Notes under the pieces: model-generated
Seen by the model: the letters and a program-made list of their open reading frames with translations, nothing else
Databases searched by the model: none
Told to the model about the DNA's origin: nothing
In this document: piece by piece, positions 1 to 64,000 of the stretch
Layout of the letters: every line of letters starts with the position of its first letter
Position numbering within the stretch: position 1 is the first letter of the stretch
Position numbers and translations under genes: made by a program
Assembly: GCF_900112705.1 (NCBI RefSeq)
Contig: NZ_FOMR01000001.1
Span: 174,945-238,944, forward strand
Source: Lentibacillus persicus
GTDB lineage: Bacteria; Bacillota; Bacilli; Bacillales; Amphibacillaceae
Length of the DNA: 64,000 nucleotides
Reading direction: 5' to 3'

Positions 1-94
1 AAATCGCGTGAACCCCGGTGGAAATCGCGTGAACCCCGGTGGAAATCGCGTGAACCCCGGTGGAAATCGCGTGAACCCCGGTGGAAATCGCGTG
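1..94. repeat. 21-bp tandem repeat, four full copies plus a partial
   Basis: Four near-identical 21-base units, each beginning AAATCGCGTGAACCCC and ending GGTGG, run from the window edge to about base 84. A fifth, degenerating copy ends in CGTGGTCC just before the ribosome binding site of the first gene. The core GCGTGAA/GCGAAAT word recurs in the intergenic repeats near 5.75 kb and 20.4 kb, so this belongs to a dispersed family. The array continues or begins outside the window. Confidence 0.9.
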
Positions 95-120
95 GTCCCT
101 ATGAAAAGGAGGTGAATGCC

Positions 121-1575
121 ATGCTGAAGCTGGAGAATGTGTCAGGCGGCTATGGCGGCGAGCCGGTTATTCAAGATATCAGTTTTTCAGTTGCTCAGGG
201 AAATTTTTTTGGGATATTGGGACCAAATGGCAGCGGTAAGACGACGCTGTTGAAGATGATCAGCGGTCTGATTCCTAATAGTTCGGGTTCGATCCAACTG
301 AATAATAGAAACATAGACCTTTTTTCCCGGAAGGCATTAGCACAAAAAATGGCTGTTCTTCCCCAGCTCACGGCGCATGCGTTTTCTTATACAGTGAGAG
401 AGACGGTGGCGCTTGGAAGGTATGCACATCACGAAGGTTTTTTTCAGACGTGGACATCTGATGACGAGCGGGTGCTTCAGACGGTGATGGAGCAGACGAA
501 TATTACGGGGTTTCAGCACCAGACGATTCAAGAACTCTCGGGCGGCGAGCAACAGCGTGTGTTTTTGGCACAGGCACTCGCACAGGAACCTGATTTGCTG
601 CTGCTTGATGAACCGACCAACCACTTGGATTTAGCTTATCAGAAAGATTTACTGGATCTGTTGAAAAAAGGAACGAAACACGATGGATTAATCGTTGTGT
701 CGATCTTCCACGATCTGAATCTGGCCAGTCTTTACTGTGATCGGCTGCTGCTGCTTGAAAAAGGGAAAGAGCGCGCGATTCATTCACCTGATGGCGTCCT
801 GAAAGAACATTTGATTCAAGACGTTTACAAAACCAATGTGCGAAAATATCCGCACCCGGTAGTTGCTAAACCACAGATGCACCTGCTGCCGGATGCCCTT
901 GAAATGCATAATAAACCAATAAAAATAGATTCATCGATGCTGAGTGTTAAGACGGACCGAATTGCTTTAACCTCACCCATTCCGCTTAGAACGCTGTCTT
1001 CGGGTGTATGTGGTGCTGGAATCGGCTGGAACAACCAATTTGTCAATCGTCATGTGCCGGATGATTATTATTGTGCCGATCCTGCCGACGAAATGCAGGC
1101 TTATCTTGAAACAAATGGATTTGACGTATCACGCACTGTTGGCATGATGACGGCGGTGGATTTGAAAAACGTTGCCCACAGCCATTCTGAAAACAAAGGT
1201 GTATCCCTTTTTACCGTAGTGACTGCGGGGACAGAGAACGCGACAGACAGCGCCCGACCTGTTGCTCAAACGCTTGCGCAAGGGACGATCAATATTTGGT
1301 TGTTTGTCAATGGCTGCTTAACTGATCAAGCATTTATCCAAGCAATTATGACGGCCACTGAAGCAAAGGCCCAAGCACTAAAGGAGCTTGACATTCATGA
1401 CAAGTGGACGGGGACGATCGCAACAGGCACTTCAACCGACAGTATTTTAGTTGCGGCCACACAACAAGGGCGATCGGTACCATATGCCGGAGCCGCAACG
1501 GAACTGGGTCAACTGATCGGGCAAAGTGTTTTTACTGAAACGAAAAAAGCCATTATAAATGATCAAGGGAAATAA
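121..1575 (+). CDS. Cobalamin/cobinamide ABC transporter ATPase fused to CbiZ amidohydrolase
   Basis: Two-domain protein of 484 residues. The first ~245 residues are an ABC ATPase of the BtuD/FecE type: Walker A GPNGSGKT near residues 34-41, signature LSGGEQQR, Walker B ending LLLDEPTNHLD. The last ~225 residues are a CbiZ-type adenosylcobinamide amidohydrolase, which removes the aminopropanol side chain so that the corrinoid can re-enter synthesis as adenosylcobyric acid. The transporter substrate-binding protein and permease should lie upstream, outside the window. The ATG at 121 is chosen because AAAGGAGGTG sits 7-8 bases before it; an in-frame GTG at 112 would overlap that site. The fusion couples corrinoid import to remodelling and fits the salvage genes that follow. 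Confidence 0.9.
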   Translation: MLKLENVSGGYGGEPVIQDISFSVAQGNFFGILGPNGSGKTTLLKMISGLIPNSSGSIQLNNRNIDLFSRKALAQKMAVLPQLTAHAFSYTVRETVALGRYAHHEGFFQTWTSDDERVLQTVMEQTNITGFQHQTIQELSGGEQQRVFLAQALAQEPDLLLLDEPTNHLDLAYQKDLLDLLKKGTKHDGLIVVSIFHDLNLASLYCDRLLLLEKGKERAIHSPDGVLKEHLIQDVYKTNVRKYPHPVVAKPQMHLLPDALEMHNKPIKIDSSMLSVKTDRIALTSPIPLRTLSSGVCGAGIGWNNQFVNRHVPDDYYCADPADEMQAYLETNGFDVSRTVGMMTAVDLKNVAHSHSENKGVSLFTVVTAGTENATDSARPVAQTLAQGTINIWLFVNGCLTDQAFIQAIMTATEAKAQALKELDIHDKWTGTIATGTSTDSILVAATQQGRSVPYAGAATELGQLIGQSVFTETKKAIINDQGK

Positions 1576-1645
1576 CGATGCTCATCCAACCGGACGGCAC
1601 GGCTTCGTGCAGACATCAATAAGTTTTAATGGAGGCATTAGCTGA

Positions 1646-2206
1646 ATGGAAACAGAACAATTGATATTCATTTCAGGCGGAGTTCGAAGCGGGAAAAGCA
1701 GCTTTGCCGAAACAATGGCAGCTGATTTAAGCAAAAAGCAGGGAACGATTTTGCATTATATCGCATGTGGCGTAGCGTCTGATGAAGAAATGGCTGCCCG
1801 GATTACGCGCCACCGTAAAGATCGGGAAAACGCATCAGTTGACTGGTCGACATGGGAATGCCCGGATCATTTACAGCGCATCGCCAATCATTTTTCAAAA
1901 CACGATATCCTCGTTCTTGATTGTGTCACAACCCTATTAAACAATTATTTATTTGACGGTAATATGTCAGATCCTGAACATGTCATAAATGTCATATTAA
2001 CCGATTTGATCAGTCTGAGGGAAACATCTGCCACGTTAATTGTCGTATCCAACGAAGTGACGCAAGGGGTTCCCTTTGAGCAGCCCTCCATAAGAAATTA
2101 TCAATACATACTCGGAAATGCGCATCAACATATCGTTGACCAAGCAGATACCGCTTATTTAGTCGAAAACGGGATGCCGATTTGCAAGAAAGGAGCAGTG
2201 CCATGA
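1646..2206 (+). CDS. cobU: Adenosylcobinamide kinase / adenosylcobinamide-phosphate guanylyltransferase
   Basis: 186 residues, the usual CobU/CobP length. The P-loop GGVRSGKS lies at residues 11-18, followed by the RHRKDR segment around residue 55 expected for the guanylylated region. The enzyme phosphorylates adenosylcobinamide and transfers GMP to give AdoCbi-GDP, the substrate of CobS. The ATG is preceded by TGGAGG at a good distance. The stop overlaps the next start as ATGA, implying translational coupling with the cobQ remnant. About 70 bases separate it from the BtuD-CbiZ gene, so one operon is likely. Confidence 0.92.
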   Translation: METEQLIFISGGVRSGKSSFAETMAADLSKKQGTILHYIACGVASDEEMAARITRHRKDRENASVDWSTWECPDHLQRIANHFSKHDILVLDCVTTLLNNYLFDGNMSDPEHVINVILTDLISLRETSATLIVVSNEVTQGVPFEQPSIRNYQYILGNAHQHIVDQADTAYLVENGMPICKKGAVP

Positions 2207-3048
2207 AAGGGGTTATGATTCAAGGAACAGCTTCCAATGTTGGTAAAAGTCTAATCACAACTGCTCTGTGCCGGTTGTTTTCTGAAAAAGGATATGCCGC
2301 TGCACCATTCAAAGCACAGAACATGTCCAACCGTACGATTCAGACGGAAGATGGAAAAGAGATGAGTGTAGCGCAGGCTCAGCAGGCTGAAGCGGCAGGT
2401 CTTTCGCCACGTGCATATATGAATCCCGTTGTGTTAAAACCTTCTGCCAATCACCAGACAGAAGTGATTTTTATGGGCGAGGGAATCAACGCAATCGACG
2501 GCAATAATTATCAAATGACCTATTACAATGACGCCAAACAAACGATTCAATCAGCTCTGGAACAGTTAGACCGGAAGCATGATCTCATTTTTGCGGAAGG
2601 TGCAGGCAGTCCGGTGGAGATGAACCTGAAGGCGCATGATTTGGCCAATATGGCTGTTGCCGAGATGGCGGACGTTCCGGTCGTTCTGGTCACTGACATT
2701 GACAGAGGCGGTGCTTTTGCGAGTGTTGCCGGAACATTGGCATTGCTCGCTGAGGAAGAGCGCAATCGGGTGAAGGGGCTCGTCATTAACAAATTTCATG
2801 GCGATGTCACTTCGTTTGCCTCAGGCAGCGAGTGGCTAGAGGCCTATACCGGGATCCCCGTTTTGGGCGTAATACCGCATATTGAGCATGACCTTGCTGA
2901 AGAGGACGGGTTCAGAACACAGGAGCCGTCGACTGACAGCGCCAGGGAAAAAGAATCAACCTATGACAGACTGGCACGGCATGTGGAGCATTATGTGGAC
3001 TGTCAAAAGCTGACAGCCATTGTGTTTGGTGAATCACATGTTCACTAG
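2203..3048 (+). CDS. cobQ: C-terminally truncated cobyric acid synthase (glutaminase half missing)
   Basis: 281 residues where CobQ/CbiP is normally about 490-510. The N-terminal ATP-dependent amidoligase half is intact: GTASNVGKS P-loop at the start, FKAQNMSN, the AEGAGSPVEMNL segment and DIDRGGAFAS. The text then reaches the linker (YDRLARHVEHYVD) and stops after about 20 more residues, so the whole GATase_3 domain with its catalytic Cys is absent. Without it the protein could at best use free ammonia. The last residues read straight into the start of cobS, which suggests an internal deletion that also removed genes often found here (cbiB, cobD). It could be a decaying gene or an ammonia-dependent or partner-fed enzyme. 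Confidence 0.85.
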   Translation: MKGVMIQGTASNVGKSLITTALCRLFSEKGYAAAPFKAQNMSNRTIQTEDGKEMSVAQAQQAEAAGLSPRAYMNPVVLKPSANHQTEVIFMGEGINAIDGNNYQMTYYNDAKQTIQSALEQLDRKHDLIFAEGAGSPVEMNLKAHDLANMAVAEMADVPVVLVTDIDRGGAFASVAGTLALLAEEERNRVKGLVINKFHGDVTSFASGSEWLEAYTGIPVLGVIPHIEHDLAEEDGFRTQEPSTDSAREKESTYDRLARHVEHYVDCQKLTAIVFGESHVH

Positions 3049-3844
3049 TTTACGCGGCATTTTAACAGGCATGGGCATTAACCTGCAGCTGTTTACCATT
3101 ATCCCCATTAATAGGGGGCTTCCGATGAACCAATCCAGCTTGTCATATGTATTAAAGACATTTCCGCTGCTCGGATTGCTTCAAGGCGTCATCTATGCAT
3201 CCGTTTTATTTTTACTGCTGTCCTATACACCATTTTCGCAAGTTTCAATAGCCATGGGTTTATGGCTTGTCTTGATTGTGCTGTCAGGAGGGATTCACCT
3301 GGACGGTTTGATTGATACAAGTGATGCGTATTTTTCGTACCGGGAGCCGGAAAAGCGGCTTGAAGTGATGGAAGATCCGCGTGTCGGCGCGTTTGGCGTA
3401 CTGTCTGTTGTCGTCTTCCTTGCCGGGCGTTTTGTCGTTTTTTATGAATTGGCCACCATGACAAATGATTGGACCTATCTATTGATGGTGACCGTTCCGT
3501 TTCTGGGGAAAATGCTGATGGGTGTTTATCTGCAGATGCTTCCGGCAGCCCGGGCCAGCGGTATGGCTCACTTTTTTAAACAAGGTTCAAGCAGAATAAA
3601 CTGGTTGATTTACAGTTGTTATTTAATTGTCATTGGTTTATTGATCGGCGTTTTAAACATTGAATTGTTGGCGGGCTATTTTATACTGGTCAGCTCTACA
3701 GCCGTTGTGGGTTATATCATCACCGGAAAAATCACGAAACATTTCGGTGGCATATCGGGTGATACACTTGGCGCGAGTTCAGAAGGATTGGAATTGGTGT
3801 TATGGATTGTCATGTGGCAGTTACACTCCTTTGCTATGGTGTAA
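3038..3844 (+). CDS. cobS: Adenosylcobinamide-GDP ribazoletransferase (cobalamin synthase)
   Basis: 268 residues with at least six hydrophobic segments, the expected CobS size. The conserved acidic motif GGIHLDGLIDTSDA lies near residues 87-100, and the loop YREPEKRLEVMEDPRVGAFG follows; both are hallmarks of the membrane enzyme that joins AdoCbi-GDP to alpha-ribazole or its phosphate. The ATG at 3038 overlaps the end of the cobQ remnant by 11 bases; the site upstream is only a weak GGTGA, so translation probably depends on coupling. The C-terminus GDTLGASSEGLELV is typical. Confidence 0.92.
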   Translation: MFTSLRGILTGMGINLQLFTIIPINRGLPMNQSSLSYVLKTFPLLGLLQGVIYASVLFLLLSYTPFSQVSIAMGLWLVLIVLSGGIHLDGLIDTSDAYFSYREPEKRLEVMEDPRVGAFGVLSVVVFLAGRFVVFYELATMTNDWTYLLMVTVPFLGKMLMGVYLQMLPAARASGMAHFFKQGSSRINWLIYSCYLIVIGLLIGVLNIELLAGYFILVSSTAVVGYIITGKITKHFGGISGDTLGASSEGLELVLWIVMWQLHSFAMV

Positions 3845-3929
3845 CAAGGGGAATATGCAGGGGGGGAGCGACCCGCCGATTTGATGCGAAACTTTTTTGA
3901 AGTTACAGTGATTGGAAGGAGGGTGGCCG

Positions 3930-4376
3930 GTGCACTTCATTACGGGCGGTGCCTTCAATGGCAAACGAAAATGGGTGAAAAATCACTACGCTCAGGAACA
4001 TTGTTTATGGTTGAGTGCCTATGACGGCAATACGCTAAAGAAACAGTGCAATGAAGCGTTGCCGGAAGTTGTGGTGCTGGAAGGCCTGGAAGAATGGGTA
4101 AATATTCAAATTGATCCCGCCATTTTGCCCGATAAACAATGCCGGGAGATGATGCAGGAAATCGAACCCTGGCTGGCATGGGAAAAAGCTGACAGCCGAC
4201 GTAGATTGGTTATCATCGGCACGGATATTTCCAAAGGGATTGTGCCGGCAAATAAGGAAGAGCGGATGTGGCGGGATATGACCGGGTGGCTGTACCAGCG
4301 TCTGGCGGCCAAAGCCGAACGGGTTGATCTCATCTGGTATGGCATCGAACAAACAATAAAAAGGGAGAGATTTTAA
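3930..4376 (+). CDS. CobU-like P-loop protein, second copy in the operon
   Basis: 148 residues starting at GTG 3930, chosen because AAGGAGGG ends six bases before it. It opens with a CobU-like nucleotide-binding stretch, HFITGGAFNGKRKWV, where the standard GGxRSGKS loop is changed. The middle and end keep a CobU-like layout (VVLEGLEEWV, RRLVIIGTDISKGIVP, WLYQRLAAKAERVDLIWYG), the latter resembling the NEVGxGIVP and adjacent motifs of CobU. Similar short proteins sit in other Bacillaceae cobalamin operons. The altered loop makes kinase activity uncertain; it may be a specialised or regulatory CobU paralogue. The next gene starts immediately after its stop codon. Confidence 0.65.
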   Translation: MHFITGGAFNGKRKWVKNHYAQEHCLWLSAYDGNTLKKQCNEALPEVVVLEGLEEWVNIQIDPAILPDKQCREMMQEIEPWLAWEKADSRRRLVIIGTDISKGIVPANKEERMWRDMTGWLYQRLAAKAERVDLIWYGIEQTIKRERF

Positions 4377-4964
4377 ATGCGACTTTATACAAAATCTGGT
4401 GACAAAGGACAAACAAGTGTTATTGGCGGACGATTGGACAAGGACGATATCCGCGTTGAAGCATACGGAACCATCGATGAGGTGAATTCATTTGTCGGAA
4501 AGGCGATTGCAGAATTGGATACCGCTATTTTCCCGGATATTGTGGCCGACCTGGAAAAGATCCAGCATGAGTTGTTTGACTGCGGCTCCGAATTATCGAA
4601 TATTAAAGCAGAACGCGAACATAAATTGTCTGAGGAACCGATCACTTATCTGGAAAATAAAATGGACGAATTGATCGATGAAGCGCCCGAATTGGAACGA
4701 TTTATATTGCCGGGCGGTTCAGATGCCTCGTCGTCGATTCACATTGCCCGAACGGTTGCACGCAGGGCTGAGCGAATGATTGTGTCACTCATGAAAGCAG
4801 AAGATGATATCTCACCTGTTCCATTGAAATATGTGAACCGTCTGTCGGACTACTTTTTCGCAGCTGCACGTGTTATTAATGCCAGGCTGGGAGTACCGGA
4901 TGTCGAGTATGCCCGCAGTGCAAAAGTTTTCCGCGGATCAAATAAGAAGCGAAGAGATTCATAA
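4377..4964 (+). CDS. yvqK: PduO-type ATP:cob(I)alamin adenosyltransferase
   Basis: 195 residues. The N-terminal TKSGDKGQTSVIGGRLDKDD segment and the later RRAERMIVSL and YVNRLSDYFFAAAR motifs are diagnostic of the PduO/MMAB trimeric adenosyltransferase, which adds the 5-deoxyadenosyl group to cob(I)alamin or cobinamide. GGGAGAG precedes the ATG at normal distance. Its place after the CobU-like gene supports an assembly line in which imported corrinoids are adenosylated before CobU and CobS act. Confidence 0.95.
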   Translation: MRLYTKSGDKGQTSVIGGRLDKDDIRVEAYGTIDEVNSFVGKAIAELDTAIFPDIVADLEKIQHELFDCGSELSNIKAEREHKLSEEPITYLENKMDELIDEAPELERFILPGGSDASSSIHIARTVARRAERMIVSLMKAEDDISPVPLKYVNRLSDYFFAAARVINARLGVPDVEYARSAKVFRGSNKKRRDS

Positions 4965-4978
4965 AAGGAGCTCGATTT

Positions 4979-5689
4979 GTGATGAGCAACGTGGTTGTGG
5001 TGCCGTTGACGGTTGAGCAAGAACTTGTCATTGCATCGGATAACAGTGGGGCAATTGGTGAAAAGCCAGATGATGCAGTGAGGACATCCAATAGCGTTGT
5101 CGGCCGTTTTGCCTGCCGTGTTGCTGCAATGGAATGTTTAGCTGCCGGCGGTGACATTCAAACGGTCGTGATACATAATTTTACGAGTGACGAAGCTTGG
5201 CCGGCGTATAAATATGGGGTGGCAGCGGTATTGAACGAACTGGGGTCAGAGCGGATTCCGATGACCGGCAGCAGCGAGAGCAATTTTGCCGGGTTGCAAT
5301 CCGGATTCGGGCTGACGATCATTGGGACGCGCCCGATCGGGAAAACGAGCCGTCTATCAGGCCGGGAAGCATTTGCGGTTATCGGGAAGCCACTGGTTGG
5401 TAAAGAAGTGCTTGAACAGTATGATGACGTTGCACCACTTTGGTTATTTCAGCATCTGTGCCGGCTGGAGTCGGTGAAAGCAGTTCTTCCAGTTGGTTCA
5501 AAAGGGATTGCTGAAAAGTGGAGGGGCTGGACACACCGGTCAAATAAGCTGGAATGCGTGCTCAATTTAGAAAAATCCGCCGGTCCGGCCACCTGTTTTT
5601 TGATTGCTTTTGATAAAGATGATGAGCCGAACATAAGTAGCATAGCCGGTCGTTATTTCCATAGACTGTTAGCTGTTGAGAGTGAATAG
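4979..5689 (+). CDS. PurM/AIR-synthase-like protein, candidate alpha-ribazole kinase (CblS)
   Basis: 236 residues with features of the PurM/AIR synthase fold: an N-terminal ASDNSGAIGEKPDD stretch resembling the DNxG metal/ATP motif, then AAMECLAAGGDIQTVVIHNF and GSSESNFAGLQSGFGLTIIGT. In Firmicutes that import alpha-ribazole, a kinase of this superfamily (CblS) makes alpha-ribazole phosphate for CobS; its position at the end of a cobalamin operon fits that role. I assign CblS by context and fold, not by clear recognition. The partner transporter CblT is not in this window. GTG 4979 follows AAAGGAG; ATG 4982 is an alternative start. Confidence 0.55.
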   Translation: MMSNVVVVPLTVEQELVIASDNSGAIGEKPDDAVRTSNSVVGRFACRVAAMECLAAGGDIQTVVIHNFTSDEAWPAYKYGVAAVLNELGSERIPMTGSSESNFAGLQSGFGLTIIGTRPIGKTSRLSGREAFAVIGKPLVGKEVLEQYDDVAPLWLFQHLCRLESVKAVLPVGSKGIAEKWRGWTHRSNKLECVLNLEKSAGPATCFLIAFDKDDEPNISSIAGRYFHRLLAVESE

Positions 5690-5734
5690 TGAACCTAATG
5701 GGGTTATCACGCGAAATTTGATGGGTCCAACCGA

Positions 5735-5823
5735 AATTGGGGCAGAACGACGCGAAATTCGGCGAAGACCAATCGATATCCAGCGAAGACTACGCGAAAT
5801 CCGCCCCACACCACGCGAACTAG
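5735..5823. repeat. Degenerate GCGAAAT-type intergenic repeat
   Basis: About five decayed units built on ACGCGAAATTCGGC / ATCGATATCCAGCGAAGAC, spaced 16-24 bases apart. They share words with the array at the window start and with the larger array near 20.4 kb. The stretch lies between the cobalamin operon and ung and has no reading frame of its own. Confidence 0.7.
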
Positions 5824-5933
5824 ACTAAAAGCCAGGCGTTTCCACCTCTCTGAACCACACGTCCCATTTTCAGTTTACTGATAGCGTGATATGATATATT
5901 AAAGATATTGATTTGTTGTTGGGAGCTGAAATT

Positions 5934-6605
5934 GTGGCTGTATTAACGAATGACTGGGCGCCGGTTGTGGGGGACGAATTTGAAAAAGACTATTATCAGG
6001 AGCTGCGATCATTTTTAAAGCAGGAATACACCCGTACAACCGTTTATCCGGATATGCATGATATTTATAACGCCCTGCACTATACAACTTATGAAAATAC
6101 GAAAGTGGTCATCCTTGGACAGGACCCGTATCATGGGCCGAATCAGGCGCACGGCTTGAGTTTTTCCGTGCAGCCGCACGTTGCCATTCCGCCGTCATTG
6201 AAAAATATTTATAAAGAATTGTATGATGATCTCGGAATTGAAAGTCCAAATCATGGTAACTTGACCGATTGGGCCAAGCAAGGTGTGCTTCTGTTGAACA
6301 CCGTATTGACGGTACGGGCGGGAAAGCCGGCCTCACACCGAGGTAAAGGATGGGAACATTTTACAAATGAAGTCATCCGGCAAGTAAATGCCAAGCAGGA
6401 CCCGGTCGTGTTTATGCTTTGGGGCCGGCATGCACAAGCGAAAGAAGCCCTCATTACCGGTGCACATCATCTCATTATAAAATCGCCGCACCCGAGCCCT
6501 TTTTCTGCGCATAAAGGGTTCTTTGGCAGCAAACCGTTCTCACGTGCGAATGACTTTTTAAAGCAATCAGGCCGGGAGGAAATTAACTGGAAACTGCGAT
6601 CCTGA
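5934..6605 (+). CDS. ung: Uracil-DNA glycosylase, family 1
   Basis: 223 residues, normal for Ung. The water-activating motif [16 protein letters not shown] lies near residues 60-75, the DNA-clamping loop [14 protein letters not shown] near residues 180-193, and [17 protein letters not shown] is the central uracil-pocket segment. It removes uracil from DNA to begin base excision repair. GTG 5934 is preferred: GGGAG lies eight bases upstream and the protein then begins like other Bacillus Ung proteins; a TTG at 5913 is an in-frame alternative. Confidence 0.96.
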
Positions 6606-6716
6606 TGCCATGTGCCGGAACCAACTATTGGCAGTTTGGAATACAAGCGAAAAGGGAATTGATGGCTGACAATTCATTAATCGAGATACTTTCGTTGACT
6701 TGGAAAGGGGATTCGT

Positions 6717-7382
6717 ATGAACACACGGTCTGATATGCGTAAAAATAAACGGAATAAGCATTTTATACTCAATACGCTGATCGGTATTGTCTTTATTCTG
6801 ATACTTGTCGTCGGCGGCAATATCCTTTTTGGCGGCAGCGATACAGCCGAAGATGAACAAGGCAGCGCACCTAATGAAGGCGGGTCAAATGGCGATGATG
6901 AAGACGTCGAAATCACTGAAAATGAAGATGCCGACCAAAATGAATCAGGCAACTCAGGTGAGGGATCAAACTCAGAACAGGAAGAAAATGACAATGAACA
7001 AAGTGGCAATAATGATGAAAACAACAGCGATAGCGAAAACGACGGACAAGAAGATAATGATTCACAGCAGGAAGAGCAGGACGAAAACGGCGTTAATTCA
7101 GACCAGATAGGCGAACCGATTGGCACGTCCCAGACTGGAGAACATACATCCAGCTATGAAGAAGGGTCTGTCGACTGGAATGAAAAAGTGAAAGCCATTC
7201 AAATGGCAACAGGTGTGGGCGAGGGCATGACGCTCTGGCGCCTGGAAAGCGGGGGAGGCCCCCAGCAATCAGTCGGTAAAGTTAGTCCTGAAGGCGTCCA
7301 GGATTGGATGTATGTCGTAGACCTCCAGTGGGTCGACCAACAGGGCTGGAAAGTGACAAATGTCGATCGTCAAAACCGATAA
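6717..7382 (+). CDS. yrrS: YrrS-like (DUF1510) membrane-anchored protein
   Basis: 221 residues in three parts. A basic N-terminus and one transmembrane helix (about residues 13-36) come first. An extreme low-complexity Asp/Glu/Asn/Ser/Gln linker (about 40-130) follows, then a conserved C-terminal domain with WNEKVKAIQMATG and WMYVVDLQW. The order matches B. subtilis YrrS, which is usually found next to a penicillin-binding protein gene; no such neighbour occurs here. The orientation predicts an extracytoplasmic C-terminal domain held away from the membrane by the acidic spacer. Function is unknown in detail. A clear terminator follows. Confidence 0.8.
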   Translation: MNTRSDMRKNKRNKHFILNTLIGIVFILILVVGGNILFGGSDTAEDEQGSAPNEGGSNGDDEDVEITENEDADQNESGNSGEGSNSEQEENDNEQSGNNDENNSDSENDGQEDNDSQQEEQDENGVNSDQIGEPIGTSQTGEHTSSYEEGSVDWNEKVKAIQMATGVGEGMTLWRLESGGGPQQSVGKVSPEGVQDWMYVVDLQWVDQQGWKVTNVDRQNR

Positions 7383-7389
7383 TAAGTGA

Positions 7390-7429
7390 AGCGTACTGAA
7401 TCGCACAGATTTAGTACGCTATTTTTTTG
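7390..7429 (+). terminator. Rho-independent terminator after yrrS
   Basis: AGCGTACT and AGTACGCT form an eight-base-pair stem around a 15-base loop, followed by ATTTTTTT. Confidence 0.85.
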
Positions 7430-7937
7430 TTTGTGGGGGGACAAGTTGTCAGACACCTTGGCCATAATGCCCCAGCATACAGCGGTTAACATAACTGGAC
7501 CGACACCTGCAAGTCGCGCCATGAAGCTCTTATTGAGAAGTGAGGCTGCAGATGTTGTTCACGTAATAGAAACCTAACTGGCGAAGTAAGTTTTAAAGGC
7601 TGACAACCCTTTTTCAAAAGGTGTAAACGGTAATTCCTTTAATTTCTAAAACTTAAACCATCAGCTTTCATGGAGGCGGTGTAGTTGCTAACACAGTCTT
7701 CAGCGCGTATGAGAATTTTGCATGTTTACACAAAGATATTAACGGGGAAATTTTAATGAATGTATACAGGAGCAGGCATGACAACTAGAAACGTTATGCA
7801 ATTTAAGCTAACACCCGATTTTTAGATTGAAAATAGTAAAAATTGAGATGTTTAATAAACGAAAAACGACAGATGCCGTAAAGGGAAAAACCATATAAGG
7901 CGGCCGGTTATTCCTCAAACGGATAGGAGGCAGCTTA
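7430..7937. other. Intergenic stretch without a convincing gene
   Basis: About 500 bases between the yrrS terminator and the FNT gene. A short open frame ending at 7577 and another broken one around 7670-7785 show no start with a ribosome binding site and no recognisable domain; they may be remnants of lost genes. The only supported signal is AGGAGG at 7925-7930 serving the FNT gene. Confidence 0.5.
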
Positions 7938-8786
7938 ATGAACGACAACGACAATCAGGAACCCAAAGACAACGATACACAAGAAGAAGCTGAGAGACAG
8001 TTTTTTCTTCCGTCACAGGTAATGCAGACATTCGGTGAAAAAGGGAAAGAGCATCTTAATACAAATATGCCGTCCCTGTTCACTTTGTCTCTGGCGGCCG
8101 GCTCATTTATGACATTTGGTGCCGTTTTCTCGGTGCTCCTTTCGCTCGGTGTTGATGCTAAGGGGCTGACCTATCTGCTTGAGGGAGTTGGGTTTGCCAC
8201 AGGCTATCTTATGGTATTCATATCAGGATCAGCTTTGTTTACCGAGGTGAATGTGCTTTTACCAACCTATTATTTGCAGAAATCTTATTGGAAAAAGCAT
8301 AAATTTGTAAAGTTTTGGGCTGTAACCTATATAGGCAACATTGCAGGGGCGTTTTTTGTAGCTTTGTTAATAATCAGTTCGAGCTCCATGACCCCTGAAT
8401 TCTCAAAAGGGCTTGAGACACTTCTTGGCCATAAAATGCAATTTGCTGAGCGTGGCTGGTCAGGCTGGATTCAGGTCGTTCTATCAGGGATAATCGCCAA
8501 TTGGCTCATTGGTATGGCTGCCTTCTTAACAACCTCGGCCAGGGACATGAGCGGGAAAATTATGGGAACAGCGCTGCCTGTTATCCTTTTTGTGGCAGGT
8601 AACTTTCAGCACAGTGCCGCAAATATGGGTTACTTTAGCATGGGCCTCTTCAAAACTGACAACTATGAATGGTACGAATACTTATTCCTTAACCTCGTTC
8701 CGGCGAGTATCGGTAACATTATCGGCGGCGCCATCTTTATTTCCCTGCTTTTCAATTATGCATATCGAAAAGAAATTAAAAATTAG
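7938..8786 (+). CDS. Formate/nitrite transporter (FNT) family channel
   Basis: 282 residues with six hydrophobic segments after a hydrophilic ~45-residue N-terminus. FNT landmarks are present: the first re-entrant loop region (GSALFTEVNVLL), GNIAGAFFVALL in the third helix, IIANWLIGMAAFL, and the conserved AGNFQHSAANMGYFSMGLF with the central FNT histidine. Members conduct formate, nitrite, hydrosulfide, lactate or acetate; nothing here fixes the substrate. It is a single gene with a strong AGGAGG site. Confidence 0.88.
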   Translation: MNDNDNQEPKDNDTQEEAERQFFLPSQVMQTFGEKGKEHLNTNMPSLFTLSLAAGSFMTFGAVFSVLLSLGVDAKGLTYLLEGVGFATGYLMVFISGSALFTEVNVLLPTYYLQKSYWKKHKFVKFWAVTYIGNIAGAFFVALLIISSSSMTPEFSKGLETLLGHKMQFAERGWSGWIQVVLSGIIANWLIGMAAFLTTSARDMSGKIMGTALPVILFVAGNFQHSAANMGYFSMGLFKTDNYEWYEYLFLNLVPASIGNIIGGAIFISLLFNYAYRKEIKN

Positions 8787-8818
8787 AAGGGAAGGCTGAG
8801 ACAAAAGTTTTAAATTCA

Positions 8819-8946
8819 TAAAAAGACGAACGATTATTAGGAAAGGAAGCGGGATACACCGCCCCGGAAATATGCTTGGGTGCTCGTCGTGTTGCAAGTG
8901 TTCTCTGTGAAGCAGTACTCCTCGCCTTGATTATCGTTCGTCTTTC
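8819..8946. repeat. Long inverted-repeat element with CGAACGA arms
   Basis: AAAGACGAACGATTAT at the left is matched by ATTATCGTTCGTCTTT at the right, enclosing about 95 bases with internal GC-rich short stems. A second element with the same outer arms lies at 43079-43161. It could act as a bidirectional terminator between the convergent FNT and OsmC genes, but its length and recurrence suggest a miniature repeat element. Confidence 0.65.
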
Positions 8947-8987
8947 ATATTGCTCTTTTCAATTATGTTCCGGTCCCGTCCCAGTTA

Positions 8988-9443
8988 TTATTGTTTGACG
9001 GTTTTTTCGACAACGACTTTTGCCGATCCGAGATTAACTTGATTTGCGATGGTATCCCCGACAGGGCAATGGGCTTCAATGAAATCTTTGTATGCTTGTA
9101 ATTTATCTTCCGGAGCGTCGGTTTCAATATAGAATACATAGCGAATATCGGAAAAACCGGGCCGGACATCTGATTTGCCCAGAAAGCCGTCCAAATCGAT
9201 ATCACCCTCCAATTCAACCCGGAAGTTTTGCAGCTCAATCTCAAATTTCTCAGCATACGTTCGAGCGACGATTGACTGACATGCTCCTAATGAGGAAAGC
9301 AGCAGCTCGACGGGATTCATGCCTTTATCAGTTCCCCCTAAATTTTCGGGTTCATCCACGATGACTTTATGCCCCCGTGATTCTGTTTCCACTAATAGAT
9401 TGTCTTTCAAAACCGCCTTCGCACTTACTGTTGTATTTGCCAA
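8988..9443 (-). CDS. OsmC family peroxiredoxin-like protein
   Basis: 151 residues from a TTG start preceded by AAAGGAGAG. The body has the OsmC pattern: GGTDKGMNPVELLLSSLGACQSI, containing the first Cys, and AHCPVGDTIAN near the C-terminus with the second. OsmC/YhfA-type proteins reduce organic hydroperoxides using this Cys pair; others in the family lack confirmed activity. The upstream in-frame extension to 9578 is rejected because it has no ribosome site and crosses a GGGGTCAGTCCCC repeat. Confidence 0.88.
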   Translation of the reverse strand: MANTTVSAKAVLKDNLLVETESRGHKVIVDEPENLGGTDKGMNPVELLLSSLGACQSIVARTYAEKFEIELQNFRVELEGDIDLDGFLGKSDVRPGFSDIRYVFYIETDAPEDKLQAYKDFIEAHCPVGDTIANQVNLGSAKVVVEKTVKQ

Positions 9444-9498
9444 TGTGAAATCTCTCCTTTTTATGTAATGAAATAAAAACCCTTCACGTTCAGTTCGC

Positions 9499-9511
9499 GG
9501 GGTCAGTCCCC
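9499..9511. repeat. GGGGTCAGTCCCC palindromic motif
   Basis: A 13-base palindrome (one mismatch from GGGGTCAGACCCC) just upstream of the OsmC gene. The exact GGGGTCAGACCCC form recurs at 11282 and 14555. Confidence 0.8.
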
Positions 9512-9610
9512 CTCTCTCTTGATAAGAAGCGGTCTTAATCACTACTAATTTGATCGGAATTGTTATATATACTAACACACCCTTGAGCAGAAGGCAAGGG
9601 TATCTGAAAT

Positions 9611-11206
9611 TTATCCTTTCAAATCGCGCTTTTGATACCCGATAATACCGGTAACCATGGCTGCAATGGCAATGCCCGTTATCCAGCTGATCGGCGTCAC
9701 ATCCATTTCGGCAGCGGGCAGCTGCGGGATATGTTCAAAGACTGAAAGATTGTTAAGCCAGTTGGGAAGATCAAGCAGGCTTCCTATATAGACGGTTACG
9801 AAGCCATAGAATACAAACGCCCAGACAAACGGCGTTAACGTTGGAAGCAACCCAATCAACAACACACCAATCCCTGTGATCAGCCATATTGCCGGCAAGT
9901 AGACAAATGCAGCGGAAAAGATGGTTTGCAATGTCAACGGATCCGCCATGACACCTAAACTTGCAGCCCATAGACCTAAAGCAACGAGCGCCTGCATGAT
10001 GTAACTAACTGCAATGGCCAGGATAAGATAACTGCTTAGCAGGTGCGTGCGTGAGATAGCACGGCTGTATATATTTTCGGTCCGGTGTTTCGTTTCTTCG
10101 CCTTTAACGTGCATCACGGCCATAATGGACGGCACCGTACTGATCAACGCCATAATCGCCATCAAAAGCGAAATAAATTGATCGGTCAAGTTCCCGCCCG
10201 GGGTGTCTTTAAGCATTGATTCAATAAACGCGACATCCGAAAAATAATTTTCCAAATCACCGAGGATGAATCCAAACGCTGCACTCAGCGAAAAAAGACT
10301 GATTCCCCAGATCAACAGATTTGTTTGCTGCAGCCGTAAAATCAGGCCAAATGGTTTCAACAGGAAGGGTGAGGCGTGTACGCGTCCGTTTTTTGCCGGA
10401 ATAAAACCAGCGTTAAGGTCACGGATGGATTGTAACCAGAACGCGACTGCGATTAACCCAATGGTAAGTAAAAGAAACAAATAAACCGGCCACCAGTGAT
10501 TGTTAACAAAAACGTTCGTTCTTACAGTCCAACCGAGTGGTGAAATAAGCGAAAGCACATCACTTTTCACGTCGCCAAACGCCCGCAGTAAATAGGCTAT
10601 AATCAGTGTTCCAAATGCGAGGATGCTTGTGCCGCGTGAAGTTTCGGCCACCTGGGCGAAAACGGCTGTAAATCCGGCGAACACCAGACCTGTTCCCGCT
10701 AAAATTGATCCGTATAAAAATGAACTTTCGGCATCCAAGCTGTCAATCCCGAGAGACATCAATCCAGCTCCTGTTATGACAGCTAACATAACGTTTAACG
10801 ACACGATAATAATGCCGGAAGCACATATGTAAGCGAGACGGCCTGCCGGAAGCGACCGAATCATTTCAGTCCGGCCATCTTCTTCGTCCCCGCGAGTCAT
10901 CCGTGTTACGAGTAAAATGTTCATAATAGCTGCTGTGATGGCGGTAAAGAGAAGCATCTCGTTCGCGAACAGTGCACCGATTGCGCTGTATGCATCCTTC
11001 TCATAACCCGGCCCGACCATTGCAATCATCGCAGGATTTTTCATTGTTATGGCAAAAGCCTGTTTCGCCTGCGAGTCCGGGTACATTGATGGATAAGCCG
11101 AAGCAGCAGCGAGTGTCACACCGACAAGACCAGTAAGCCAGACGAAAAATTTAAACCGTTGCTGACGCAACATTAACCTTATTAACAGCCACGTTCCGTT
11201 AAACAT
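9611..11206 (-). CDS. ABC-2 type exporter permease (TnrB3/polyketide-exporter type)
   Basis: 531 residues with about twelve hydrophobic segments arranged as two similar halves, the layout of COG3559 permeases annotated as exporters of polyketide antibiotics. Conserved traits include the N-terminal LIRLMLRQQRFKFFVW, the TRGDEEDGRTEMIRSLPAGR loop after helix 2 and the repeat HVKGEETKHRTENIYSRAISRTHLL loop in the second half. These loops contact an ATPase, which is normally encoded directly upstream but is not found here. It may work with an ATPase elsewhere, or the operon may have been split. Confidence 0.8.
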   Translation of the reverse strand: MFNGTWLLIRLMLRQQRFKFFVWLTGLVGVTLAAASAYPSMYPDSQAKQAFAITMKNPAMIAMVGPGYEKDAYSAIGALFANEMLLFTAITAAIMNILLVTRMTRGDEEDGRTEMIRSLPAGRLAYICASGIIIVSLNVMLAVITGAGLMSLGIDSLDAESSFLYGSILAGTGLVFAGFTAVFAQVAETSRGTSILAFGTLIIAYLLRAFGDVKSDVLSLISPLGWTVRTNVFVNNHWWPVYLFLLLTIGLIAVAFWLQSIRDLNAGFIPAKNGRVHASPFLLKPFGLILRLQQTNLLIWGISLFSLSAAFGFILGDLENYFSDVAFIESMLKDTPGGNLTDQFISLLMAIMALISTVPSIMAVMHVKGEETKHRTENIYSRAISRTHLLSSYLILAIAVSYIMQALVALGLWAASLGVMADPLTLQTIFSAAFVYLPAIWLITGIGVLLIGLLPTLTPFVWAFVFYGFVTVYIGSLLDLPNWLNNLSVFEHIPQLPAAEMDVTPISWITGIAIAAMVTGIIGYQKRDLKG

Positions 11207-11281
11207 TCGTTATCCCCCCCTAAAAAATCAACCCCTTACTATAATTATAAGCGCATATGTTATAAGAGACCAGATTGCTAT

Positions 11282-11294
11282 GGGGTCAGACCCC
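11282..11294. repeat. GGGGTCAGACCCC palindromic motif
   Basis: Exact 13-base palindrome in the intergenic space upstream of the TRAP operon promoter. Confidence 0.85.
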
Positions 11295-11328
11295 TCCTTA
11301 TATTACTTTTTTTGAATTTAAAAAATAT

Positions 11329-11357
11329 TTGACAAGCTGTGATAATAATTTTATAAT
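11329..11357 (+). promoter_or_regulatory. Consensus sigma-A promoter of the TRAP operon
   Basis: TTGACA at 11329-11334 and TATAAT at 11352-11357 are separated by exactly 17 bases, both perfect matches to the vegetative consensus. Transcription would start near 11364, leaving a 5' leader of about 200 bases. Confidence 0.88.
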
Positions 11358-11374
11358 TTAGATAATTTAGTAGA

Positions 11375-11389
11375 TGTCGACAATCGACA
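11375..11389. promoter_or_regulatory. Palindromic operator TGTCGA-CAA-TCGACA
   Basis: Perfect 6-base inverted repeat with a 3-base spacer, about 10 bases downstream of the predicted start, where a bound repressor would block elongation. The half-site resembles those of FCD-type GntR regulators of sugar-acid and carboxylate genes, but no regulator gene is adjacent. Confidence 0.55.
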
Positions 11390-11399
11390 AAGGAAAAAG

Positions 11400-11471
11400 G
11401 CGCTTTCATGTTGTATCGGGTCGAATAATTCGTCAAGTATGACTCTTTTTCCAGCCGTGAAAGCGTTTAAA
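11400..11471 (+). promoter_or_regulatory. Leader stem with cre-like site (CcpA)
   Basis: TGAAAGCGTTTAAA at 11458-11471 matches the catabolite-responsive element consensus TGWNANCGNTNWCA except at one base. Its left half TGAAAGCG is also the complement of CGCTTTCA at 11401-11408, so the leader RNA can form a long-range stem. Catabolite repression of the transporter would be expected. Confidence 0.5.
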
Positions 11472-11568
11472 CTTAGAATTATGGAGGTGATTATTCAGTC
11501 CCGCCCTCGCTTTATCGTGCAATAGGCACTATGCAATTTGAATTAAATAAAAGGAAGGGGTTTAATTA

Positions 11569-12639
11569 ATGTTAAAAAAAGGACTGTTTTATTTTTTAAT
11601 CGGTTTGGCCCTGTTAGTGGTAGCTGCATGTTCCGGTGGCGATTCAGAATCAGGTGACGCCGCAGAATCTTCCGGAGATACGAATGATAGCGGTGAAACA
11701 ATATCGATTCAAGCTGCTCACGTTGTCTCAACAGAAACGACCCAACACGAAGCGTTTTTGGAATTTAAGGACCTTGTTGAAGAAAGATCTGATGGAAGAA
11801 TCGAAGTCGAGATCTATCCTGATGGCCAACTGGGTGGCGAGAGAGAAATGATTGAAAGCACGCAGGCTGGAAATATTCAAATGTCTTCCCCTTCAGTTGG
11901 AGTTCTTGCAAACTTCTCGTCTGCACTGGAAGTATTTGACTTTCCATTCATTTTCAAAGATACCGAGACCGCACATGAAGTGCTTGATGGCGAGTTTGGT
12001 CAAGAATTATTAACAGGGTTAGAGGAAAATGGATTTGTCGGGCTAAGCTATGGTGAACTTGGCTGGCGACACTTATCAAATAACCAAGGTGAAGTGGTTA
12101 CGCCCGAGGATGCTGAAGGCGTGAAACTCCGCACAATGGAAGTCCCTATGCATATCGCCTATTGGGAAAGTGTAGGGTTAAATCCAACCCCTTTAGCCTT
12201 TACTGAAGTGTTTAATGGGCTGCAGCAAGGCGTAGTAGATGGCGTTGAAAATACGCTCGGGCTTATCTATACAGGGAAATTCCACGAGGTCAGTAAGTAT
12301 ATTACAATGACAGAGCATATTTACGATCCCGAAGTGTATATCATGAACCAGGATTTCTTTAATGGCCTGTCTGAGGAAGATCAGGAAATTATCCAGTCAT
12401 CGATTGATGATACAGTTACACATTTAAGAGAATTAAACAGTGAACGTAAAGATGAGCTAATAACAATGCTTGAAGACGAAGGAGCTGAATTCAGGGAGTT
12501 ATCTGAAGAAGAAAAACAAGTGTGGGTTGATTCTGCCATCCCTTTTTATGAAGAATATGCGGACGAAGTTGATAAAGAAAAGCTAATCAAATTACTTGAA
12601 GCTGCAGGGAATGAGACATACTTGGATGCAATAGAATAA
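11569..12639 (+). CDS. dctP: TRAP transporter substrate-binding lipoprotein (DctP family)
   Basis: 356 residues. A lipoprotein signal ends VVAAC with Cys 21 as the lipidated residue, followed by a Ser/Asp-rich linker. The DctP fold follows, with HVVSTETTQHEAFLEFKDLVEE near the start and the family signature VKLRTMEVPMHIAYWESVGL containing the carboxylate-binding Arg. QQGVVDGVENT closes the signature. It captures an organic acid outside the membrane for DctQM. The Arg suggests a carboxylate ligand; the exact one cannot be read. AAGGAAGGGG precedes the ATG. Confidence 0.93.
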   Translation: MLKKGLFYFLIGLALLVVAACSGGDSESGDAAESSGDTNDSGETISIQAAHVVSTETTQHEAFLEFKDLVEERSDGRIEVEIYPDGQLGGEREMIESTQAGNIQMSSPSVGVLANFSSALEVFDFPFIFKDTETAHEVLDGEFGQELLTGLEENGFVGLSYGELGWRHLSNNQGEVVTPEDAEGVKLRTMEVPMHIAYWESVGLNPTPLAFTEVFNGLQQGVVDGVENTLGLIYTGKFHEVSKYITMTEHIYDPEVYIMNQDFFNGLSEEDQEIIQSSIDDTVTHLRELNSERKDELITMLEDEGAEFRELSEEEKQVWVDSAIPFYEEYADEVDKEKLIKLLEAAGNETYLDAIE

Positions 12640-12645
12640 CAGTTA

Positions 12646-12680
12646 ACACCCAGCACTAAGTTCCAACTTAGTCTGGGTGT
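12646..12680 (+). promoter_or_regulatory. Intercistronic hairpin between dctP and dctQ
   Basis: A sixteen-base-pair stem with one bulged C and a two-base loop lies directly after the dctP stop (ACACCCAG and ACTAAGTT paired with AACTTAGT and CTGGGTGT). There is no U-tract, so it is better read as an mRNA-stabilising or partial-termination element that keeps dctP transcript above dctQM. Confidence 0.75.
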
Positions 12681-12714
12681 GATTTAATGACATGTGTATA
12701 AGGGAGTGATTCTC

Positions 12715-13221
12715 ATGAAGATTTATAAACATTTAGACGAACATATTGAAACGTATCTATCATCTATATTATTAGTTTTCTTTTCGATCTTATGTATTGT
12801 ACAAGTCGTCATGCGTTATATCTTTAACGAATCACTTACATGGTCGGAAGAATTGTCCAGATATGCTTTTGTTTGGTTTGTTTATACAAGCGCGTCCTAC
12901 GCGGTTAAATACCAACGGCATGTAAAATTTAATTTTCTGGTTAATCTGCTTAAAAAGTTATCACCGATTTACAGTCAATTCCTCAAACTAATTGCTTTAC
13001 TATTATGGATTGGGTTTCTGATATTTTTGGACGTCTATAGTATCAATTTGGTTATTGATCAGTATCATACCAAGCAAGTATCACCAGCTAATCAGATTCC
13101 AATGTTTATTGTCTATTTGGGCGTGCCATTAGGGGCATTTCTAATGACCTTTCGAGTTGTCCAACATATTGTATATGAGGTAAAAGAATTAAAAGCGTAT
13201 TTTCTTAAAGAAAGTCATTAG
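12715..13221 (+). CDS. dctQ: TRAP transporter small permease (DctQ family)
   Basis: 168 residues with four transmembrane segments, the DctQ size. The conserved region RYIFNESLTWSEELSRYAFVWFVYTSASYAVKYQRHVKF contains the typical W-x-E-E-x-x-R motif between helices 2 and 3. It forms the scaffold part of the Na+-driven transporter with DctM. ATG 12715 is chosen over the upstream GTG at 12694 because AGGGAGTG precedes it. Confidence 0.9.
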   Translation: MKIYKHLDEHIETYLSSILLVFFSILCIVQVVMRYIFNESLTWSEELSRYAFVWFVYTSASYAVKYQRHVKFNFLVNLLKKLSPIYSQFLKLIALLLWIGFLIFLDVYSINLVIDQYHTKQVSPANQIPMFIVYLGVPLGAFLMTFRVVQHIVYEVKELKAYFLKESH

Positions 13222-13241
13222 TTTATAGGGGGTGAGAAGAA

Positions 13242-14537
13242 TTGGCTACTTTAATCTTATTTGGAAGTTTTATCGTTTTAATGATTTTGAGCGTTCCTAT
13301 CGCGTTTGCCTTAGGTATTTCCTCAGTATTAACATTGTTTATAACAGAGAAAATGCCGCTTAACTTCATTGCACAAGGTATGTTTACGACAGTAGATTCT
13401 TATGCGCTAATGGCTATACCATTATTTGTCTTTGCCGGCATGATTATGGAATATGGGGGATTATCCAGACGACTTATCGATGTAGCTAAATCATTTGTCG
13501 GCCACTATACAGGTGGGCTTGCAGGTGTTGCGATTGTGGCGTGTACAATTTTCGCAGCATTAAGTGGTTCTGGTCCTGCAACGGTTGCAGCGATCGGAGG
13601 AATTATGGTGCCTGCCATGGTAAAGGAAGGTTATGATAAAGGGTTTAGTTCAGGGGTTGTTGCATCCTCCGGCACACTCGGTATTATCATTCCACCGAGT
13701 ATTCCATTAATTATTTATGGAATTGTGACAAGTACATCGATTGGCGATTTATTTATTGCTGGCGTCATCCCGGGACTATTTATAGCAGCGGTATTGTGGG
13801 GCGTTAGTTATATTTTTTCGAAAAAGCGAAACTATGTTGGGTCGGAAACGAAACCGTCGTGGAAAGAACGATTTAAATACATAAATGAGGCAAAATGGAC
13901 TCTTTTAATGCCTGTCGTTGTGCTTGGCGGGATTTATGGCGGAATATTCACACCTACAGAAGCGGCCGGCGTTGCGGTTGGTTATAGTGCGATTCTCGGC
14001 ATCCTTATATATAAGGAAGTTAAATGGAAAGATTCGATTGAACTATTTAAGAGAACCGCATTAATATCTGGTATTATATTGATTATTATTGCTACTGCTT
14101 CAACGTATGGTCGTATTCTTACCGTAGAACGAATTCCTGTTATGATTGCAGATTTCTTAACATCACTTCCAGTTGGTTCATGGGTAATTATTGCGCTGAT
14201 TGTTCTTTTACTAATATTTATTGGAATGTTTATGGAAACAGTAGCAGGGATTATTTTACTCGCACCAATTTTACTGCCTGTCGTAACTGAACTGGGAATG
14301 GAGCCGGTGCATTTTGGAATTGTCATGATTTTGGCAGCTGAAATTGGGTTCTTAACACCTCCTGTTGGCGATAACCTAAACGTTGCAAGCGCCATAAGCG
14401 GACTGTCCCTGGAACAAGTGGCCAAATCGACGCTTCCATTTACAATCACATTGATTATCCTTTTATTTATCATGACATTTTTCGAACCACTCATTATGTT
14501 CCTGCCCGATCTAATTGGCACTACAGGAGGAGGATAA
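13242..14537 (+). CDS. dctM: TRAP transporter large permease (DctM family)
   Basis: 431 residues with about twelve hydrophobic segments. Family signatures include AIPLFVFAGMIMEYGG, the loop SGSGPATVAAIGGIMVPAM, GTLGIIIPPSIPLIIYG and the second-half AAEIGFLTPPVGDNLNVAS, which form the pseudo-symmetric Na+ and substrate site. TTG 13242 is the start, preceded by AGGGGGTG. It is 20 bases after dctQ, so co-translated with it. Confidence 0.95.
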   Translation: MATLILFGSFIVLMILSVPIAFALGISSVLTLFITEKMPLNFIAQGMFTTVDSYALMAIPLFVFAGMIMEYGGLSRRLIDVAKSFVGHYTGGLAGVAIVACTIFAALSGSGPATVAAIGGIMVPAMVKEGYDKGFSSGVVASSGTLGIIIPPSIPLIIYGIVTSTSIGDLFIAGVIPGLFIAAVLWGVSYIFSKKRNYVGSETKPSWKERFKYINEAKWTLLMPVVVLGGIYGGIFTPTEAAGVAVGYSAILGILIYKEVKWKDSIELFKRTALISGIILIIIATASTYGRILTVERIPVMIADFLTSLPVGSWVIIALIVLLLIFIGMFMETVAGIILLAPILLPVVTELGMEPVHFGIVMILAAEIGFLTPPVGDNLNVASAISGLSLEQVAKSTLPFTITLIILLFIMTFFEPLIMFLPDLIGTTGGG

Positions 14538-14554
14538 ATAACGGAGGACAATGG

Positions 14555-14567
14555 GGGGTCAGACCCC
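14555..14567. repeat. GGGGTCAGACCCC motif at the amidase stop
   Basis: Exact copy of the 13-base palindrome. Its TCA (14559-14561) is the complement of the stop codon of the amidase on the minus strand, so the repeat forms the end of that gene. Confidence 0.85.
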
Positions 14568-15362
14568 TTGTCCCCGTCCTGTGATATAAGCATCGTTTAT
14601 GCCGGCAGCACGAACGGTGTCCAGGTGTGTTCTGGCGTTTTTCCGGTTTGAATACGCACCGGCCTGCACGCGATACCATGGCTTTCCGGCTATGCTGGTT
14701 TTGGTAATAAAGGCGCTGATGCCATGCGACTTGAGCAGTTCCACCCGCGTGCTGGCGTTTTCTTTTGAGTGAAACCCGCCGGCTATGACTTTGCAAAGTG
14801 CTTGATTGGACGCTGCCAGTTTTAATTTAAAGGCTTTTGCCAGCCCGTTCACATGACCGCGTGCCACCGCTTGACGCCACGCTGGGTTCGCCATTTTCCT
14901 GGCATCAGCCGGGTTGTCAATAAAGCCGTTTTCGGTCAAAAGCGCCGGCATCGCGGTTTCCCGCAAAACATGGAAATTTGCTTTCTTCAGTCCGCGATCA
15001 GGCAGTTCATTGGTTTTCATGACTTCCTTGTGAATGGCACGCTGGTGAGCCGCTGTATCCGACCGGTCAGATAAGCTGCTGTAAATAAAATCTTCATAGC
15101 CACGCGCGGCCCCGTTAAACGCGTTGCAGTGAATGGATAAATAAAAATCAGCTCCCCAGCCATTTGCTTCATTTGTTCGTTCCCGGAGGCTTTTTGTCCG
15201 GTCATCCGAACGGCTCATGCGAACACGGACCCCTTTATAATCCTGCGTTAAAATCGTCCTGATCCGAAGTGCTATATCGAGATTCAATGTTTTCTCGTTG
15301 ATGCCTTTTCCTTGAGCGCCAGCGTCCGAACCACCATGCCCCGGGTCTAAGTATAATTTCAT
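14559..15362 (-). CDS. N-acetylmuramoyl-L-alanine amidase with SPOR domain (CwlC-like)
   Basis: 267 residues without a signal peptide. Residues 1-175 are an Amidase_3 domain with zinc ligands and catalytic residues in DPGHGG, the Glu of NEKTLNLDIA, SIHCNAFNG and LLTENGF. Residues ~195-267 are a SPOR domain (KVIAGGFHSKENASTRVELLKSHG) that binds denuded glycan. The architecture matches CwlC, a mother-cell lysis amidase of late sporulation that also lacks a signal peptide. Start 15362 has AAGGGGGG upstream; the longer frame to 15422 has none. A paralogue sits at 30021. Confidence 0.9.
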   Translation of the reverse strand: MKLYLDPGHGGSDAGAQGKGINEKTLNLDIALRIRTILTQDYKGVRVRMSRSDDRTKSLRERTNEANGWGADFYLSIHCNAFNGAARGYEDFIYSSLSDRSDTAAHQRAIHKEVMKTNELPDRGLKKANFHVLRETAMPALLTENGFIDNPADARKMANPAWRQAVARGHVNGLAKAFKLKLAASNQALCKVIAGGFHSKENASTRVELLKSHGISAFITKTSIAGKPWYRVQAGAYSNRKNARTHLDTVRAAGINDAYITGRGQGV

Positions 15363-15512
15363 CAACCGTCCCCCCTTAGTAATATCGTTTTTCAGAAAGC
15401 GAATCACCAGTACCGGCAACAAGCTTTCTTATAACGATAATCGAACGTTTTGCTGAAAAAAGGGGGAAGGTCTAAACAGCCCAACGATTAAACCTTGAAG
15501 ACTGAGGCACAT

Positions 15513-15546
15513 AAAAAAACCTCAAACTGCAAGGCAGATTGAGGCT
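15513..15546 (-). terminator. Terminator of the AraC-family gene
   Basis: On the minus strand CCTCAA...TTGAGG forms a stem extended by CTGC/GCAG, followed by TTTTTTT. Confidence 0.88.
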
Positions 15547-15555
15547 TCAAGGTTC

Positions 15556-16431
15556 TTACTGCTTTTTCAAAACCGGTATCCAGATTTCACTTCTAAAATT
15601 AGGGGAAGTGGTATCTTTATCTTCATTCCACAGAATCTCCGGCCCTTCAGTTTGTTCGTAAACAGAAGTCGGGAACCATTCGGAATAGATGCGTCCCCAC
15701 ACGTCCTGTAGGGTGTCCGGGAATGGACCGGCTGCTTCGAAGACGGCCCATGTCATAGCGGGGACTTCGAGGCCGGCGAAGTTTTCCGGATAGTCCTCTG
15801 TTGTGGCGACACCAATATAATGATCCAGTTCACCTTTTTCTTCCATACGGCCTTCGGAAAAGTTAGTGGATGCACTGATTAGACCATGCGGTTCCATGTT
15901 TGACAGGGCCTTTAACGCATTAATTCGTTCAGGGGTTAAGCTTTTCCACATAGCAGCTATTTCCGGGTTGACCCCGTGGAAAACAATCGGAACGCGCTTC
16001 ATCAGACCGATAATCCGGAAAGCATCTTTTTCAACGATTCGGTAATTCAATGCACTGCCTCCTTCTACTGTTAATTGGAAAGTCATCCGTGGATAAGCTT
16101 TCAGTGGCTGGTCATGGCGTTTTGCTTCAGAAGGGGTAATGCCTTGCACACTTTGAAATGCACGTGTGAATGCATCCGGTGATTGATAGCCGTACTTGAT
16201 TGCTGCATCAATAACTTTTATACGGCTGGTCTGAAGCTCAAAAGCGGCCAGTGTAAGCCGTCGCTGGCGAATATACTCTGATAAGCTCGTTCCGGCCAAA
16301 AAGGAAAACATACGTTGAAAGTGATATGCAGAACAGTGAGCCAGCTCAGCAGCGTAGGCAATATTGATTTCATTTGTCAGGTGCGCTTCTATATAAGCCA
16401 TCGCATCATTCATTTTTTTAAGCGAATCCAT
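15556..16431 (-). CDS. AraC family regulator with GyrI-like effector domain
   Basis: 291 residues. Two AraC helix-turn-helix motifs occupy residues ~8-105 ([21 protein letters not shown] and [32 protein letters not shown]). Residues ~125-290 form a GyrI/BmrR-type effector-binding domain ([46 protein letters not shown]). Such Rob-like proteins sense small hydrophobic compounds and activate stress or efflux genes. The target is not evident; the catalase gene upstream points the same way but has its own terminator. Confidence 0.9.
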
Positions 16432-16537
16432 TTGATGACCTCCCTTACTTAACAGATTACCACGATTGAAACAGATAAACCCGACAATTTGTGCCCAATT
16501 GTGCAGGGTGAGGATAGCATTTTTGATACTCCTTAAA

Positions 16538-16570
16538 CAAAAAAATCCCCCATCGTTTAAACAGGGGATT
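16538..16570 (-). terminator. Terminator of the catalase gene
   Basis: On the minus strand AATCCCC...GGGGATT encloses 13 bases and is followed by a run of seven T. Confidence 0.88.
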
Positions 16571-16578
16571 CGTCAATG

Positions 16579-18639
16579 CTATGTCCGGTCCCAGAAACGC
16601 TGCATGGCTATGGCAGAGATGAAATCCGCCCCGAAATTGGGATTATTCGCGGCAAAAACGACACCGGCTAGGTTATTTTCCGCTGATGTCTGAATATACG
16701 GCTGGCCCGACGAGGCAACGCCAATTGGTTTATAGTGTGAATAGGCGTTTTGTACAAAATACGTCATGTCTTGATTAAATTTTGCTTGATTTTTAGGATT
16801 GCCACCAACGACATACAATGTATCATACAGGTAAGGACTTGTTGTTAAAAATGTTTCGTTTACGTTGAGTTGAGCACTATCCGCACCGGATATGGTCCCG
16901 AGATGCTCACTTACGATGTCGGTAAAAATGCCGTTTCGCTGCAGCTGGTTTAGGACGTTCGTTACTTCACTGCCGTTAAAACCATCGGTAATCAGGACGC
17001 CCGCTTTTTGGGTTGCTGCATACTTAGGCGTGTTGTATTGACTAAGGGAAGGGTAGCTGGCTGAAACGGGTACGTGCGAGCCGCTGGGGTGCCTGACGCC
17101 AATATTGTCAGCAACAACACATGCCATTTCTCTATCTACATTAACAAGTAAATCGACATTTTGTTGTCGGACGGATTCACTTCTTACTTTTCCAAGCTGA
17201 TAGCTGAAGGCTTCGATCGTATGCTGTTTTTCAATAGCGGTCATGCTGTTCCAAAATATGCGGGGTTGTGAAAAATAATCCTTGAACGAATCACTTCTCG
17301 CTCTGATTTTGTATCCTTCCACTTTTCCGGGGTAATGCTGGTAACCGCCTTCTTCCGGGGGCACCGTGTATGGTGTGTTGTTTGCGAGCGAGTTTCTGTG
17401 ATAATTTACTTCATCAACATCGATGCGCTCCCGCATGTAGCCGCGTCGCGTATTGTTATGAAACGGGCAAAGCGGACGGTTGATTGGAAGCTGATCATAG
17501 TTGGCACTGCCGAGCCGGTGCTGCTGGGTATCCCGGTACGCCATCAATCTTCCTTGAAGAACAGGGTCATTGGAAAAATCGATGCCTGGTACAACATTTG
17601 CTGGATTAAACGCCGCCTGTTCTGATTCGGTAAAATAATTATCGATATTTCGATTTAACGTCATTTTGCCAATCGGCTGACAAGGAACAAGCTCTTCCGG
17701 CCAAAATTTCGCAGGGTCGAGGACATCAAAGTCGTATTTAAACTCATCTTCCATGGGGATTAACTGCACGCATAGTTCATACTCCGGGTAAGCCCCCTCA
17801 TCAATTGCCCGTCTGAGGTCGCGCCTGTGAAAGTCCGGATCCAATCCACCGATTTTCAGGGCCTCATCCTGCAGAAGGGAATGAACACCAAGAAGAGGTT
17901 TCCAAACAAACCGTACAAACGTGGCTTCGTTTTGATCATTTACAAATAAATACGTGTTGATGGACCATGACTCCATCATGCGATAGCTTCTTATAATGCC
18001 TCGGTCAGACATAATCCACTGCACCATATGGAGTGATTCAGGATTGTTGGCGACATAATCCCAAAAATGATCGTGTGCACCGGTAGCCGTCGGAATGTCA
18101 TCATCCTGCTTCGATTGGTAGGCATGCATGGCATCGGGAAACTTCATGGCATCCTGATTAATCAGGACGGGCATCGCAATCGTGGTTAGATCGTAATTCC
18201 CTTCTTCTGTATACAGTTTGACACCCTGACAACGTAAATCTCTTGCCGTGTCATAGGAGCCTTTAGCCCCTTGCACAGTAGAGAAACGGGTTGTTAGGGG
18301 AGTTTTCTTTCCTGCTTCCTGTAAAAAGCCTGCTTTGGTCACATGTTTCATTGACTGATAACATTCAAATTCTCCATGGGCGCTATACCCTCTGGCATGT
18401 ACTACTCTTTCCGGTATTTCTTCGTGGTTGAAATGGGACATCTTTTCAAAGAACTCATAATCCTCACGCAACGAGGGGCCGCGTATACCGGCTTTTAATT
18501 GATCCTGATCCTGTGATCGTTTCTTTCCTTCTTTGGTTGTCATCGGTTTTCCGGTATTTTGGATACGGTATCGATTGAGTTGCTCCTGTTTAGGATTGTT
18601 ACCGGCAGGATTGGAGTTTCTTGATGACTGATCATCCAT
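16579..18639 (-). CDS. katE: Large-subunit heme catalase (HPII/KatE type)
   Basis: 686 residues, in the range of clade-2 catalases. The distal His lies in PERVVHARGYSAHGEFE, the Asn region in FPDAMHAYQ, and the proximal heme Tyr in RLMAYRDTQQHRLG. The C-terminal ~150 residues (AGVLITDGFNGSEVTNVLNQL onwards) are the flavodoxin/DJ-1-like domain that marks the large subunits. It decomposes hydrogen peroxide; in bacilli this type is commonly sporulation or stress induced. The N-terminal ~30 residues are polar and unstructured. A GAGG site precedes the ATG. Confidence 0.96.
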   Translation of the reverse strand: MDDQSSRNSNPAGNNPKQEQLNRYRIQNTGKPMTTKEGKKRSQDQDQLKAGIRGPSLREDYEFFEKMSHFNHEEIPERVVHARGYSAHGEFECYQSMKHVTKAGFLQEAGKKTPLTTRFSTVQGAKGSYDTARDLRCQGVKLYTEEGNYDLTTIAMPVLINQDAMKFPDAMHAYQSKQDDDIPTATGAHDHFWDYVANNPESLHMVQWIMSDRGIIRSYRMMESWSINTYLFVNDQNEATFVRFVWKPLLGVHSLLQDEALKIGGLDPDFHRRDLRRAIDEGAYPEYELCVQLIPMEDEFKYDFDVLDPAKFWPEELVPCQPIGKMTLNRNIDNYFTESEQAAFNPANVVPGIDFSNDPVLQGRLMAYRDTQQHRLGSANYDQLPINRPLCPFHNNTRRGYMRERIDVDEVNYHRNSLANNTPYTVPPEEGGYQHYPGKVEGYKIRARSDSFKDYFSQPRIFWNSMTAIEKQHTIEAFSYQLGKVRSESVRQQNVDLLVNVDREMACVVADNIGVRHPSGSHVPVSASYPSLSQYNTPKYAATQKAGVLITDGFNGSEVTNVLNQLQRNGIFTDIVSEHLGTISGADSAQLNVNETFLTTSPYLYDTLYVVGGNPKNQAKFNQDMTYFVQNAYSHYKPIGVASSGQPYIQTSAENNLAGVVFAANNPNFGADFISAIAMQRFWDRT

Positions 18640-18784
18640 GGATGAGCCTCCTTCGTCATAAATATTCCAACACTATATATGCTTATGCTTATTTTGCGGT
18701 TACATTCTTATAAATCGAGGTATTATATTCCAGTTTTCGTTAAAACTAATTGCTGACACATATAAAAAGAGGAGTGAAAGCTAT

Positions 18785-19207
18785 ATGTTAAAACTGGATA
18801 CAGGGATTGAAGGTAAACGTGCTTATTTCGGAGACGTCTATAAGATATTTCGCTCCAATGGCTACACATTATGCGGTAATTGGGAATATGACCGTGGGAA
18901 ATTCGACATGGTATTATGCCGGGAAGGCGGCGAGACAATTTATGTCCGTATTCCGTTTAGTGTTCTCCAGGGGGAACTTGACAGTCCAAGAGCTTTCCTT
19001 GAGTTCCGCACACCGTATGTGATTAAGCATGTCGTTAATACAGGGCTTGACTGGGATGAAAATTTGCTTTTGTCCACGACGGGCTTTAACCAGTTCCAGA
19101 AACCGCTTGATAAAGATGGTAATATTACTGATAAAAGCAGGTGGGAAGCAGCAGGTGAAGAAGTTGTTCAGGACGTGATGACGTCACTTGATTTGCAGGT
19201 TTCGTGA
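18785..19207 (+). CDS. YugN-like family protein
   Basis: 140 residues with the YugN pattern: GYTLCGNWEYDRGKFDMVLC near residues 30-49, YVRIPFSVLQGELDSP and RTPYVIKHVVNTGLD. YugN is a small cytosolic Bacillus protein of unknown function. GAGGAGTG precedes the ATG by about ten bases. The gene is monocistronic, with a hairpin terminator shared with the convergent gltC. Confidence 0.85.
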   Translation: MLKLDTGIEGKRAYFGDVYKIFRSNGYTLCGNWEYDRGKFDMVLCREGGETIYVRIPFSVLQGELDSPRAFLEFRTPYVIKHVVNTGLDWDENLLLSTTGFNQFQKPLDKDGNITDKSRWEAAGEEVVQDVMTSLDLQVS

Positions 19208-19246
19208 AATGTTGGCCGGATCGATACACATTTTCCAAAACACGAG

Positions 19247-19289
19247 AAAACAGCCTTTTTCCGATAAAGCGCCGGGAAAAGGCTGTTTT
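19247..19289. terminator. Bidirectional terminator between yugN and gltC
   Basis: AAACAGCCTTTTTCC and GGGAAAAGGCTGTTTT pair around an 11-base loop; A and T runs on both sides suit either direction. Confidence 0.88.
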
Positions 19290-19332
19290 GATTATTCAGT
19301 GGGGAGAGCCAACCGCTGCTTACTGTTGTATG

Positions 19333-20235
19333 TTACTGAAATTCCTGCAGGCGGGTGAATAACTGCTTAACGAAATCGTAAAACACTTCTTCCGTTGGGG
19401 AAAATGTTTTTTCTTTTGGTTTGATAATGCCGACTGTCCGTCTGACTTCGAGCAGTTCGAGCGGGATTTTGACCGTCATGCCTGGGATGGACTCATGGAA
19501 GGAGCTTTCCGGCAGCAGGGTGACACCAATCCCGGCGGCAACGAGTCCTTTGATGGCGTCAAGATCTTCACCCTCCGCAGAAATCAGCGGGTTGAAGCCT
19601 GCTTGCCTGCAAGCATCAATCGTTATTTGATTCAGGACATAACCTTCAGGAAAACTGACAAATTGTTCATGTTTTAAATCGACGAGCGAGATGCTTTCCC
19701 TTTCGGCCAACGCGTGGTTGATAGGGAGAAGCGCCACAACCTGCTCGGAAAACAAGATATCGGATTCAATGTCGGGTTCATCTTTAGGAACCGGTCCGAG
19801 AAACGCAACTTGAATATCCCCTTTTTTGACAGCATCGATCAAGTAACGATACGAGCCCTGGCGCAATTGAAATTTGGCATTTGGGTAGTCTTTTTTAAAA
19901 GCGGAAATCACATTAGGCAGCAGATGACTGGATAAGCTGGTCGGGAAGCCGACTTTGATCGTGCCGCGTTCAGGGTCGAGATACTCATCGACCTGTTTAA
20001 CGGCATTATCAATCGCTTCCATGGCAACCTTTGCGTAAGCGTAAAAGGTTTTACCAATTTCGGTTAACTTAATATTTCTGCCTTCACGTTTGAACAAATC
20101 GACTTCAAGTTCACTTTCAAGATTGGCAATTTGTCTGCTCACCGCTGACTGGGCAACGTGTAAATTGGCAGCAGCTTCGGAAACATGTTCCCGTTCGGCA
20201 ACCTCCATAAAATAACGCAGTTGACGTAATTCCAT
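19333..20235 (-). CDS. gltC: LysR family regulator, GltC orthologue
   Basis: 300 residues. The first 60 are the LysR HTH (MELRQLRYFMEVAEREHVSE onwards), almost identical in layout to B. subtilis GltC, and the co-inducer domain keeps GltC stretches such as FPEGYVLNQ, EGEDLDAIKGLVAAGIGVTLLPES and RTVGIIKPKEK. In B. subtilis it activates glutamate synthase gltAB in response to 2-oxoglutarate. Here gltAB is not adjacent and the divergent side is a repeat array, so the target may be elsewhere. The start is the MELRQ methionine; an in-frame ATG three codons upstream is possible. Confidence 0.88.
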   Translation of the reverse strand: MELRQLRYFMEVAEREHVSEAAANLHVAQSAVSRQIANLESELEVDLFKREGRNIKLTEIGKTFYAYAKVAMEAIDNAVKQVDEYLDPERGTIKVGFPTSLSSHLLPNVISAFKKDYPNAKFQLRQGSYRYLIDAVKKGDIQVAFLGPVPKDEPDIESDILFSEQVVALLPINHALAERESISLVDLKHEQFVSFPEGYVLNQITIDACRQAGFNPLISAEGEDLDAIKGLVAAGIGVTLLPESSFHESIPGMTVKIPLELLEVRRTVGIIKPKEKTFSPTEEVFYDFVKQLFTRLQEFQ

Positions 20236-20384
20236 CACGATCATCCACCATTCATATCAATAATAGATTGATTATAGCTCAAGTATATAGTGTTTAGATA
20301 ATTTTGAAAACCTATTATTATAATAGCACGTGGACGCTTCAACGGAGTTTTGTTGGCTGGGGATATCACATGGCGTTTTAAGGG

Positions 20385-20545
20385 GATCGGGCGAGGACCA
20401 CGCGAAATTCCGGGCGGATCAATCGAAATCGGGGAAGGACCATGCGAAATTCCGGGGAGATCAATCGAAATCCGGCCGGGACCGCCCGAAATCGGGTCCT
20501 CATCACGCGAAATGGGAGCACCACCACGCGAACTCGGCTATGAGC
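20385..20545. repeat. Degenerate GCGAAATTCCG tandem repeat array
   Basis: About eight units of roughly 17-25 bases alternate GACCACGCGAAATTCCGGG and GATCAATCGAAATC, decaying toward the right as CACCACGCGAACT. GC content is visibly above the flanks. Open frames in several phases result from the periodicity and are not genes. It lies between gltC and the flavin oxidoreductase. Confidence 0.85.
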
Positions 20546-20581
20546 CGGGCGTGCCGCGCGCCGATTCGGTAGTAAATAATA

Positions 20582-20624
20582 TAAAAACACCAATCTTCCG
20601 CTAACACGGTTAGTTGGTGTTTTG
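20582..20624 (-). terminator. Terminator of the flavin oxidoreductase gene
   Basis: AAAACACCAA pairs with TTGGTGTTTT, with an inner CTAAC...GTTAG stem. It lies ten bases after the minus-strand stop. Confidence 0.85.
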
Positions 20625-20633
20625 TTCTGAGCA

Positions 20634-21818
20634 TTATTTATATAATCTGCGTAGTTCCTGACGGGCTTCTTCGGAAAGTGAGCCGCCGATATCCATTAAT
20701 TCGACAATGTCTTTAAAAGCGCCTTCGGGGATTGCCAAGTCGGCCAGCTCTTCCGGAGAAAAACCTAAATCAATCTCATGTTCCCGGCCTTCTTCTAATT
20801 TGATAACAAAATCAGGTTCGGTAACAAATGGGCTCGACATCCCGACCATATCGGAAAATTCGAGAGCGTCGCGTGCTTTTTCCGGTGAGTTAATGCCGCC
20901 GGTGGCCATTACCGGGAGACGGCCGGCGAGATGATCGTACACCACTTGATTCATAAATTCACCTTTAAATTTACCTTGACGAATGGTTTGTTTATAAATA
21001 TTTTTGCCCCAGCTTGCTGTAGCTAAGTAGTGAATGTTGGCTACTTTCAAAATCTCATCCATGAAATAAAGGAAATCTTCTACACTGTAGCCAATGTCAT
21101 TGCCACGTGTTTCTTCGGGCGTGCCCCTGAATCCGAGAATAAAATCAGCTGGTGCTTCTTCATCGATAACATTTTGAACCGCCTTCATTACTTCGATGCC
21201 AAAGCGTGAGCGATTGTCGAGCGTCTGCGGGCCATATTCATCGGCGCGCTGGTTTGAAAAAGTGGACAAAAATGTTTGGATCAACAAACGCTGTGCACTT
21301 GAGATTTCAACGCCGTCAAAACCGGCTTTAATCGCACGACGGGTTGCATCTGCATATTGGGTAATGACATGCCGGATTTTACGTGTGCTCATCGGCAAGA
21401 CGGTATGTTCAACAGGCGTTCTCAAATGCATTTCACTGGGACCATAAACGACCCCGAAGTCTCTGAGCGATATTTTGGAAAAACGTCCGGCATGTGTTAA
21501 TTGTATAATCGCTTTGGCGCCATCTTTTTTCATAGCCTGTGCAAGGTGTTTAAGTCCTTCGATGCTGCGGTCGTCATCAATACTGAACCCATATTCAAAT
21601 AATTGCCCGTATTCTTCTATATACGCGGCACCTGTAATTTGCAGTGGTGCTGAACGTGCACGCCGCTCAGCATAGGCCAAGTCTTCTTCCGTCACATACC
21701 CTTCAGTGGTTGAGGAATTCGTTATCATCGGGGATAGGACAAAGCGATTATCTAACTCGATCCCGTTTGGCAGACTGATTGTTTTAAATAATGACTTGTA
21801 TTGTTCGGTTGTCTTCAT
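20634..21818 (-). CDS. Old-yellow-enzyme-like NADH:flavin oxidoreductase, SirTM-linked type
   Basis: 394 residues forming an OYE TIM barrel: FVLSPMITNS near residue 27, IIQLTHAGRFSK near 104, AGFDGVEI at 165-172, FILGFRGTPEE, and ATGGINSPEKARDALEFSDMVGMSSPFVTEPDF with the C-terminal FMN phosphate-binding loop. The substrate-binding His-x-x-His/Asn pair expected after GVEI is replaced by S173 and Q176, so ordinary enone reductase chemistry is doubtful. The gene is divergent from the GcvH-L/macro/SirTM/LplA2 operon, a partnership known for SirTM loci. The start is uncertain because the best GGAGGG is 17 bases upstream of this ATG. Confidence 0.88.
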   Translation of the reverse strand: MKTTEQYKSLFKTISLPNGIELDNRFVLSPMITNSSTTEGYVTEEDLAYAERRARSAPLQITGAAYIEEYGQLFEYGFSIDDDRSIEGLKHLAQAMKKDGAKAIIQLTHAGRFSKISLRDFGVVYGPSEMHLRTPVEHTVLPMSTRKIRHVITQYADATRRAIKAGFDGVEISSAQRLLIQTFLSTFSNQRADEYGPQTLDNRSRFGIEVMKAVQNVIDEEAPADFILGFRGTPEETRGNDIGYSVEDFLYFMDEILKVANIHYLATASWGKNIYKQTIRQGKFKGEFMNQVVYDHLAGRLPVMATGGINSPEKARDALEFSDMVGMSSPFVTEPDFVIKLEEGREHEIDLGFSPEELADLAIPEGAFKDIVELMDIGGSLSEEARQELRRLYK

Positions 21819-21943
21819 TTGAATCGTAATCAATTCCCTCCCTGATGTAATGATTATTAACTTAAAAGCTACCACCTGTGCCGGGACGTGTCAATTTAAT
21901 ACAACTTTCGGGAAAATGCCATCCCAAAAACTGTATGAAAGAG

Positions 21944-21972
21944 TTGGGAGCTAGTGTGAATAATGTTATACT
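21944..21972 (+). promoter_or_regulatory. Promoter of the SirTM operon
   Basis: TTGGGA and TATACT are separated by 17 bases, and GAAAGAGGG precedes the first ATG 44 bases further on. An AT-rich segment between promoter and gene could hold an operator. Confidence 0.6.
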
Positions 21973-22016
21973 AAATTTTATTATGATTAAAAATTATTAA
22001 GAAAGAGGGATAAATT

Positions 22017-22349
22017 ATGAAAAAACGCGCAAATTTCCTGTTTATCGAAAAAAATAATGATGTTTATACGATCAGTATGACACCGGAGTTGCAAGATGAT
22101 ATCGGGACAGTCGGCTTTGTCGAATTCGCAGATGGGGATACCCTTAACGCAGGGGACGCCATATTAAACATTGAAGCATCAAAGACGGTGTTTGAACTGA
22201 ATTCACCATTGGCCGGTAAAATTGTTGAGCGGAACAATGCAGCCGAGAACGAGCCAACCCTTTTAAACTCGGCCAGGCCTGAAGAAAATTGGGTGGTGAA
22301 GTTAACCGAAGTTGATGAAGATGCATTTAACCAATTGGATGAAGCTTAA
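22017..22349 (+). CDS. GcvH-like lipoyl carrier protein (GcvH-L)
   Basis: 110 residues with a GcvH-type lipoyl fold: [15 protein letters not shown], then the lipoylation hairpin [21 protein letters not shown] with K56 as the modified lysine. It is shorter than true GcvH and lies in the operon where a SirTM sirtuin ADP-ribosylates GcvH-L once it has been lipoylated by LplA2. It is thus the substrate protein of the system rather than part of glycine cleavage. No glycine decarboxylase genes occur nearby. Confidence 0.92.
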
Positions 22350-22366
22350 GTATCGGAGGGCAGGGT

Positions 22367-23161
22367 ATGGACCAGGAAGCTCGGTTGGATTATCTGATTG
22401 ACTATTTATGGCATAAAAATCCGAAAGCTGACGCACACTTCGGGCAGTATAAAGCAACGAACATAGAAGAAAAAACGGCGTTGTTTCAAGGTTTGTGCAA
22501 TGTTCGGCAGCCGGAGCCGGTCACGGATGAATTTGTGAAAGTCCAGGATGCGTTTTTAACACAGTGGAATAACGAACGAGAGCTGACGTCATTACGCAAT
22601 CTAGAAGATGTTCGGCCACAGCTTTATGTATGGCAGGGTGATATAACACGTTTGGCAGTGGATGCGATTGTTAATGCAGCAAACAGTGACATGCTCGGTT
22701 GCACTAAAGCCAATCATGAGTGTATCGACAATCGAATACATACCCGTGCAGGCGTGCAATTACGATTGGAATGCCATGAACTGATGAAAGCGCAGGGACG
22801 TAAAGAGCCGATGGGCAAAGCAAAAATCACGAAAGCATATAACTTACCGTCAAATTACGTGATACATACCGTCGGCCCGTTTATTGACGCGCGTGGTGTC
22901 TCGCCTTTAAAAGAGCAATTACTGGCTTCGTCTTATCAATCGTGTCTGGCATTAGCGGATGCGTATCAGTTGGACACGATTGCTTTTTGCTGTATCTCGA
23001 CCGGGGAATTTAATTTTCCGAATCAACGTGCAGCTGAAATTGCCATTCAAATGGTGGAAGAATATTTAAGAAAAACGGAGTCCAACCTTCATGTGATTTT
23101 TAATGTGTTTAAAGATGAAGATCTGGAAATCTATCAATCATTATTAGCAAAAAACGAATAG
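22367..23161 (+). CDS. Zinc-containing macrodomain ADP-ribosyl hydrolase
   Basis: 264 residues. An ~85-residue N-terminal helical part precedes the macrodomain (about 86-264): [23 protein letters not shown] holds the ADP-ribose loop, and IHTVGPFI and [19 protein letters not shown] complete the site. C112, H117 and C119 (GCTKANHEC) match the zinc-binding insertion of the SirTM-linked macrodomains, which remove ADP-ribose from GcvH-L. It lies 17 bases after gcvH-L with CGGAGGG as its ribosome site, so it is co-expressed with its presumed substrate. Confidence 0.92.
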
Positions 23162-23171
23162 GGAGATTGTT

Positions 23172-24059
23172 ATGCCGGAAGTTAAAGGATATTGGCAGAC
23201 ATTGACGGAAAAACCCACAATGTCACAAGCCGATTTATTAAACGAGCTCATTGATGAAGCAGAAGCCGTTGTCATTGGAATTGGTGCGGGCATGTCGGCA
23301 GCGGCCGGGTTTACTTATACAGGCAAACGATTTACGGACGCGTTTCCTGATTTTATCGAAAAGTACCGTTTCCTCGATATGCTGCAGGCGAGTTTATTTG
23401 AGTTTGAAGACGAACGCGAATATTGGGCGTTTCAAAGCCGCTTCAGCCTGCTGAATTATTTTGACCAGCCGGTCGGGCAGGCGTATATGGATTTGCGCCA
23501 TATGATCCGAAACAAGAGTTATCATATTATTACAACAAATGCCGATAACGCGTTTTATGCGGCAACATTCGATATGGAGAAAGTTTTCCGCATTCAAGGG
23601 GAATATGGATTGTGGCAATGTTCCCGGCACTGCCACCAACAGACGTATCACGACGAAGCGTTAATCCGTGAAATGGCGGATAGGCAGTCGGATCTGAAAA
23701 TACCGGCCGATCTCGTGCCGTATTGTCCGGAATGTGGCGCACCGTTGGAAGTTAACAAACGTACTGAAGAAAAAGGCATGGTGGAAGATAATCATTTCCA
23801 TGAACAAAAGAAACGTTATGAGCAATTTTTAGCTGAAAACCAGAACAAAAAAGTGCTTTTTTTGGAAATTGGTGTGGGGCATACTACACCGCAATTCATT
23901 AAACATCCCTTCCAGGAGATGACTGAAGAAAATGAGCAAGCATTGTTTGTGACGATGAACCAAAAAGATTACTTCGTGCCGCATGCGATTCGGCCACAAA
24001 CAGTACGGCTTGATGATGATATTGCTGACGTTTTACATTCAGCAGCATGCAAGGCTTAA
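23172..24059 (+). CDS. SirTM class protein ADP-ribosylating sirtuin
   Basis: 295 residues with a Sir2 Rossmann fold: [13 protein letters not shown] at residues 35-47 and TTNADN at 121-126. Two Cys pairs (C150/C154 and C185/C188) would bind zinc. The sirtuin catalytic His is replaced: the usual HG motif reads IQG with Q142, and N123 and R197 occupy the positions reported as essential for SirTM transferase activity. It should therefore ADP-ribosylate rather than deacetylate, with GcvH-L as target. It sits 10 bases after the macrodomain gene and has a good GGGAG site. Confidence 0.93.
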
Positions 24060-24075
24060 CGGAGGTAGACAGCAC

Positions 24076-25107
24076 ATGTACTTAATTGAATCAAAGCGCA
24101 ATGGTGAATGGATTTATGATCCCGGCATGATTATGGCTTTACAGGAATATGTGAAAGACAATATTTTTCTGGATGAGGCTATTTTGTTTCCTTATATGAT
24201 GGACCCGGTCGTTCAAATTGGAAAGTTTCAAAACGCATTTGAAGAAATCAATCAGCCGTATATGGATGACCATGATATTAAAATGATTCGCCGGGAGTCC
24301 GGTGGCGGGGCGATTTACCTCGACGACCGCAATATGAGTTTTTGTTTTTTAGTTGACGGTGCGGAAGATATTTATGGAAATTATGCACGGTTGTATGAAC
24401 CAGCCATTAAAGCGCTTGAGAAGCTGGGTGTCACCCATGTCGAACATAAAGGCCGTAACGATCTAGTCTTAAATGATAAAAAAATCTCTGGTGCAGCGAT
24501 GACAGTAAAGAATGATCGCGTTTACGCCGGGTACTCGTTATTGCTTGATCCTGATTATGAAGCGATGGTGAACGCCCTGAATCCCAACCAGAAGAAAATT
24601 GCCTCACACGGAATTCAGTCTGTCCGCAGCCGGGTAGGGGCTATCCGGGACCATTTGGCACCTGACTATCAGGACATGACGGTTTGGGAGTTTGCCGATT
24701 TTATGATGTGTGAGCTGCTTGGCGTTAATGACATCAACGAAGCCAAACGTTATGACTTAACACCGGAAGACTGGGCGGGCGTTGAAAAAATTGCCGCTGA
24801 AAAATACCATAACTGGGACTGGAACTACGGCCGTTTCAACCAATTCGAATATCATTTAACCGAACGGTTTCCAATTGGAACGATCAGCATCGGTTTGGGC
24901 GTTGAGCGAGGCAAAATCGGTGCAATCGAGATTTCGGGCGACTTTTTCGGGACAAGCGATCTGAACGCCGTGGAAGAAGCCCTGATTGGGGTGCGGTTAA
25001 GACGAGACGCTATATTAAATGCGCTTGAGCCGTTGGATTTAATGCATTATTTTGGGGACATAACAAAAGAAGAATTCACCCGTTTTATTCTAAGTGAAAA
25101 CAGATAA
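24076..25107 (+). CDS. Lipoate-protein ligase LplA2
   Basis: 343 residues. The biotin/lipoyl ligase core has RRESGGGAIYLDDRNMSFCF near residues 73-92, the loop KGRNDLVLNDKKISGAAM with the catalytic Lys, and GYSLLLDPDYEAM. The C-terminal accessory domain contains WNYGRFNQFEYHLTERF. In SirTM operons this ligase lipoylates GcvH-L, which permits its ADP-ribosylation. ATG 24076 is chosen because CGGAGGT precedes it; an upstream in-frame extension overlaps the sirtuin gene and lacks a site. Confidence 0.93.
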   Translation: MYLIESKRNGEWIYDPGMIMALQEYVKDNIFLDEAILFPYMMDPVVQIGKFQNAFEEINQPYMDDHDIKMIRRESGGGAIYLDDRNMSFCFLVDGAEDIYGNYARLYEPAIKALEKLGVTHVEHKGRNDLVLNDKKISGAAMTVKNDRVYAGYSLLLDPDYEAMVNALNPNQKKIASHGIQSVRSRVGAIRDHLAPDYQDMTVWEFADFMMCELLGVNDINEAKRYDLTPEDWAGVEKIAAEKYHNWDWNYGRFNQFEYHLTERFPIGTISIGLGVERGKIGAIEISGDFFGTSDLNAVEEALIGVRLRRDAILNALEPLDLMHYFGDITKEEFTRFILSENR

Positions 25108-25145
25108 GCGCCGTACCAGGTGGCGGAGGAGAGGTGAGTAAAGGT

Positions 25146-26588
25146 ATGTTCAGTGGAGACGAGCGAATCATTCTAAGCGTCATCGTCGTGGTTTACTTCA
25201 TTTTTCTGTTCGTGTTTGCGTTATATATGAACCATAAAACGAAAACGTATGAAGATTATAATGTTGCCGGCCGATCGGTTTCAATTTTTCCGATCATTTT
25301 AACATTTATCGGAACCGGCGTCGGCGGCTCAACATTGTTGGGTTATATGGAGAATGGCTATCGGTTGGGAATGGGAGAGCAATGGATAAATATCACGATG
25401 CTCTTTTGCGTCATCATTTTTGCAACCTTTCTGCTTAAGCGGATCAGACAGCTCGGGGAAGATTATAATATGGTCACAGTCGGTGATTATACGTCATTGC
25501 GGTACGGGAAACAAGCGCGTATTCCGACGGTGATCAGTATCTTATTTTCATATTGTGCCATGACCGGCATGCAGTTTGTGGCAATTGCCACGATCCTGAA
25601 TTTGACCATTGGACTGAATATGACATTGGGAATTTTTATCGGCTGGATATTGCTCACGGTCAAAACGTATTTTGGCGGATTGAAAGCCGTTATCTGGCAG
25701 GATGTATTTCACGGAACAATTCAGACAATTGGTCTCATTATCTTGTTTTTAACCGTCCTGATCGCTGCCGGCAGTTGGGAAACCATCACTGAACGAGCTG
25801 CCTCTGTTAATCAGGAAAATATGATAAGCATTATAAACATTGGTCCAAGTGAAATTATGGTCTATCTTTTGACGTTAGGTGTGTATCAATTTATCAGACA
25901 AGATCTATGGCAGCGTGTTTGGGCAGCGAAAAACATAAAAACGGCTATGAGCGGCTATTGGATTTCCATGATTATTGCCATTGCATTAGCCGCGTTTGTG
26001 GTGGCGATTGGTGTATTCAGCCGGTTCGGTTTAAATTTGGAAAATGTCGATCCGGTCCTCATCTATTATGGTGTGATTGGCGATGTTTTTCCTTTTTCTT
26101 TCGTCGTTGTCATGATTGTCGTCCTGCTGGCATCGGTGATTTCAACGGCAGACTCATTTTTTCTGGCAGGCTCGTCGTCGATCGTAAACGATATTTTCAA
26201 ACCGAATTTCAAACAGGCTGATAATCAAACGATGCTGTTTTACAGTAAGATTTCCGTTTTGATCGTATCAGTCATCGCACTTGTGTTAGCCCTGACAGTT
26301 CCTGGGCTGGTCAACCTGATGGTGACGGGCACTGCAATGTCTGTTTCAGGGCTGTTGGCACCTGTCATGCTTGGTTTATTCTGGAAACGTGTGACGAAAG
26401 CAGCGGGTATTGCGTCGATGTGGGGAGGACTTGTCACAGCTGTTATTTGGCAGATACTGGGCCACCCGTTTGACTTACATCCTATTTTTATCGGCTTGCC
26501 ATTATCGTTGATTATCCTTTTGACTGTGACGTTTTTAACAAAACAAACGAATGAGTCCAGAGCTGATCATATCGGGAGTGCGGGCTAA
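25146..26588 (+). CDS. Sodium:solute symporter (SSS family), SirTM operon member
   Basis: About 480 residues with thirteen predicted helices. SSS traits include DYNVAGRSVSIFPIILTFIGTGVGGSTLLGYME near the start, TVGDYTSLRYGK, YFGGLKAVIWQDVFHG and the Na2-site serines in ASVISTADSFFLAGSSSIVNDI. Only 38 bases separate it from lplA2, so it probably belongs to the transcript. The substrate is unknown; import of lipoate, a redox cofactor precursor or a metabolite used by the oxidoreductase would fit. ATG 25146 is preferred, with GTG 25134 as an alternative. Confidence 0.85.
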   Translation: MFSGDERIILSVIVVVYFIFLFVFALYMNHKTKTYEDYNVAGRSVSIFPIILTFIGTGVGGSTLLGYMENGYRLGMGEQWINITMLFCVIIFATFLLKRIRQLGEDYNMVTVGDYTSLRYGKQARIPTVISILFSYCAMTGMQFVAIATILNLTIGLNMTLGIFIGWILLTVKTYFGGLKAVIWQDVFHGTIQTIGLIILFLTVLIAAGSWETITERAASVNQENMISIINIGPSEIMVYLLTLGVYQFIRQDLWQRVWAAKNIKTAMSGYWISMIIAIALAAFVVAIGVFSRFGLNLENVDPVLIYYGVIGDVFPFSFVVVMIVVLLASVISTADSFFLAGSSSIVNDIFKPNFKQADNQTMLFYSKISVLIVSVIALVLALTVPGLVNLMVTGTAMSVSGLLAPVMLGLFWKRVTKAAGIASMWGGLVTAVIWQILGHPFDLHPIFIGLPLSLIILLTVTFLTKQTNESRADHIGSAG

Positions 26589-26845
26589 AAGGATATCAAC
26601 CGAAGAAGAGATATATCAACACGAGGGCGGGGATATCAGCAGAAGAACAGGTATATCAACAGAAGACGGGAGATATCAACGGAAGAGCAGATATATCAAC
26701 AGAAGACGGAAGATATCAACGGAAGAGCAGATATATCAACAGAAGGGTGGGGATATCAGCAGAAGAGCAGATATATCAACGGAAGGCTGAGGATATCAAC
26801 AGAAGAGCAGATATATCAACACATGACAGAAAATATCAACCCGAA
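26588..26845. repeat. GATATCAAC-GAAGA tandem repeat array
   Basis: Some fifteen copies of a 16-18 base unit alternate between GGATATCAACNGAAGA and GCAGATATATCAACAGAAGA with spacing near 17. The unit is unlike the GCGAAAT and GTGAACTTC families but is also purine-rich and intergenic. It begins two bases after the symporter stop. The open frame across it is an artefact of the period. Confidence 0.9.
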
Positions 26846-26965
26846 AACACTCCGATAAAATTAAACGAATAAAATCTTGTGTAAATTACAGAAATTCGAG
26901 ATAATTATGGTAATGCACGTAACGGATTAGCACTAAAACCACTGTTTCAGCAGGGGGATGATACT

Positions 26966-27277
26966 ATGCCATCGTGTGAAAAATGCGGGCACACGTGGAG
27001 CTGGAAGCAAACCTTGAAAAAATCGTTCACCCTCGATCCAGCGATGAAATGCCCAAATTGTGGAGAAAAACAATATCAGACACGGAAATCAAGAAAGAAA
27101 AGCAGCTTTTTAACCTTCATTATTATATCGCCGTTGCTTCTCAACTTCTTGTTCGACATACCAGGTGTTATTTTGCTTAGTCTGTTTCCTGTTCTGTTCC
27201 TTGCCGTGATGGCAATTCACCCTTTTTTAATCAAATTAAGCAGCAAGGAAGAATATATTAATTTTCTTAGTAAATGA
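26966..27277 (+). CDS. CXXC-20-CXXC family small membrane protein
   Basis: 103 residues. Two zinc-ribbon CxxC pairs (C4/C7 and C29/C32) are spaced as in the TIGR04104 family, followed by a basic stretch and two transmembrane segments (about 47-65 and 68-88). Function is unknown; the layout suggests a cytosolic metal-binding knuckle on a membrane anchor. AGGGGGATGATACT precedes the ATG. Confidence 0.82.
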   Translation: MPSCEKCGHTWSWKQTLKKSFTLDPAMKCPNCGEKQYQTRKSRKKSSFLTFIIISPLLLNFLFDIPGVILLSLFPVLFLAVMAIHPFLIKLSSKEEYINFLSK

Positions 27278-27335
27278 ACTAAACGCAATCGTCAACAAAG
27301 GATTGGCGTCCAATGGTACATAAGGAGTTGATATA

Positions 27336-27410
27336 ATGAATCCTTCTATTGTGGCTGCATTACTAGTCATCTTTATAGCTACGTTGGGCTTAAGATCTAA
27401 AAAGAAATAG
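27336..27410 (+). CDS. 24-residue single-helix membrane peptide
   Basis: ATG follows TAAGGAG at seven bases. The product is an uncharged N-terminus, a 17-residue hydrophobic helix and a basic tail ending RSKKK. Nothing recognisable; it lies between the CXXC protein and a strong terminator. The good ribosome site and the helix-plus-positive-tail layout favour a real microprotein, but there is no comparative evidence. Confidence 0.45.
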   Translation: MNPSIVAALLVIFIATLGLRSKKK

Positions 27411-27448
27411 CAGGAGGGCAGACGAGCGTGCATTTGGTAAACAAATAA

Positions 27449-27512
27449 AACATGAAAAAAACAGCTGCCTGCTGTGGTTAATCCAGCGGACAGCTGTTTT
27501 TTCATGTTTTAA
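27449..27512. terminator. Large bidirectional terminator
   Basis: AACATGAAAAAA and CAGCTG pair with CAGCTG and TTTTTTCATGTT across a short CTGCTG/CAGCGG extension. It ends inside the last codons of the minus-strand permease and serves both directions. Confidence 0.88.
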
Positions 27513-28906
27513 GCAATATAATCTTCTTTTGCGACATTTTTGTTTTCATTCTTAATATAATAACGACCTTTCGTGGCGATAGCCAGTGTCACGGTTAATA
27601 CAGCAGCCAGAAGTGCTGCGAAAAATGCAGCGGTACTTTGCAGGAATGTCCCCATGAAACCTAATGCGGCTGCGGTTCCCAAAGCGCTTGCCACAATTAA
27701 GGAGACGACACCCACGGGATTCCATTTGTACAAATTCTGCTGCCGTGCTTCATAGTAACCAGGACCGAGTTTGAGCAGTTTTTTAACAATAACGGCATCG
27801 GTTACCAATATAGCCGCCCACGTCATCAGAAATACCCCCTGGAAAGTCATCACGGTATCCAGATGGTTGACAATGCCTCCGAGCATCAGAATCATCGCCG
27901 TTACGCCTGTGACAACAACCCAGAAACGTCTGCCCGGGGTAAATTTAAAAATGTTTTCAAAGAAAGTTGACAGAGACAGCGAGCCACTGTAGATATTCGT
28001 AATATTAATCCGTATTTGCGTCAGCATCGTAAATAATGCGCCCCAGATGCCAAGCAGCAGCACAATGTAGACACCAGGGTTCGGTTCACCCAGACGAACG
28101 CCGAATAGAATACCAAGACCGCCCATAACACCAAAACAGAAAATCTGTGGAATAAAACCGATGGCAAAAATCCCTATTTTAGTATCTCTTGGTTTTAGAA
28201 AACGGGCATAATCCGAGGCGAGCAATGGTGTAAGCCCCATGATGCCGTGCTGCATTCCAATACAAAGCAGTAAAGCCGTTCCGCCGACTTGAACACCTTC
28301 AGGCATGTAACTCCAGAAAGCGCCATCATAGGTTGATGGTGTGAGTGCAGCCATAATGATTGCTGCAACCAGGAAAACGAAGAAGAGCGGCAGTGACCAT
28401 TTTTGCAGTTTGTCCAATTGACTGATTCCGAACCAATTTAATGGAATCACAACTGTTCCAAAGAATACGATCAGCACCCACTCCGGTATGACAGGGAAAA
28501 AATGGTGTACGGCAGCTACGAGAATTAAGCCCTCGAGTGCACAATACATAATAAAATTCGTGGCGTAAATAAAAGATGTTAATGAGGCTCCCACATACCC
28601 AAATCCGCCGCCGCGGGACAATAGATTAACGTTCATCCCCGATTTTGCGGATAAGTATGCAATAAATGTTCCCAGAATACCTGCGACAACAATAGCATAT
28701 ACAGCTGATATAATAGCATTAATTGCCCCGAATTGAAGGGCCATTACACTTCCCATCTGGAAATAAAAAATCGCTGTGGCTATACCAAACGTAATATTTG
28801 TAATGCTTAACCAACCCATGTTTCGTTTGCTGCGCGGAACCCGGTCCAGGGAATAATCAGTATCTGTTTCCTCGTTAGTTTGCTGTTTTGTCTGAACAGA
28901 TTCCAT
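27509..28906 (-). CDS. NCS1 family purine/cytosine permease
   Basis: 465 residues with twelve hydrophobic segments. NCS1 traits are RSKRNMGWLSITNITFGIATAIFYFQMGSV near the start, LLSRGGGFGYVGASLTSFIYATNFIMYCALEG, GMQHGIMGLTPLLASDYARF and NITNIYSGSLSLSTFFENI. This Na+ or H+ symporter family takes up purines, cytosine, allantoin or hydantoins. A degraded purine-ring cluster lies 8 kb away. ATG 28906 follows AGGAGTG; the longer open frame to 29017 has no site. Confidence 0.9.
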   Translation of the reverse strand: MESVQTKQQTNEETDTDYSLDRVPRSKRNMGWLSITNITFGIATAIFYFQMGSVMALQFGAINAIISAVYAIVVAGILGTFIAYLSAKSGMNVNLLSRGGGFGYVGASLTSFIYATNFIMYCALEGLILVAAVHHFFPVIPEWVLIVFFGTVVIPLNWFGISQLDKLQKWSLPLFFVFLVAAIIMAALTPSTYDGAFWSYMPEGVQVGGTALLLCIGMQHGIMGLTPLLASDYARFLKPRDTKIGIFAIGFIPQIFCFGVMGGLGILFGVRLGEPNPGVYIVLLLGIWGALFTMLTQIRINITNIYSGSLSLSTFFENIFKFTPGRRFWVVVTGVTAMILMLGGIVNHLDTVMTFQGVFLMTWAAILVTDAVIVKKLLKLGPGYYEARQQNLYKWNPVGVVSLIVASALGTAAALGFMGTFLQSTAAFFAALLAAVLTVTLAIATKGRYYIKNENKNVAKEDYIA

Positions 28907-29269
28907 TGTATCACTCCTATTCTTGTTAAATATTTCACATTCATGTTCTGTTCGAAGTGGGAACTGGAAATTTGCCGCAACGTTATTAAACTTATCACTC
29001 AGGTCATAAGGTATCAAATTGAGTAAGACGACATATTTTGTGAAAATAGACGAAGAATTCCACCTATCTACGTTTAACGCCTTTTATCTCCCAATGAAAG
29101 CTTGATTTGATTGTGTAATCGCTTACTTGGTAATGCTGGAGCAGTTACTACGTGCGGAGAAAATTTAAGGATATTTAGTAATTCTTAAACTTTTCCGGAA
29201 AATGTATTCGCGTTTCGTTCATTTAATTGTATAATAATTCTATAGGATGTTTGCCATGGAGGGATGGCT
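28907..29269. other. Divergent promoter region with cre-like site
   Basis: No gene is visible. TGTAATCGCTTACT at 29114-29127 matches the cre consensus at all but one position and could repress the NCS1 permease. TATAAT at 29230-29235 suits the downstream peptidase-like gene but has no good -35 at 17 bases. Confidence 0.4.
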
Positions 29270-29863
29270 ATGACCGTTAGAAAGGGATATATTTTGTTGA
29301 CGGATACAGGCACATTATTCACACGATTAATTAGGCTGTATACGAAAAAGCCCTATAATCATGCATCCATCGCGTTTGATTCAAATTTAACCGAAGTCTA
29401 CAGCTTCGGAAGAAAATCAGCGGGCAACCCCTTTGTCGGCGGTTTTATAAAAGAAGATGTGAACTCCGAATTATTTCACCATGCCGGTTGTGTTATTTAT
29501 TCATTTACTGCAACCGACGAACAATGGCAAACGATGAACCGTTATTTAAAAACGATTGAAGCACAAAAAGAAGATTATCGCTACAATTGTTTAGGTTTAA
29601 TCGGATTTATCGTCAAACGGCCAATCAATCGAAAAAAAGCTTTCTTTTGTTCACAGTTTGTCGCCTCTATACTCAACGAATGCAACATTGTCGACTTTGG
29701 CAAGCCTTTGTCCCTTATCTCACCAGGTGACTTGCAAAATCTGGCTGAATTTCAATTAATCTATCAAGGCGCATTAAAAGGTTATCACGAAAAACGACAT
29801 TTCCTCGCATCGTACGTAACACCCCCTATATTGGAAACCGAACGGCATAAAAGCCGTATCTGA
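29270..29863 (+). CDS. Permuted NlpC/P60-like (YiiX/YebB type) papain-fold protein
   Basis: 197 residues. KGYILLTDTGTLFTRLIRLYTKKPYNHASIAF puts a conserved His early, and KKAFFCSQFVASIL puts a conserved Cys late; this His-before-Cys order is that of circularly permuted NlpC/P60 proteins. YNCLGLIGF lies between. Such proteins act on lipids or amide bonds, but no substrate is evident. No signal peptide is seen. ATG 29270 is favoured because GGAGGG ends six bases before it; ATG 29264 would abut the site. Confidence 0.7.
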   Translation: MTVRKGYILLTDTGTLFTRLIRLYTKKPYNHASIAFDSNLTEVYSFGRKSAGNPFVGGFIKEDVNSELFHHAGCVIYSFTATDEQWQTMNRYLKTIEAQKEDYRYNCLGLIGFIVKRPINRKKAFFCSQFVASILNECNIVDFGKPLSLISPGDLQNLAEFQLIYQGALKGYHEKRHFLASYVTPPILETERHKSRI

Positions 29864-30020
29864 CACGCTGACAAACCAGCAATCGACGTTAAACTGCCAT
29901 CACATCACCCAGAATAAACACCCTTTTTTCCTGAAAACGGCGTGTATGTCCAATTATCCAGTCCCTTCGTTTCATACACTAATAACGCAACCCAATGCAA
30001 ATCAGAAGGGAGCTTAGCAC

Positions 30021-31361
30021 ATGAAACTTTACCTCGATCCCGGGCATGGCGGATCGGAATCGGGTGCCCGGGGCAATGGCTTATTGGAAAAAGACATCGT
30101 GTTGGACATCGCGCAGCGGATCCGGACGATTCTGAATGCCGATTATGACGATGTTGAAGTCAAGATGAGCCGATCGGCCGATATTACGAAAAGCCTCAGC
30201 CAACGAACCACTGAAGCCAATAACTGGGGTGCGGATTATTACCTGAGTATTCATTGCAACGCCTTTAACGGGTCAGCGCGAGGGTATGAGGACTATATAT
30301 TCAGCGGTTTATCAGATGATTCGTCGACTGCCCGGTACAGGGATATCATGCACGAAGAATTGATAGCCATAAACCGACTACCTGACCGCGGAAAGAAAAA
30401 AGCCAACTTTCATGTCCTGCGTGAAACAACGATGTCCGCGCTTCTAACCGAGAATGGTTTTATCGACAACGATGCGGATGCCCGATTGATTAGTGATCCA
30501 TCGTGGCGACAGCGTGTCGCACAGGGTCATGTGAACGGCCTTGCACGCGCATTTGATTTGCAGCAGAACCAAGGTAATGGCACGCTTTATAAAATAATTG
30601 CCGGATCCTTCCGGTCAAGAGAAAATGCCCAAAGGCGGGCGGCTGAACTCCAATCACAAGGAATTGAATCGTTTATTGTGCCATTTTCAGCTAACGGCAC
30701 GCAATGGCACCGTGTGCAAGCCGGCGCTTTCGCTTCACGAGCGAATGCAGAGACACATCTTGCACGAGTGAGAGAAGCCGGCGTTGAAGATGCTTTTATT
30801 ATCACGGAAACCAACGGGCCGGAAAACGGTGAAACAGAAGGCTATTCGATTGCCGGGGAAACCTACCTTTCCCCCGAATTAATGGACCAATACGTGAAAC
30901 AGGTCAATTCTGAAGCCCCCGAACTTGGCCGTTATTATCTCGAATTCGGCGACCATTATGGAATCAGGGGGGATATTGCTTTCGCGCAGGCGTTGCATGA
31001 AACCGACTTTCTTCGGTTCACCGGGGTAGTCCAGCTCGAACAGAACAACTTTGCCGGGATAGGTGCCACTGGAGCGGAGGAGCAGGGGGCAAGTTTTGAG
31101 TCCGAACGACAAGGTGTTCTTGCTCATATTCAGCACCTGTACGCCTATGCTTCCGATGAACCCCTTCCGGATGGTCATCCATTGGCGGATCCACGGTTTG
31201 ATTTGGCAGATCGAGGCTCTGCACCGGCGTGGACCGATCTGAATGGGAAGTGGGCTGTGCCGGGGGATCAATACGGGCAGTCCATTTTGGATATTTATGA
31301 ACGAATGGTCAACGACGCCACAAGCATTTTGGAAGAAATTGTGGAGCAAATAGGGGAGTAA
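30021..31361 (+). CDS. Amidase_3-SPOR-glucosaminidase fusion, peptidoglycan hydrolase
   Basis: 446 residues in three parts. Residues 1-175 are an N-acetylmuramoyl-L-alanine amidase (DPGHGGSESGA, SIHCNAFNGSARGYED, LLTENGFIDND). Residues ~190-265 are a SPOR domain with two half-repeats (IIAGSFRSRENAQ, HRVQAGAFASRANAE). Residues ~285-446 are an endo-beta-N-acetylglucosaminidase-like domain (FAQALHETDFLRFTGVVQLEQNNFAGIGATG, with a Glu in LHETDF). It is a longer paralogue of the 14559 amidase. No signal peptide is seen, so mother-cell lysis at the end of sporulation is a reasonable role. GAAGGGAG precedes the ATG. Confidence 0.9.
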   Translation: MKLYLDPGHGGSESGARGNGLLEKDIVLDIAQRIRTILNADYDDVEVKMSRSADITKSLSQRTTEANNWGADYYLSIHCNAFNGSARGYEDYIFSGLSDDSSTARYRDIMHEELIAINRLPDRGKKKANFHVLRETTMSALLTENGFIDNDADARLISDPSWRQRVAQGHVNGLARAFDLQQNQGNGTLYKIIAGSFRSRENAQRRAAELQSQGIESFIVPFSANGTQWHRVQAGAFASRANAETHLARVREAGVEDAFIITETNGPENGETEGYSIAGETYLSPELMDQYVKQVNSEAPELGRYYLEFGDHYGIRGDIAFAQALHETDFLRFTGVVQLEQNNFAGIGATGAEEQGASFESERQGVLAHIQHLYAYASDEPLPDGHPLADPRFDLADRGSAPAWTDLNGKWAVPGDQYGQSILDIYERMVNDATSILEEIVEQIGE

Positions 31362-31432
31362 GCTATTTTTCGCGCTTTTTCCAATCAGTTGCACAAAATT
31401 TTATGTGAACGCGACTGTCTGTAAAAAAATGC

Positions 31433-31461
31433 TTGACATTCGCGTCCAATTAGCACATAAT
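31433..31461 (+). promoter_or_regulatory. Promoter of the proBA leader
   Basis: TTGACA and CATAAT are separated by 17 bases, upstream of the T-box leader. Confidence 0.8.
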
Positions 31462-31469
31462 AATTTTTA

Positions 31470-31705
31470 AAATCGATCTAACGTGAAGTGTTGACAGGGG
31501 CCAGTAAATAGACCCTGAAACGAAAGAGAACGGAGTCCATCGGCTGTAAGGCTCCAGCGGTTTTCAGGCTATTGAACCTACTCCTTAAGCTTGCCGGGCG
31601 AATAACCCGGCCGTTCCCCTGCGTTAACGGGCACGAGAGGGCATCATGCACATCTGATGCCAAAAAAGGTGGTACCGCGGAGCGTGAGACGCTTTTTTCG
31701 TCCTT
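31470..31705 (+). ncRNA. T-box riboswitch, proline-specific (CCU specifier)
   Basis: The conserved T-box AAGGTGGTACCGCG is at 31666-31679, and AGCGTGAGACGCTTTTTT at 31681-31698 forms the terminator. Upstream is a long Stem I region; its specifier loop reads GAA-CCT-A with CCU at 31577-31579, a proline codon. Uncharged tRNA-Pro would pair with the specifier and the T-box bulge and allow read-through into proB. Proline is a compatible solute in halophilic bacilli, so this links starvation for charged tRNA-Pro to its synthesis. Confidence 0.92.
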
Positions 31706-31766
31706 TGCAGCTTTATGCAACGGATGGGAAAGCGTCTTTTTAGTTGGCAGAAAAGAGGTATGACAG

Positions 31767-32894
31767 ATGGCAAAAAAACGTATTGTCGTGAAAATCGGCA
31801 GCAGTTTGTTAACAAATAAAAATGGTGGTCTCAGCGAGAGCAAACTGAACGAACACGCAGACGCGTTGGCCTATTTAAAAAAACAAGGCCATGAAGTGAT
31901 TCTCATTTCTTCAGGTGCAGTCGCGGCGGGCTTCAGCGAGCTTGGTTATCCGTCCCGACCTGTAACGCTTGCAGGCAAACAAGCGACAGCGGCGGTCGGC
32001 CAGGGGCTGCTCGTACAAGCCTATACCAAAACATTAAAGGATCACGGCATCGTCGCCGCGCAGCTGCTGTTAACGCGCAATAACTTTGGCAATCAGGCGC
32101 AATACAGCAACGTGTACAGCACGTTGACCGAGCTGTTAAAGCGTTCGGTTTTGCCGATTATCAACGAAAATGATTCGGTAGCGGTTGATGAATTGACATT
32201 CGGCGATAATGATATGCTCTCGGCGTTGGTAAGCGGCCTCGTTCATGCCGATTTTTTAATCATGCTGACGGATATTAACGGCGTGTATAAAAGCAATCCA
32301 AACGTAGATTCAACCGCCAAGCGTTACGATTTTCTGCCGGCGATCACCGACGAATTATTCCGTTATACGAAAAACAAGTCAAGTTCAAAGGTCGGAACAG
32401 GCGGCATGACATCGAAACTATCAGCAGCACAGACAGCCTTGTCACTTGGTGTTCCTGCCTTCGTCGGCACCGGCAGCGGTGAAGAAAAATTAATGCATAT
32501 AGTGAATGGCCACGGCGACGGCACTTATATCGGGGACAGCAGCACGCACAATTTGAAAAAGCCCGAGCAATGGATTGCGTTTCATTCATCAATTTCGGGA
32601 AAAATTGAAGTTGATGAGGGCGCCGAGCAGGCGATTATTTCGCATGGTAAAAGCTTGCTGCCTGCGGGGACGAAGGCATTTGAAGGTGTTTTCGACGCAG
32701 GGGACGTCGTCGAAATTATTAACAGCGAAAAAGCGGTTATCGGCAAAGGTCAGGTCAATTATTCATCGGAAGACTTAAGTGCTGTCAAAGGGATGGCAAG
32801 TGAAACAGCCATGCGTAAAACAGACCGGCACCGGCCCGAAGTGATTCACCGCGACCGATTAATATTAACGTTAAGAGAGGAGAACGCTTTATGA
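31767..32894 (+). CDS. proB: Glutamate 5-kinase
   Basis: 375 residues. The amino acid kinase domain starts [17 protein letters not shown] and has [39 protein letters not shown] and [18 protein letters not shown]-terminal PUA domain fills residues ~280-375 ([24 protein letters not shown]). It makes gamma-glutamyl phosphate, the first step of proline synthesis, usually feedback inhibited by proline. It overlaps proA by four bases. Confidence 0.97.
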
Positions 32895-34138
32895 GTGATC
32901 TGATGGCAAAAGCAGCAAAAGCAAAGAGCTCTGCGCAAGGACTTGGGGTGAAAACAACCGAACAAAAGAACGCGGCATTGCATCGCATCGCGGAACAACT
33001 AAGCAGCGAAACCGAATTTATTATTGCTGAAAACAAAAAGGATATCGAAAGTGCCAAAAAGAAAGGTTTTCAAACATCGCTGATTGACCGCCTCATCCTG
33101 AACGAACAGCGTATTCAGGACATGGCCGATGCATTGAAGCAGCAGGCCGAATTGAACGATCCAATCGGTGATGTATTGGAATCGTGGGAACGTCCGAACG
33201 GCCTCACAATTGACAAAGTGAGTGTCCCGCTCGGTGTTATCGGGATGATATATGAAGCACGGCCCAACGTCACAGTAGACGCCGCAAGCCTTTGCCTGAA
33301 AACCGGCAACGCTGTGTTACTGCGCGGCAGTTCGTCAGCCGCACATTCGAACAAAGCGCTTGTGGACGTGATCCACCGTGCACTTGAACAATCGGATCTT
33401 CCCGCTGATGCTGTGCAGCTGCTTGAGGACAACAGCCGGGAGACCGCTTCTGAAATGTTCAAGCTCAATGACTATCTCGACGTTTTGATTCCGCGCGGCG
33501 GCAAGAATCTTATCAAAACCGTTGTCGAACAATCATCGGTTCCCGTATTGGAAACGGGTTCAGGCAATTGCCACGTGTTTATCGATGAAAGCGCCGATAA
33601 ACAAATGGCGATAGATATCACCGTTAATGCGAAAACCCAGCGCCCATCTGTCTGTAACGCTGCCGAAACAGTGGTTGTCCATGAAGCGTGGGCCGAAAAG
33701 CATTTACCGGAACTTGTACAGGCTTTGAAAGAACATGATGTTGACGTACGTGGCGATGACAAAGCACAGGCCATTGTCGACAATCTGACACCGGCGACAG
33801 AAGAAGACTGGGCAACCGAATTTCTGGATACGATTATCGCAGTCAAAATTGTTTCCGGTGTGCAGGAAGCGATAGAACATATTAATCAGTACGGCACGAG
33901 CCACTCAGAGGCAATCGTAACAGAATCTGACGACAACATGCTCGCGTTCTTTAATAACGTGGATGCTGCAGCCTTGTATCATAACGCGTCGACGCGTTTC
34001 ACGGATGGCTTCGAATTCGGTTTCGGCGCGGAAATCGGCATCAGCACCCAAAAACTGCACGCTCGCGGCCCGATGGGACTCCCTGCATTAACCTCAACGA
34101 AATATATCATTCGTGGTAAGGGACAGATTAAAGCGTAG
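32891..34138 (+). CDS. proA: Gamma-glutamyl phosphate reductase
   Basis: 415 residues, an aldehyde-dehydrogenase-fold enzyme. [21 protein letters not shown] is near residues 112-132, the [10 protein letters not shown] segment follows, and the catalytic Cys lies in [47 protein letters not shown] is the typical C-terminus. It reduces ProB product to glutamate semialdehyde with NADPH. The start ATGA overlaps the proB stop. Confidence 0.97.
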
Positions 34139-34173
34139 GGTAATGTCGTGTAGATAACCGTCTGTTTGATGAA

Positions 34174-34214
34174 GGAGGCCGTTTGGTTTACGTGCACCAA
34201 ACGGCCTTTTAAAA
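34174..34214 (+). terminator. Terminator of proBA
   Basis: AGGCCGTTTGGT pairs with ACCAAACGGCCT around eight bases, then TTTAAAAA. Confidence 0.9.
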
Positions 34215-34248
34215 ATAACGTTTATCGGACGTGAGATGATATGGCTGC

Positions 34249-35262
34249 CTATCCCTTCCGTTTTGCTATATCGGTTCGGTCACTTGCGAGTGGCGGCTGT
34301 TCCATCCATCCGTGTTGAATCATGACGTTGGCGGCGTCCTCCACATATAATCCAGTACTTGCAAGAAAGCGGGCATACATGGCACCGATATCACGTCTGC
34401 CGTTCAGAGATGAAGCGTTGGCATATGACCTGATTTTCATGGAAAACATGTCAATTTTATGTGATAATATAAGTTTGTCTGAAAAAGGTGAAAACGTGGA
34501 CGTCATTACCTGATCATCCAATAATGGAGGTGAGGGCAAATTATCCCTATTGAGCATCTCTTTGCACCCCATTATATGTCGATTCGTAATCTTTTTCCCT
34601 CTTAACATTAACTGCTTGACTTCATTCGTTTTAGCCACTTGGCTGAATCCGATTAACAGCGCTTTACTTGTAATATCGTCTTCAATATTGTCATAAAGAT
34701 GTGTAATCTCCATTGCATGAGGCGGTCTGACTTCTCCAAAAAAACCGGCAAGAAAACGCTGCTTTTCAACAAAGTCAACTTTTTCCGGAATCGGGATGAA
34801 CGGAGGTTTCACCGTGAGCCCTTTGGTAAGTAACAAATCGTTAACCTCATTCAATAAAGCGACGGTAGCATGAAGTGTATCCCCAAAAAAATCGCGTATG
34901 TCTTTTCGCGTTATGAGTGGAATGGCGATCGAATAAATACTCATTCCCGCCTTACTCGTATACTTTAAGTAACGCAGATAAAACGCATCTGCAAACAACC
35001 TTGGCGCACCTAAGTTCACGTCTTCTTTCGTAAATCCGATCGGGAGGGGAAAATTTTCCTGAATAAATATTTCTTTAATACGCTTTACAATTTTTTGGCT
35101 TAAATCGAGCGCATTCTCCAAAACACTCTTGATATCGGGGTCATTGACGTGTTGGAGATAGTAGCTGAGTACACGTTCCGCCATCGTGTTTCCTGCATAT
35201 GTCGCCCAAAGTTTTCCAATTTCAGCAGACGTTAATCTGATATGATCGGGGTTATAATCCAT
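34249..35262 (-). CDS. DUF3231 family protein
   Basis: 337 residues, all-helical in appearance, made of two similar halves each opening with a stretch like IGKLWATYAGNTMAERVLSYYLQHV. This is the DUF3231 layout of spore-forming bacilli, thought to be ferritin-like four-helix bundles. No enzymatic motif is seen. ATG 35262 is preceded by GGAGGTCG; the longer frame to 35292 has none. Confidence 0.82.
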   Translation of the reverse strand: MDYNPDHIRLTSAEIGKLWATYAGNTMAERVLSYYLQHVNDPDIKSVLENALDLSQKIVKRIKEIFIQENFPLPIGFTKEDVNLGAPRLFADAFYLRYLKYTSKAGMSIYSIAIPLITRKDIRDFFGDTLHATVALLNEVNDLLLTKGLTVKPPFIPIPEKVDFVEKQRFLAGFFGEVRPPHAMEITHLYDNIEDDITSKALLIGFSQVAKTNEVKQLMLRGKKITNRHIMGCKEMLNRDNLPSPPLLDDQVMTSTFSPFSDKLILSHKIDMFSMKIRSYANASSLNGRRDIGAMYARFLASTGLYVEDAANVMIQHGWMEQPPLASDRTDIAKRKG

Positions 35263-35438
35263 TATACGACCTCCAAATGATAAACGATCCATAATTACTA
35301 TGTCCTTTTTTGTCGAATTTATGCGCTTCTGGTGAATAAAAATACATAGTCAATGAATAAACCAGAAAGAAATGCTGGGCTGCAATTTGTGTTAAATAAC
35401 CATCTTTTGGCTCAAACTATAGCGCGGAGGTGGTTAAT

Positions 35439-35588
35439 ATGGCCAAAAATAAGAAAAGAACAGATGGATTCAGTGACGAGCAGGCGGTGAAGAAGGATCT
35501 TACGCGTAAGTATGATCATGAATTTGCCAACGAGCCGCTGACTGAAAATGAAAAAGCGAATAATAAAAAAACAAAAAAGCGGCAGTGA
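35439..35588 (+). CDS. 49-residue basic small protein, unknown
   Basis: ATG follows CGGAGGTGG. The product is very polar with Lys-rich ends (MAKNKKRTDGF at the start, NNKKTKKRQ at the end) and a charged middle. Its size and composition resemble minor small spore proteins of bacilli, but I do not recognise the family. A hairpin terminator follows directly, which supports a real single-gene transcript. Confidence 0.65.
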   Translation: MAKNKKRTDGFSDEQAVKKDLTRKYDHEFANEPLTENEKANNKKTKKRQ

Positions 35589-35596
35589 ACAGAATG

Positions 35597-35620
35597 GGAA
35601 GTGGTTTTGGCCACTTCCTT
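35597..35620 (+). terminator. Terminator after the 49-residue gene
   Basis: GGAAGTGG pairs with CCACTTCC around TTTTGG; the T-tract is short. Confidence 0.65.
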
Positions 35621-35672
35621 AGTTGTTAAGGTGATTACTGGATAGGACTGCTGCAGCTAACAGAGCTGCTCT

Positions 35673-36230
35673 TTATGTGATGAGTTCGCGTGCGGCATTA
35701 TGAGCGGCTTTCAGAAAGGGATTGTGCTTCTTCTGGTTTCTGGTCAGAGGTGAGATAGCTATTTTGGTGTTTGGATGTTGGCGTGAAGTCTGTTCAAATG
35801 TGTCGATTAATTCCTTCTGTGCTATTTTGAGGCAGCTATTTTTGAAAGAGGTTCTTTGCGTCAGGATATTGTCAATATAATCCAAATCGCTATAGATCAG
35901 CACAATTGAATAATTTCCTCTGACGTTTTGAGGGAATTTTTTCAGCGCACTGATGATTGCTATGACCTCTGCAAATACGGGCATTGAACAATCGCTTGTT
36001 TTGTTAATCAAATGATATTTCTTCGTCACGGTCCCTTTGTAAACATAGCAGAAACCCGCAGCCATCTTGTTCTGTCTATTCACCGATGCATCACAATAAA
36101 TCGTTATAACATCCCAGTTGAAGTATTGGTCGTAAATCCAATCCTTATGTTCTTGTTTAATTAGTTCCTTCGATCTTCCCCAAAAATCAGGTAGTGTCGG
36201 CGCAGACTTTTTGCTGTTTTTTTGTCTCAT
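35673..36230 (-). CDS. RNase H-like domain protein
   Basis: 185 residues. An RNase H fold is suggested by ITIYCDASVNRQNKMAAGF (first Asp), MPVFAEVIAIISALKKF (Glu) and VLIYSDLDYIDNIL (second Asp). The last catalytic acid expected in the C-terminal helix is not obvious; NPFLKAAHNAAREL has His and Asn at that place. A basic 20-residue N-terminus precedes the domain. It lies in a patch with a small HTH protein and tiny membrane peptides, so a mobile or plasmid-like origin is plausible. Whether it is active on RNA/DNA hybrids is uncertain. Confidence 0.7.
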   Translation of the reverse strand: MRQKNSKKSAPTLPDFWGRSKELIKQEHKDWIYDQYFNWDVITIYCDASVNRQNKMAAGFCYVYKGTVTKKYHLINKTSDCSMPVFAEVIAIISALKKFPQNVRGNYSIVLIYSDLDYIDNILTQRTSFKNSCLKIAQKELIDTFEQTSRQHPNTKIAISPLTRNQKKHNPFLKAAHNAARELIT

Positions 36231-36302
36231 TATTTAATCTCCTCAACAACTGGAATGGTGAAGACAGTATAATAAGAAAGGCGGGGCAGGGGACGTGTCT
36301 TC

Positions 36303-36530
36303 TCACTGTTTCTTTCTTTCGCTCTTATTTTCTTTAATCTGCTTAATCCATTCATCAATCTGGTCTTTTGTCCACCCAGCTTTGTCCCCAATCATGACAG
36401 CAGGTTCAGGCAATTTATCTCTCCCTTTGTAAACGGATAATTGCCGTGTGCTGTAATGCATCCCTTCTTCTTTGGCAATGTCAGCAAACTCTTTTAGTCC
36501 ATAGTATTGCAGCGGTTTTCTGGAAGTCAT
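36303..36530 (-). CDS. Small HTH (excisionase/MerR-like) DNA-binding protein
   Basis: 75 residues. YYGLKEFADIAKEEGMHYSTRQLSVYKGRDKLPEPAVMIGDKAGWTKDQIDEWI follows the helix-turn-helix plus wing of AlpA/Xis-type proteins, in which a target-residue strand (GWTKDQIDEWI) ends the fold. Such proteins act as excisionases or small regulators of mobile elements. The C-terminus is Lys/Glu rich. GAGGTGG precedes the start. Confidence 0.7.
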   Translation of the reverse strand: MTSRKPLQYYGLKEFADIAKEEGMHYSTRQLSVYKGRDKLPEPAVMIGDKAGWTKDQIDEWIKQIKENKSERKKQ

Positions 36531-36549
36531 TTAATCCACCTCGGTTGCA

Positions 36550-36654
36550 TCAGCTATTTTTGTTTTTCTTCCAGCGTGTTTTGTACAAAAGCATAAATGT
36601 CGACAGGGTGATGAGCATTGAAGCGATGGAAATAACAATCGCCGCTGTCAGCAT
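36550..36654 (-). CDS. 34-residue membrane peptide, candidate type I toxin
   Basis: ATG 36654 follows AAGGAGTTG. The peptide is one hydrophobic helix from residue 2 to about 24 and a strongly basic tail (YKTRWKKNKNS). Size and charge match small hydrophobic toxins of the Fst/Ldr/BsrG kind. Its upstream region overlaps an oppositely oriented TTGACA/TATGAT promoter. No family is recognised with certainty. Confidence 0.5.
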   Translation of the reverse strand: MLTAAIVISIASMLITLSTFMLLYKTRWKKNKNS

Positions 36655-36666
36655 CGGATCAACTCC

Positions 36667-36696
36667 TTGACAAATGTGGTATGGCAAGGGTATGAT
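36667..36696 (+). promoter_or_regulatory. Promoter for RNA antisense to the 52-residue gene
   Basis: TTGACA (36667-36672) and TATGAT (36691-36696) with an 18-base spacer point rightward into a region that has no plus-strand gene. Its transcript would begin near 36703, pass the hairpin GGGGGATAGCCCCC at 36721-36734, and run antisense to the membrane-peptide gene ending at 36742. Confidence 0.5.
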
Positions 36697-36950
36697 AAGC
36701 ATATAATAGTGGTGAGGCAAGGGGGATAGCCCCCTTTAACCTCAGTTGTTTGTTTTTGAATCCTTCTCCGGTTGGCTCGGAGGCGGATTCTTTTCTTTTT
36801 GGCTGAGCAAGTCCCTATACGTTGTTACGACTGACGTAACAAAACCAACAATCGCCGTATTAAGGCCTAAAACAGCCGTTAGAAGCGCAATCTCATCCAC
36901 TATTATCACCCCCTTTCTAAAAGAGGGCAGGGCATCTATCATACCCTTGC
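36684..36950. repeat. 14-bp inverted repeat bracketing the 52-residue gene
   Basis: GCAAGGGTATGATA at 36684-36697 and TATCATACCCTTGC at 36937-36950 are exact complements, one on each side of the small gene; the left copy contains the -10 of the convergent promoter. Confidence 0.75.
36742..36900 (-). CDS. 52-residue membrane peptide, candidate TxpA/BsrG-like toxin
   Basis: GTG 36900 follows AAAGGGGGTGAT. The product has an acidic first few residues, a hydrophobic helix (about 5-27) and a long charged, proline-rich tail (SQKEKNPPPSQPEKDSK). This layout is like type I toxins of the TxpA/BsrG group. A convergent promoter faces its 3' end, and a perfect 14-base inverted repeat (GCAAGGGTATGATA at 36684 and its complement at 36937) brackets the gene, as in convergent toxin/antitoxin RNAs. 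Confidence 0.55.
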   Translation of the reverse strand: MDEIALLTAVLGLNTAIVGFVTSVVTTYRDLLSQKEKNPPPSQPEKDSKTNN

Positions 36951-37130
36951 TATAAAGATATACTATGGTGTTGTATAAGTCAACGATTAAATATCAGAAT
37001 TTTCTTTTACTAATGGAGAGGGACCCGAGACTGCCGAAAGTGAAACCTCCGTGCAACAGCAGGCGTCGCCTCAGAAACAGAAGGGACTGTAACGTATACA
37101 TTGCCCAAATAGCTGTCTTGCTTGCCAAAG

Positions 37131-37171
37131 GGCCAGCTTCTCATGTCACTGCGTGTGATGAGAAGCTGGCC
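37131..37171. terminator. Perfect 14-bp stem hairpin
   Basis: GGCCAGCTTCTCAT and ATGAGAAGCTGGCC pair exactly around 13 bases. It lies downstream of the minus-strand hydrolase remnant and has only a weak TATTT tract on the plus side and AAG on the other. Confidence 0.65.
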
Positions 37172-37233
37172 TATTTCCCCGTTGGATTAAATCGCCTTGT
37201 TAGCCGACAACTAATCGAAATGAGTCGCCTCGC

Positions 37234-37809
37234 TTACAGGTTGGCTTTCAAAAAAGATATGACGTGGTCGAATGCCTTTATGACAGCCGGGTTCTCCATA
37301 TTCGCATCAAATGAATGTTCACCATTTGGAATGGTTATGAGTTCGGTCGTGATGCCGGCATTTGACAGTGCTTTCTGCATGTTTACCGATTCCTGATAGG
37401 GAACGTCTTTGTCTGCGTCACCGTGCAGCAATAGGGTCGCCGGAAAATCAGCCTCGATGTTATCCACAGGCGAATACGCGCTAAGTTTTGCCTTGTCGAA
37501 CTTGGCGTCCCAAGATGTTACATAATCGATCCATTTTCCTTGCTGCCGGCAATATAAGTAAATTCCATACCGTCGCTGGATGGGCGCTTCTGAGATTGTT
37601 TTTGCCTGAATTAATTGTTTCGCCAGGTTTTCCGGCACGTTGGTCATCTTTAGAAAATGGGGTGAGGGCTTGGTATACCAATCACCATAGATACTCCCAT
37701 AGCCGTAAAACGATACGATGGCTTTCGGCTTGACAGGCATCGTTCCGGACAGAAGCGCCAGATACCCTCCTGCAGAACTGCCGGTGACGGCGATTTTATC
37801 AGCGTACGA
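37234..37809 (-). pseudogene. Alpha/beta hydrolase, C-terminal part only
   Basis: About 190 residues of an alpha/beta hydrolase of the BD-FAE/Aes kind. The nucleophile elbow GSSAGGYLALLSG lies at the very start, then LLLHGDADKDVPY (Asp) and PNGEHSF (catalytic His). Everything before the elbow, including the oxyanion HGGG segment, is missing. The coding text stops at the same base where the allantoate amidohydrolase fragment begins in the other direction, so both genes were cut by one rearrangement. The few residues upstream in frame (MPYCPS) are read from the neighbour antisense strand. Confidence 0.8.
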
Positions 37810-38770
37810 TGGGCAATATGGCATTATCGCCGGTTTCCTGGCCCTGCGCTATTTGAAAGAAAAATATGGTGCGCCGCTGAGGAACCTGGAAGTCGTTTCA
37901 ATGGCTGAAGAAGAAGGAAGCCGTTTCCCTTACTCGTACTGGGGATCGAATAATATTGTCGGACAAGCGAAAGCAGAAGATGTTCAAGGCATCAAAGATT
38001 TCGAAGGGACATCGTTTGACGATGCGATCCAACAGGCCGGCTTCGGTTATAAAAAAGATCCGGAAGCGATTCGCTCTGACTTGAAATCTTTTGTGGAAAT
38101 TCATGTTGAGCAAGGGAACGTTCTGGAGAAAGAAAATATACCGGTCGGAATTGTGCAGCATATTGTGGGGCAGCGCCGATACACGATTACTGTAAATGGT
38201 GAAGCGAACCATGCAGGCACCACCCCGATGGGATACCGGGCCGATGCCATGAATGCCGCTTCCCGCATGACGTGTGCGATTAACGATATGGCCGTTGCTG
38301 AAGGGGATCCGTTAGTGGCAACAGTCGGGTCCATGTACCTTGAACCGAATACGGTCAATGTTGTACCGGGCAAAGCGACGTTCACAATCGATATCAGACA
38401 TACCGAAAAAGACGCCTTAATGGATTTCACAGCAGCTGTGGAAGCTAAATTACAGGAAATCGCAGAACAAATCGGTGTTGACGTGGCGATTGACCTATGG
38501 ATGGATGCCGATCCTGTACCGATGGATCAGGACATCGTCAAGGTTATGCAAAAGCAGTGTGATGAAAATGATGTGCACTATAAGCTGATGCACAGCGGTG
38601 CCGGGCACGATGCCCAGGTAATCGCACCCGTCATTCCGACAGCCATGCTTTTTGTCCCAAGCCATAAAGGAATCAGTCATAATCCGAAAGAGTACACGAA
38701 CCCCGAACATTTGGCGGAGGGTGTACAAGCGTTAATTCATACGTTATATGAATTAGGCTATGCCGAATAG
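37806..38770 (+). pseudogene. allC: Allantoate amidohydrolase, N-terminally truncated
   Basis: About 320 residues of an M20-type AllC. It begins at YDGQYGIIAGFLALRYL, so the ~85-90 residues before it are gone, including the first zinc-ligand His of the GSHxDT motif. The remainder is complete: SMAEEEGSRFPYSYWGS, EIHVEQGNVLE, GEANHAGTTPMGYRADA and the C-terminal MHSGAGHDAQVIAP. The reading frame stays open upstream into hydrolase antisense sequence, but that text is not AllC. An active enzyme is unlikely. The three following genes suggest a former allantoin/ureide pathway. Confidence 0.85.
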
Positions 38771-38815
38771 AAACGGCGAGCGTTAATCAAAAACTAATCG
38801 TTTGGAGTGAAAATC

Positions 38816-40354
38816 GTGCTATATACTGTGATTAAGAAAAACTTGTATCAGGACTCTGTCAGTCTGATGCTGTTAACCAATCACTTGTCTGCGGTAGATG
38901 GTGTCACTCAGGTGCAAGTTATGATGGGCACACCGGCTAACAAAGACATTTTCAAAAACTCCGGTTTGTATACCGAAGAACTGGAAGATGCAAACCCGAG
39001 TGATCTGTGCATCGTGGTTGATACCGAGGACGAAAGTGTTGTCGAAAATGTGGTGAACGAAACCGATTCATATTTGAACAGTCAAGCTGAAGCGTCTCAG
39101 GAAAGCACCATTAAAGTCGTCAGAACGTGGGAAATGGCTGAAAACAAATTGTCCAATGCGGATGTGGCGTTAATTTCGATTGCCGGTGAGCATGCAACGG
39201 CAGAAGCCAATAAAGCACTTGATCGCGGCCTGAACGTCTTTATGTTCAGTGACAACGTTCCGGTGGAAGATGAATTGCAGCTAAAAACACGCGCGCAGGA
39301 AGAAGGTCTGATCGTGATGGGACCGGACTGCGGCACCGGCATTTTAGATGGTGTGCCAATGGCATTCGCGAATGTGGTTGAAAAAGGAAACATCGGGATT
39401 GTCGGGGCATCCGGAACCGGCATTCAGGAAGTCTCATCGATTATCGGCAGAAACGGCAGCGGCGTATCACAGGCTATCGGTACCGGCGGCCGGGACTTGT
39501 CATCAGAAATCGGGGCGATCACAACGATTCGCGGTTTGAAATTGCTCGATCAGGATCCAGAAACAGATGTTATTACGTATATTTCAAAGCCACCCGCACC
39601 CGAAGTACGTGAAAAAGTGGTAGATGTTTTTAAAACATTGTCAAAACCGGTTGTTGCTATCTTTATGGGTGATAAGCCGCGTGAGGCACATGATAATGTT
39701 CACTATACATGGACGCTGGAAGACACGGCGCATAAAGCATTGGAACTGGCCAGTGCCAACAAAACGGCCGGCTACAATTTCGCTGGAGATGAAGACCTGC
39801 AGACTATCAAACAAAACAGCAAACAGCGCTATATCAAAGGCTATTTCTGCGGCGGTACATTAGCGAGCGAAGCAGCTATGATTGTTGAAGATGCGCTTGA
39901 GCTTGATGCCTCCCATGAACATCCTGAAGGCATGATGCTCCAGTATGAAGGTCATGAAGTCATTGACCTTGGTGATGATGCCTATACACAGGGACGCGCA
40001 CATCCGATGATTGATCCGACCTTGCGCGTTGAAAAAGTGGAAGAAGCCGCAGCAGACGATGAAACAGCGGTTATATTGCTGGATAACGTTATCGGTTATG
40101 GAGCACATGAAGATATGGCGGGTGTATTTGCACCGGTTGTTGAAAAGGCAAAAGCACAAGCTGCCAGTGAAGGTAAAGCATTCGCAGCCATCGCTTCAGT
40201 CACCGGTACAGCAGAAGATCCGCAAGTATTTCAGGATCAAGTGGATAAACTGGAAGCTGCCGGTGTCATTGTGACCGACATGAAAGTGATTGGCCACACA
40301 TCCGGTGCAGATACGGTGACAGGCATTTTGCTCGGCATCAAGGCAGGCACATGA
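38816..40354 (+). CDS. fdrA: FdrA-like protein (acyl-CoA synthetase superfamily; oxamate carbamoyltransferase subunit type)
   Basis: 512 residues with succinyl-CoA-synthetase-like CoA-binding folds: VMGPDCGTGILDGVPMAFAN, GNIGIVGASGTGIQEVSSIIGRNGSGVSQAIGTGGRDLS, and a ligase-like half with ILLDNVIGYGAHEDMAG and GHTSGADTV. FdrA in enterobacteria works with YlbE and YlbF in the carbamoyl transfer that ends anaerobic allantoin use; here neither partner nor a carbamate kinase follows. GTG 38816 is chosen (LYTVIKKNLYQDS is the usual beginning) with TTTGGAG upstream. It is 45 bases after the allC remnant. Confidence 0.85.
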   Translation: MLYTVIKKNLYQDSVSLMLLTNHLSAVDGVTQVQVMMGTPANKDIFKNSGLYTEELEDANPSDLCIVVDTEDESVVENVVNETDSYLNSQAEASQESTIKVVRTWEMAENKLSNADVALISIAGEHATAEANKALDRGLNVFMFSDNVPVEDELQLKTRAQEEGLIVMGPDCGTGILDGVPMAFANVVEKGNIGIVGASGTGIQEVSSIIGRNGSGVSQAIGTGGRDLSSEIGAITTIRGLKLLDQDPETDVITYISKPPAPEVREKVVDVFKTLSKPVVAIFMGDKPREAHDNVHYTWTLEDTAHKALELASANKTAGYNFAGDEDLQTIKQNSKQRYIKGYFCGGTLASEAAMIVEDALELDASHEHPEGMMLQYEGHEVIDLGDDAYTQGRAHPMIDPTLRVEKVEEAAADDETAVILLDNVIGYGAHEDMAGVFAPVVEKAKAQAASEGKAFAAIASVTGTAEDPQVFQDQVDKLEAAGVIVTDMKVIGHTSGADTVTGILLGIKAGT

Positions 40355-40420
40355 ATGGTGTTATGATACATTTGCAGCCTGCTGAGCACGCACTTATAGC
40401 TGGAGAAGGAGAAGAGTTAA

Positions 40421-41728
40421 ATGAATGAGTTCTGGAAGTCAAGCAGTTGGATATCCGGCTTGCAATGGCTTTTTTTCATTTTCACGAATACAGTCGTTAT
40501 ACCGATCACAGTCGGAGCAGCGTTCGGATTGTCACAGGGGAGTATCGCAAGCATTTTGCAGCTGTCATTTATCGTGACAGGTATTGCCTGTATCGTTCAG
40601 GCACTTTTTGGTCATAAGCGAGCGCTGATGGAAGGCCAGTCCGGTTTATGGTGGGGCGTCATTTTGACACTTACCACTATTGCCGTGGCACAGGATATGC
40701 CTTTAGAAGTGCTGGGCGGCAGCCTTGCCATTGGGGTCATTCTTTCCGGTTTAATGACCATTGCCATCGGATTGACTGGCTTGGGTCCCATTCTTGCCAA
40801 GCTGTTTAAGCCTGCTGTGATGGGTGTGTTTATGTTTTTGTTTGGTGTTAAACTGATTGGCATATTTTTAAAAGGAATGCTTGGCATCCCTTTTGGAAAT
40901 GAAGCACAATCAGCAACGATTGATTTATCGGTATCGCTTTTATCGATTATTATAGCGATTATTGTCATTGTTATCAGTATTAAAGCGCCGCCCGTTATTC
41001 GCCGTTACGCACTGTTGATTGGCATTGTCATTGGCTGGATTGCTTTCAACCTGACATTCGGCGGACAGCAAACCGTTGATCAATCAGAATCATCAGGCTT
41101 TACTTTGTTCCCGCTTGGTGAACCGACGTGGAATACCGGCGTGATTATAACCGCAATACTCGCCGGCCTGCTTAACACCGCGAATACATTCGGCGCCTTA
41201 AAAGGAACGGATGATATGTATAACGCTGAGACGACAAATGGTCAGTATCGTGCATCGTTTACGATCACGGGGATCTTTACAAGCATTTCAGGTGTGCTCG
41301 GTCTTGTTCCGTATGCACCATACGTTTCATCCATTGGCTTTTTGAGCCAGACAGGTATTATTAAACGTGTGCCATTCATCATCGGCGGCCTGATGTTTTT
41401 TGTCATGGGTGTTATCCCGCCGGTCGGACAATTCTTCTCGATGTTGCCGTTAAGTATCGGCAGCGCTGTTTTGTTTGTATCGTATTTACAGTTACTGAAC
41501 TCGTCATGGAATTTCTTCTCGGGCGTGACATTTACGTCTTTAAATGTCTACCGGGCAGCCATTCCGTTGTTCGTGGGCATTATCATTATGACACTGCCGC
41601 CATCTTATTTTGAGACTATTCCCGGCACTGTCCGCCCGCTTTTAAGCAGTGGCTTGCTTGTCGGCATCATACTGGCGCTCTTTCTGGAAAATACGTTCAA
41701 ATGGGACCGGGATACTGAGAAAAGCTGA
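40421..41728 (+). CDS. NCS2 family uracil/xanthine permease
   Basis: 435 residues with about fourteen hydrophobic segments. FTNTVVIPITVGAAFGLSQ opens the first core repeat. MEGQSGLWWGVIL precedes the TM3 region, and AILAGLLNTANTFGALKG is the TM8 signature with the substrate-binding polar residues. GLVPYAPYVSSIGFLSQTG follows. It imports a purine or uracil by cation symport. Placement after allC and fdrA suggests xanthine or urate. AAGGAGAAGAG precedes the ATG. Confidence 0.88.
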   Translation: MNEFWKSSSWISGLQWLFFIFTNTVVIPITVGAAFGLSQGSIASILQLSFIVTGIACIVQALFGHKRALMEGQSGLWWGVILTLTTIAVAQDMPLEVLGGSLAIGVILSGLMTIAIGLTGLGPILAKLFKPAVMGVFMFLFGVKLIGIFLKGMLGIPFGNEAQSATIDLSVSLLSIIIAIIVIVISIKAPPVIRRYALLIGIVIGWIAFNLTFGGQQTVDQSESSGFTLFPLGEPTWNTGVIITAILAGLLNTANTFGALKGTDDMYNAETTNGQYRASFTITGIFTSISGVLGLVPYAPYVSSIGFLSQTGIIKRVPFIIGGLMFFVMGVIPPVGQFFSMLPLSIGSAVLFVSYLQLLNSSWNFFSGVTFTSLNVYRAAIPLFVGIIIMTLPPSYFETIPGTVRPLLSSGLLVGIILALFLENTFKWDRDTEKS

Positions 41729-41750
41729 TTGTCTCCCGCGACTTACTTAA

Positions 41751-41784
41751 AAAGGGCAGCCGTTAAATCGGCTGCCCTTATTTA
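41751..41784 (+). terminator. Terminator of the fdrA-permease operon
   Basis: AAGGGCAGCCG and CGGCTGCCCTT form an 11-base-pair stem around TTAAAT, followed by ATTTAT. Confidence 0.88.
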
Positions 41785-41799
41785 TGCACAAAGTGGTGT

Positions 41800-41966
41800 G
41801 TTTTCATAGAAATAAGCGGAGGAGCGGGTGGTAATTTATTCCAATATTGTGAACTTCAGCTAAAAAATTGTGAACTTCAGCGGAAATTGTGACAACTTAA
41901 GCGGAAACATCCTGAACTTCAGCGGAATCTGTGACAACTTCAGCCAAAAGCGGTTCTGGCTGATGA
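41800..41966. repeat. GTGAACTTCAGCGGAA repeat element, copy 1
   Basis: A header (TTCATAGAAATAAGCGGAGG, then TGGTAATTTATTCCAATATT) is followed by about five decayed units of TGTGAACTTCAGCGGAAA or TGTGACAACTTCAGC and a tail GGTTCTGGCTGA. The header is shared with copy 2 at 42897 and part of it with copy 3 at 51105; the tail is shared with copy 3. Confidence 0.85.
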
Positions 41967-42086
41967 AAAGTTGAATCACAAGCACTACCTGAAATCGTAT
42001 ACCAGTATGCGTTTCCCTGATGAGAGGCTGACTCTTTTATGGTCCCGGTGCAGTGAGCGAAAAAGGACCCAATTGGCCACTCAAAC

Positions 42087-42791
42087 CTACTCCGCTGTAT
42101 GCCGTCGTTCGATTTTGGTTTTTCCGTCAGGTAACGCGACTTCACTCATGTTATCCAGCTCACAGTTTTTCCTGGCATTGTTGCATTTCTCCTGCCACTG
42201 TCTGATTGTGACTTTCTCACCGGTCTTTTTGGCTTCCGCGATCTTAGCGTCTTTTTCTGCCTGTTCCTTCTCTCTTTTCTCCACTAACGGTTTTGCATAA
42301 GCGGCTGCCTGCTCGTATGTAAATTCCTCGCCAACTGCTTCAATGAATTCTTCATCAACCAACGTCTGCCACCCGCCTGCGGTTTTGGCAACACCCAATT
42401 CTTTCAATAACTCTGCTTCATGGCCGAAAATAACATAACCATTTAACAGCTTTCCACTGCGTTTATTCACTTTAATCGTTGTTGTGCCATTCATCAAGTC
42501 TTCTTTTCGCTTGGCATCCCGTTCGATTGCTTGTTGCTTAAATTTCTCTTCAATTTCATCGATGACCTTCAGCTCTTCATCTGTAATCTCTAATTCTTTC
42601 ACCAGCATGCCCGCTATTTTGTAATATTTAAAGAATGTAATTATGTTGCGTTTCCGTGACAGGTCCCTGACGATGATGGTGTCATCAACTTCTTCCGTTT
42701 TGACGACATAATCATTTCTGGCATTTACAATCAAGTCGAAACTGACTTCCTGATCGTTTATTATGTTTTTGATGTGTAATGTATTTTCCAT
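42087..42791 (-). CDS. Uncharacterised charged protein between two repeat elements
   Basis: 234 residues, not recognised. The N-terminal ~70 residues look like a beta-rich domain (LHIKNIINDQEVSFDLIVNARNDYVVKTEEVDDTIIVRDLSRKR). The middle is a charged helical stretch with EEKFKQQAIERDAKRKED, then a compact segment TIKVNKRSGKLLNGYVIFGHEAELLKELGVAKTAGGWQTLV, and a Lys/Glu-rich coiled-coil-like part (KREKEQAEKDAKIAEAKKTGEKVT). No signal peptide or membrane helix is seen. It is flanked by direct copies of the GTGAACTTC repeat. Confidence 0.7.
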   Translation of the reverse strand: MENTLHIKNIINDQEVSFDLIVNARNDYVVKTEEVDDTIIVRDLSRKRNIITFFKYYKIAGMLVKELEITDEELKVIDEIEEKFKQQAIERDAKRKEDLMNGTTTIKVNKRSGKLLNGYVIFGHEAELLKELGVAKTAGGWQTLVDEEFIEAVGEEFTYEQAAAYAKPLVEKREKEQAEKDAKIAEAKKTGEKVTIRQWQEKCNNARKNCELDNMSEVALPDGKTKIERRHTAE

Positions 42792-42892
42792 TTTTCTCAC
42801 GACCTTTGGCGATTTTTATCTTATGACGTATTAAGCCTATTATAACAACGAATGTTAGTTGTGTGAAAAATGTTGAAAGCGATGCAGCGAGA

Positions 42893-43060
42893 ATTTTCAT
42901 AGAAATAAGCGGAGGGATGGGTGGGAATATATTCCAATATTGTGAACTTCGGTGGAATCATTGTGAACTTCGGGAAAAATTACGACAACTTCAGCGAAAA
43001 CACCGTGAACTTCGGCGAAATCTGTGACAATTTCAGCGAAAATCGGTCGGCCGGGGCACA
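42893..43060. repeat. GTGAACTTCAGCGGAA repeat element, copy 2
   Basis: It repeats the header of copy 1 (TTTTCATAGAAATAAGCGGAGG and TATTCCAATATTGTGAACTTC) in the same orientation, then about five units of GTGAACTTCGG / GACAACTTCAGCGAAAA. Together copies 1 and 2 flank the uncharacterised gene at 42087. Confidence 0.85.
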
Positions 43061-43078
43061 ACTTATAATTTAAATATA

Positions 43079-43161
43079 AAAAACGAACGACAATGAAGGT
43101 TAGGGGAGTTTATTTTCGAAGCAGCGTCCCCCGATCCCTTTCTAATTATCGTTCGTTTTTT
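43079..43161. repeat. CGAACGA-armed inverted repeat, second copy
   Basis: AAAAAACGAACGA pairs with TCGTTCGTTTTTTT, with an internal GGGGAG/CTCCCC-like GGGGA...TCCCCC stem. Same outer arms as the element at 8819. Here the T-run also makes it a plausible terminator for the NlpC/P60 gene on the minus strand. Confidence 0.7.
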
Positions 43162-43184
43162 TATAATCCTAATCGTTTTAACTG

Positions 43185-43991
43185 TTAATCAAACGATTTA
43201 GCGCCTAAATATCGATCTTGCCAATAGTCGATGGACATGTCAGCCACTTCAACGCCGGTGCCTTCATTCCCTGCATGAATCATTTGGTCATTTCCGATGT
43301 AGATACCGCTGTGGGAAGCGCCCTCTTTATCATATGTTGCTTCAAAAAATACAACGTCACCCACACTAGGTGAATCAACATGTTGACCATCTGATGTCCA
43401 CATATCAGCATGTTCTCTGCTCAGATCGATGCCATTCTGTTCAAATACATAGTTAATAAACCCGCTGCTGTCAAATCCTTCACTTGGCGTTTCGCCGCCA
43501 AATGTATAAGATTCTCCGATTAGGTTCTCTGCAGTAGACACTACATCAGAATCTGAAGGAGAACCAGACGACGTTGAATTCAGGTTCATCGTTTCGGGTT
43601 GTGTTTCAGTTTCGGACTTAGCTTCGGTTTGGTTTCCAGATGAAGATAAGGCTCCTTTTGTTTCGGGACCTACGATTCCATCAACTTTCAATCCATTGTC
43701 GGCCTGAAAATCCTCCACAGCATCTTTTGTGATCGGTCCGTAGATGCCGTCAAGATTATATGTATAATAACCTTGGGAAGCAAGCTCGGATTGAACTGAC
43801 TCGACTGCTTCACCGCGGTCACCCTGGGTTAACAGTGATGGTTCTGATACTTCAATGGAAGAATCAGTATCCGACGAATTTACATTCGCTTTAGCTGATA
43901 CATCCTCGCCGAACGCAGGTGTGAATGCCAGTGAAGCAAAAAGGGCGGTGGAAACAACGGACGTCTTAATCGGATGGTTAAGTTTCGTCAT
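43185..43991 (-). CDS. Secreted NlpC/P60-like protein with catalytic Cys changed to Ser
   Basis: 268 residues. A signal peptide (residues 1-28, ending TPAFG) is followed by a peptidoglycan-binding domain (about 55-115, GDRGEAVESVQSELASQGYY...GPITKDAVEDFQ), a Ser/Thr/Glu linker and a C-terminal NlpC/P60 domain (about 147-268). The domain motif that normally reads DCSGF is DSSGF here: residue 175 is Ser by an AGC codon. The catalytic His (H227 in SHSGIYIG) and third polar residue (H239) remain. DL-endopeptidase activity is therefore doubtful; it could be a cell-wall-binding pseudoenzyme. Confidence 0.85.
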   Translation of the reverse strand: MTKLNHPIKTSVVSTALFASLAFTPAFGEDVSAKANVNSSDTDSSIEVSEPSLLTQGDRGEAVESVQSELASQGYYTYNLDGIYGPITKDAVEDFQADNGLKVDGIVGPETKGALSSSGNQTEAKSETETQPETMNLNSTSSGSPSDSDVVSTAENLIGESYTFGGETPSEGFDSSGFINYVFEQNGIDLSREHADMWTSDGQHVDSPSVGDVVFFEATYDKEGASHSGIYIGNDQMIHAGNEGTGVEVADMSIDYWQDRYLGAKSFD

Positions 43992-44231
43992 TCCGAAATC
44001 CTCCTACATAGTATTGTTAGTTTGAAGCATTCCCATGTGATTCCATTAAAACTATCAACACGTCTTCAAACTGCCACCCATTTTACCAGTTAAATGATAC
44101 AAGCAGGTTTCACTCATTTTAAGCTGCAATTATAGTTGTTTTACATGACATTTGTTTTGTCTTTGTAAAGTCAGTATAAGAAAATTGTACAACGCAGCGG
44201 AATGAATGAATAAAAAGATTGCAAAAACCAA

Positions 44232-44260
44232 TTGACAGAAGCGATCAATTACTTTAGTAT
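44232..44260 (+). promoter_or_regulatory. Promoter of the tandem S-box operon
   Basis: TTGACA and TAGTAT are separated by 17 bases, upstream of the first SAM riboswitch. No second good promoter is seen between the two riboswitches. Confidence 0.8.
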
Positions 44261-44286
44261 AAATACAATTAATTTTATAAGAATAC

Positions 44287-44448
44287 TTTCTTATCCAGAG
44301 AGGCGGAGGGGTATGGCCCGTTGAAGCCTCGGCAACAGACTCTGATAGCGGAATACTGTGCCAATTCCATCATGCGTAAGCCTGAAAGATAAGAAAGAGT
44401 GAATGGTGTCTATCAAAAACTCTTTTCTTTTTCAGGAAAAGAGTTTTT
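44287..44448 (+). ncRNA. SAM-I riboswitch, first of two, with terminator
   Basis: CTTATCCAGAGAGGCGGAGGG starts the aptamer, with the S-box core GAAGCCTCGGCAACAG, GTGCCAATTCC and the closing strand GATAAGA at 44388-44394. A terminator AAAAACTCTTTTC...GAAAAGAGTTTTT at 44415-44448 follows, and the 3' side of P1 (AAGAAAGAGT) can pair with it as antiterminator. SAM binding should stop transcription. Confidence 0.93.
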
Positions 44449-44492
44449 GTGTTTATACAAGATTTAGCAATGAATAATTGAATAATCTAAAA

Positions 44493-44668
44493 GCTTCTTA
44501 TCCAGAGAGAGGGAGGGACTGACCCTGTGAACTCTCGGCAACCAGCCAGTGCTAAAATGCACATCCCGGCACGGTGCCAATTTCAGAGGTTTATTAATGA
44601 TCCGAAGATAAGAAGGCTGTAGCAAACGTGTTTTGTGAACCCTTCTCTTATTTGGAGAAGGGTTTTTA
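44493..44668 (+). ncRNA. SAM-I riboswitch, second of two, with terminator
   Basis: CTTCTTATCCAGAGAGAGGGAGGG, then GAACTCTCGGCAACCAGCC, GGTGCCAATTTC and the closing strand GATAAGAAG at 44606-44614. Its own terminator, CCTTCTC...GAGAAGG plus GTTTTT, ends at 44668. It is a complete aptamer and expression platform, distinct in sequence from the first, 45 bases after the first terminator. Confidence 0.93.
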
Positions 44669-44761
44669 ACGTTGAAAGGAGGATTTGGAAACGGGTTGTT
44701 AATACTGGATACGGGTGCGAGAAAAAGCAGAGGTTTAAAAATTTAAGAGGAGGCGGGTACG

Positions 44762-45931
44762 ATGAAAACTGTTTTATTGGATGGAATTAGAACACCTTTT
44801 GGCAAGTGGAAAGGAGCGCTTTCCAAGTTATCAGCTGTCGATTTGGGTGCAAGCGCAGTGACAGCATTATTACAGCGTTGTCCCGAAGTCAGAAAAGCAG
44901 ACGGAGCCATCCTTGCTCAAGTCATCCAGGCCGGGACAGGGCAAAATCCCGCAAGGCAAGTTGCTTATCACGCTGGAATAGACCCGAGCACACCTGCGAT
45001 TACGCTAAACAATGTATGTTTGGGAGGACTTGCCACGATTGCAGATGCTTCAAGGCGGGTCCAATTGAATGAAGGTAATTTATTTCTTGTTGGCGGATTT
45101 GACTCAATGACGAATGCCCCGCATACCGCAAATGTCCGGATGCAAAGCGGGGTTGGGGATACACAATTGAAGGATACATTGCAAAATGACGGGCTATGGT
45201 GCGCGTTAACGGATCAATCAATGGGCGTGCTCACTGACCACTATAACGCTATTTATGACATATCACGCAAAGAGCAGGACGAATATGCAGCACGATCCCA
45301 GCAACGGGCAGCTGATGCTCAGGCTGGCGGCAGACTATCAGATGAAATAACTGCTATAACCGATTTTTTAGAATCAGACGAAGGCATTCGTGTAAATACA
45401 ACAGTTGATAAGCTGAGCAATCTTTCGCCCGCTTTTTCTTCTGAGGGGACGATCACAGCGGGGAATGCCTCGCAAATGACTGATGGCGCAAGCGTCGGAA
45501 TTGTGACGTCGGAAGAACAGGCACAGAACTTAAACCAAACACCCCTGGCAGCGGTCATTGACTGGCAGGAAACGGCAGGTCCTGATGCCAGTTTGCAAAC
45601 AAAACCGGCCAAGGCGATCAACAGTTTACTGGAAAGACAGCGTTTGTCTGTTGATGATATCGATTTGTTTGAAATCAACGAAGCTTTTTCCAGTGTTGTG
45701 ATTGCCAGTTGCCGCGAGTTGGGTATTGGCTACGATCGTGTCAATGTCAACGGTGGAGCAATTGCAATTGGTCATCCATTAGGCGGCACCGGATTCCGGC
45801 TTGTGTTAACACTTGCCCATGAATTGAAGCGACGCGGTGGCGGAAAAGGCATCGCCGCTTTATGCGGTGGTGGCGGCCAGGGTTTCGCTATTTTAATAGA
45901 AGTACCGGCAACGAAAGGAGAATCAGTATGA
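44762..45931 (+). CDS. Thiolase (acetyl-CoA acetyltransferase family)
   Basis: 389 residues. The nucleophilic Cys is in LNNVCLGGLATI near residue 85, where most thiolases read CxSGL. The other active-site elements are NEAFSSV, GGAIAIGHPLGGTGFR (His) and the second Cys in LCGGGGQGFA. It would cleave or form a beta-ketoacyl-CoA. It heads an operon behind two SAM riboswitches; AGAGGAGGCGGG precedes the ATG and the stop overlaps the next start as ATGA. The altered CLGG loop may change acyl specificity. Confidence 0.92.
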   Translation: MKTVLLDGIRTPFGKWKGALSKLSAVDLGASAVTALLQRCPEVRKADGAILAQVIQAGTGQNPARQVAYHAGIDPSTPAITLNNVCLGGLATIADASRRVQLNEGNLFLVGGFDSMTNAPHTANVRMQSGVGDTQLKDTLQNDGLWCALTDQSMGVLTDHYNAIYDISRKEQDEYAARSQQRAADAQAGGRLSDEITAITDFLESDEGIRVNTTVDKLSNLSPAFSSEGTITAGNASQMTDGASVGIVTSEEQAQNLNQTPLAAVIDWQETAGPDASLQTKPAKAINSLLERQRLSVDDIDLFEINEAFSSVVIASCRELGIGYDRVNVNGGAIAIGHPLGGTGFRLVLTLAHELKRRGGGKGIAALCGGGGQGFAILIEVPATKGESV

Positions 45932-47871
45932 CAACACAACTAACACAGCAGCGTTCCAGGGTTCTTTGGGAGCCGGAACGGAAAGATATCGAACGGTCAC
46001 ATATTAATAAGTTTGCAGCATTTGCCAATCAGCCTCTTTTTCCTTATGAGCGGCTGCATCACTGGTCCGTTGCTCATTTAGATGAATTTTGGTCACACGT
46101 GTGGGATTACGCCGGGATTATTGGCAAAAAAGGCGAGCGCATCTACATACCATCGGACGCGATGCCCGATGTCCAGTGGTTTCCTGAGGCCGAATTGAAT
46201 TTCGCTGAAAATTTATTAAGAGGTGCTGATGAGCGGGTCGTTGCCTATGAAGCCGATGAAGCGGGATTTAAACGTTCAATTCAGTTGAAAGAACTGAAAC
46301 AGCTTGTCGCCCAGGCACAGGCAGGCCTGAAACAATTAGGTGTTGAAAAAGGTGACCGGGTTGCCGGGGTAACCATTAATAACATTCAAGGTCTCGCTGC
46401 ATTAATTGCAACGGTTTCACTTGGTGCGGTATGGACGTCTTGTTCACCCGACTTTGGTGCCAAAGGCATGATTGACCGTATTGGACAAGCCCGTCCGAAA
46501 GTGCTGATTACGGTGCTTTCCTATCAATACAAACAAAAGCCGTTTAATATTACAGACAAAATCAAAGAAACAAGTGATGCGATCAGCAGTCTAACCGCTG
46601 TCGTCACACTGAACGGAAAGCTTGAGTCGGATAAGCTTGATACGCATACGTGGGAATCGTTATGTGATAAGCAGGCGAACGTACCTGAGTATACCCGAGT
46701 TCCGTTCCAACATCCGCTGTACATTTTATATACGTCCGGGACGACCGGTTTGCCAAAAGCTATTGTTCATTCGGTCGGCGGGACTTTACTTCAACATGTC
46801 AAAGAGCACCAGTTGCATTGTGATGTGCACAAAAACGATGTTCTTTTTTGGTATACCAATACTGCCTGGATGATGTATCCGTGGCTTGTGACGGGGCTGG
46901 CGAGTGAAGCGGCAATTTTGTTGTATGATGGCTCGCCCATACGAACAGACTGTATCACACACCTTTGGCAGATTGCCGACCAGATAGGTGTCACGCATTT
47001 TGGAACAAGCCCGAAATACCTGGATACACTGATGAAAAACAATGTGGAACTGCAGCACGAGTACCCGCTTAAAAAGCTTAAGAGCATTTTGTCCTGCGGG
47101 GCGCCATTAAGCGCTGAGCAATATGATTGGGTGTATCAAACAATTAAACAAGACATTGTCCTTGCTTCAATTTCCGGCGGCACTGAAATCATTGGCTGTT
47201 TCGTAATGGGCACGCCGGTTCACCCTGTTCGGAGAGGTGAAATTACGTGCAAAGCGCTGGGAATGGCTGTTGATGTTCTTGATGAAAGGGGAGCATCGGT
47301 TTATGCCGAAAAAGGTGATCTTGTTTGTACCCAGCCAGCACCGAGCATGCCCATTACGTTTTACGGAAAAGACGGCGATGAACGTTATCGGAAAACGTAC
47401 TTTTCAAAGTGGCCAGGGATTTGGACGCACGGTGACTTTGTGGAACAGACAGTTGATGACACGTTTATTATTTATGGGCGGTCAGATACGACGTTAAATC
47501 CCGGCGGTGTTCGAATAGGGACAGCGGAAATTTATAACGTCGTCGAGCAGTTTGCACACGTGAAGGATTCGATTGTCTTTGGGCTGCCTGTGGATAATGA
47601 CGAAGATATCGTGCTATGTCTTGTGGCTGATCAACAAGATAAGCTGTTAATCAAAGAGATTCGCCGGCAAATTCGGGCGCATGCATCGCCACGACACGTA
47701 CCAAAACGGATTTATTTTGTCGACGACATCCCGTATACGATTAATGGAAAAAAGGTGGAAGCTGCTGCGAAAAAGGAAGCGCTGGGAAACGAAGTGAAAA
47801 ATAAAGCATCGCTAAGTAACCCAAATAGTTTAGCGGCTTTTACCAGATTAATAGAAAGGACGTATGACTAA
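45928..47871 (+). CDS. Acetoacetyl-CoA synthetase-like acyl-CoA ligase
   Basis: 647 residues, the AacS length. ANL-family motifs are ILYTSGTTGLPKAIVHSVGG (A3), SISGGTEIIGCFVMGTP, GDFVEQTVDDTFIIYGRSDTTLNPGGVRIGTAEIYNVVE (A8 hinge) and the catalytic Lys in YTINGKKVE (A10). The AacS-specific N-terminal domain (PERKDIERSHINKFAAF, WSVAHLDEFW) is complete. It activates acetoacetate or a related beta-keto or branched acid with ATP and CoA, supplying the two thiolase-fold proteins. ATG 45928 overlaps the thiolase stop. Confidence 0.9.
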   Translation: MTTQLTQQRSRVLWEPERKDIERSHINKFAAFANQPLFPYERLHHWSVAHLDEFWSHVWDYAGIIGKKGERIYIPSDAMPDVQWFPEAELNFAENLLRGADERVVAYEADEAGFKRSIQLKELKQLVAQAQAGLKQLGVEKGDRVAGVTINNIQGLAALIATVSLGAVWTSCSPDFGAKGMIDRIGQARPKVLITVLSYQYKQKPFNITDKIKETSDAISSLTAVVTLNGKLESDKLDTHTWESLCDKQANVPEYTRVPFQHPLYILYTSGTTGLPKAIVHSVGGTLLQHVKEHQLHCDVHKNDVLFWYTNTAWMMYPWLVTGLASEAAILLYDGSPIRTDCITHLWQIADQIGVTHFGTSPKYLDTLMKNNVELQHEYPLKKLKSILSCGAPLSAEQYDWVYQTIKQDIVLASISGGTEIIGCFVMGTPVHPVRRGEITCKALGMAVDVLDERGASVYAEKGDLVCTQPAPSMPITFYGKDGDERYRKTYFSKWPGIWTHGDFVEQTVDDTFIIYGRSDTTLNPGGVRIGTAEIYNVVEQFAHVKDSIVFGLPVDNDEDIVLCLVADQQDKLLIKEIRRQIRAHASPRHVPKRIYFVDDIPYTINGKKVEAAAKKEALGNEVKNKASLSNPNSLAAFTRLIERTYD

Positions 47872-49031
47872 TGTCGCACAAACCTCACGGAGCAATTATT
47901 GGCATCGGAGAACTGAAACCGGAACGCTATTCGCAAGGGAAGACAACGCTGAGTTTAATCGCGGATTCAGTGCGGGAGGCAATTAGCGATGCGGGTATTT
48001 CCAAAGATGTGATTGACGGATTGCTTGTTGGTCCACAGGTTGGCGAGACGCCTCAGCACGTTCCGGCAACTGTATCGGAATATTTAGGCATCAATCCGAC
48101 AATGTCAAATACGGTCGACCTTGGTGGAGCAACGGGACCGGGAATGATTTGGCGGGCAGCCGCTGCCATTAAAATGGAAATGTGTGAAACCGTCGTATGC
48201 GTATTAGCAAACAAAAATGAAAAAGGTGAAACATTGCGTTCACCAAACCGCAATCCAATCCGGGAATTCGATGTACCATTCGGTGCTTTAGGTGCCAATA
48301 CGTCTTATGCATTATTGAAGCGGCAGCACATGGAAAAGCACGGCTCGTCACAAGAACAATTCGCCAAAATTGCTTATTGGTCAAGAAAAAATGCCCAGTT
48401 CAATCCGAACGCAATATTTTACGGGAAGTCATTGGAACTGGATGACATTCTGACATCACCATTGATTGCTGATCCGCTTCATCTATTGGAAATCGTGATG
48501 CCGGTTGCTGGTGGGGCGGCAGTAATTGTTACGTCTGAAGACCGTGCGGGACAAGGGAAGCACAAACCCGTCTATCTGAAAGGAGCAGGCGAAAAAATCA
48601 CCCATCGTGCAGTAAGCCAGGCACCGGACATTGATGATTTGCCATTTCAATATTCGATCCCGTCTGCGCTTAAGCAGGCGGAAATTGCTATCCATGATGT
48701 TGATTTATTGTCGCTTTATGACTGTTATACGAGCGTTGTTGCCACACAATTGGAAAGCACCGGTCTTTGCGGGCCGGGTGAATTCGGCCGTTTTATTGAC
48801 AATCACAGCTTTGGTCATGATGGCGATTATCCGCTGAACACGCACGGCGGTCAGCTGGGATTTGGGCAGGCCGATTTAGCCGGTGGCATGTCACATGTGA
48901 TTGAAGCTGTCCATCAATTGCGCGGTAATGCCGGAGAACGTCAAATACCAAGTGCCCGGCATGCACTTGTTACGGGTAATGGGGCAACTTTAAGCGAAAC
49001 GACAGCACTTGTATTAGGAGGCGTATCATGA
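47871..49031 (+). CDS. Thiolase-fold lipid-transfer/aldolase-type protein
   Basis: 386 residues of a thiolase-like protein of the SCP-x/Ltp type. IIGIGELKPERYSQGKTTLSLIADSVREAISDAGI starts the fold. The position of the nucleophilic Cys reads VDLGGATGPGMI, without Cys, so it is not a standard thiolase. LYDCYTSVV and THGGQLGFGQADLAGGMSHVIEA keep the other conserved places. Such proteins pair with DUF35 partners, which is exactly the next gene, and some of these pairs are acyl-CoA retro-aldolases. It overlaps both neighbours by 1-4 bases. Confidence 0.85.
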   Translation: MSHKPHGAIIGIGELKPERYSQGKTTLSLIADSVREAISDAGISKDVIDGLLVGPQVGETPQHVPATVSEYLGINPTMSNTVDLGGATGPGMIWRAAAAIKMEMCETVVCVLANKNEKGETLRSPNRNPIREFDVPFGALGANTSYALLKRQHMEKHGSSQEQFAKIAYWSRKNAQFNPNAIFYGKSLELDDILTSPLIADPLHLLEIVMPVAGGAAVIVTSEDRAGQGKHKPVYLKGAGEKITHRAVSQAPDIDDLPFQYSIPSALKQAEIAIHDVDLLSLYDCYTSVVATQLESTGLCGPGEFGRFIDNHSFGHDGDYPLNTHGGQLGFGQADLAGGMSHVIEAVHQLRGNAGERQIPSARHALVTGNGATLSETTALVLGGVS

Positions 49032-49447
49032 GTATTTCCTTACCGAAACCGCTCAGGACATCAATAAGTAAGCCATTTTGGGACAACATTGCTGAAGGGC
49101 GGTTTTCACTCCAGTTTTGTGATGATTGCAGCCGGGCGATCTTCTATCCGAGGGCGCATTGTCCGTTCTGTTTTAGTAATCAATTGACCTGGAAAGAAGC
49201 ATCTGGTCAGGGCAAGTTGCAAACATGGAGTATCATTTACCGGACAGATCATCCTGCCTGGCAGGAGAAAACCCCGTATGTCGTTGGTGTCGTGGAGCTG
49301 ACAGAGGGGCCTTCAATGTTAACACATTTGTTGATAGAGCCAAGCGAGGTCTTTTATCAAATGGATGTTTCGGTCTGCTTTATAACCATTGAAGACGAGG
49401 TACTGCCTTTTTTCAAGGCAAAAGGAGATGACACCCCATGGTTCTGA
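49028..49447 (+). CDS. DUF35 Zn-ribbon/OB-fold acyl-CoA-associated protein
   Basis: 139 residues. A rubredoxin-like zinc ribbon with two CxxC pairs (FCDDCSRAIFYPRAHCPFC, residues ~30-49) is followed by an OB fold (WKEASGQGKLQTWSIIYR, TPYVVGVVELTEGPSMLTHLL). This partner forms complexes with thiolase-fold proteins and shapes their acyl-CoA site; the preceding gene is its obvious mate, overlapping by four bases. Confidence 0.92.
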   Translation: MSISLPKPLRTSISKPFWDNIAEGRFSLQFCDDCSRAIFYPRAHCPFCFSNQLTWKEASGQGKLQTWSIIYRTDHPAWQEKTPYVVGVVELTEGPSMLTHLLIEPSEVFYQMDVSVCFITIEDEVLPFFKAKGDDTPWF

Positions 49448-49533
49448 CTTACTTTCTTTTGGTCGTTGCATGCTGGATAATCGGTTTTGTTTTATGGAAA
49501 AAAATTTATGCCAGCAGAAAGGAGAAGCCTTAA
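49438..49533 (+). CDS. 31-residue membrane peptide coupled to the symporter
   Basis: AAAGGAG precedes ATG 49438, which overlaps the DUF35 gene end. The product is one helix (about residues 3-21) and a basic tail (KKIYASRKEKP). It stops three bases before the symporter start, and its last codons carry the symporter ribosome site. Small one-helix partners (DUF485, DUF3311 types) accompany some SSS transporters; this is shorter and I do not recognise it. Confidence 0.6.
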   Translation: MVLTYFLLVVACWIIGFVLWKKIYASRKEKP

Positions 49534-49536
49534 AGT

Positions 49537-51033
49537 ATGCTAACTAACTCAAGTGTGGTGTTATGGACGGTTGTTCTGCTATTAGTTATTTATTTTGCTT
49601 TTGTTACGTGGATTGGCAAGCGGGGAAGTGCGCACAGTCACTCAATGAATGGCTTTGCGACAGCCCGGGGAAAGGTGAGTCCGGTGCTTGTTGGAGCGAG
49701 TTTCGCTACTTCCTACGCCAGTGCGAATCTGTTCATTGGTGTACCAGGGCTTGCTTATGAATATGGAACTTCAGTCCTGTGGTACACACTTGGTTGCTTC
49801 GGCGTTTCCTGGATTGGCTTATTACTGTTTGCCAAAGCTTTTTGGCGTTACGGCAAAAAACTCGGCCGTGTATCGACATTGCCTGAATGGCTGGGGAGGC
49901 GTTACAATTCAAAAACGTTACAAGTCCTTGTGACGGTATTGATTCTATTTAATGTATATTATATTGTCGGTCAAAATGTAGGGCTTGCCACAATCTTTGA
50001 AACGGTCATCGGTATTCCGTACGAATGGGGGATTGTAATTGGTGTGACGATTACGATTCTTTATATTGGACTTGGCGGCGCTTTCGCTCAAATGGTTACG
50101 GATGGCCTTCAAGGAATTTTAATGGCAGTTACATCCGTTTTAATTATGGTTTCATTGTTTTGGACAATCGGGGGCGGATTTAATGTCTTCGGCGTTTTGA
50201 CCACGCAATTAGAAGCGATTGACCCGGGTTTAACCGGCGCCGTAGGTACTGATGGCCCATATAATAGTGTGCTTGCGATTATGGCTGTTCAGTTTATGTT
50301 ATTCAGTTTTGTATTAATGCCTCACTTATTAAACAAAGTTTTATCAATTGAAACGGAAGAAGAGCTTGCGCCGTTTACGATGTCTGCTGGAATTATTTTG
50401 TGTATCATTTCAATATTAATGGTGCTTGGTGGACTTGCAGCACGTGTGCTCTTCCCGGCATTGGAAAGTGCTGATTCCGCGATACCGGTGTACGTTATTG
50501 AAGCCTTTCCCGGTGTGATTGCAGCGATAATGATTGTCGGAATTATTTCAGCCATCTTATCAAGCACAGACAGTTTGTACCTCGGAGTTACAACCAGTAT
50601 TGGAAATGATTTTTATCGGGTAGTGGCACCCCTTTTTATGAAAAACATATCAGATGCCGAACTGGACCAAAAATCTGTGAAAGTAGCGAAAGGTGCCTTG
50701 ATTGTTGTTGGGCTGGTGTCACTCTATTTTTCATTAGAGCGCCCGGAATCATTGTCGATTTTAATTCAATTTAGCTTTTCAGCGATTATCTCCGGAATCA
50801 TTGCCCCGATTACGCTGGGTTATTTCTGGAAATATGCCAACAATTACGGCGCCATCGCTTCATTAATGACAGGGACAACCCTTTATGTCGTGTTCACCTC
50901 GTTTAATATAGTTGAGAATATTTATTTGGCAATGTTTTTCAGCTCGCTCGCCGGGTTTGCTATTATGGGAGCTATTAGTGCCCTTACATCGAAAGGGAGC
51001 GATCAAGATCTCCTGTTAAGAAAATCAGGTTAA
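49537..51033 (+). CDS. Sodium:solute symporter (SSS family), PanF/monocarboxylate-like
   Basis: 498 residues with thirteen predicted helices. SSS features are NGFATARGKVSPVLVGASFATSYASANLFIGVPGLAY, YIGLGGAFAQMVTDGLQGILMAVTS and IIGIISAILSSTDSLYLGVTTSIGNDFY with the Na2-site Ser/Thr. Compared with the SirTM-linked symporter it looks closer to PanF or monocarboxylate carriers. As the last gene of the S-box operon it probably imports the acid that the ligase activates. Confidence 0.9.
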   Translation: MLTNSSVVLWTVVLLLVIYFAFVTWIGKRGSAHSHSMNGFATARGKVSPVLVGASFATSYASANLFIGVPGLAYEYGTSVLWYTLGCFGVSWIGLLLFAKAFWRYGKKLGRVSTLPEWLGRRYNSKTLQVLVTVLILFNVYYIVGQNVGLATIFETVIGIPYEWGIVIGVTITILYIGLGGAFAQMVTDGLQGILMAVTSVLIMVSLFWTIGGGFNVFGVLTTQLEAIDPGLTGAVGTDGPYNSVLAIMAVQFMLFSFVLMPHLLNKVLSIETEEELAPFTMSAGIILCIISILMVLGGLAARVLFPALESADSAIPVYVIEAFPGVIAAIMIVGIISAILSSTDSLYLGVTTSIGNDFYRVVAPLFMKNISDAELDQKSVKVAKGALIVVGLVSLYFSLERPESLSILIQFSFSAIISGIIAPITLGYFWKYANNYGAIASLMTGTTLYVVFTSFNIVENIYLAMFFSSLAGFAIMGAISALTSKGSDQDLLLRKSG

Positions 51034-51104
51034 CAAGCGCATTAAGCGATAGTACGCAGGGTTTGTGTGAAAGAAATCGTCTATTTACTCCACGGGGCGA
51101 TGAA

Positions 51105-51252
51105 TCTATGGTAATTTATTCCAAATATGTGAACATCAGCGAAATCTTAGTGAACATCAGCGGAAATTGCGCCAACTTGAGCGAAAATACCACGAACTTG
51201 AGCGGAATGGGTCACAATTTGAGCCAAATAGGGTTCTGGCTGAAAAAAAGTT
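51105..51252. repeat. GTGAACTTCAGCGGAA repeat element, copy 3
   Basis: ATGGTAATTTATTCCAAATATGTG header, about five units of GTGAACATCAGCGGAAA or CAACTTGAGCGAAAA, and the GGGTTCTGGCTGAAAAAAAG tail shared with copy 1. The open frame over it is a periodicity artefact. Confidence 0.8.
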
Positions 51253-51369
51253 GGGATTGCTATCACGATAAAAATAAAAAACAGAGTGTACCGGCAAGCT
51301 TTTTAAAGTAATCACGCATATTCAGCCACTTTCCGGTTGCACAGAATTGTATAAAATAACTCCAATAGC

Positions 51370-51405
51370 AATGCCGCTCGGAATATACTCCGGCGGCATT
51401 TTTTT
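51370..51405 (+). terminator. Terminator downstream of the S-box operon
   Basis: ATGCCGC and GCGGCAT pair, with inner CGG/CCG, followed by seven T. Confidence 0.88.
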
Positions 51406-51657
51406 GTGCGTTATTATTTACTGGGTAAAAACGATTTTAAAAACATGTTATAATTAAACCGAACATGCCAAAAAACTTTCTTGCCTTTAAATGGCATGAA
51501 GCCAGTTCTTAAAACACTTCCAAATCCTCTTTGTAATACAGCCCACTAGATGGAAGGCATCATCCCATTTCCACCTTGCGTCAGCCTGTCTTAATAGTCG
51601 TATGGAGATATTGAATTGATACAGCAACGTTTGTTTTAAAGAGGAGCTGAGAGTGCA
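51406..51657. other. Intergenic stretch, nothing recognised
   Basis: AT-rich. Apart from AGAGGAGC before the next gene I see no gene or clear regulatory structure. Confidence 0.5.
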
Positions 51658-52470
51658 TTGGGTGAAAATTTTAAAATGAAAAACACAATAATAAGAATTA
51701 CTGCAGTGTTGGTTTTAGGTATCATCATTTGGAATTTTATAACCTACCTTAGCGATACGTTTATGGGGCAAGACTATAGCTCTCTTAAACACTTTATAAT
51801 TGCTCTGACCACAACTGCTTTAACAGTTATACTTATACAAGTGGCGTTGAAAATTGACAAGACTTCATGGAACCGGCTTGGGCAATCAACTGTTAAAAAA
51901 AATATCTTTTCATTTCTTATTGGTTTTTTTCTTTGGACAATACCTGCATCTATTGGTATATATATCTGTTTAATGCTTGGATGGGTTGAAATAAACGTTT
52001 ATACAGATTTTAGTTACCTATTGTTGAGTATTTTGATTTTATCCGTGACTGTATTTTTTATAGAAGCATTGCCTGAAGAACTTATTTTTAGGGGATATAT
52101 ATACAGTTACTTAAATGCGTTATTTCCCCATTGGGGTACTATTATTTTACAAGCTTTGTTGTTCTCATTATTTGCCTATTTTATAGGGGCAATCTATTCA
52201 GTTGAACAGCTTCAATTTATCCCTGGTTTTGCAATAATCTTAGGTGTGTTTAGAGCGATATCGGGAAGTCTGTGGACATCAATTGGATTTCATGTTGCAA
52301 TTATGACGGCAACACAAATTTTAGGACCTGTTCATGGACACTTTGATGTAAGTGGAATGGTCACACTTCAATTTTTTTCATTTATTTTGCTGCCAAGTAC
52401 TGTTGGAGCGACTGTATTGTCATTTATTTATTCAAACTACAATTGGAGGAGAAAAGTACCTTTACATTAA
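51658..52470 (+). CDS. CPBP family intramembrane metalloprotease
   Basis: 270 residues with seven to eight helices. EALPEELIFRGYIYSYLNALFP carries the EExxxR motif near residue 143, and GSLWTSIGFHVAIMTATQ carries the later His. The second motif (normally FxxxH) is weak, LLFSLFAYF, so activity is uncertain. CPBP proteins act as CAAX-type proteases or in bacteriocin immunity. TTG 51658 has GGAG 11 bases upstream; ATG 51676 is an alternative without a site. Confidence 0.75.
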   Translation: MGENFKMKNTIIRITAVLVLGIIIWNFITYLSDTFMGQDYSSLKHFIIALTTTALTVILIQVALKIDKTSWNRLGQSTVKKNIFSFLIGFFLWTIPASIGIYICLMLGWVEINVYTDFSYLLLSILILSVTVFFIEALPEELIFRGYIYSYLNALFPHWGTIILQALLFSLFAYFIGAIYSVEQLQFIPGFAIILGVFRAISGSLWTSIGFHVAIMTATQILGPVHGHFDVSGMVTLQFFSFILLPSTVGATVLSFIYSNYNWRRKVPLH

Positions 52471-52563
52471 ATCAAGTAAAAAGGTTTGTATTCAAAGCAT
52501 GGTGTATGTCAACAAAGTCGCTTTTGTCATAGGTTGTTATAGGCAACTTTTTATGACAAGGTG

Positions 52564-53881
52564 ATGATAATCAGACATACTTCAATATTTTATGTAGCCT
52601 TATTTTGTGCCGCATTGTGGCTTGTTGTTTGTATATGGCTTTCTCTAGCTTGGATTGATGACTTGAGTAGATTTATGCCATTACCTATGGCTGTTCTTTG
52701 CGTTTTTGGTGTTGCCCTTTTTCCGGGATTTCTGAATATGTTTTTATTATTCACATTATGGTTAGGGAGATGGGATATTTCAATACCAAAAGCTAAATTG
52801 CCAAACATTTCGATTCTTATTGCCTGTTATAATGAAGAAAACTCAATTGAAAGAACAATCTGTAATATTTTGGCCACATGCTATCCCAGTCATATCGAAT
52901 TATTGGTAATTGATGATGGATCGAATGATGACACTTATCTTACCTTAAAAAGTTTACAAGAAGAATTTAGGGATTACCCCCCACACTCTCCGTATTTTCC
53001 AACATAAGACGAATCAAGGGAAAAGTAATGCTTTAAATACAGGGCTGGGTTATGCAAGTTATGAATATCTTGTAACCGTTGATGCCGACACTTTGCTCCA
53101 TTCAAAAGCCTTACGCAATATCATGAGTCGTTTCAGGAAAGAAGAAAGAGATAAAAAGGTTGGAGCTGTTGCCGGGTCAATCATGATAAGTAATACGAAA
53201 CAAAGTTGGCTAACGCGATTACAAACGTGGGATTACTTCTTGGGTATCGCCGCACTAAAGAGGCAGCAAGGAATCTATGAAAGTACACTAGTGGCTCAAG
53301 GAGCATTTAGTGCCATGCGAAAAGAAGTGATTACTGAGTTAGGAGGCTGGCAATCGGTTGTTGGCGAAGACATTGTATTAACTTGGGGCATGTTGCGTCA
53401 AAACTACCGTGTCTTTTTTGAGTCAACCGCATTGGCGTATACGCAAGCACCTGTTTCATTATATGCTTTTTTTCGGCAGAGAAAGCGATGGGCGAGAGGA
53501 ATGATCGAGGCTTTTCGTACTTATCCCAATATTTTATTTCGGTGTAAAGATCATCAAACTTGAATAGTGATTGGAATGAACCTATTTTTTCCGATCATTG
53601 ATTTCTCCTTAGTGTTCTTTTTTATCCCAGGTTTATTTCTCGCCTTTTTTGGTGTTTATCTCATTGTTGGGCTAATGACCTTATTTATTCTGCCTTTAAT
53701 ATTTATGATGACTCTGACTTCATATATGGCTCAGCGAAAGACGTACCGGTTTCTTCGGCAGAAATGCCCTCGTATAATATGGAGTTATGTGTTTTATGCG
53801 TTGACATATTCGTTAATTCAAGCCCCCAATAGTTTGTTCGGCTATATTGAAGAAATCCTGTCTTTGAAGAAAAGATGGTAA
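52564..53881 (+). pseudogene. GT2 membrane glycosyltransferase broken by frameshift and stop
   Basis: Three open pieces together make a ~440-residue PgaC/IcaA/hyaluronan-synthase-like enzyme. Piece one has two helices and ISILIACYNEENSIERTI and VIDDGSNDDT. It loses frame at a run of six C (52977-52982). Piece two continues in the next frame with GKSNALNTGLGYASYEYLVTVDADTLL, VAQGAFSAMRKE, GEDIVLTWGML and the RQRKRWARG product motif. A TGA at 53561-53563 interrupts that frame. Piece three, in the same frame, holds the C-terminal helices. One C indel and one nonsense change explain everything. Confidence 0.85.
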
Positions 53882-53942
53882 GATTAGTATAAACGTCAAT
53901 ACGGTGCCGGATATAAATTTAAATTCAAAGGATGTGCAATAA

Positions 53943-54347
53943 ATGGATGGGATGAACGATCAATTGGAAGAATTCACCAAAGTGCATGATGAATTTATTA
54001 CTGAATGGAACGAAGTTATGCGTTCAGGCGATACATCTTCAATAGAAAGGATGACTGATGGCTATTATGTAGCATTTTTTAAAGGGATAAATGACAAACC
54101 GATTATTTTTAACCGGCAAGAGGCGATAACCGGGATGAAGCAATCTGTTAAGCAATTATTAGGTGCTACGAAGAAATTTGAAAACAGGATAATTCGGTTA
54201 AAGGATGAAGCGAATGCTGTAGTGTTTTATGAACAGCTGATTATGAAAAATGCAGAATTACTTGCAAGATTATTCACGATCGAAAACTGGCAACTGAGCA
54301 ATGGAAAATGGATGATCGTACGAGAAACAGAAGAATCAATTAATTAA
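53943..54347 (+). CDS. NTF2-like (SnoaL/DUF4440 type) small protein
   Basis: 134 residues. FTKVHDEFITEWNEVMRSGDTSSIERMTDGYYVAFF and the closing WQLSNGKWMIVRETEES fit the alpha+beta cone of NTF2-like proteins, which bind small ligands or act as simple enzymes or immunity proteins. No catalytic residue can be assigned. AAAGGATG lies seven bases before the ATG. Confidence 0.65.
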   Translation: MDGMNDQLEEFTKVHDEFITEWNEVMRSGDTSSIERMTDGYYVAFFKGINDKPIIFNRQEAITGMKQSVKQLLGATKKFENRIIRLKDEANAVVFYEQLIMKNAELLARLFTIENWQLSNGKWMIVRETEESIN

Positions 54348-54407
54348 TTTCAGTCGCAACTTGTTCAATGATAGGACAAACTTCCAAGAAAGAAAGGTGT
54401 ATTTTTT

Positions 54408-54524
54408 ATGTTGTTATCAACTATAGGCGGTTTAAATACGAGCGATATGATTATCCAAATAGTTTTCTTCTTGTTTGTTATTGCGGTTATTATAGGGGGG
54501 AAGCAATATGCGTTTATTTACTGA
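54408..54524 (+). CDS. 38-residue membrane peptide
   Basis: ATG follows AGAAAGGTG. The product has a short polar start, a hydrophobic helix (about residues 14-30) and a short tail. It overlaps the endonuclease gene start by 17 bases, and its GGGGGG segment is that gene's ribosome site. The overlap suggests coupling or leader-peptide use. Family not recognised. Confidence 0.45.
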   Translation: MLLSTIGGLNTSDMIIQIVFFLFVIAVIIGGKQYAFIY

Positions 54525-55413
54525 TAAAAAGGTCGTTACACCCAAGAGCCCTCAACATCTCGCCATCATTCTTTCCCAGCTTAGAAAAACACAAGAAAAT
54601 ATACAAAAAGATAAGAGAGAATATTATGATGAGGAAGCAGATAAGCGAAAGATCGAGCAATACTATAAAAACATCGACTTTGGAAATGTCAGTGATAGTG
54701 AGTTGGCTCGAACATTGAAGAAGCTTCTTCGGGACACTCATATGAACAAGGTGAGTTACGACCCGAGTGAGTATGTTTACCCCTGGGTTGATTTACGTCC
54801 TGATGGTAACCTTGCGAGTATTTATTCAGGCAAAAGAAGAAAAGTGGAAGAAGTGATCAAAGAGGACTATGCCATTTCTATCAAACGAAAAGAAGAGCTT
54901 GAAAAGATAACTGATAAAGACCGCTATTTGATAGATGATAGATTGGCACACATTGAAAATAATTTCAAATTTAATTGCGAGCATTCCGTCCCACAGTCCT
55001 GGTTCAGCAGACAAGAGCCAATGCGGGGAGACCTCCATCACTTATTCACCTGTGAACCTGTTTGTAATTCCATAAGAAGCAATTATCCATACCATGACTT
55101 CAAGGGTTACAAACCGGAAGAGATAAGTTCAAAGCGAATAGAGGAGACATGCGGAAAGGCAGATGAAGGATTATTCGAACCAGAAAGTGGCAAAGGAGCA
55201 GTAGCAAGAGCGATGTTATATTTTTTAATCAGGTATCCTGATGAGATTGAATCATCCTATAGGAAAGGTATTGACACGGCTTTATTATTGGATTGGCATC
55301 AGAACTTTCCACCTGATCTTTATGAAAAGCACCGCAACCTGGCTATTTACGAAATTCAAGGAAACCGGAACCCATTCATCGATTATCCAAAAGAAATGAT
55401 GAAATGCTTTTAA
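54508..55413 (+). CDS. Endonuclease I family nuclease
   Basis: 301 residues. The beta-beta-alpha-metal core is FKFNCEHSVPQSWFSRQEPMRGDLHHLFTCEPVCNSIRSNYPYHDF (about 155-200), typical of EndA/Bsn/YurI proteins. An ~150-residue helical part precedes it (DKRKIEQYYKNIDFG) and RNPFIDYPKEM ends the fold. Most relatives are secreted, yet no signal peptide is present here, so it may act inside the cell or leave by another route. The start overlaps the 38-residue peptide gene. Confidence 0.88.
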   Translation: MRLFTDKKVVTPKSPQHLAIILSQLRKTQENIQKDKREYYDEEADKRKIEQYYKNIDFGNVSDSELARTLKKLLRDTHMNKVSYDPSEYVYPWVDLRPDGNLASIYSGKRRKVEEVIKEDYAISIKRKEELEKITDKDRYLIDDRLAHIENNFKFNCEHSVPQSWFSRQEPMRGDLHHLFTCEPVCNSIRSNYPYHDFKGYKPEEISSKRIEETCGKADEGLFEPESGKGAVARAMLYFLIRYPDEIESSYRKGIDTALLLDWHQNFPPDLYEKHRNLAIYEIQGNRNPFIDYPKEMMKCF

Positions 55414-55675
55414 CATAAATGACATGGTCATTCCTGGCCTATACAATAAGCTCAAAACTTCCTTGAGATAAGTTGAATAAAACCGGGGTTACATGCGATT
55501 GGAAGTTTTTTAATAGAAATTATAGTTAATTAATCCTATCCATTTACCACATTAAATCCCTTGTAAGGCCTTTGACACAAGTGCTTTGGATTCATTTTCC
55601 ATTTTTTTAAAGGAGTTTCATTATTAGAAATAGAATGAATCAAACAAGCATTTAAATCAATGGAGGGATTTTTGT

Positions 55676-56869
55676 ATGAAGAAAAGGAAGAAACTGGCAT
55701 TAACGTGCAGTGCCGTGCTGCTCAGTGCAGGGATGCTTGTACCAACGTATGACGCCCCGGTTAAGGCTAAACCAAACCCTGTCACGATGAACCAGCCTCC
55801 CGTATCGGGTTTTATTAGTCACGATGAATTAACCAGAGCATTAAATCAAGTTGAAAGAACCAGCCAGGGAAATGTCGATGTGGAAGTGGTCGGCTATTCG
55901 AATCAAGGTCGTGAAATTCATAAGGCGACGATTGGTTCAGGGGATAAGGTTGTCTTAATTCAAAGTGAAATTCACGGCAACGAGAAAGTGGGTACCAAAG
56001 CATTGCTGGAAATGATTAAAAAAATCGGATCCAATAATTCGCCTGAAATGCGACAGCTCAGGGAAGAATTAACGATTGTCGCCATGCCTATGATTAATCC
56101 GGATGCAACCGAATTAAATCGACGCGGAACTGAAATGACATGGGATGAAGTGACGAACGAATTTCCGCAGTTGGAAGGGGTTGAACCATCATGGAATTAT
56201 TACACCTACCAAAACCAATATTGGGATTATGCATCCAACCCGGGATTCGACATGAATCGGGACTTCAATCCTGACCTGGATTACACACCGCAGCCGGCTG
56301 ATTTCCCGGGTTCCTCTTCCGAACCGGGATGGTATATTACACCTGAAGCACAGACAGTTCGTGATGTTTATAAAGGCTTGCAGAATCAATTTGATACTGT
56401 AGATGTTTTTATTGACTTGCACCATCAGGGAGAATATGTCATTGAAGGAACAGAAGAGCCGGTAACATTCTCATTGTCCGGTGTTTTCGTACCACATCCG
56501 GACACTGAAGAGGGAGAAAAATATAGTGAATATGCTGACCAATATAATCTCGAATATTCCAAGCAGTTAAACTTGGCAGCCTATGACGCCGTACAGCAAA
56601 TGGGTAATTCACCATTTGGTAATATCTCGCTATACCCGCAAGATTTGGATTTACCCGGAACAGCACTAGGCTCATTTGCACTCAATGGCAGTGGCTCTGT
56701 TTTATTTGAAATCACGGGCCAAACCCAGAGTTTTGGTCAAAAGAAGATGGGACAGCTGAGAAGGGCAGTCGAAACGGGCGTATTCGGCATATTAAATGGC
56801 GTTGCAACTGGAGAGGTATCTGATTTGGATGCTGAAAGGTATAATGACATACCGGAAACGGAAAGATAA
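55676..56869 (+). CDS. Secreted M14 family zinc carboxypeptidase
   Basis: 397 residues. A signal peptide (about 1-31) leads to an M14 domain. Zinc ligands are in SEIHGNEKVGTKALLEM (HxxE) and FIDLHHQGEY (His); the catalytic Glu is likely in SVLFEITGQT. MPMINPDATELNRRG and GFDMNRDFNPD are the usual substrate-site stretches. It trims C-terminal residues from peptides, or cell-wall peptides, outside the cell. GGAGGG lies before the ATG. Confidence 0.92.
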   Translation: MKKRKKLALTCSAVLLSAGMLVPTYDAPVKAKPNPVTMNQPPVSGFISHDELTRALNQVERTSQGNVDVEVVGYSNQGREIHKATIGSGDKVVLIQSEIHGNEKVGTKALLEMIKKIGSNNSPEMRQLREELTIVAMPMINPDATELNRRGTEMTWDEVTNEFPQLEGVEPSWNYYTYQNQYWDYASNPGFDMNRDFNPDLDYTPQPADFPGSSSEPGWYITPEAQTVRDVYKGLQNQFDTVDVFIDLHHQGEYVIEGTEEPVTFSLSGVFVPHPDTEEGEKYSEYADQYNLEYSKQLNLAAYDAVQQMGNSPFGNISLYPQDLDLPGTALGSFALNGSGSVLFEITGQTQSFGQKKMGQLRRAVETGVFGILNGVATGEVSDLDAERYNDIPETER

Positions 56870-56884
56870 GTAAGCTGTTAGATC

Positions 56885-56926
56885 AATAACCCTGCGCCAT
56901 GTATAAGTGGTGCAGGTTATTTTATA
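56885..56926 (+). terminator. Terminator of the carboxypeptidase gene
   Basis: AATAAC-CTGCGCC pairs with GGTGCAG-GTTATT, with one bulged C, then TTTATAT. Confidence 0.85.
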
Positions 56927-57267
56927 TAAGTGGTATTAACTGTGATCGAAGGGCTTTGCAACCCAAAAGTGAAATGTTTATGGGTGTACTTATTCCCCGT
57001 TATGGCGGGGAGTGACAGGCACCCTGGTTCAAGTTTGACAGGGGAACAAGACAGCTTTGTTAGTCTTCCTTCCCTGCTTCTCGCATATAGTTTTATAAGA
57101 AAAAGTCAAACACAAGCAATATGGTGGCTAAAAATCAGTACGCCGGTTCATGTTTGGCTTTTCTATTACTGGATATAATGATTAATGATTTTATATAAAT
57201 CATTAATTAATTAAATTGACTTTTTGTTAAAAATAAAGCTATAATGGAGGTGAGAGAGGTGAGAATG
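56927..57267. other. Intergenic stretch with GTGACAGGCACC motif
   Basis: No gene supported. GGGGAGTGACAGGCACC near 57007-57023 is another short intergenic motif of the kind seen in many Bacillaceae. The last 60 bases are AT-rich, with TTGACT near 57219 as a weak -35. Confidence 0.4.
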
Positions 57268-58023
57268 ATGACTGCGACGATATTTGAAGAAACAGAAAAA
57301 GACATTGAAAATGCTTACAAATTACAAAGTAAACCAAAGATTGAAAAAGAGACAAGTTATGTATTGAGTCAAATTATTGTCATCATGTTAGGGACTTTTA
57401 AGGATCGCTTAAGGGAAATCACCTTTGATACACCCCACCTTCAATTCAATGAACAATACATTTTATCGGACAAAAACCGTCTGGCGTTATTGGAGTGGTT
57501 AAAACGTCTCATGTTGCTTGGTAAGCCAACCAGTGATTTGGAATTTGGAAAGCTCAAGTTGGATTTAGAGGATTGGTATTATCAAATTAGTGGTAAAGAT
57601 ATCGTTTTCGAGTATAGGGAAGACTATTTAATCAAACCAAAACAAGCAGCCAAGCTTCTGGGCATATCGAATGTGACACTGAACAATTATATGAAACAGG
57701 GCCTGGAACATATAGATACGTCTTCTCATAATAAAATACCAAAACATGCGGTAGATCTTTGGAAGGACCCAGTGTACTGTATTAAGATGCAATACCTTTA
57801 TCAAGAGAAGAAGCGATTACGTCAAACACCTGAAGAACGTTTGAGTGAAGTTTATGAAGAACTGATGCAATACAAAAAGAAATACAAGACGCCTTACATT
57901 GAAAAAGCCTTTGAAGGGATAGACATTGATGCGATGGATGATCCATCTGATTATTATGAATGGCGGGAACTCCTTGAAGAGGAAGAGCAGATAACCAATC
58001 AAATTATAGGAGAAGGAAATTGA
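57268..58023 (+). CDS. HTH protein, candidate antitoxin of a TumE-type pair
   Basis: 251 residues. The N-terminal ~110 are helical and acidic. The middle has a helix-turn-helix, LIKPKQAAKLLGISNVTLNNYMKQGLEHI (about 120-150), followed by an HKIPKHAVDLW closing strand as in excisionase-like domains. The rest is a charged coiled coil. The stop overlaps the next gene by four bases, the usual antitoxin-toxin arrangement. Of three possible starts, 57268 has GAGGTGAG at the best distance. Confidence 0.7.
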   Translation: MTATIFEETEKDIENAYKLQSKPKIEKETSYVLSQIIVIMLGTFKDRLREITFDTPHLQFNEQYILSDKNRLALLEWLKRLMLLGKPTSDLEFGKLKLDLEDWYYQISGKDIVFEYREDYLIKPKQAAKLLGISNVTLNNYMKQGLEHIDTSSHNKIPKHAVDLWKDPVYCIKMQYLYQEKKRLRQTPEERLSEVYEELMQYKKKYKTPYIEKAFEGIDIDAMDDPSDYYEWRELLEEEEQITNQIIGEGN

Positions 58024-58505
58024 TTAGAGAGACGAAAAAATTCCTTCTCCCTGCTGACATCCCGGAGATATTAAGAAAATATGGTGATTTATTCTGTAAT
58101 TATACGCAATTGGCACCAAAGGATTCGATATATGGTAATTATAAACGAACCAATCATAAGTTGTCGGTACTGTTTCCACTAATAAAACATCCTGTGCACG
58201 GGAAGACAGGATTGCATGCAATTGAAAAATATGAAGATGGCTTTGTCATCGAGTACCATTACCAATGGAAAATTATCATCCCAAAAAAAGGAAAACTGTA
58301 TAATCATATTTCGGCTTGGGAAAATGAGCCACACGATGAATCATGGACCCCAAGAGAATACAAAATTAAGTCAGAACCTCACCACCATCATCATGTACCC
58401 GGTGACAAGGGCAAGCGAAAGGAAAATTGGGACATCTTAACTTTAGATGATGCTTTTTCTTTCGTTGCTCATTACATACGCAGCGGTGAAGAATATCAGC
58501 CATAG
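58020..58505 (+). CDS. TumE-like (DUF6516) putative toxin
   Basis: 161 residues. VIEYHYQWKIIIPKKGKLYNHISAWENEPHDESW and the His-rich EPHHHHHVPG lead to DILTLDDAFSFVAHYI, which follows the plan of TumE/DUF6516 proteins (strand-rich core, conserved PHHxH, closing helix). The family is proposed to be toxins paired with HTH antitoxins; the coupled upstream gene fits. The start is a TTG overlapping the antitoxin stop, which would keep the toxin level low. Confidence 0.7.
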   Translation: MIRETKKFLLPADIPEILRKYGDLFCNYTQLAPKDSIYGNYKRTNHKLSVLFPLIKHPVHGKTGLHAIEKYEDGFVIEYHYQWKIIIPKKGKLYNHISAWENEPHDESWTPREYKIKSEPHHHHHVPGDKGKRKENWDILTLDDAFSFVAHYIRSGEEYQP

Positions 58506-58535
58506 AGGGCTCCTGCTTGCGAAGGAGTCTCTTTT
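58504..58535 (+). terminator. Terminator of the TumE-like pair
   Basis: AGAGGGCTCCT pairs with AAGGAGTCTCT around GCTTGCG, followed by TTTT. Confidence 0.8.
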
Positions 58536-58575
58536 CATTAATCAATAAAGATGTACATAAACGGTTAACGCACAG

Positions 58576-59058
58576 TTACTTCACACCCGTCCGTAACCGT
58601 TTCTCAGCAGTCCTTACCTCAGCAGTCACCGGCATATGTCCGGAGGCCTTAGCCAGCCCATAAACGGGCATGTTTCCATAAATCGCTTCATAATGCCCTT
58701 GTGGCACGACATACGTTTCGTGATAAATTCCGACTGTATCCGTGTCGCCGATTTTTCGGTTGAAATTCTTCCATGCTGTCAGATGCCTCTGCCCTCTGGA
58801 ATAGGCAAGCAGATCCTCCTTGGACCGCCAGTACGTGATCATCACCGTCGTGCGCAGTCCGAAATAGTTTTCCATCGACAGAAAACCAAGCGCCTCCTGA
58901 TTTTCATACAACTCCCGAATCATGCCCGGCATTGCGGTAAACACCGGCAGCCATTTCCGGATCGCAAGCCGCTTGTTGATGCGCATACCAATCAGAAATA
59001 CGACAACATCCCGGTTATTTTCCGTTGTATACCGCCCTTCAAAAATGTGGTTATCCAT
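58576..59058 (-). CDS. DUF4188 monooxygenase-like protein
   Basis: 160 residues. VVVFLIGMRINKRLAIRKWLPVFTAMPGMIRELYE, GFLSMENYFGLRTTVMITYWRS and HLTAWKNFNRKIGDTDTVGIYHETYVV match DUF4188, a dimeric alpha-beta barrel family related to small monooxygenases. Biochemical role unknown. It overlaps the upstream PadR gene, whose product presumably represses both. GGGAGGG precedes the ATG. Confidence 0.85.
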   Translation of the reverse strand: MDNHIFEGRYTTENNRDVVVFLIGMRINKRLAIRKWLPVFTAMPGMIRELYENQEALGFLSMENYFGLRTTVMITYWRSKEDLLAYSRGQRHLTAWKNFNRKIGDTDTVGIYHETYVVPQGHYEAIYGNMPVYGLAKASGHMPVTAEVRTAEKRLRTGVK

Positions 59059-59614
59059 CATTATCCCTCCCAGGATTAATTTGATCAATTGTGTCAGTGC
59101 ACCAATCAATCGCGGCTTTTGTCAGTCGTTTGCCATAATCCAGGGTGAAAAGCCAATATGGTGCATCCTGTTTGTTATGCATATGTGAGGCAATCATCTC
59201 CTCAATCACTTCATACGTGCTGTACCGCTCTTCAAGCTTTTGCTGGTAATCTTCAAGCTGTCTGATGGTCGCATCAGCATCTTGGTGGCGGCTGAAAAAA
59301 AGCTTCAGCAGCACAGCGTTCCTTTCAGCAGGTATCTTGTCAATCGGGGTTTGCAACCATTCCTGTAATGCCGCCTCGCCTTTAGCTGTGATAAAATATT
59401 CCTTTTTATCCGGCCCGTCATCCTGCGTTGTGTCCCGGACCGTCGCCAGTTCATCCGTCACAAGTTGCTTCAGCATCGGATAAATCTGGCCATAGCTGAT
59501 CTTCCAAAAATGATTCAGACTCCTGTCACACATCTGCTTGATGGCATAACCCGAGCGGCAATCCGTCGTGAGCAGCCCGAGAATGGCATATTTCGTATGA
59601 TTGTCTTTTTTCAT
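59051..59614 (-). CDS. PadR family transcriptional regulator
   Basis: 187 residues. The winged HTH (YAILGLLTTDCRSGYAIKQMCDRSLNHFWKISYGQIYPMLKQL) fills residues 7-80, and the helical Vir_act_alpha_C domain follows (LEDYQQKLEERYSTYEVIEEMIASHM). PadR proteins repress a neighbouring gene until a phenolic or other ligand binds. ATG 59614 is chosen from the conserved family beginning; the longer frame to 59695 crosses the operator. Confidence 0.92.
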   Translation of the reverse strand: MKKDNHTKYAILGLLTTDCRSGYAIKQMCDRSLNHFWKISYGQIYPMLKQLVTDELATVRDTTQDDGPDKKEYFITAKGEAALQEWLQTPIDKIPAERNAVLLKLFFSRHQDADATIRQLEDYQQKLEERYSTYEVIEEMIASHMHNKQDAPYWLFTLDYGKRLTKAAIDWCTDTIDQINPGRDNDG

Positions 59615-59636
59615 GAAATCACCTATCAATATGATA

Positions 59637-59653
59637 TATATCTTTTTGATATA
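59637..59653. promoter_or_regulatory. Palindrome TATATC-TTTTT-GATATA, likely PadR operator
   Basis: Perfect 6-base inverted repeat around five T, 23 bases upstream of the PadR start and overlapping its probable -10, as expected for autorepression. Confidence 0.55.
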
Positions 59654-59828
59654 GTATACAGAAAATATTTGCGAATGACAATAGTATTTTGACATTTTTG
59701 TATTTTTGATGGAGGAGCCTGTTTTTGAAGATGTTTATTAGTGAAGTACATATTTGTTAATATAGACTTGTAGAAAAAGTTTTAATGAATTGCTTTTAAC
59801 TGACATCGTTAATTGTGGGGGGAGAATG

Positions 59829-60761
59829 ATGAAGTTTTATGTGGGTGTTACAGATGACAAGTGGTTTGAGTTTTTGAAATCAAATCAGCCAGACGAATTG
59901 AATTTCTGGCGACCTGGTGGAAAACAACCATTCAAAGCGTTAAGAGAGAATGATCTGTTTTTATTTAAACTTCATAGCCCTAATAATTATATTGTTGGGG
60001 GAGGATTTTTTGTTCGTCATACATTTCTCCCGCTTTCTTTAGCATGGGAAGCCTTTGGCTATAAAAATGGTACAAATGATGTCATTCATTTTCGAAATGC
60101 TATCTATAAATACAGGAAAAGCAATTATCAATCTGAACCAGACCCTGTGATTGGGTGTATTATATTAACTGAACCTTTCTTTTTTGATCGACAAGATTGG
60201 ATTCCTGTACCAAAAGATTGGAAACCTAACATAGTACAAGGAAAAACTTATAATACAGATACTGAAATTGGCCAAGAACTCTATAATCAGGTGCAGGAAC
60301 GGTTACATTTTCAAAAACTTAGACAATCTAATTACGTTGGAGAAGACCAACCAATGAATAGGTATGGCTCACTCCAAACGGTTAAACCCAGAATTGGTCA
60401 AGGTGCGTTCAGGGTAATGGTAACGGATGCTTATCACAGAAAGTGTGCAATAACAGGTGAAAAAACGTTGCCAGTGCTTGATGCTGCTCACATTAAACCT
60501 TATTCACAAAACGGCCCGCATCTAACAAATAATGGATTGTTGTTGAGAAGGGACATACATACACTATTCGACCGAGGTTATATTACGATAAACGAGGAAC
60601 ACCAAGTTGAAGTCAGCAAACGGATAAAAGCTGATTATGGAAATGGCAGAGAATATTATGCTTTACATGGAAAAAAACTAGCCGAAATGCCTGATTTCAA
60701 AAAGGAACGACCATCTCCTGAATTTCTATTATGGCATAATGAGAATATGTTTTTGGCTTAG
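59829..60761 (+). CDS. HNH endonuclease with possible EVE/PUA-like N-terminal domain
   Basis: 310 residues. The N-terminal ~145 (FYVGVTDDKWFEFLKS, LFLFKLHSPNNYIVGGGFFV) look like an EVE/PUA-type modified-base reader. The C-terminal part has the HNH core: CAITGEKTLPVLDAAHIKPYSQNGPHLTNNGLLLRRDIHTLFDRGYITI (about 205-255). That combination is known from modification-dependent restriction enzymes. The gene stands alone without a methylase, which fits a type IV-like role. GGGGGGAG precedes the ATG. Confidence 0.8.
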   Translation: MKFYVGVTDDKWFEFLKSNQPDELNFWRPGGKQPFKALRENDLFLFKLHSPNNYIVGGGFFVRHTFLPLSLAWEAFGYKNGTNDVIHFRNAIYKYRKSNYQSEPDPVIGCIILTEPFFFDRQDWIPVPKDWKPNIVQGKTYNTDTEIGQELYNQVQERLHFQKLRQSNYVGEDQPMNRYGSLQTVKPRIGQGAFRVMVTDAYHRKCAITGEKTLPVLDAAHIKPYSQNGPHLTNNGLLLRRDIHTLFDRGYITINEEHQVEVSKRIKADYGNGREYYALHGKKLAEMPDFKKERPSPEFLLWHNENMFLA

Positions 60762-61095
60762 TGTATACATAAATTGTAAGGACGAATAAAAATATGAAAC
60801 AATTAGATTTCTAGGATTTGCATTGGAGTATGGAATCTTGCTTTAAAGACAATTACAAGGAAACATACGAAGAAATATAGAGAGAGAATTTATGACAGCC
60901 TACTGAATGATCGCTAAGGAGAGTCTGGTAATCGGAAATAATAAAGAGCCTCTGCAGGTTCTTTGCTATGAAATCACAGCCGACTGCTGTGCCTCTTCTT
61001 TATGAGTCGCTGTGATGGGAGTTCAGGACCGGGCCAAAGAGAACTTAAAAAGTTTTGGAGGTTGTGGTACATACTGAGAAAAATTTGATAATGAA
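60762..61095. other. Intergenic stretch with a short hairpin
   Basis: AAAGAGCCT and AGGTTCTTT (60943-60964) form a nine-pair stem without a T-tract. No gene is supported; several short frames lack ribosome sites. Confidence 0.45.
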
Positions 61096-61131
61096 AAAAT
61101 ACTGAGCGCTATAATGCACTCAGTATTTTTG
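61096..61131. terminator. Bidirectional terminator
   Basis: AAAAATACTGAG pairs with CTCAGTATTTTT around 12 bases, just beyond the minus-strand nuclease-helicase stop. Confidence 0.88.
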
Positions 61132-61137
61132 TGAAAA

Positions 61138-63072
61138 TTACTGATAAAACCCTTTATCCTCTGCCACCATGTCTATTTTGCCAGGTGAAAAATCATTGTA
61201 TTCATAAGTCTTGTTCAGTCGTGATTGAAAGTATTTATTCAATTCCGGATCTGTACAAAATACGAAACAACCCTTTTGACCACGTGTCATAAGTGTACGA
61301 TAGGTATTGCGAATAATATCATCTGCAATAGATTGGGCTTTTTCAGGGTTTTCTTTTGCCATTTTCTTAATACCTTTCAGTGACTGATCACTTCGGGCGC
61401 GTTTTGTGTAATCGGTTTGCACTTCACCGTTTTGAAAAAATAAATCCGGTCCTATAATGACACCGACATAATCAAACTCCAACCCTTGAGCTGTATGGAT
61501 ACACCCTGCCTCACTCACAGAGTTTTGATCAATTGCCCAAATGCTGTCTGATAGATTCCAACTGATTTCGAAATTATGTTCTGGTATTGTGATATCTTTA
61601 TAATCTGTATTCTTCCGTTCTTTTGTCGGCCATTCCCAGCAATATCCGGCTAACATACGTGATTTGTTATTGGATTGATTAAGTTTTTCGATTTCACTTA
61701 ACATCGCATGTGGATCATCGAACACTCGAAAGTCATAGTCCACTCCGTAGTCGTGTGTATTAGCTGTTTTGCGAATTTGAAGAACATCTTCAAGCCAGGC
61801 TATATAGGCATCCGATCCATCACAGCGGAATTGGGAAGTGAGTTTTCCAGTAATCAGATCAGCATCAAATTCATTTGCATACTGTTTGATTAAATCAATG
61901 CTTCCAATATCCTTTAACGTAACGCGTTGATGTTCATCAATGAAAAAGAGTGTAAATTTAGATGCTTTAATGAGTTCCTTAATTTGATTTTCCCCCATGT
62001 TCCCAAAGAAACCGGATTTTTCATTTAATCGATGTGCTTCATCGACAACGATAACATCAAATTCGTTCAACTCTGATTTGGTAAAGCTGCCAGACCCTTT
62101 AAATAAATTATCAATCTCTGTTTTTTTGATCGTCCCTTTCAGTTTGGAAGCATAGACTTCCCGTGGAGCTGCATTTTTGGAAACATAGAGGGTCATTAAC
62201 CCATCATTGATTAGATTAACCAGTAAATTGACAGCCATAACAGACTTACCTGTACCTGGACCTCCGTCGATTACCATAACCTGTTTCTGGGTATTTTTCA
62301 GACTGTCAATCGCTAATTGGTAGGCATCTTCGTAAAACACTTTTTGTTCATCAATCATGATAAATTCTTCGTTACCCTTAAGCATGCTGCTCAGCGAGTC
62401 CTGCAGTGATTTTGACGGACGGATTCTGCCATGTTCAATTTGATAAATAAGATGATTCTTATCACCTTTGCGGACGTATTTTTTTATAAAATTACGGAGC
62501 TTTTGGATTTCTCCTTTTGCGAACACCGGGGCTTTGTTCAAGTGTTCTGTGTAATGACCATCAGTGAGTGGGTCATTTTCTGTTTTTCGGTAATTGTGTA
62601 AGTATGCGCATGGATTTAATTCGATTTGCTGCTCCTGTACATTCTCATTAAAATCCTTTATTAAAGCAGCATAGGACCAGGCTTGATAAGATGGATGGGT
62701 AACAGAGCGGATTCCTCCCCCCAAAAAAGTACTGACTAAAGCATCTTTACTTTCCACTTTTTCAACCTCTGACCACTGTTTTAATTCCACTATAACAACA
62801 TGATCTTGTTCGCCATCATTCCCAGCTACGAGAAAGTCAACCCGTTTTGAAGTATTAGGGATTTTAAACTCAATAGCAACTGTAGATTCTATCGGTATAT
62901 CTGGATCCTGCATAACATTCGACATACGCTGTAATGAATTTTCCCAGGAAGCTATTTCTCTTTTGGAAGTTCTACCGATTTTTTCCTGATACGAATGATA
63001 TAATCGTTCGACTAACAGTTCATTCGTAATATCAGATATAAATTCAGTTTTGCTTGCTTCATAAATAATCAT
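61138..63072 (-). CDS. Nuclease-helicase of the DUF2075/Schlafen-like group
   Basis: 644 residues. The N-terminal ~200 contain a PD-(D/E)xK-type core: RVDFLVAG (D79) and HVVIVELKQW (E96, K98). From about residue 235 a superfamily 1-like helicase follows: Walker A DGGPGTGKS (269-277), Walker B VIVVDEAHRL, FFIDEHQRV, LTSQFRCDGSDAYI and late motifs CIHTAQGLEFDYVGVIIG and RNTYRTLMTRGQKGCFVF. DUF2075 proteins are frequent in defence islands. AAGGAGA precedes the ATG. Confidence 0.9.
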   Translation of the reverse strand: MIIYEASKTEFISDITNELLVERLYHSYQEKIGRTSKREIASWENSLQRMSNVMQDPDIPIESTVAIEFKIPNTSKRVDFLVAGNDGEQDHVVIVELKQWSEVEKVESKDALVSTFLGGGIRSVTHPSYQAWSYAALIKDFNENVQEQQIELNPCAYLHNYRKTENDPLTDGHYTEHLNKAPVFAKGEIQKLRNFIKKYVRKGDKNHLIYQIEHGRIRPSKSLQDSLSSMLKGNEEFIMIDEQKVFYEDAYQLAIDSLKNTQKQVMVIDGGPGTGKSVMAVNLLVNLINDGLMTLYVSKNAAPREVYASKLKGTIKKTEIDNLFKGSGSFTKSELNEFDVIVVDEAHRLNEKSGFFGNMGENQIKELIKASKFTLFFIDEHQRVTLKDIGSIDLIKQYANEFDADLITGKLTSQFRCDGSDAYIAWLEDVLQIRKTANTHDYGVDYDFRVFDDPHAMLSEIEKLNQSNNKSRMLAGYCWEWPTKERKNTDYKDITIPEHNFEISWNLSDSIWAIDQNSVSEAGCIHTAQGLEFDYVGVIIGPDLFFQNGEVQTDYTKRARSDQSLKGIKKMAKENPEKAQSIADDIIRNTYRTLMTRGQKGCFVFCTDPELNKYFQSRLNKTYEYNDFSPGKIDMVAEDKGFYQ

Positions 63073-63499
63073 AAACTGTCTCCTTATTTACAAATGGTAG
63101 ACTGGATATAGTTATATTTTACCATGTTTATTATAAAATTGAAGGCGAAAGTCGCTGCCTGAGAAAATCCGCTTGGGATTGTGGAAAAGGAGTTTTCGGC
63201 TTAAAGTGTACAATCATAGAAACAAAAACAATCGCTCAATGGCAAATACGCATATACAGAACTAATAAAAACGCTGTTGTTCAGTTCTTCTCTTACACTT
63301 GGTCGATTATATTATGTTAAAATTGGCTTATAGAAAGGGGGAGAGGAAACAGTTGACCTTCTTTCTACGAGAATAGGATTGTTTACACAAAATCATTGAC
63401 CCCCTCTTATTTCACATTATTTTTTCAAAAGGTGGAAAATAGACGAGTGTTACAAATTTATTGTAGAATAAATTTAGTAATTTTAAAGGAGTCCCAAGG
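63073..63499. other. Intergenic stretch, nothing recognised
   Basis: AT-rich, with promoter-like TATATTATGTTAAAAT near 63308. No supported gene or stable structure was found before the TTAAAGGAG site of the last gene. Confidence 0.45.
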
Positions 63500-64000
63500 A
63501 TGTTAAATAACTATCTACTGGGTATACTGTACGGTGACGGTTACATACAAATTATTAACAATCGTGAAACTGTCTTTTTTTCCACTACACATAAGGAAAT
63601 TGCTGATAAATTAGTATCCAATTTATCAAACTACGGTATTATACATAATCATTATACAAGAAATAACGATGTTGATTCGAAAAAAGAAAACTATGAAATT
63701 TTAGAGGTTATTCAAATTACTGACCCACGATTTTTGCAGGAACTGAAGGAATGCGGCTATGCTTCTTCAGCAGTAGAGGCACGAATTAAGTTTGATTCGG
63801 ATTTTTTAAGGGGTTACATGGAGTCAAAAGGAACATTTTTCAAATCGCATTCACGCGGAAGTGAATTTTGGAGGATCTCAATTAGTGGTAATTATGAGGA
63901 TTTGACATACATAAAAAAACTTTTTGAAACGAATCTTGGTATCAAGGTTGGAGAAGTTTTGCAAAGGAGAGAACGTGAGGCATATGGTGTTTACAGTAAC
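63500..64000 (+). CDS. LAGLIDADG-like protein, 3' end outside window
   Basis: 167 codons are open to the edge. ATG follows AAAGGAG. The start YLLGILYGDGYIQIINN and the later FLRGYMESKGTFFKSHSRG are two degenerate LAGLIDADG helices about 95 residues apart, each followed by strand-like sequence. That is the layout of the homing-endonuclease fold, also found in some regulators (WhiA type). Because it is a free-standing gene with AT-rich codon use next to a nuclease-helicase, a selfish or defence-linked nuclease is likely. The end of the gene is unseen. Confidence 0.65.
   Translation, partial: MLNNYLLGILYGDGYIQIINNRETVFFSTTHKEIADKLVSNLSNYGIIHNHYTRNNDVDSKKENYEILEVIQITDPRFLQELKECGYASSAVEARIKFDSDFLRGYMESKGTFFKSHSRGSEFWRISISGNYEDLTYIKKLFETNLGIKVGEVLQRREREAYGVYSN

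Follow-up and report, generated by a model that had tools for sequence, protein, structure and literature searches.

Tandem SAM-I riboswitches precede an operon in Lentibacillus persicus that suggests a CoA-dependent route feeding methionine metabolism

In the window, a stretch of 64,000 nucleotides from Lentibacillus persicus, two complete SAM-I riboswitch aptamers, each with its own predicted transcription terminator, stand in front of a single set of six genes (Table 1), and this operon suggests an undescribed route by which sulfur or methyl groups enter methionine metabolism. We propose that the operon would serve, under serial SAM-I control, the import, CoA activation and retro-aldol cleavage of an acid whose sulfur or methyl group ends up in methionine, and we give this reading a probability of about 0.5. 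Tandem SAM-I riboswitches as such are known: the excerpted text of a 2022 survey lists 164 doubles and one triple and describes "pseudo-cooperative" tandems, from whose two terminators a steeper repression is expected (PMC9481103). The leader described here resembles these tandems in its two complete aptamers with a terminator each in front of one gene set. For the target, in contrast, no description of such a SAM-I-led operon was found in open-access PMC text, and the excerpts of PMC3766115, PMC2258182 and PMC7857596 hold nothing on it. The SAM-SAM tandem targets named in the excerpted text of PMC12452182 are metNIQ, ssuABC-type carriers, hom1 and amhX, and an operon of CoA ligase, aldolase and thiolase is not among them.

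Table 1. Positions in the window of the leader elements and the genes of the operon
Feature	Position	Strand	Basis
Sigma-70-type promoter-like site, TTGACA-17-TAGTAT	44232..44260	+	10/12 matches
SAM-I riboswitch aptamer 1	44288..44395	+	RF00162, 83.1 bits, E 4.2e-18
Predicted intrinsic terminator 1, 16-pair stem and T tail	44414..44449	+	consensus scan and folding
SAM-I riboswitch aptamer 2	44495..44614	+	RF00162, 80.7 bits, E 2e-17
Predicted intrinsic terminator 2, held within the stretch	44633..44672	+	folding, -18.5 kcal/mol
ThioA, acetyl-CoA C-acyltransferase-type thiolase, 389 aa	44762..45931	+	TIGR01930, 402 bits (cut-off 240.55)
AACS-like AMP-forming CoA ligase, divergent subfamily, 647 aa	45928..47871	+	TIGR01217, 708 bits (cut-off 520.9)
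ThlB, Sal-like aldolase of thiolase fold with YDCY (283-286), 386 aa	47871..49031	+	fold, residues
DUF35 protein (zf-ChsH2 and OB_ChsH2_C), ThlB partner, 139 aa	49028..49447	+	domains
Single-helix membrane peptide, probable symporter accessory, 31 aa	49438..49533	+	recurs in orthologous operons
SSF-family sodium/solute symporter, 498 aa	49537..51033	+	PF00474, 174 bits (cut-off 22.8)

A cmscan of the whole window gave two Rfam matches above the gathering score (44.4 bits), both of them SAM-I aptamers on the plus strand that cover the full length of the model (1-108). The covariance model thus bears out the original prediction of two complete and non-identical S-box aptamers. With an identity of only 63% one is not a fresh copy of the other, and their E-values together with their occurrence in 37 of 38 orthologous operons exclude chance matches. 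The further claim that each aptamer has its own terminator agrees with the hairpins found by folding, the first stretch having an energy of -17.4 kcal/mol (for the second see Table 1). By folding alone, both copies have a terminator/antiterminator platform in which pairing with the P1 3′ strand could displace the terminator (-12.9 for the first and -11.0 for the second), these duplexes being weaker than the terminators themselves. The consensus terminator scan returned the first terminator only, at a yield of one compared with 0.7 expected in shuffled sequences, and the second is absent from its output. The predicted TTGACA/TAGTAT promoter does exist as a site at the expected place, but promoter-type sites are about as frequent as in shuffles (3 vs 2.6) and by itself this site is not beyond chance.

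The six genes overlap or stand 3 bases apart, and their coordinates as well as their families fit the predicted compact operon for carboxylate uptake, CoA activation and C–C bond cleavage. ThioA has the features of a classical thiolase including the catalytic cysteine (NNVCLGG aligns with NKVCASG). The best NCBIfam equivalog of the symporter is panF, though with 167 bits it stays below the cut-off of 328. The small peptide has no NCBIfam match; judged by eye, a similar peptide lies between the DUF35 gene and the symporter in all 12 operons of this gene order that were checked and ahead of the symporter in three of three operons of another order. In operon L042 it has 26 aa, and in L034 it begins with TTG.

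The S-box-led operon is more than an accident of one genome. The 38 orthologous operons span five families of one order and, apart from one (G145) with a recognizable but decayed S-box core and a retained terminator, all carry a SAM-I leader (26 tandem, 11 single), which dispels the concern that orthologous operons might lack such leaders. No SAM-I leader was found at 10 canonical AACS loci or at 10 distant ThlB loci. A search of 398 sampled genomes of the class (E 1e-110) gave four matches, all in the window's family and none outside the order. Ligase, ThlB, DUF35 protein and a carrier are encoded in 38 of 38 operons and ThioA in 35, which marks the aldolase step as the invariable core. For all 52 aptamers in tandems the nearest aptamer from another leader occupies the same position, first or second, and the two copies have thus been kept apart; since the aptamer tree (112 columns, the three labels needing 10 changes in all) is poorly resolved, we rely on these nearest-neighbour positions only. 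In a loose terminator test (fold under -7 and four T, with no shuffle control) 62 of 63 leader copies passed, the second copy of L055 failing and L104 being weak. In the operon tree, L104 and L150 were entered with their AACS only, the ThlB pattern having missed both, and G144 was left out.

The ligase matches the acetoacetate-CoA ligase (AACS) model over its whole length, and its nearest structure is the acetoacetate-CoA ligase 4wd1. Nevertheless, judged by its sequence, it belongs to a separate AACS subfamily with altered substrate-side motifs. The 28 operon ligases compared have a mean identity of 68% among themselves and of 39% to 21 canonical AACS of the same order, and 27 diagnostic columns separate the two sets. 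Instead of the canonical substrate-side motifs the operon ligases have AWMMYP for GWMMWN, CGAP for TGSP, GGTE for GGTD and NP for NR, positions which we take to line the substrate pocket by homology to Acs. These changes disfavour acetoacetate as the substrate, and the window's genome encodes a canonical AACS as well.

The original prediction can be sharpened for the thiolase-type genes: the first encodes a classical thiolase, but the product of the second is most likely a retro-aldolase of the Sal type. The best PDB fold of ThlB is the Sal-Shy(DUF35) aldolase 9myr (40% identity, TM 0.89), and Y283 and C285 of the YDCY dyad as well as Q328 and Q333 are invariant in 37 of 37 ThlB rows. Sal itself uses a Tyr-Cys dyad with two supporting glutamines (PMC12329534). 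The ThlB/DUF35 pair should therefore, as far as these residues tell, split a β-hydroxyacyl-CoA into an aldehyde and an acyl-CoA. As in the steroid side-chain aldolases Sal-Shy and Ltp2-ChsH2, the thiolase fold lacks the nucleophilic cysteine and is paired with a DUF35 partner. Unlike in these systems, no steroid genes were noticed around ThlB, and the DUF35 protein is a separate small protein without a MaoC domain; its zinc ribbon, C-x2-C-x10-C-x2-C, has the ChsH2-like Cys4 form and not the Cys3His1 form of Shy. Moreover, the oxyanion-hole Gln161 of Sal corresponds to Ala142 in all 37 rows, a correspondence matched by hand from the alignment. A MaoC hydratase gene does occur in the S-box-free paralogous operons L103 and L105.

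From the chemistry of these families we suggest the following order of events. One transcript would run through two serial SAM-I attenuators; with plentiful SAM the bound aptamer would keep P1, the terminator would be freed and transcription would stop, so that the operon would be transcribed only if SAM is low at both checkpoints. The symporter and the small peptide would take up a small carboxylate, the AACS-like ligase would convert it to the CoA thioester, and ThlB-DUF35 would carry out a Sal-type retro-aldol cut of the β-hydroxyacyl-CoA to R-CHO and acetyl-CoA, with ThioA as an accessory enzyme thiolysing the β-oxo form. It is plausible that the cell thereby recovers the sulfur or a methyl group of a β-hydroxy or β-oxo acid, and we conjecture that R bears the sulfur or methyl group. 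Its arrival in methionine would then explain why the operon is under SAM control.

Other readings have to be weighed against this proposal. Ordinary carbon-source use by a ketone-body type pathway, with an S-box leader captured by chance, appears unlikely to us. AACS and thiolase do form the textbook acetoacetate route, the ligase exceeds the AACS equivalog cut-off and the products would be acetyl-CoA units, but chance capture fits poorly with S-boxes throughout five families and none at the canonical AACS loci, and the second, canonical AACS, the differing motifs and the three operons without thiolase point the same way. Quite unlikely, too, is carnitine or a similar betaine as the acid, where carnitinyl-CoA would yield betaine aldehyde and acetyl-CoA, and glycine betaine would be the methyl donor (and an osmolyte). 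In favour of it, carnitine has the fitting structure of a β-hydroxy acid, and the closest hosts with a name are halophilic. S-boxes in the window's genome also control a BHMT-like gene (L009) and another symporter gene (L004). However, this BHMT-like protein, with 38 matches among 146 genomes of the family, is not associated with the operon (4 of 20 genomes with it vs 34 of 126 others, p 0.59), and the absent co-occurrence rules against a BHMT/betaine partner. In addition, the symporter is nearest to PanF and the MFS carrier that replaces it is nearest to a shikimate transporter and not to ProP, carrier scores which, all below the model cut-offs, hint weakly at an anion.

Two more alternatives concern the supply of methionine itself. 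The operon might provide one-carbon units or building blocks at methionine shortage, a 3-hydroxy acid being cleaved to an aldehyde (for example, formaldehyde from 3-hydroxypropionate) or acetyl-CoA that leads to 5-methyl-THF or O-acetylhomoserine. This we hold to be very unlikely. The folate-dependent MetE is commoner in the family's genomes with the operon (14 of 20 vs 40 of 126, p 0.002), a comparison which ignores kinship, and MetY, a consumer of O-acetylhomoserine, is part of the operon in one family, but the motif changes of the ligase, among them two Trp to Tyr exchanges, suggest a roomier and not a tighter substrate site. Still more improbable is that the operon replaces methionine synthase by freeing methanethiol from which MetY makes methionine, so that its hosts can do without MetE and MetH. 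Neither enzyme scores above cut-off in 14 of 36 operon genomes (the set covered by the MetH search), including the window's and five of the six with MetY in the operon. However, the family-wide MetE excess does not support a compensation for missing MetE/MetH, none of the 12 genomes sampled from the window's genus has MetE, neither the four with nor the eight without the operon, and other methionine synthases (L007, L009) may serve.

For the proposed recovery of sulfur or methyl groups, neither the BHMT-like partner nor a lack of MetE thus gives support, but the position of MetY does. In all six operons of family f19 the gene for this O-acetylhomoserine sulfhydrylase opens the operon after the tandem S-boxes, which speaks for a methionine link. 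S-boxes are often found upstream of metY, so the f19 arrangement, with a 122-base gap and a hairpin between MetY and ligase, may have arisen by fusion of two transcripts with S-box leaders. For 31 of the 38 operons no MetY lies within the stretch examined. In G145, MetY and CMD genes lie upstream, followed by the decayed S-box with its terminator and then ThioA; with these elements in between, the MetY neighbour is weak evidence, and a second independent gain, to which the two MetY changes on the tree would amount, is rejected. No gene that would release the sulfur or methyl group was found in the operon.

In the MTA-isoprenoid shunt of Rhodospirillum, MetY reportedly uses methanethiol. The operon is like this shunt, a MetY-based salvage of an organic sulfur compound according to the excerpted text of PMC4958253, in that the sulfhydrylase is tied to organic sulfur salvage; in contrast to it, the operon has no MTA or sugar-phosphate enzymes, would work through CoA thioesters, and includes MetY in one family only. 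A candidate for the acid could be sought among the ω-methylthio or dimethylsulfonio β-hydroxy acids such as gonyol, which has the shape R-CH(OH)-CH2-COO. Gonyol is reportedly used by bacteria, some of which release methanethiol, and the excerpted text of that report names no genes for this use (PMC7221440). It is nevertheless a long shot that these genes are the first set to salvage sulfur from such acids, through CoA activation and a Sal-type retro-aldol cut, feeding MetY and methionine behind two serial SAM-I switches.

Riboswitches are dependable pointers to the metabolism of uncharacterised genes. Even if the substrate turns out to be an ordinary one, the labels AACS, "acetyl-CoA acetyltransferase" and "lipid-transfer protein" on such genes may still mislead. 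A SAM-I leader across five families places a CoA-dependent acid-cleavage pathway in the methionine and SAM supply, and would extend the DUF35 aldolase fold, familiar from the degradation of steroids, to the metabolism of sulfur or methyl groups. The proteins of the operon form a clearly delimited set for assays, and their genes could be the missing ones for the use of environmental organosulfur or methyl compounds.

By covariance-model scanning we found two full-length S-box aptamers (SAM-I riboswitch, RF00162) in the leader, the only Rfam matches over the gathering score in the whole window (see table). The original prediction of two complete aptamers, each with its own terminator, ahead of six overlapping or abutting genes is thereby borne out, as folding places a terminator 3′ of each aptamer and in the gene map the intergenic gaps measure three bases at most. 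An antiterminator including the 3′ strand of the basal helix P1 could displace each terminator; the computed antiterminator duplexes are weaker than the terminators for both aptamers. Of the single upstream promoter also predicted, one promoter-like site 5′ of the aptamers is present, but taken alone it scores no better than shuffled sequence. The genes following the leader code for a thiolase (ThioA), an AACS-like CoA ligase, a thiolase-like protein (ThlB), a DUF35 protein, a 31-residue membrane peptide, and an SSF symporter. A neighbouring cluster, with genes named by eye as amidohydrolase, FdrA-like protein, and xanthine/uracil-type permease, suggests ureide/purine catabolism.

Features of the S-box leaders and their surroundings
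Feature	Sequence	Position	Remark
SAM-I aptamer 1	window	44288-44395	full length, over Rfam gathering score
SAM-I aptamer 2	window	44495-44614	full length, over Rfam gathering score
Ureide/purine-like cluster	window	37718-41728	named by eye
S-box-to-ligase stretch without ThioA	L053	3635-4058	
S-box-to-ligase stretch without ThioA	L054	3631-4058	
S-box-to-ligase stretch without ThioA	L096	4666-5009	
Decayed S-box	L151 (genome G145)	6740-6952	5′ of ThioA
Two transposase-like ORFs	L104 (genome G397)	9475-11203	IS3-type by eye

ThlB orthologues occur in 20 of the 146 genomes of the window's family, in further genomes of the order (299 searched), in two other families (6/17 and 4/34 genomes), and in two named Halobacillus genomes (L054 and L056, on contigs that differ in length from all the others); a class-wide sample of 398 genomes gave four matches, all from the window's family. 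Requiring a ThlB with 69% or more identity to that of the window, we compiled 38 operons: the window's, 19 from the family search, nine from the order search, four and three from the two other families, and the two from Halobacillus. For the leader scans, genome G261 was counted as L053 and G288 as L055, their contigs being equal in length, and the G144 leader lies on a separate contig (L152). The original prediction turned on whether orthologous operons have S-box leaders as well, and a SAM-I aptamer over the gathering score lies upstream of 37 of the 38 (26 tandem, 11 single). In one single case, L104, two transposase-like ORFs separate the leader from the ligase gene. The sole exception, G145, gave no SAM-I match even at E up to 1; its core blocks and intact terminator align with those of relatives and the P1 3′ strand is deleted, and judged by this alignment the leader is a natural riboswitch in loss. 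A MetY gene and a CMD-family gene lie upstream of it. No Rfam match was found in short stretches (90,513 bases in total) of ten canonical AACS loci and ten distant ThlB loci, picked from 22 and 12, respectively. Two paralogous operons, L103 (G428) and L105 (G387), have no S-box and were excluded from the 38. We regard SAM-I regulation of the operon, as read from sequence, as close to certain.

Tandem SAM-I leaders are already known and a steeper response is expected of them (PMC9481103). First copies share 73% identity on average and second copies 77%, compared with 69% for the two copies within a leader, and for each of 52 tandem aptamers the nearest aptamer in another leader holds the same position. 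Thus, the pair predates the splits among close relatives and has been retained as two distinct switches. Among the single leaders, L034 is nearer to first copies, L033, L043, L104, and L150 are nearer to second copies, and several are not clearly nearer to either, as would be expected from loss of either copy; the aptamer tree is poorly resolved.

By tblastn, ligase, ThlB, DUF35 protein, and a carrier (SSF in 28, MHS-type MFS in 10) are found in all 38 operons, including G144 with its genes split over two contigs and fragmented ThlB, symporter, and ligase matches. ThioA, which looks like a working thiolase, is found in 35; in the Halobacillus-group operons L053, L054, and L096 the ligase directly follows the tandem S-boxes. 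The constant core is therefore the carrier, the ligase, and ThlB-DUF35. ThlB lacks the thiolase nucleophile (VDLGGATG), and its closest PDB sequence and fold (model with mean pLDDT 76.8) is the bile-acid side-chain aldolase Sal-Shy(DUF35), 9myr, with Ltp2-ChsH2 ranking next by fold. Sal catalysis involves Tyr302 and Cys304 in YDCY, assisted by Gln347 and Gln352 (PMC12329534). The ThlB counterparts Y283, C285, Q328, and Q333 are invariant in 37/37 rows (35 operons and two paralogues), whereas Sal Gln161 corresponds to Ala142. The DUF35 partner has a Cys4 zinc ribbon. On these grounds we predict that a beta-hydroxyacyl-CoA is split by a retro-aldol reaction. The operon reactions are well supported by family membership. 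The paralogous operons combine ligase-ThlB-DUF35-ThioA with MFS carriers and a MaoC hydratase gene, an arrangement like that of the Shy-Sal hydratase-aldolase pair that may act on an unsaturated acid.

The ligase scores above the AACS cut-off yet belongs to a separate subfamily: 28 of the 38 operon ligases share 68% mean identity, against 39% to 21 canonical AACS, with consistent residue changes, some at positions which we take to line the acyl pocket by homology to acetyl-CoA synthetase. As the host has a canonical AACS (contig C22), acetoacetate is unlikely as the main ligase substrate. Among equivalog models, the SSF symporter comes nearest to PanF and the MHS carrier to the shikimate transporter, in both cases under cut-off.

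The window's genome has at least nine SAM-I aptamers (150 of 223 first-look candidates scored), and among the eight leaders found only that of this operon is tandem. The others precede, as named by eye from the proteins without profile scan, a metN-type ABC ATPase, MetY with an extra C-terminal domain, a cystathionine-lyase-type enzyme, an SSF symporter, a MetE-like methyltransferase, metK, and a BHMT-like methyltransferase. Two of these SAM-I-controlled genes, for the BHMT-like homocysteine methyltransferase (L009, 17.6 kb) and the SSF-like symporter (L004, 26.9 kb), lie on contig C18. Neither MetH nor MetE scores over cut-off in 14 of the 36 operon genomes searched, the window's included, and whether or not they carry the operon, all 12 genomes sampled from its genus lack MetE; methionine may be made there by the short MetE-like and BHMT-like enzymes. 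The closest named relatives by ThlB are Lentibacillus species (92–93% identity). Two proposed associations were not supported by counts within the family: a BHMT-like gene, as partner, occurs in 4/20 operon genomes and 34/126 others (p 0.59), and MetE, whose absence the operon might compensate, is unexpectedly commoner in operon genomes (14/20 vs 40/126, p 0.002 with kinship ignored).

Together with the S-boxes themselves, what speaks most strongly for a role of the pathway in methionine supply is the order in the six operons of one family (f19): tandem S-boxes, MetY (O-acetylhomoserine sulfhydrylase), ligase, ThlB, DUF35, carrier, ThioA. MetY of L100 matches TIGR01326 with 665 bits and is fused there to a CoA-binding domain. 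The interval between MetY and the ligase was scanned in two of the six operons, L100 and L145. It holds a hairpin, but neither scan gave a U-tailed terminator on the operon strand; the one marked in L145 is on the opposite strand.

We found no paper describing such an operon in open-access PMC text. Both the nature of the acid and a benefit to methionine are inferred; candidates with the form R-CH(OH)-CH2-COO include gonyol, its demethylated form 3-hydroxy-5-methylthiopentanoate, and carnitine. One survey detected gonyol in every haptophyte and dinoflagellate it covered, and marine bacteria use it, some with release of methanethiol (PMC7221440). Taken from its sequence, the operon is a conserved SAM-I-controlled acid-cleavage system with a predicted Sal-type aldolase step.
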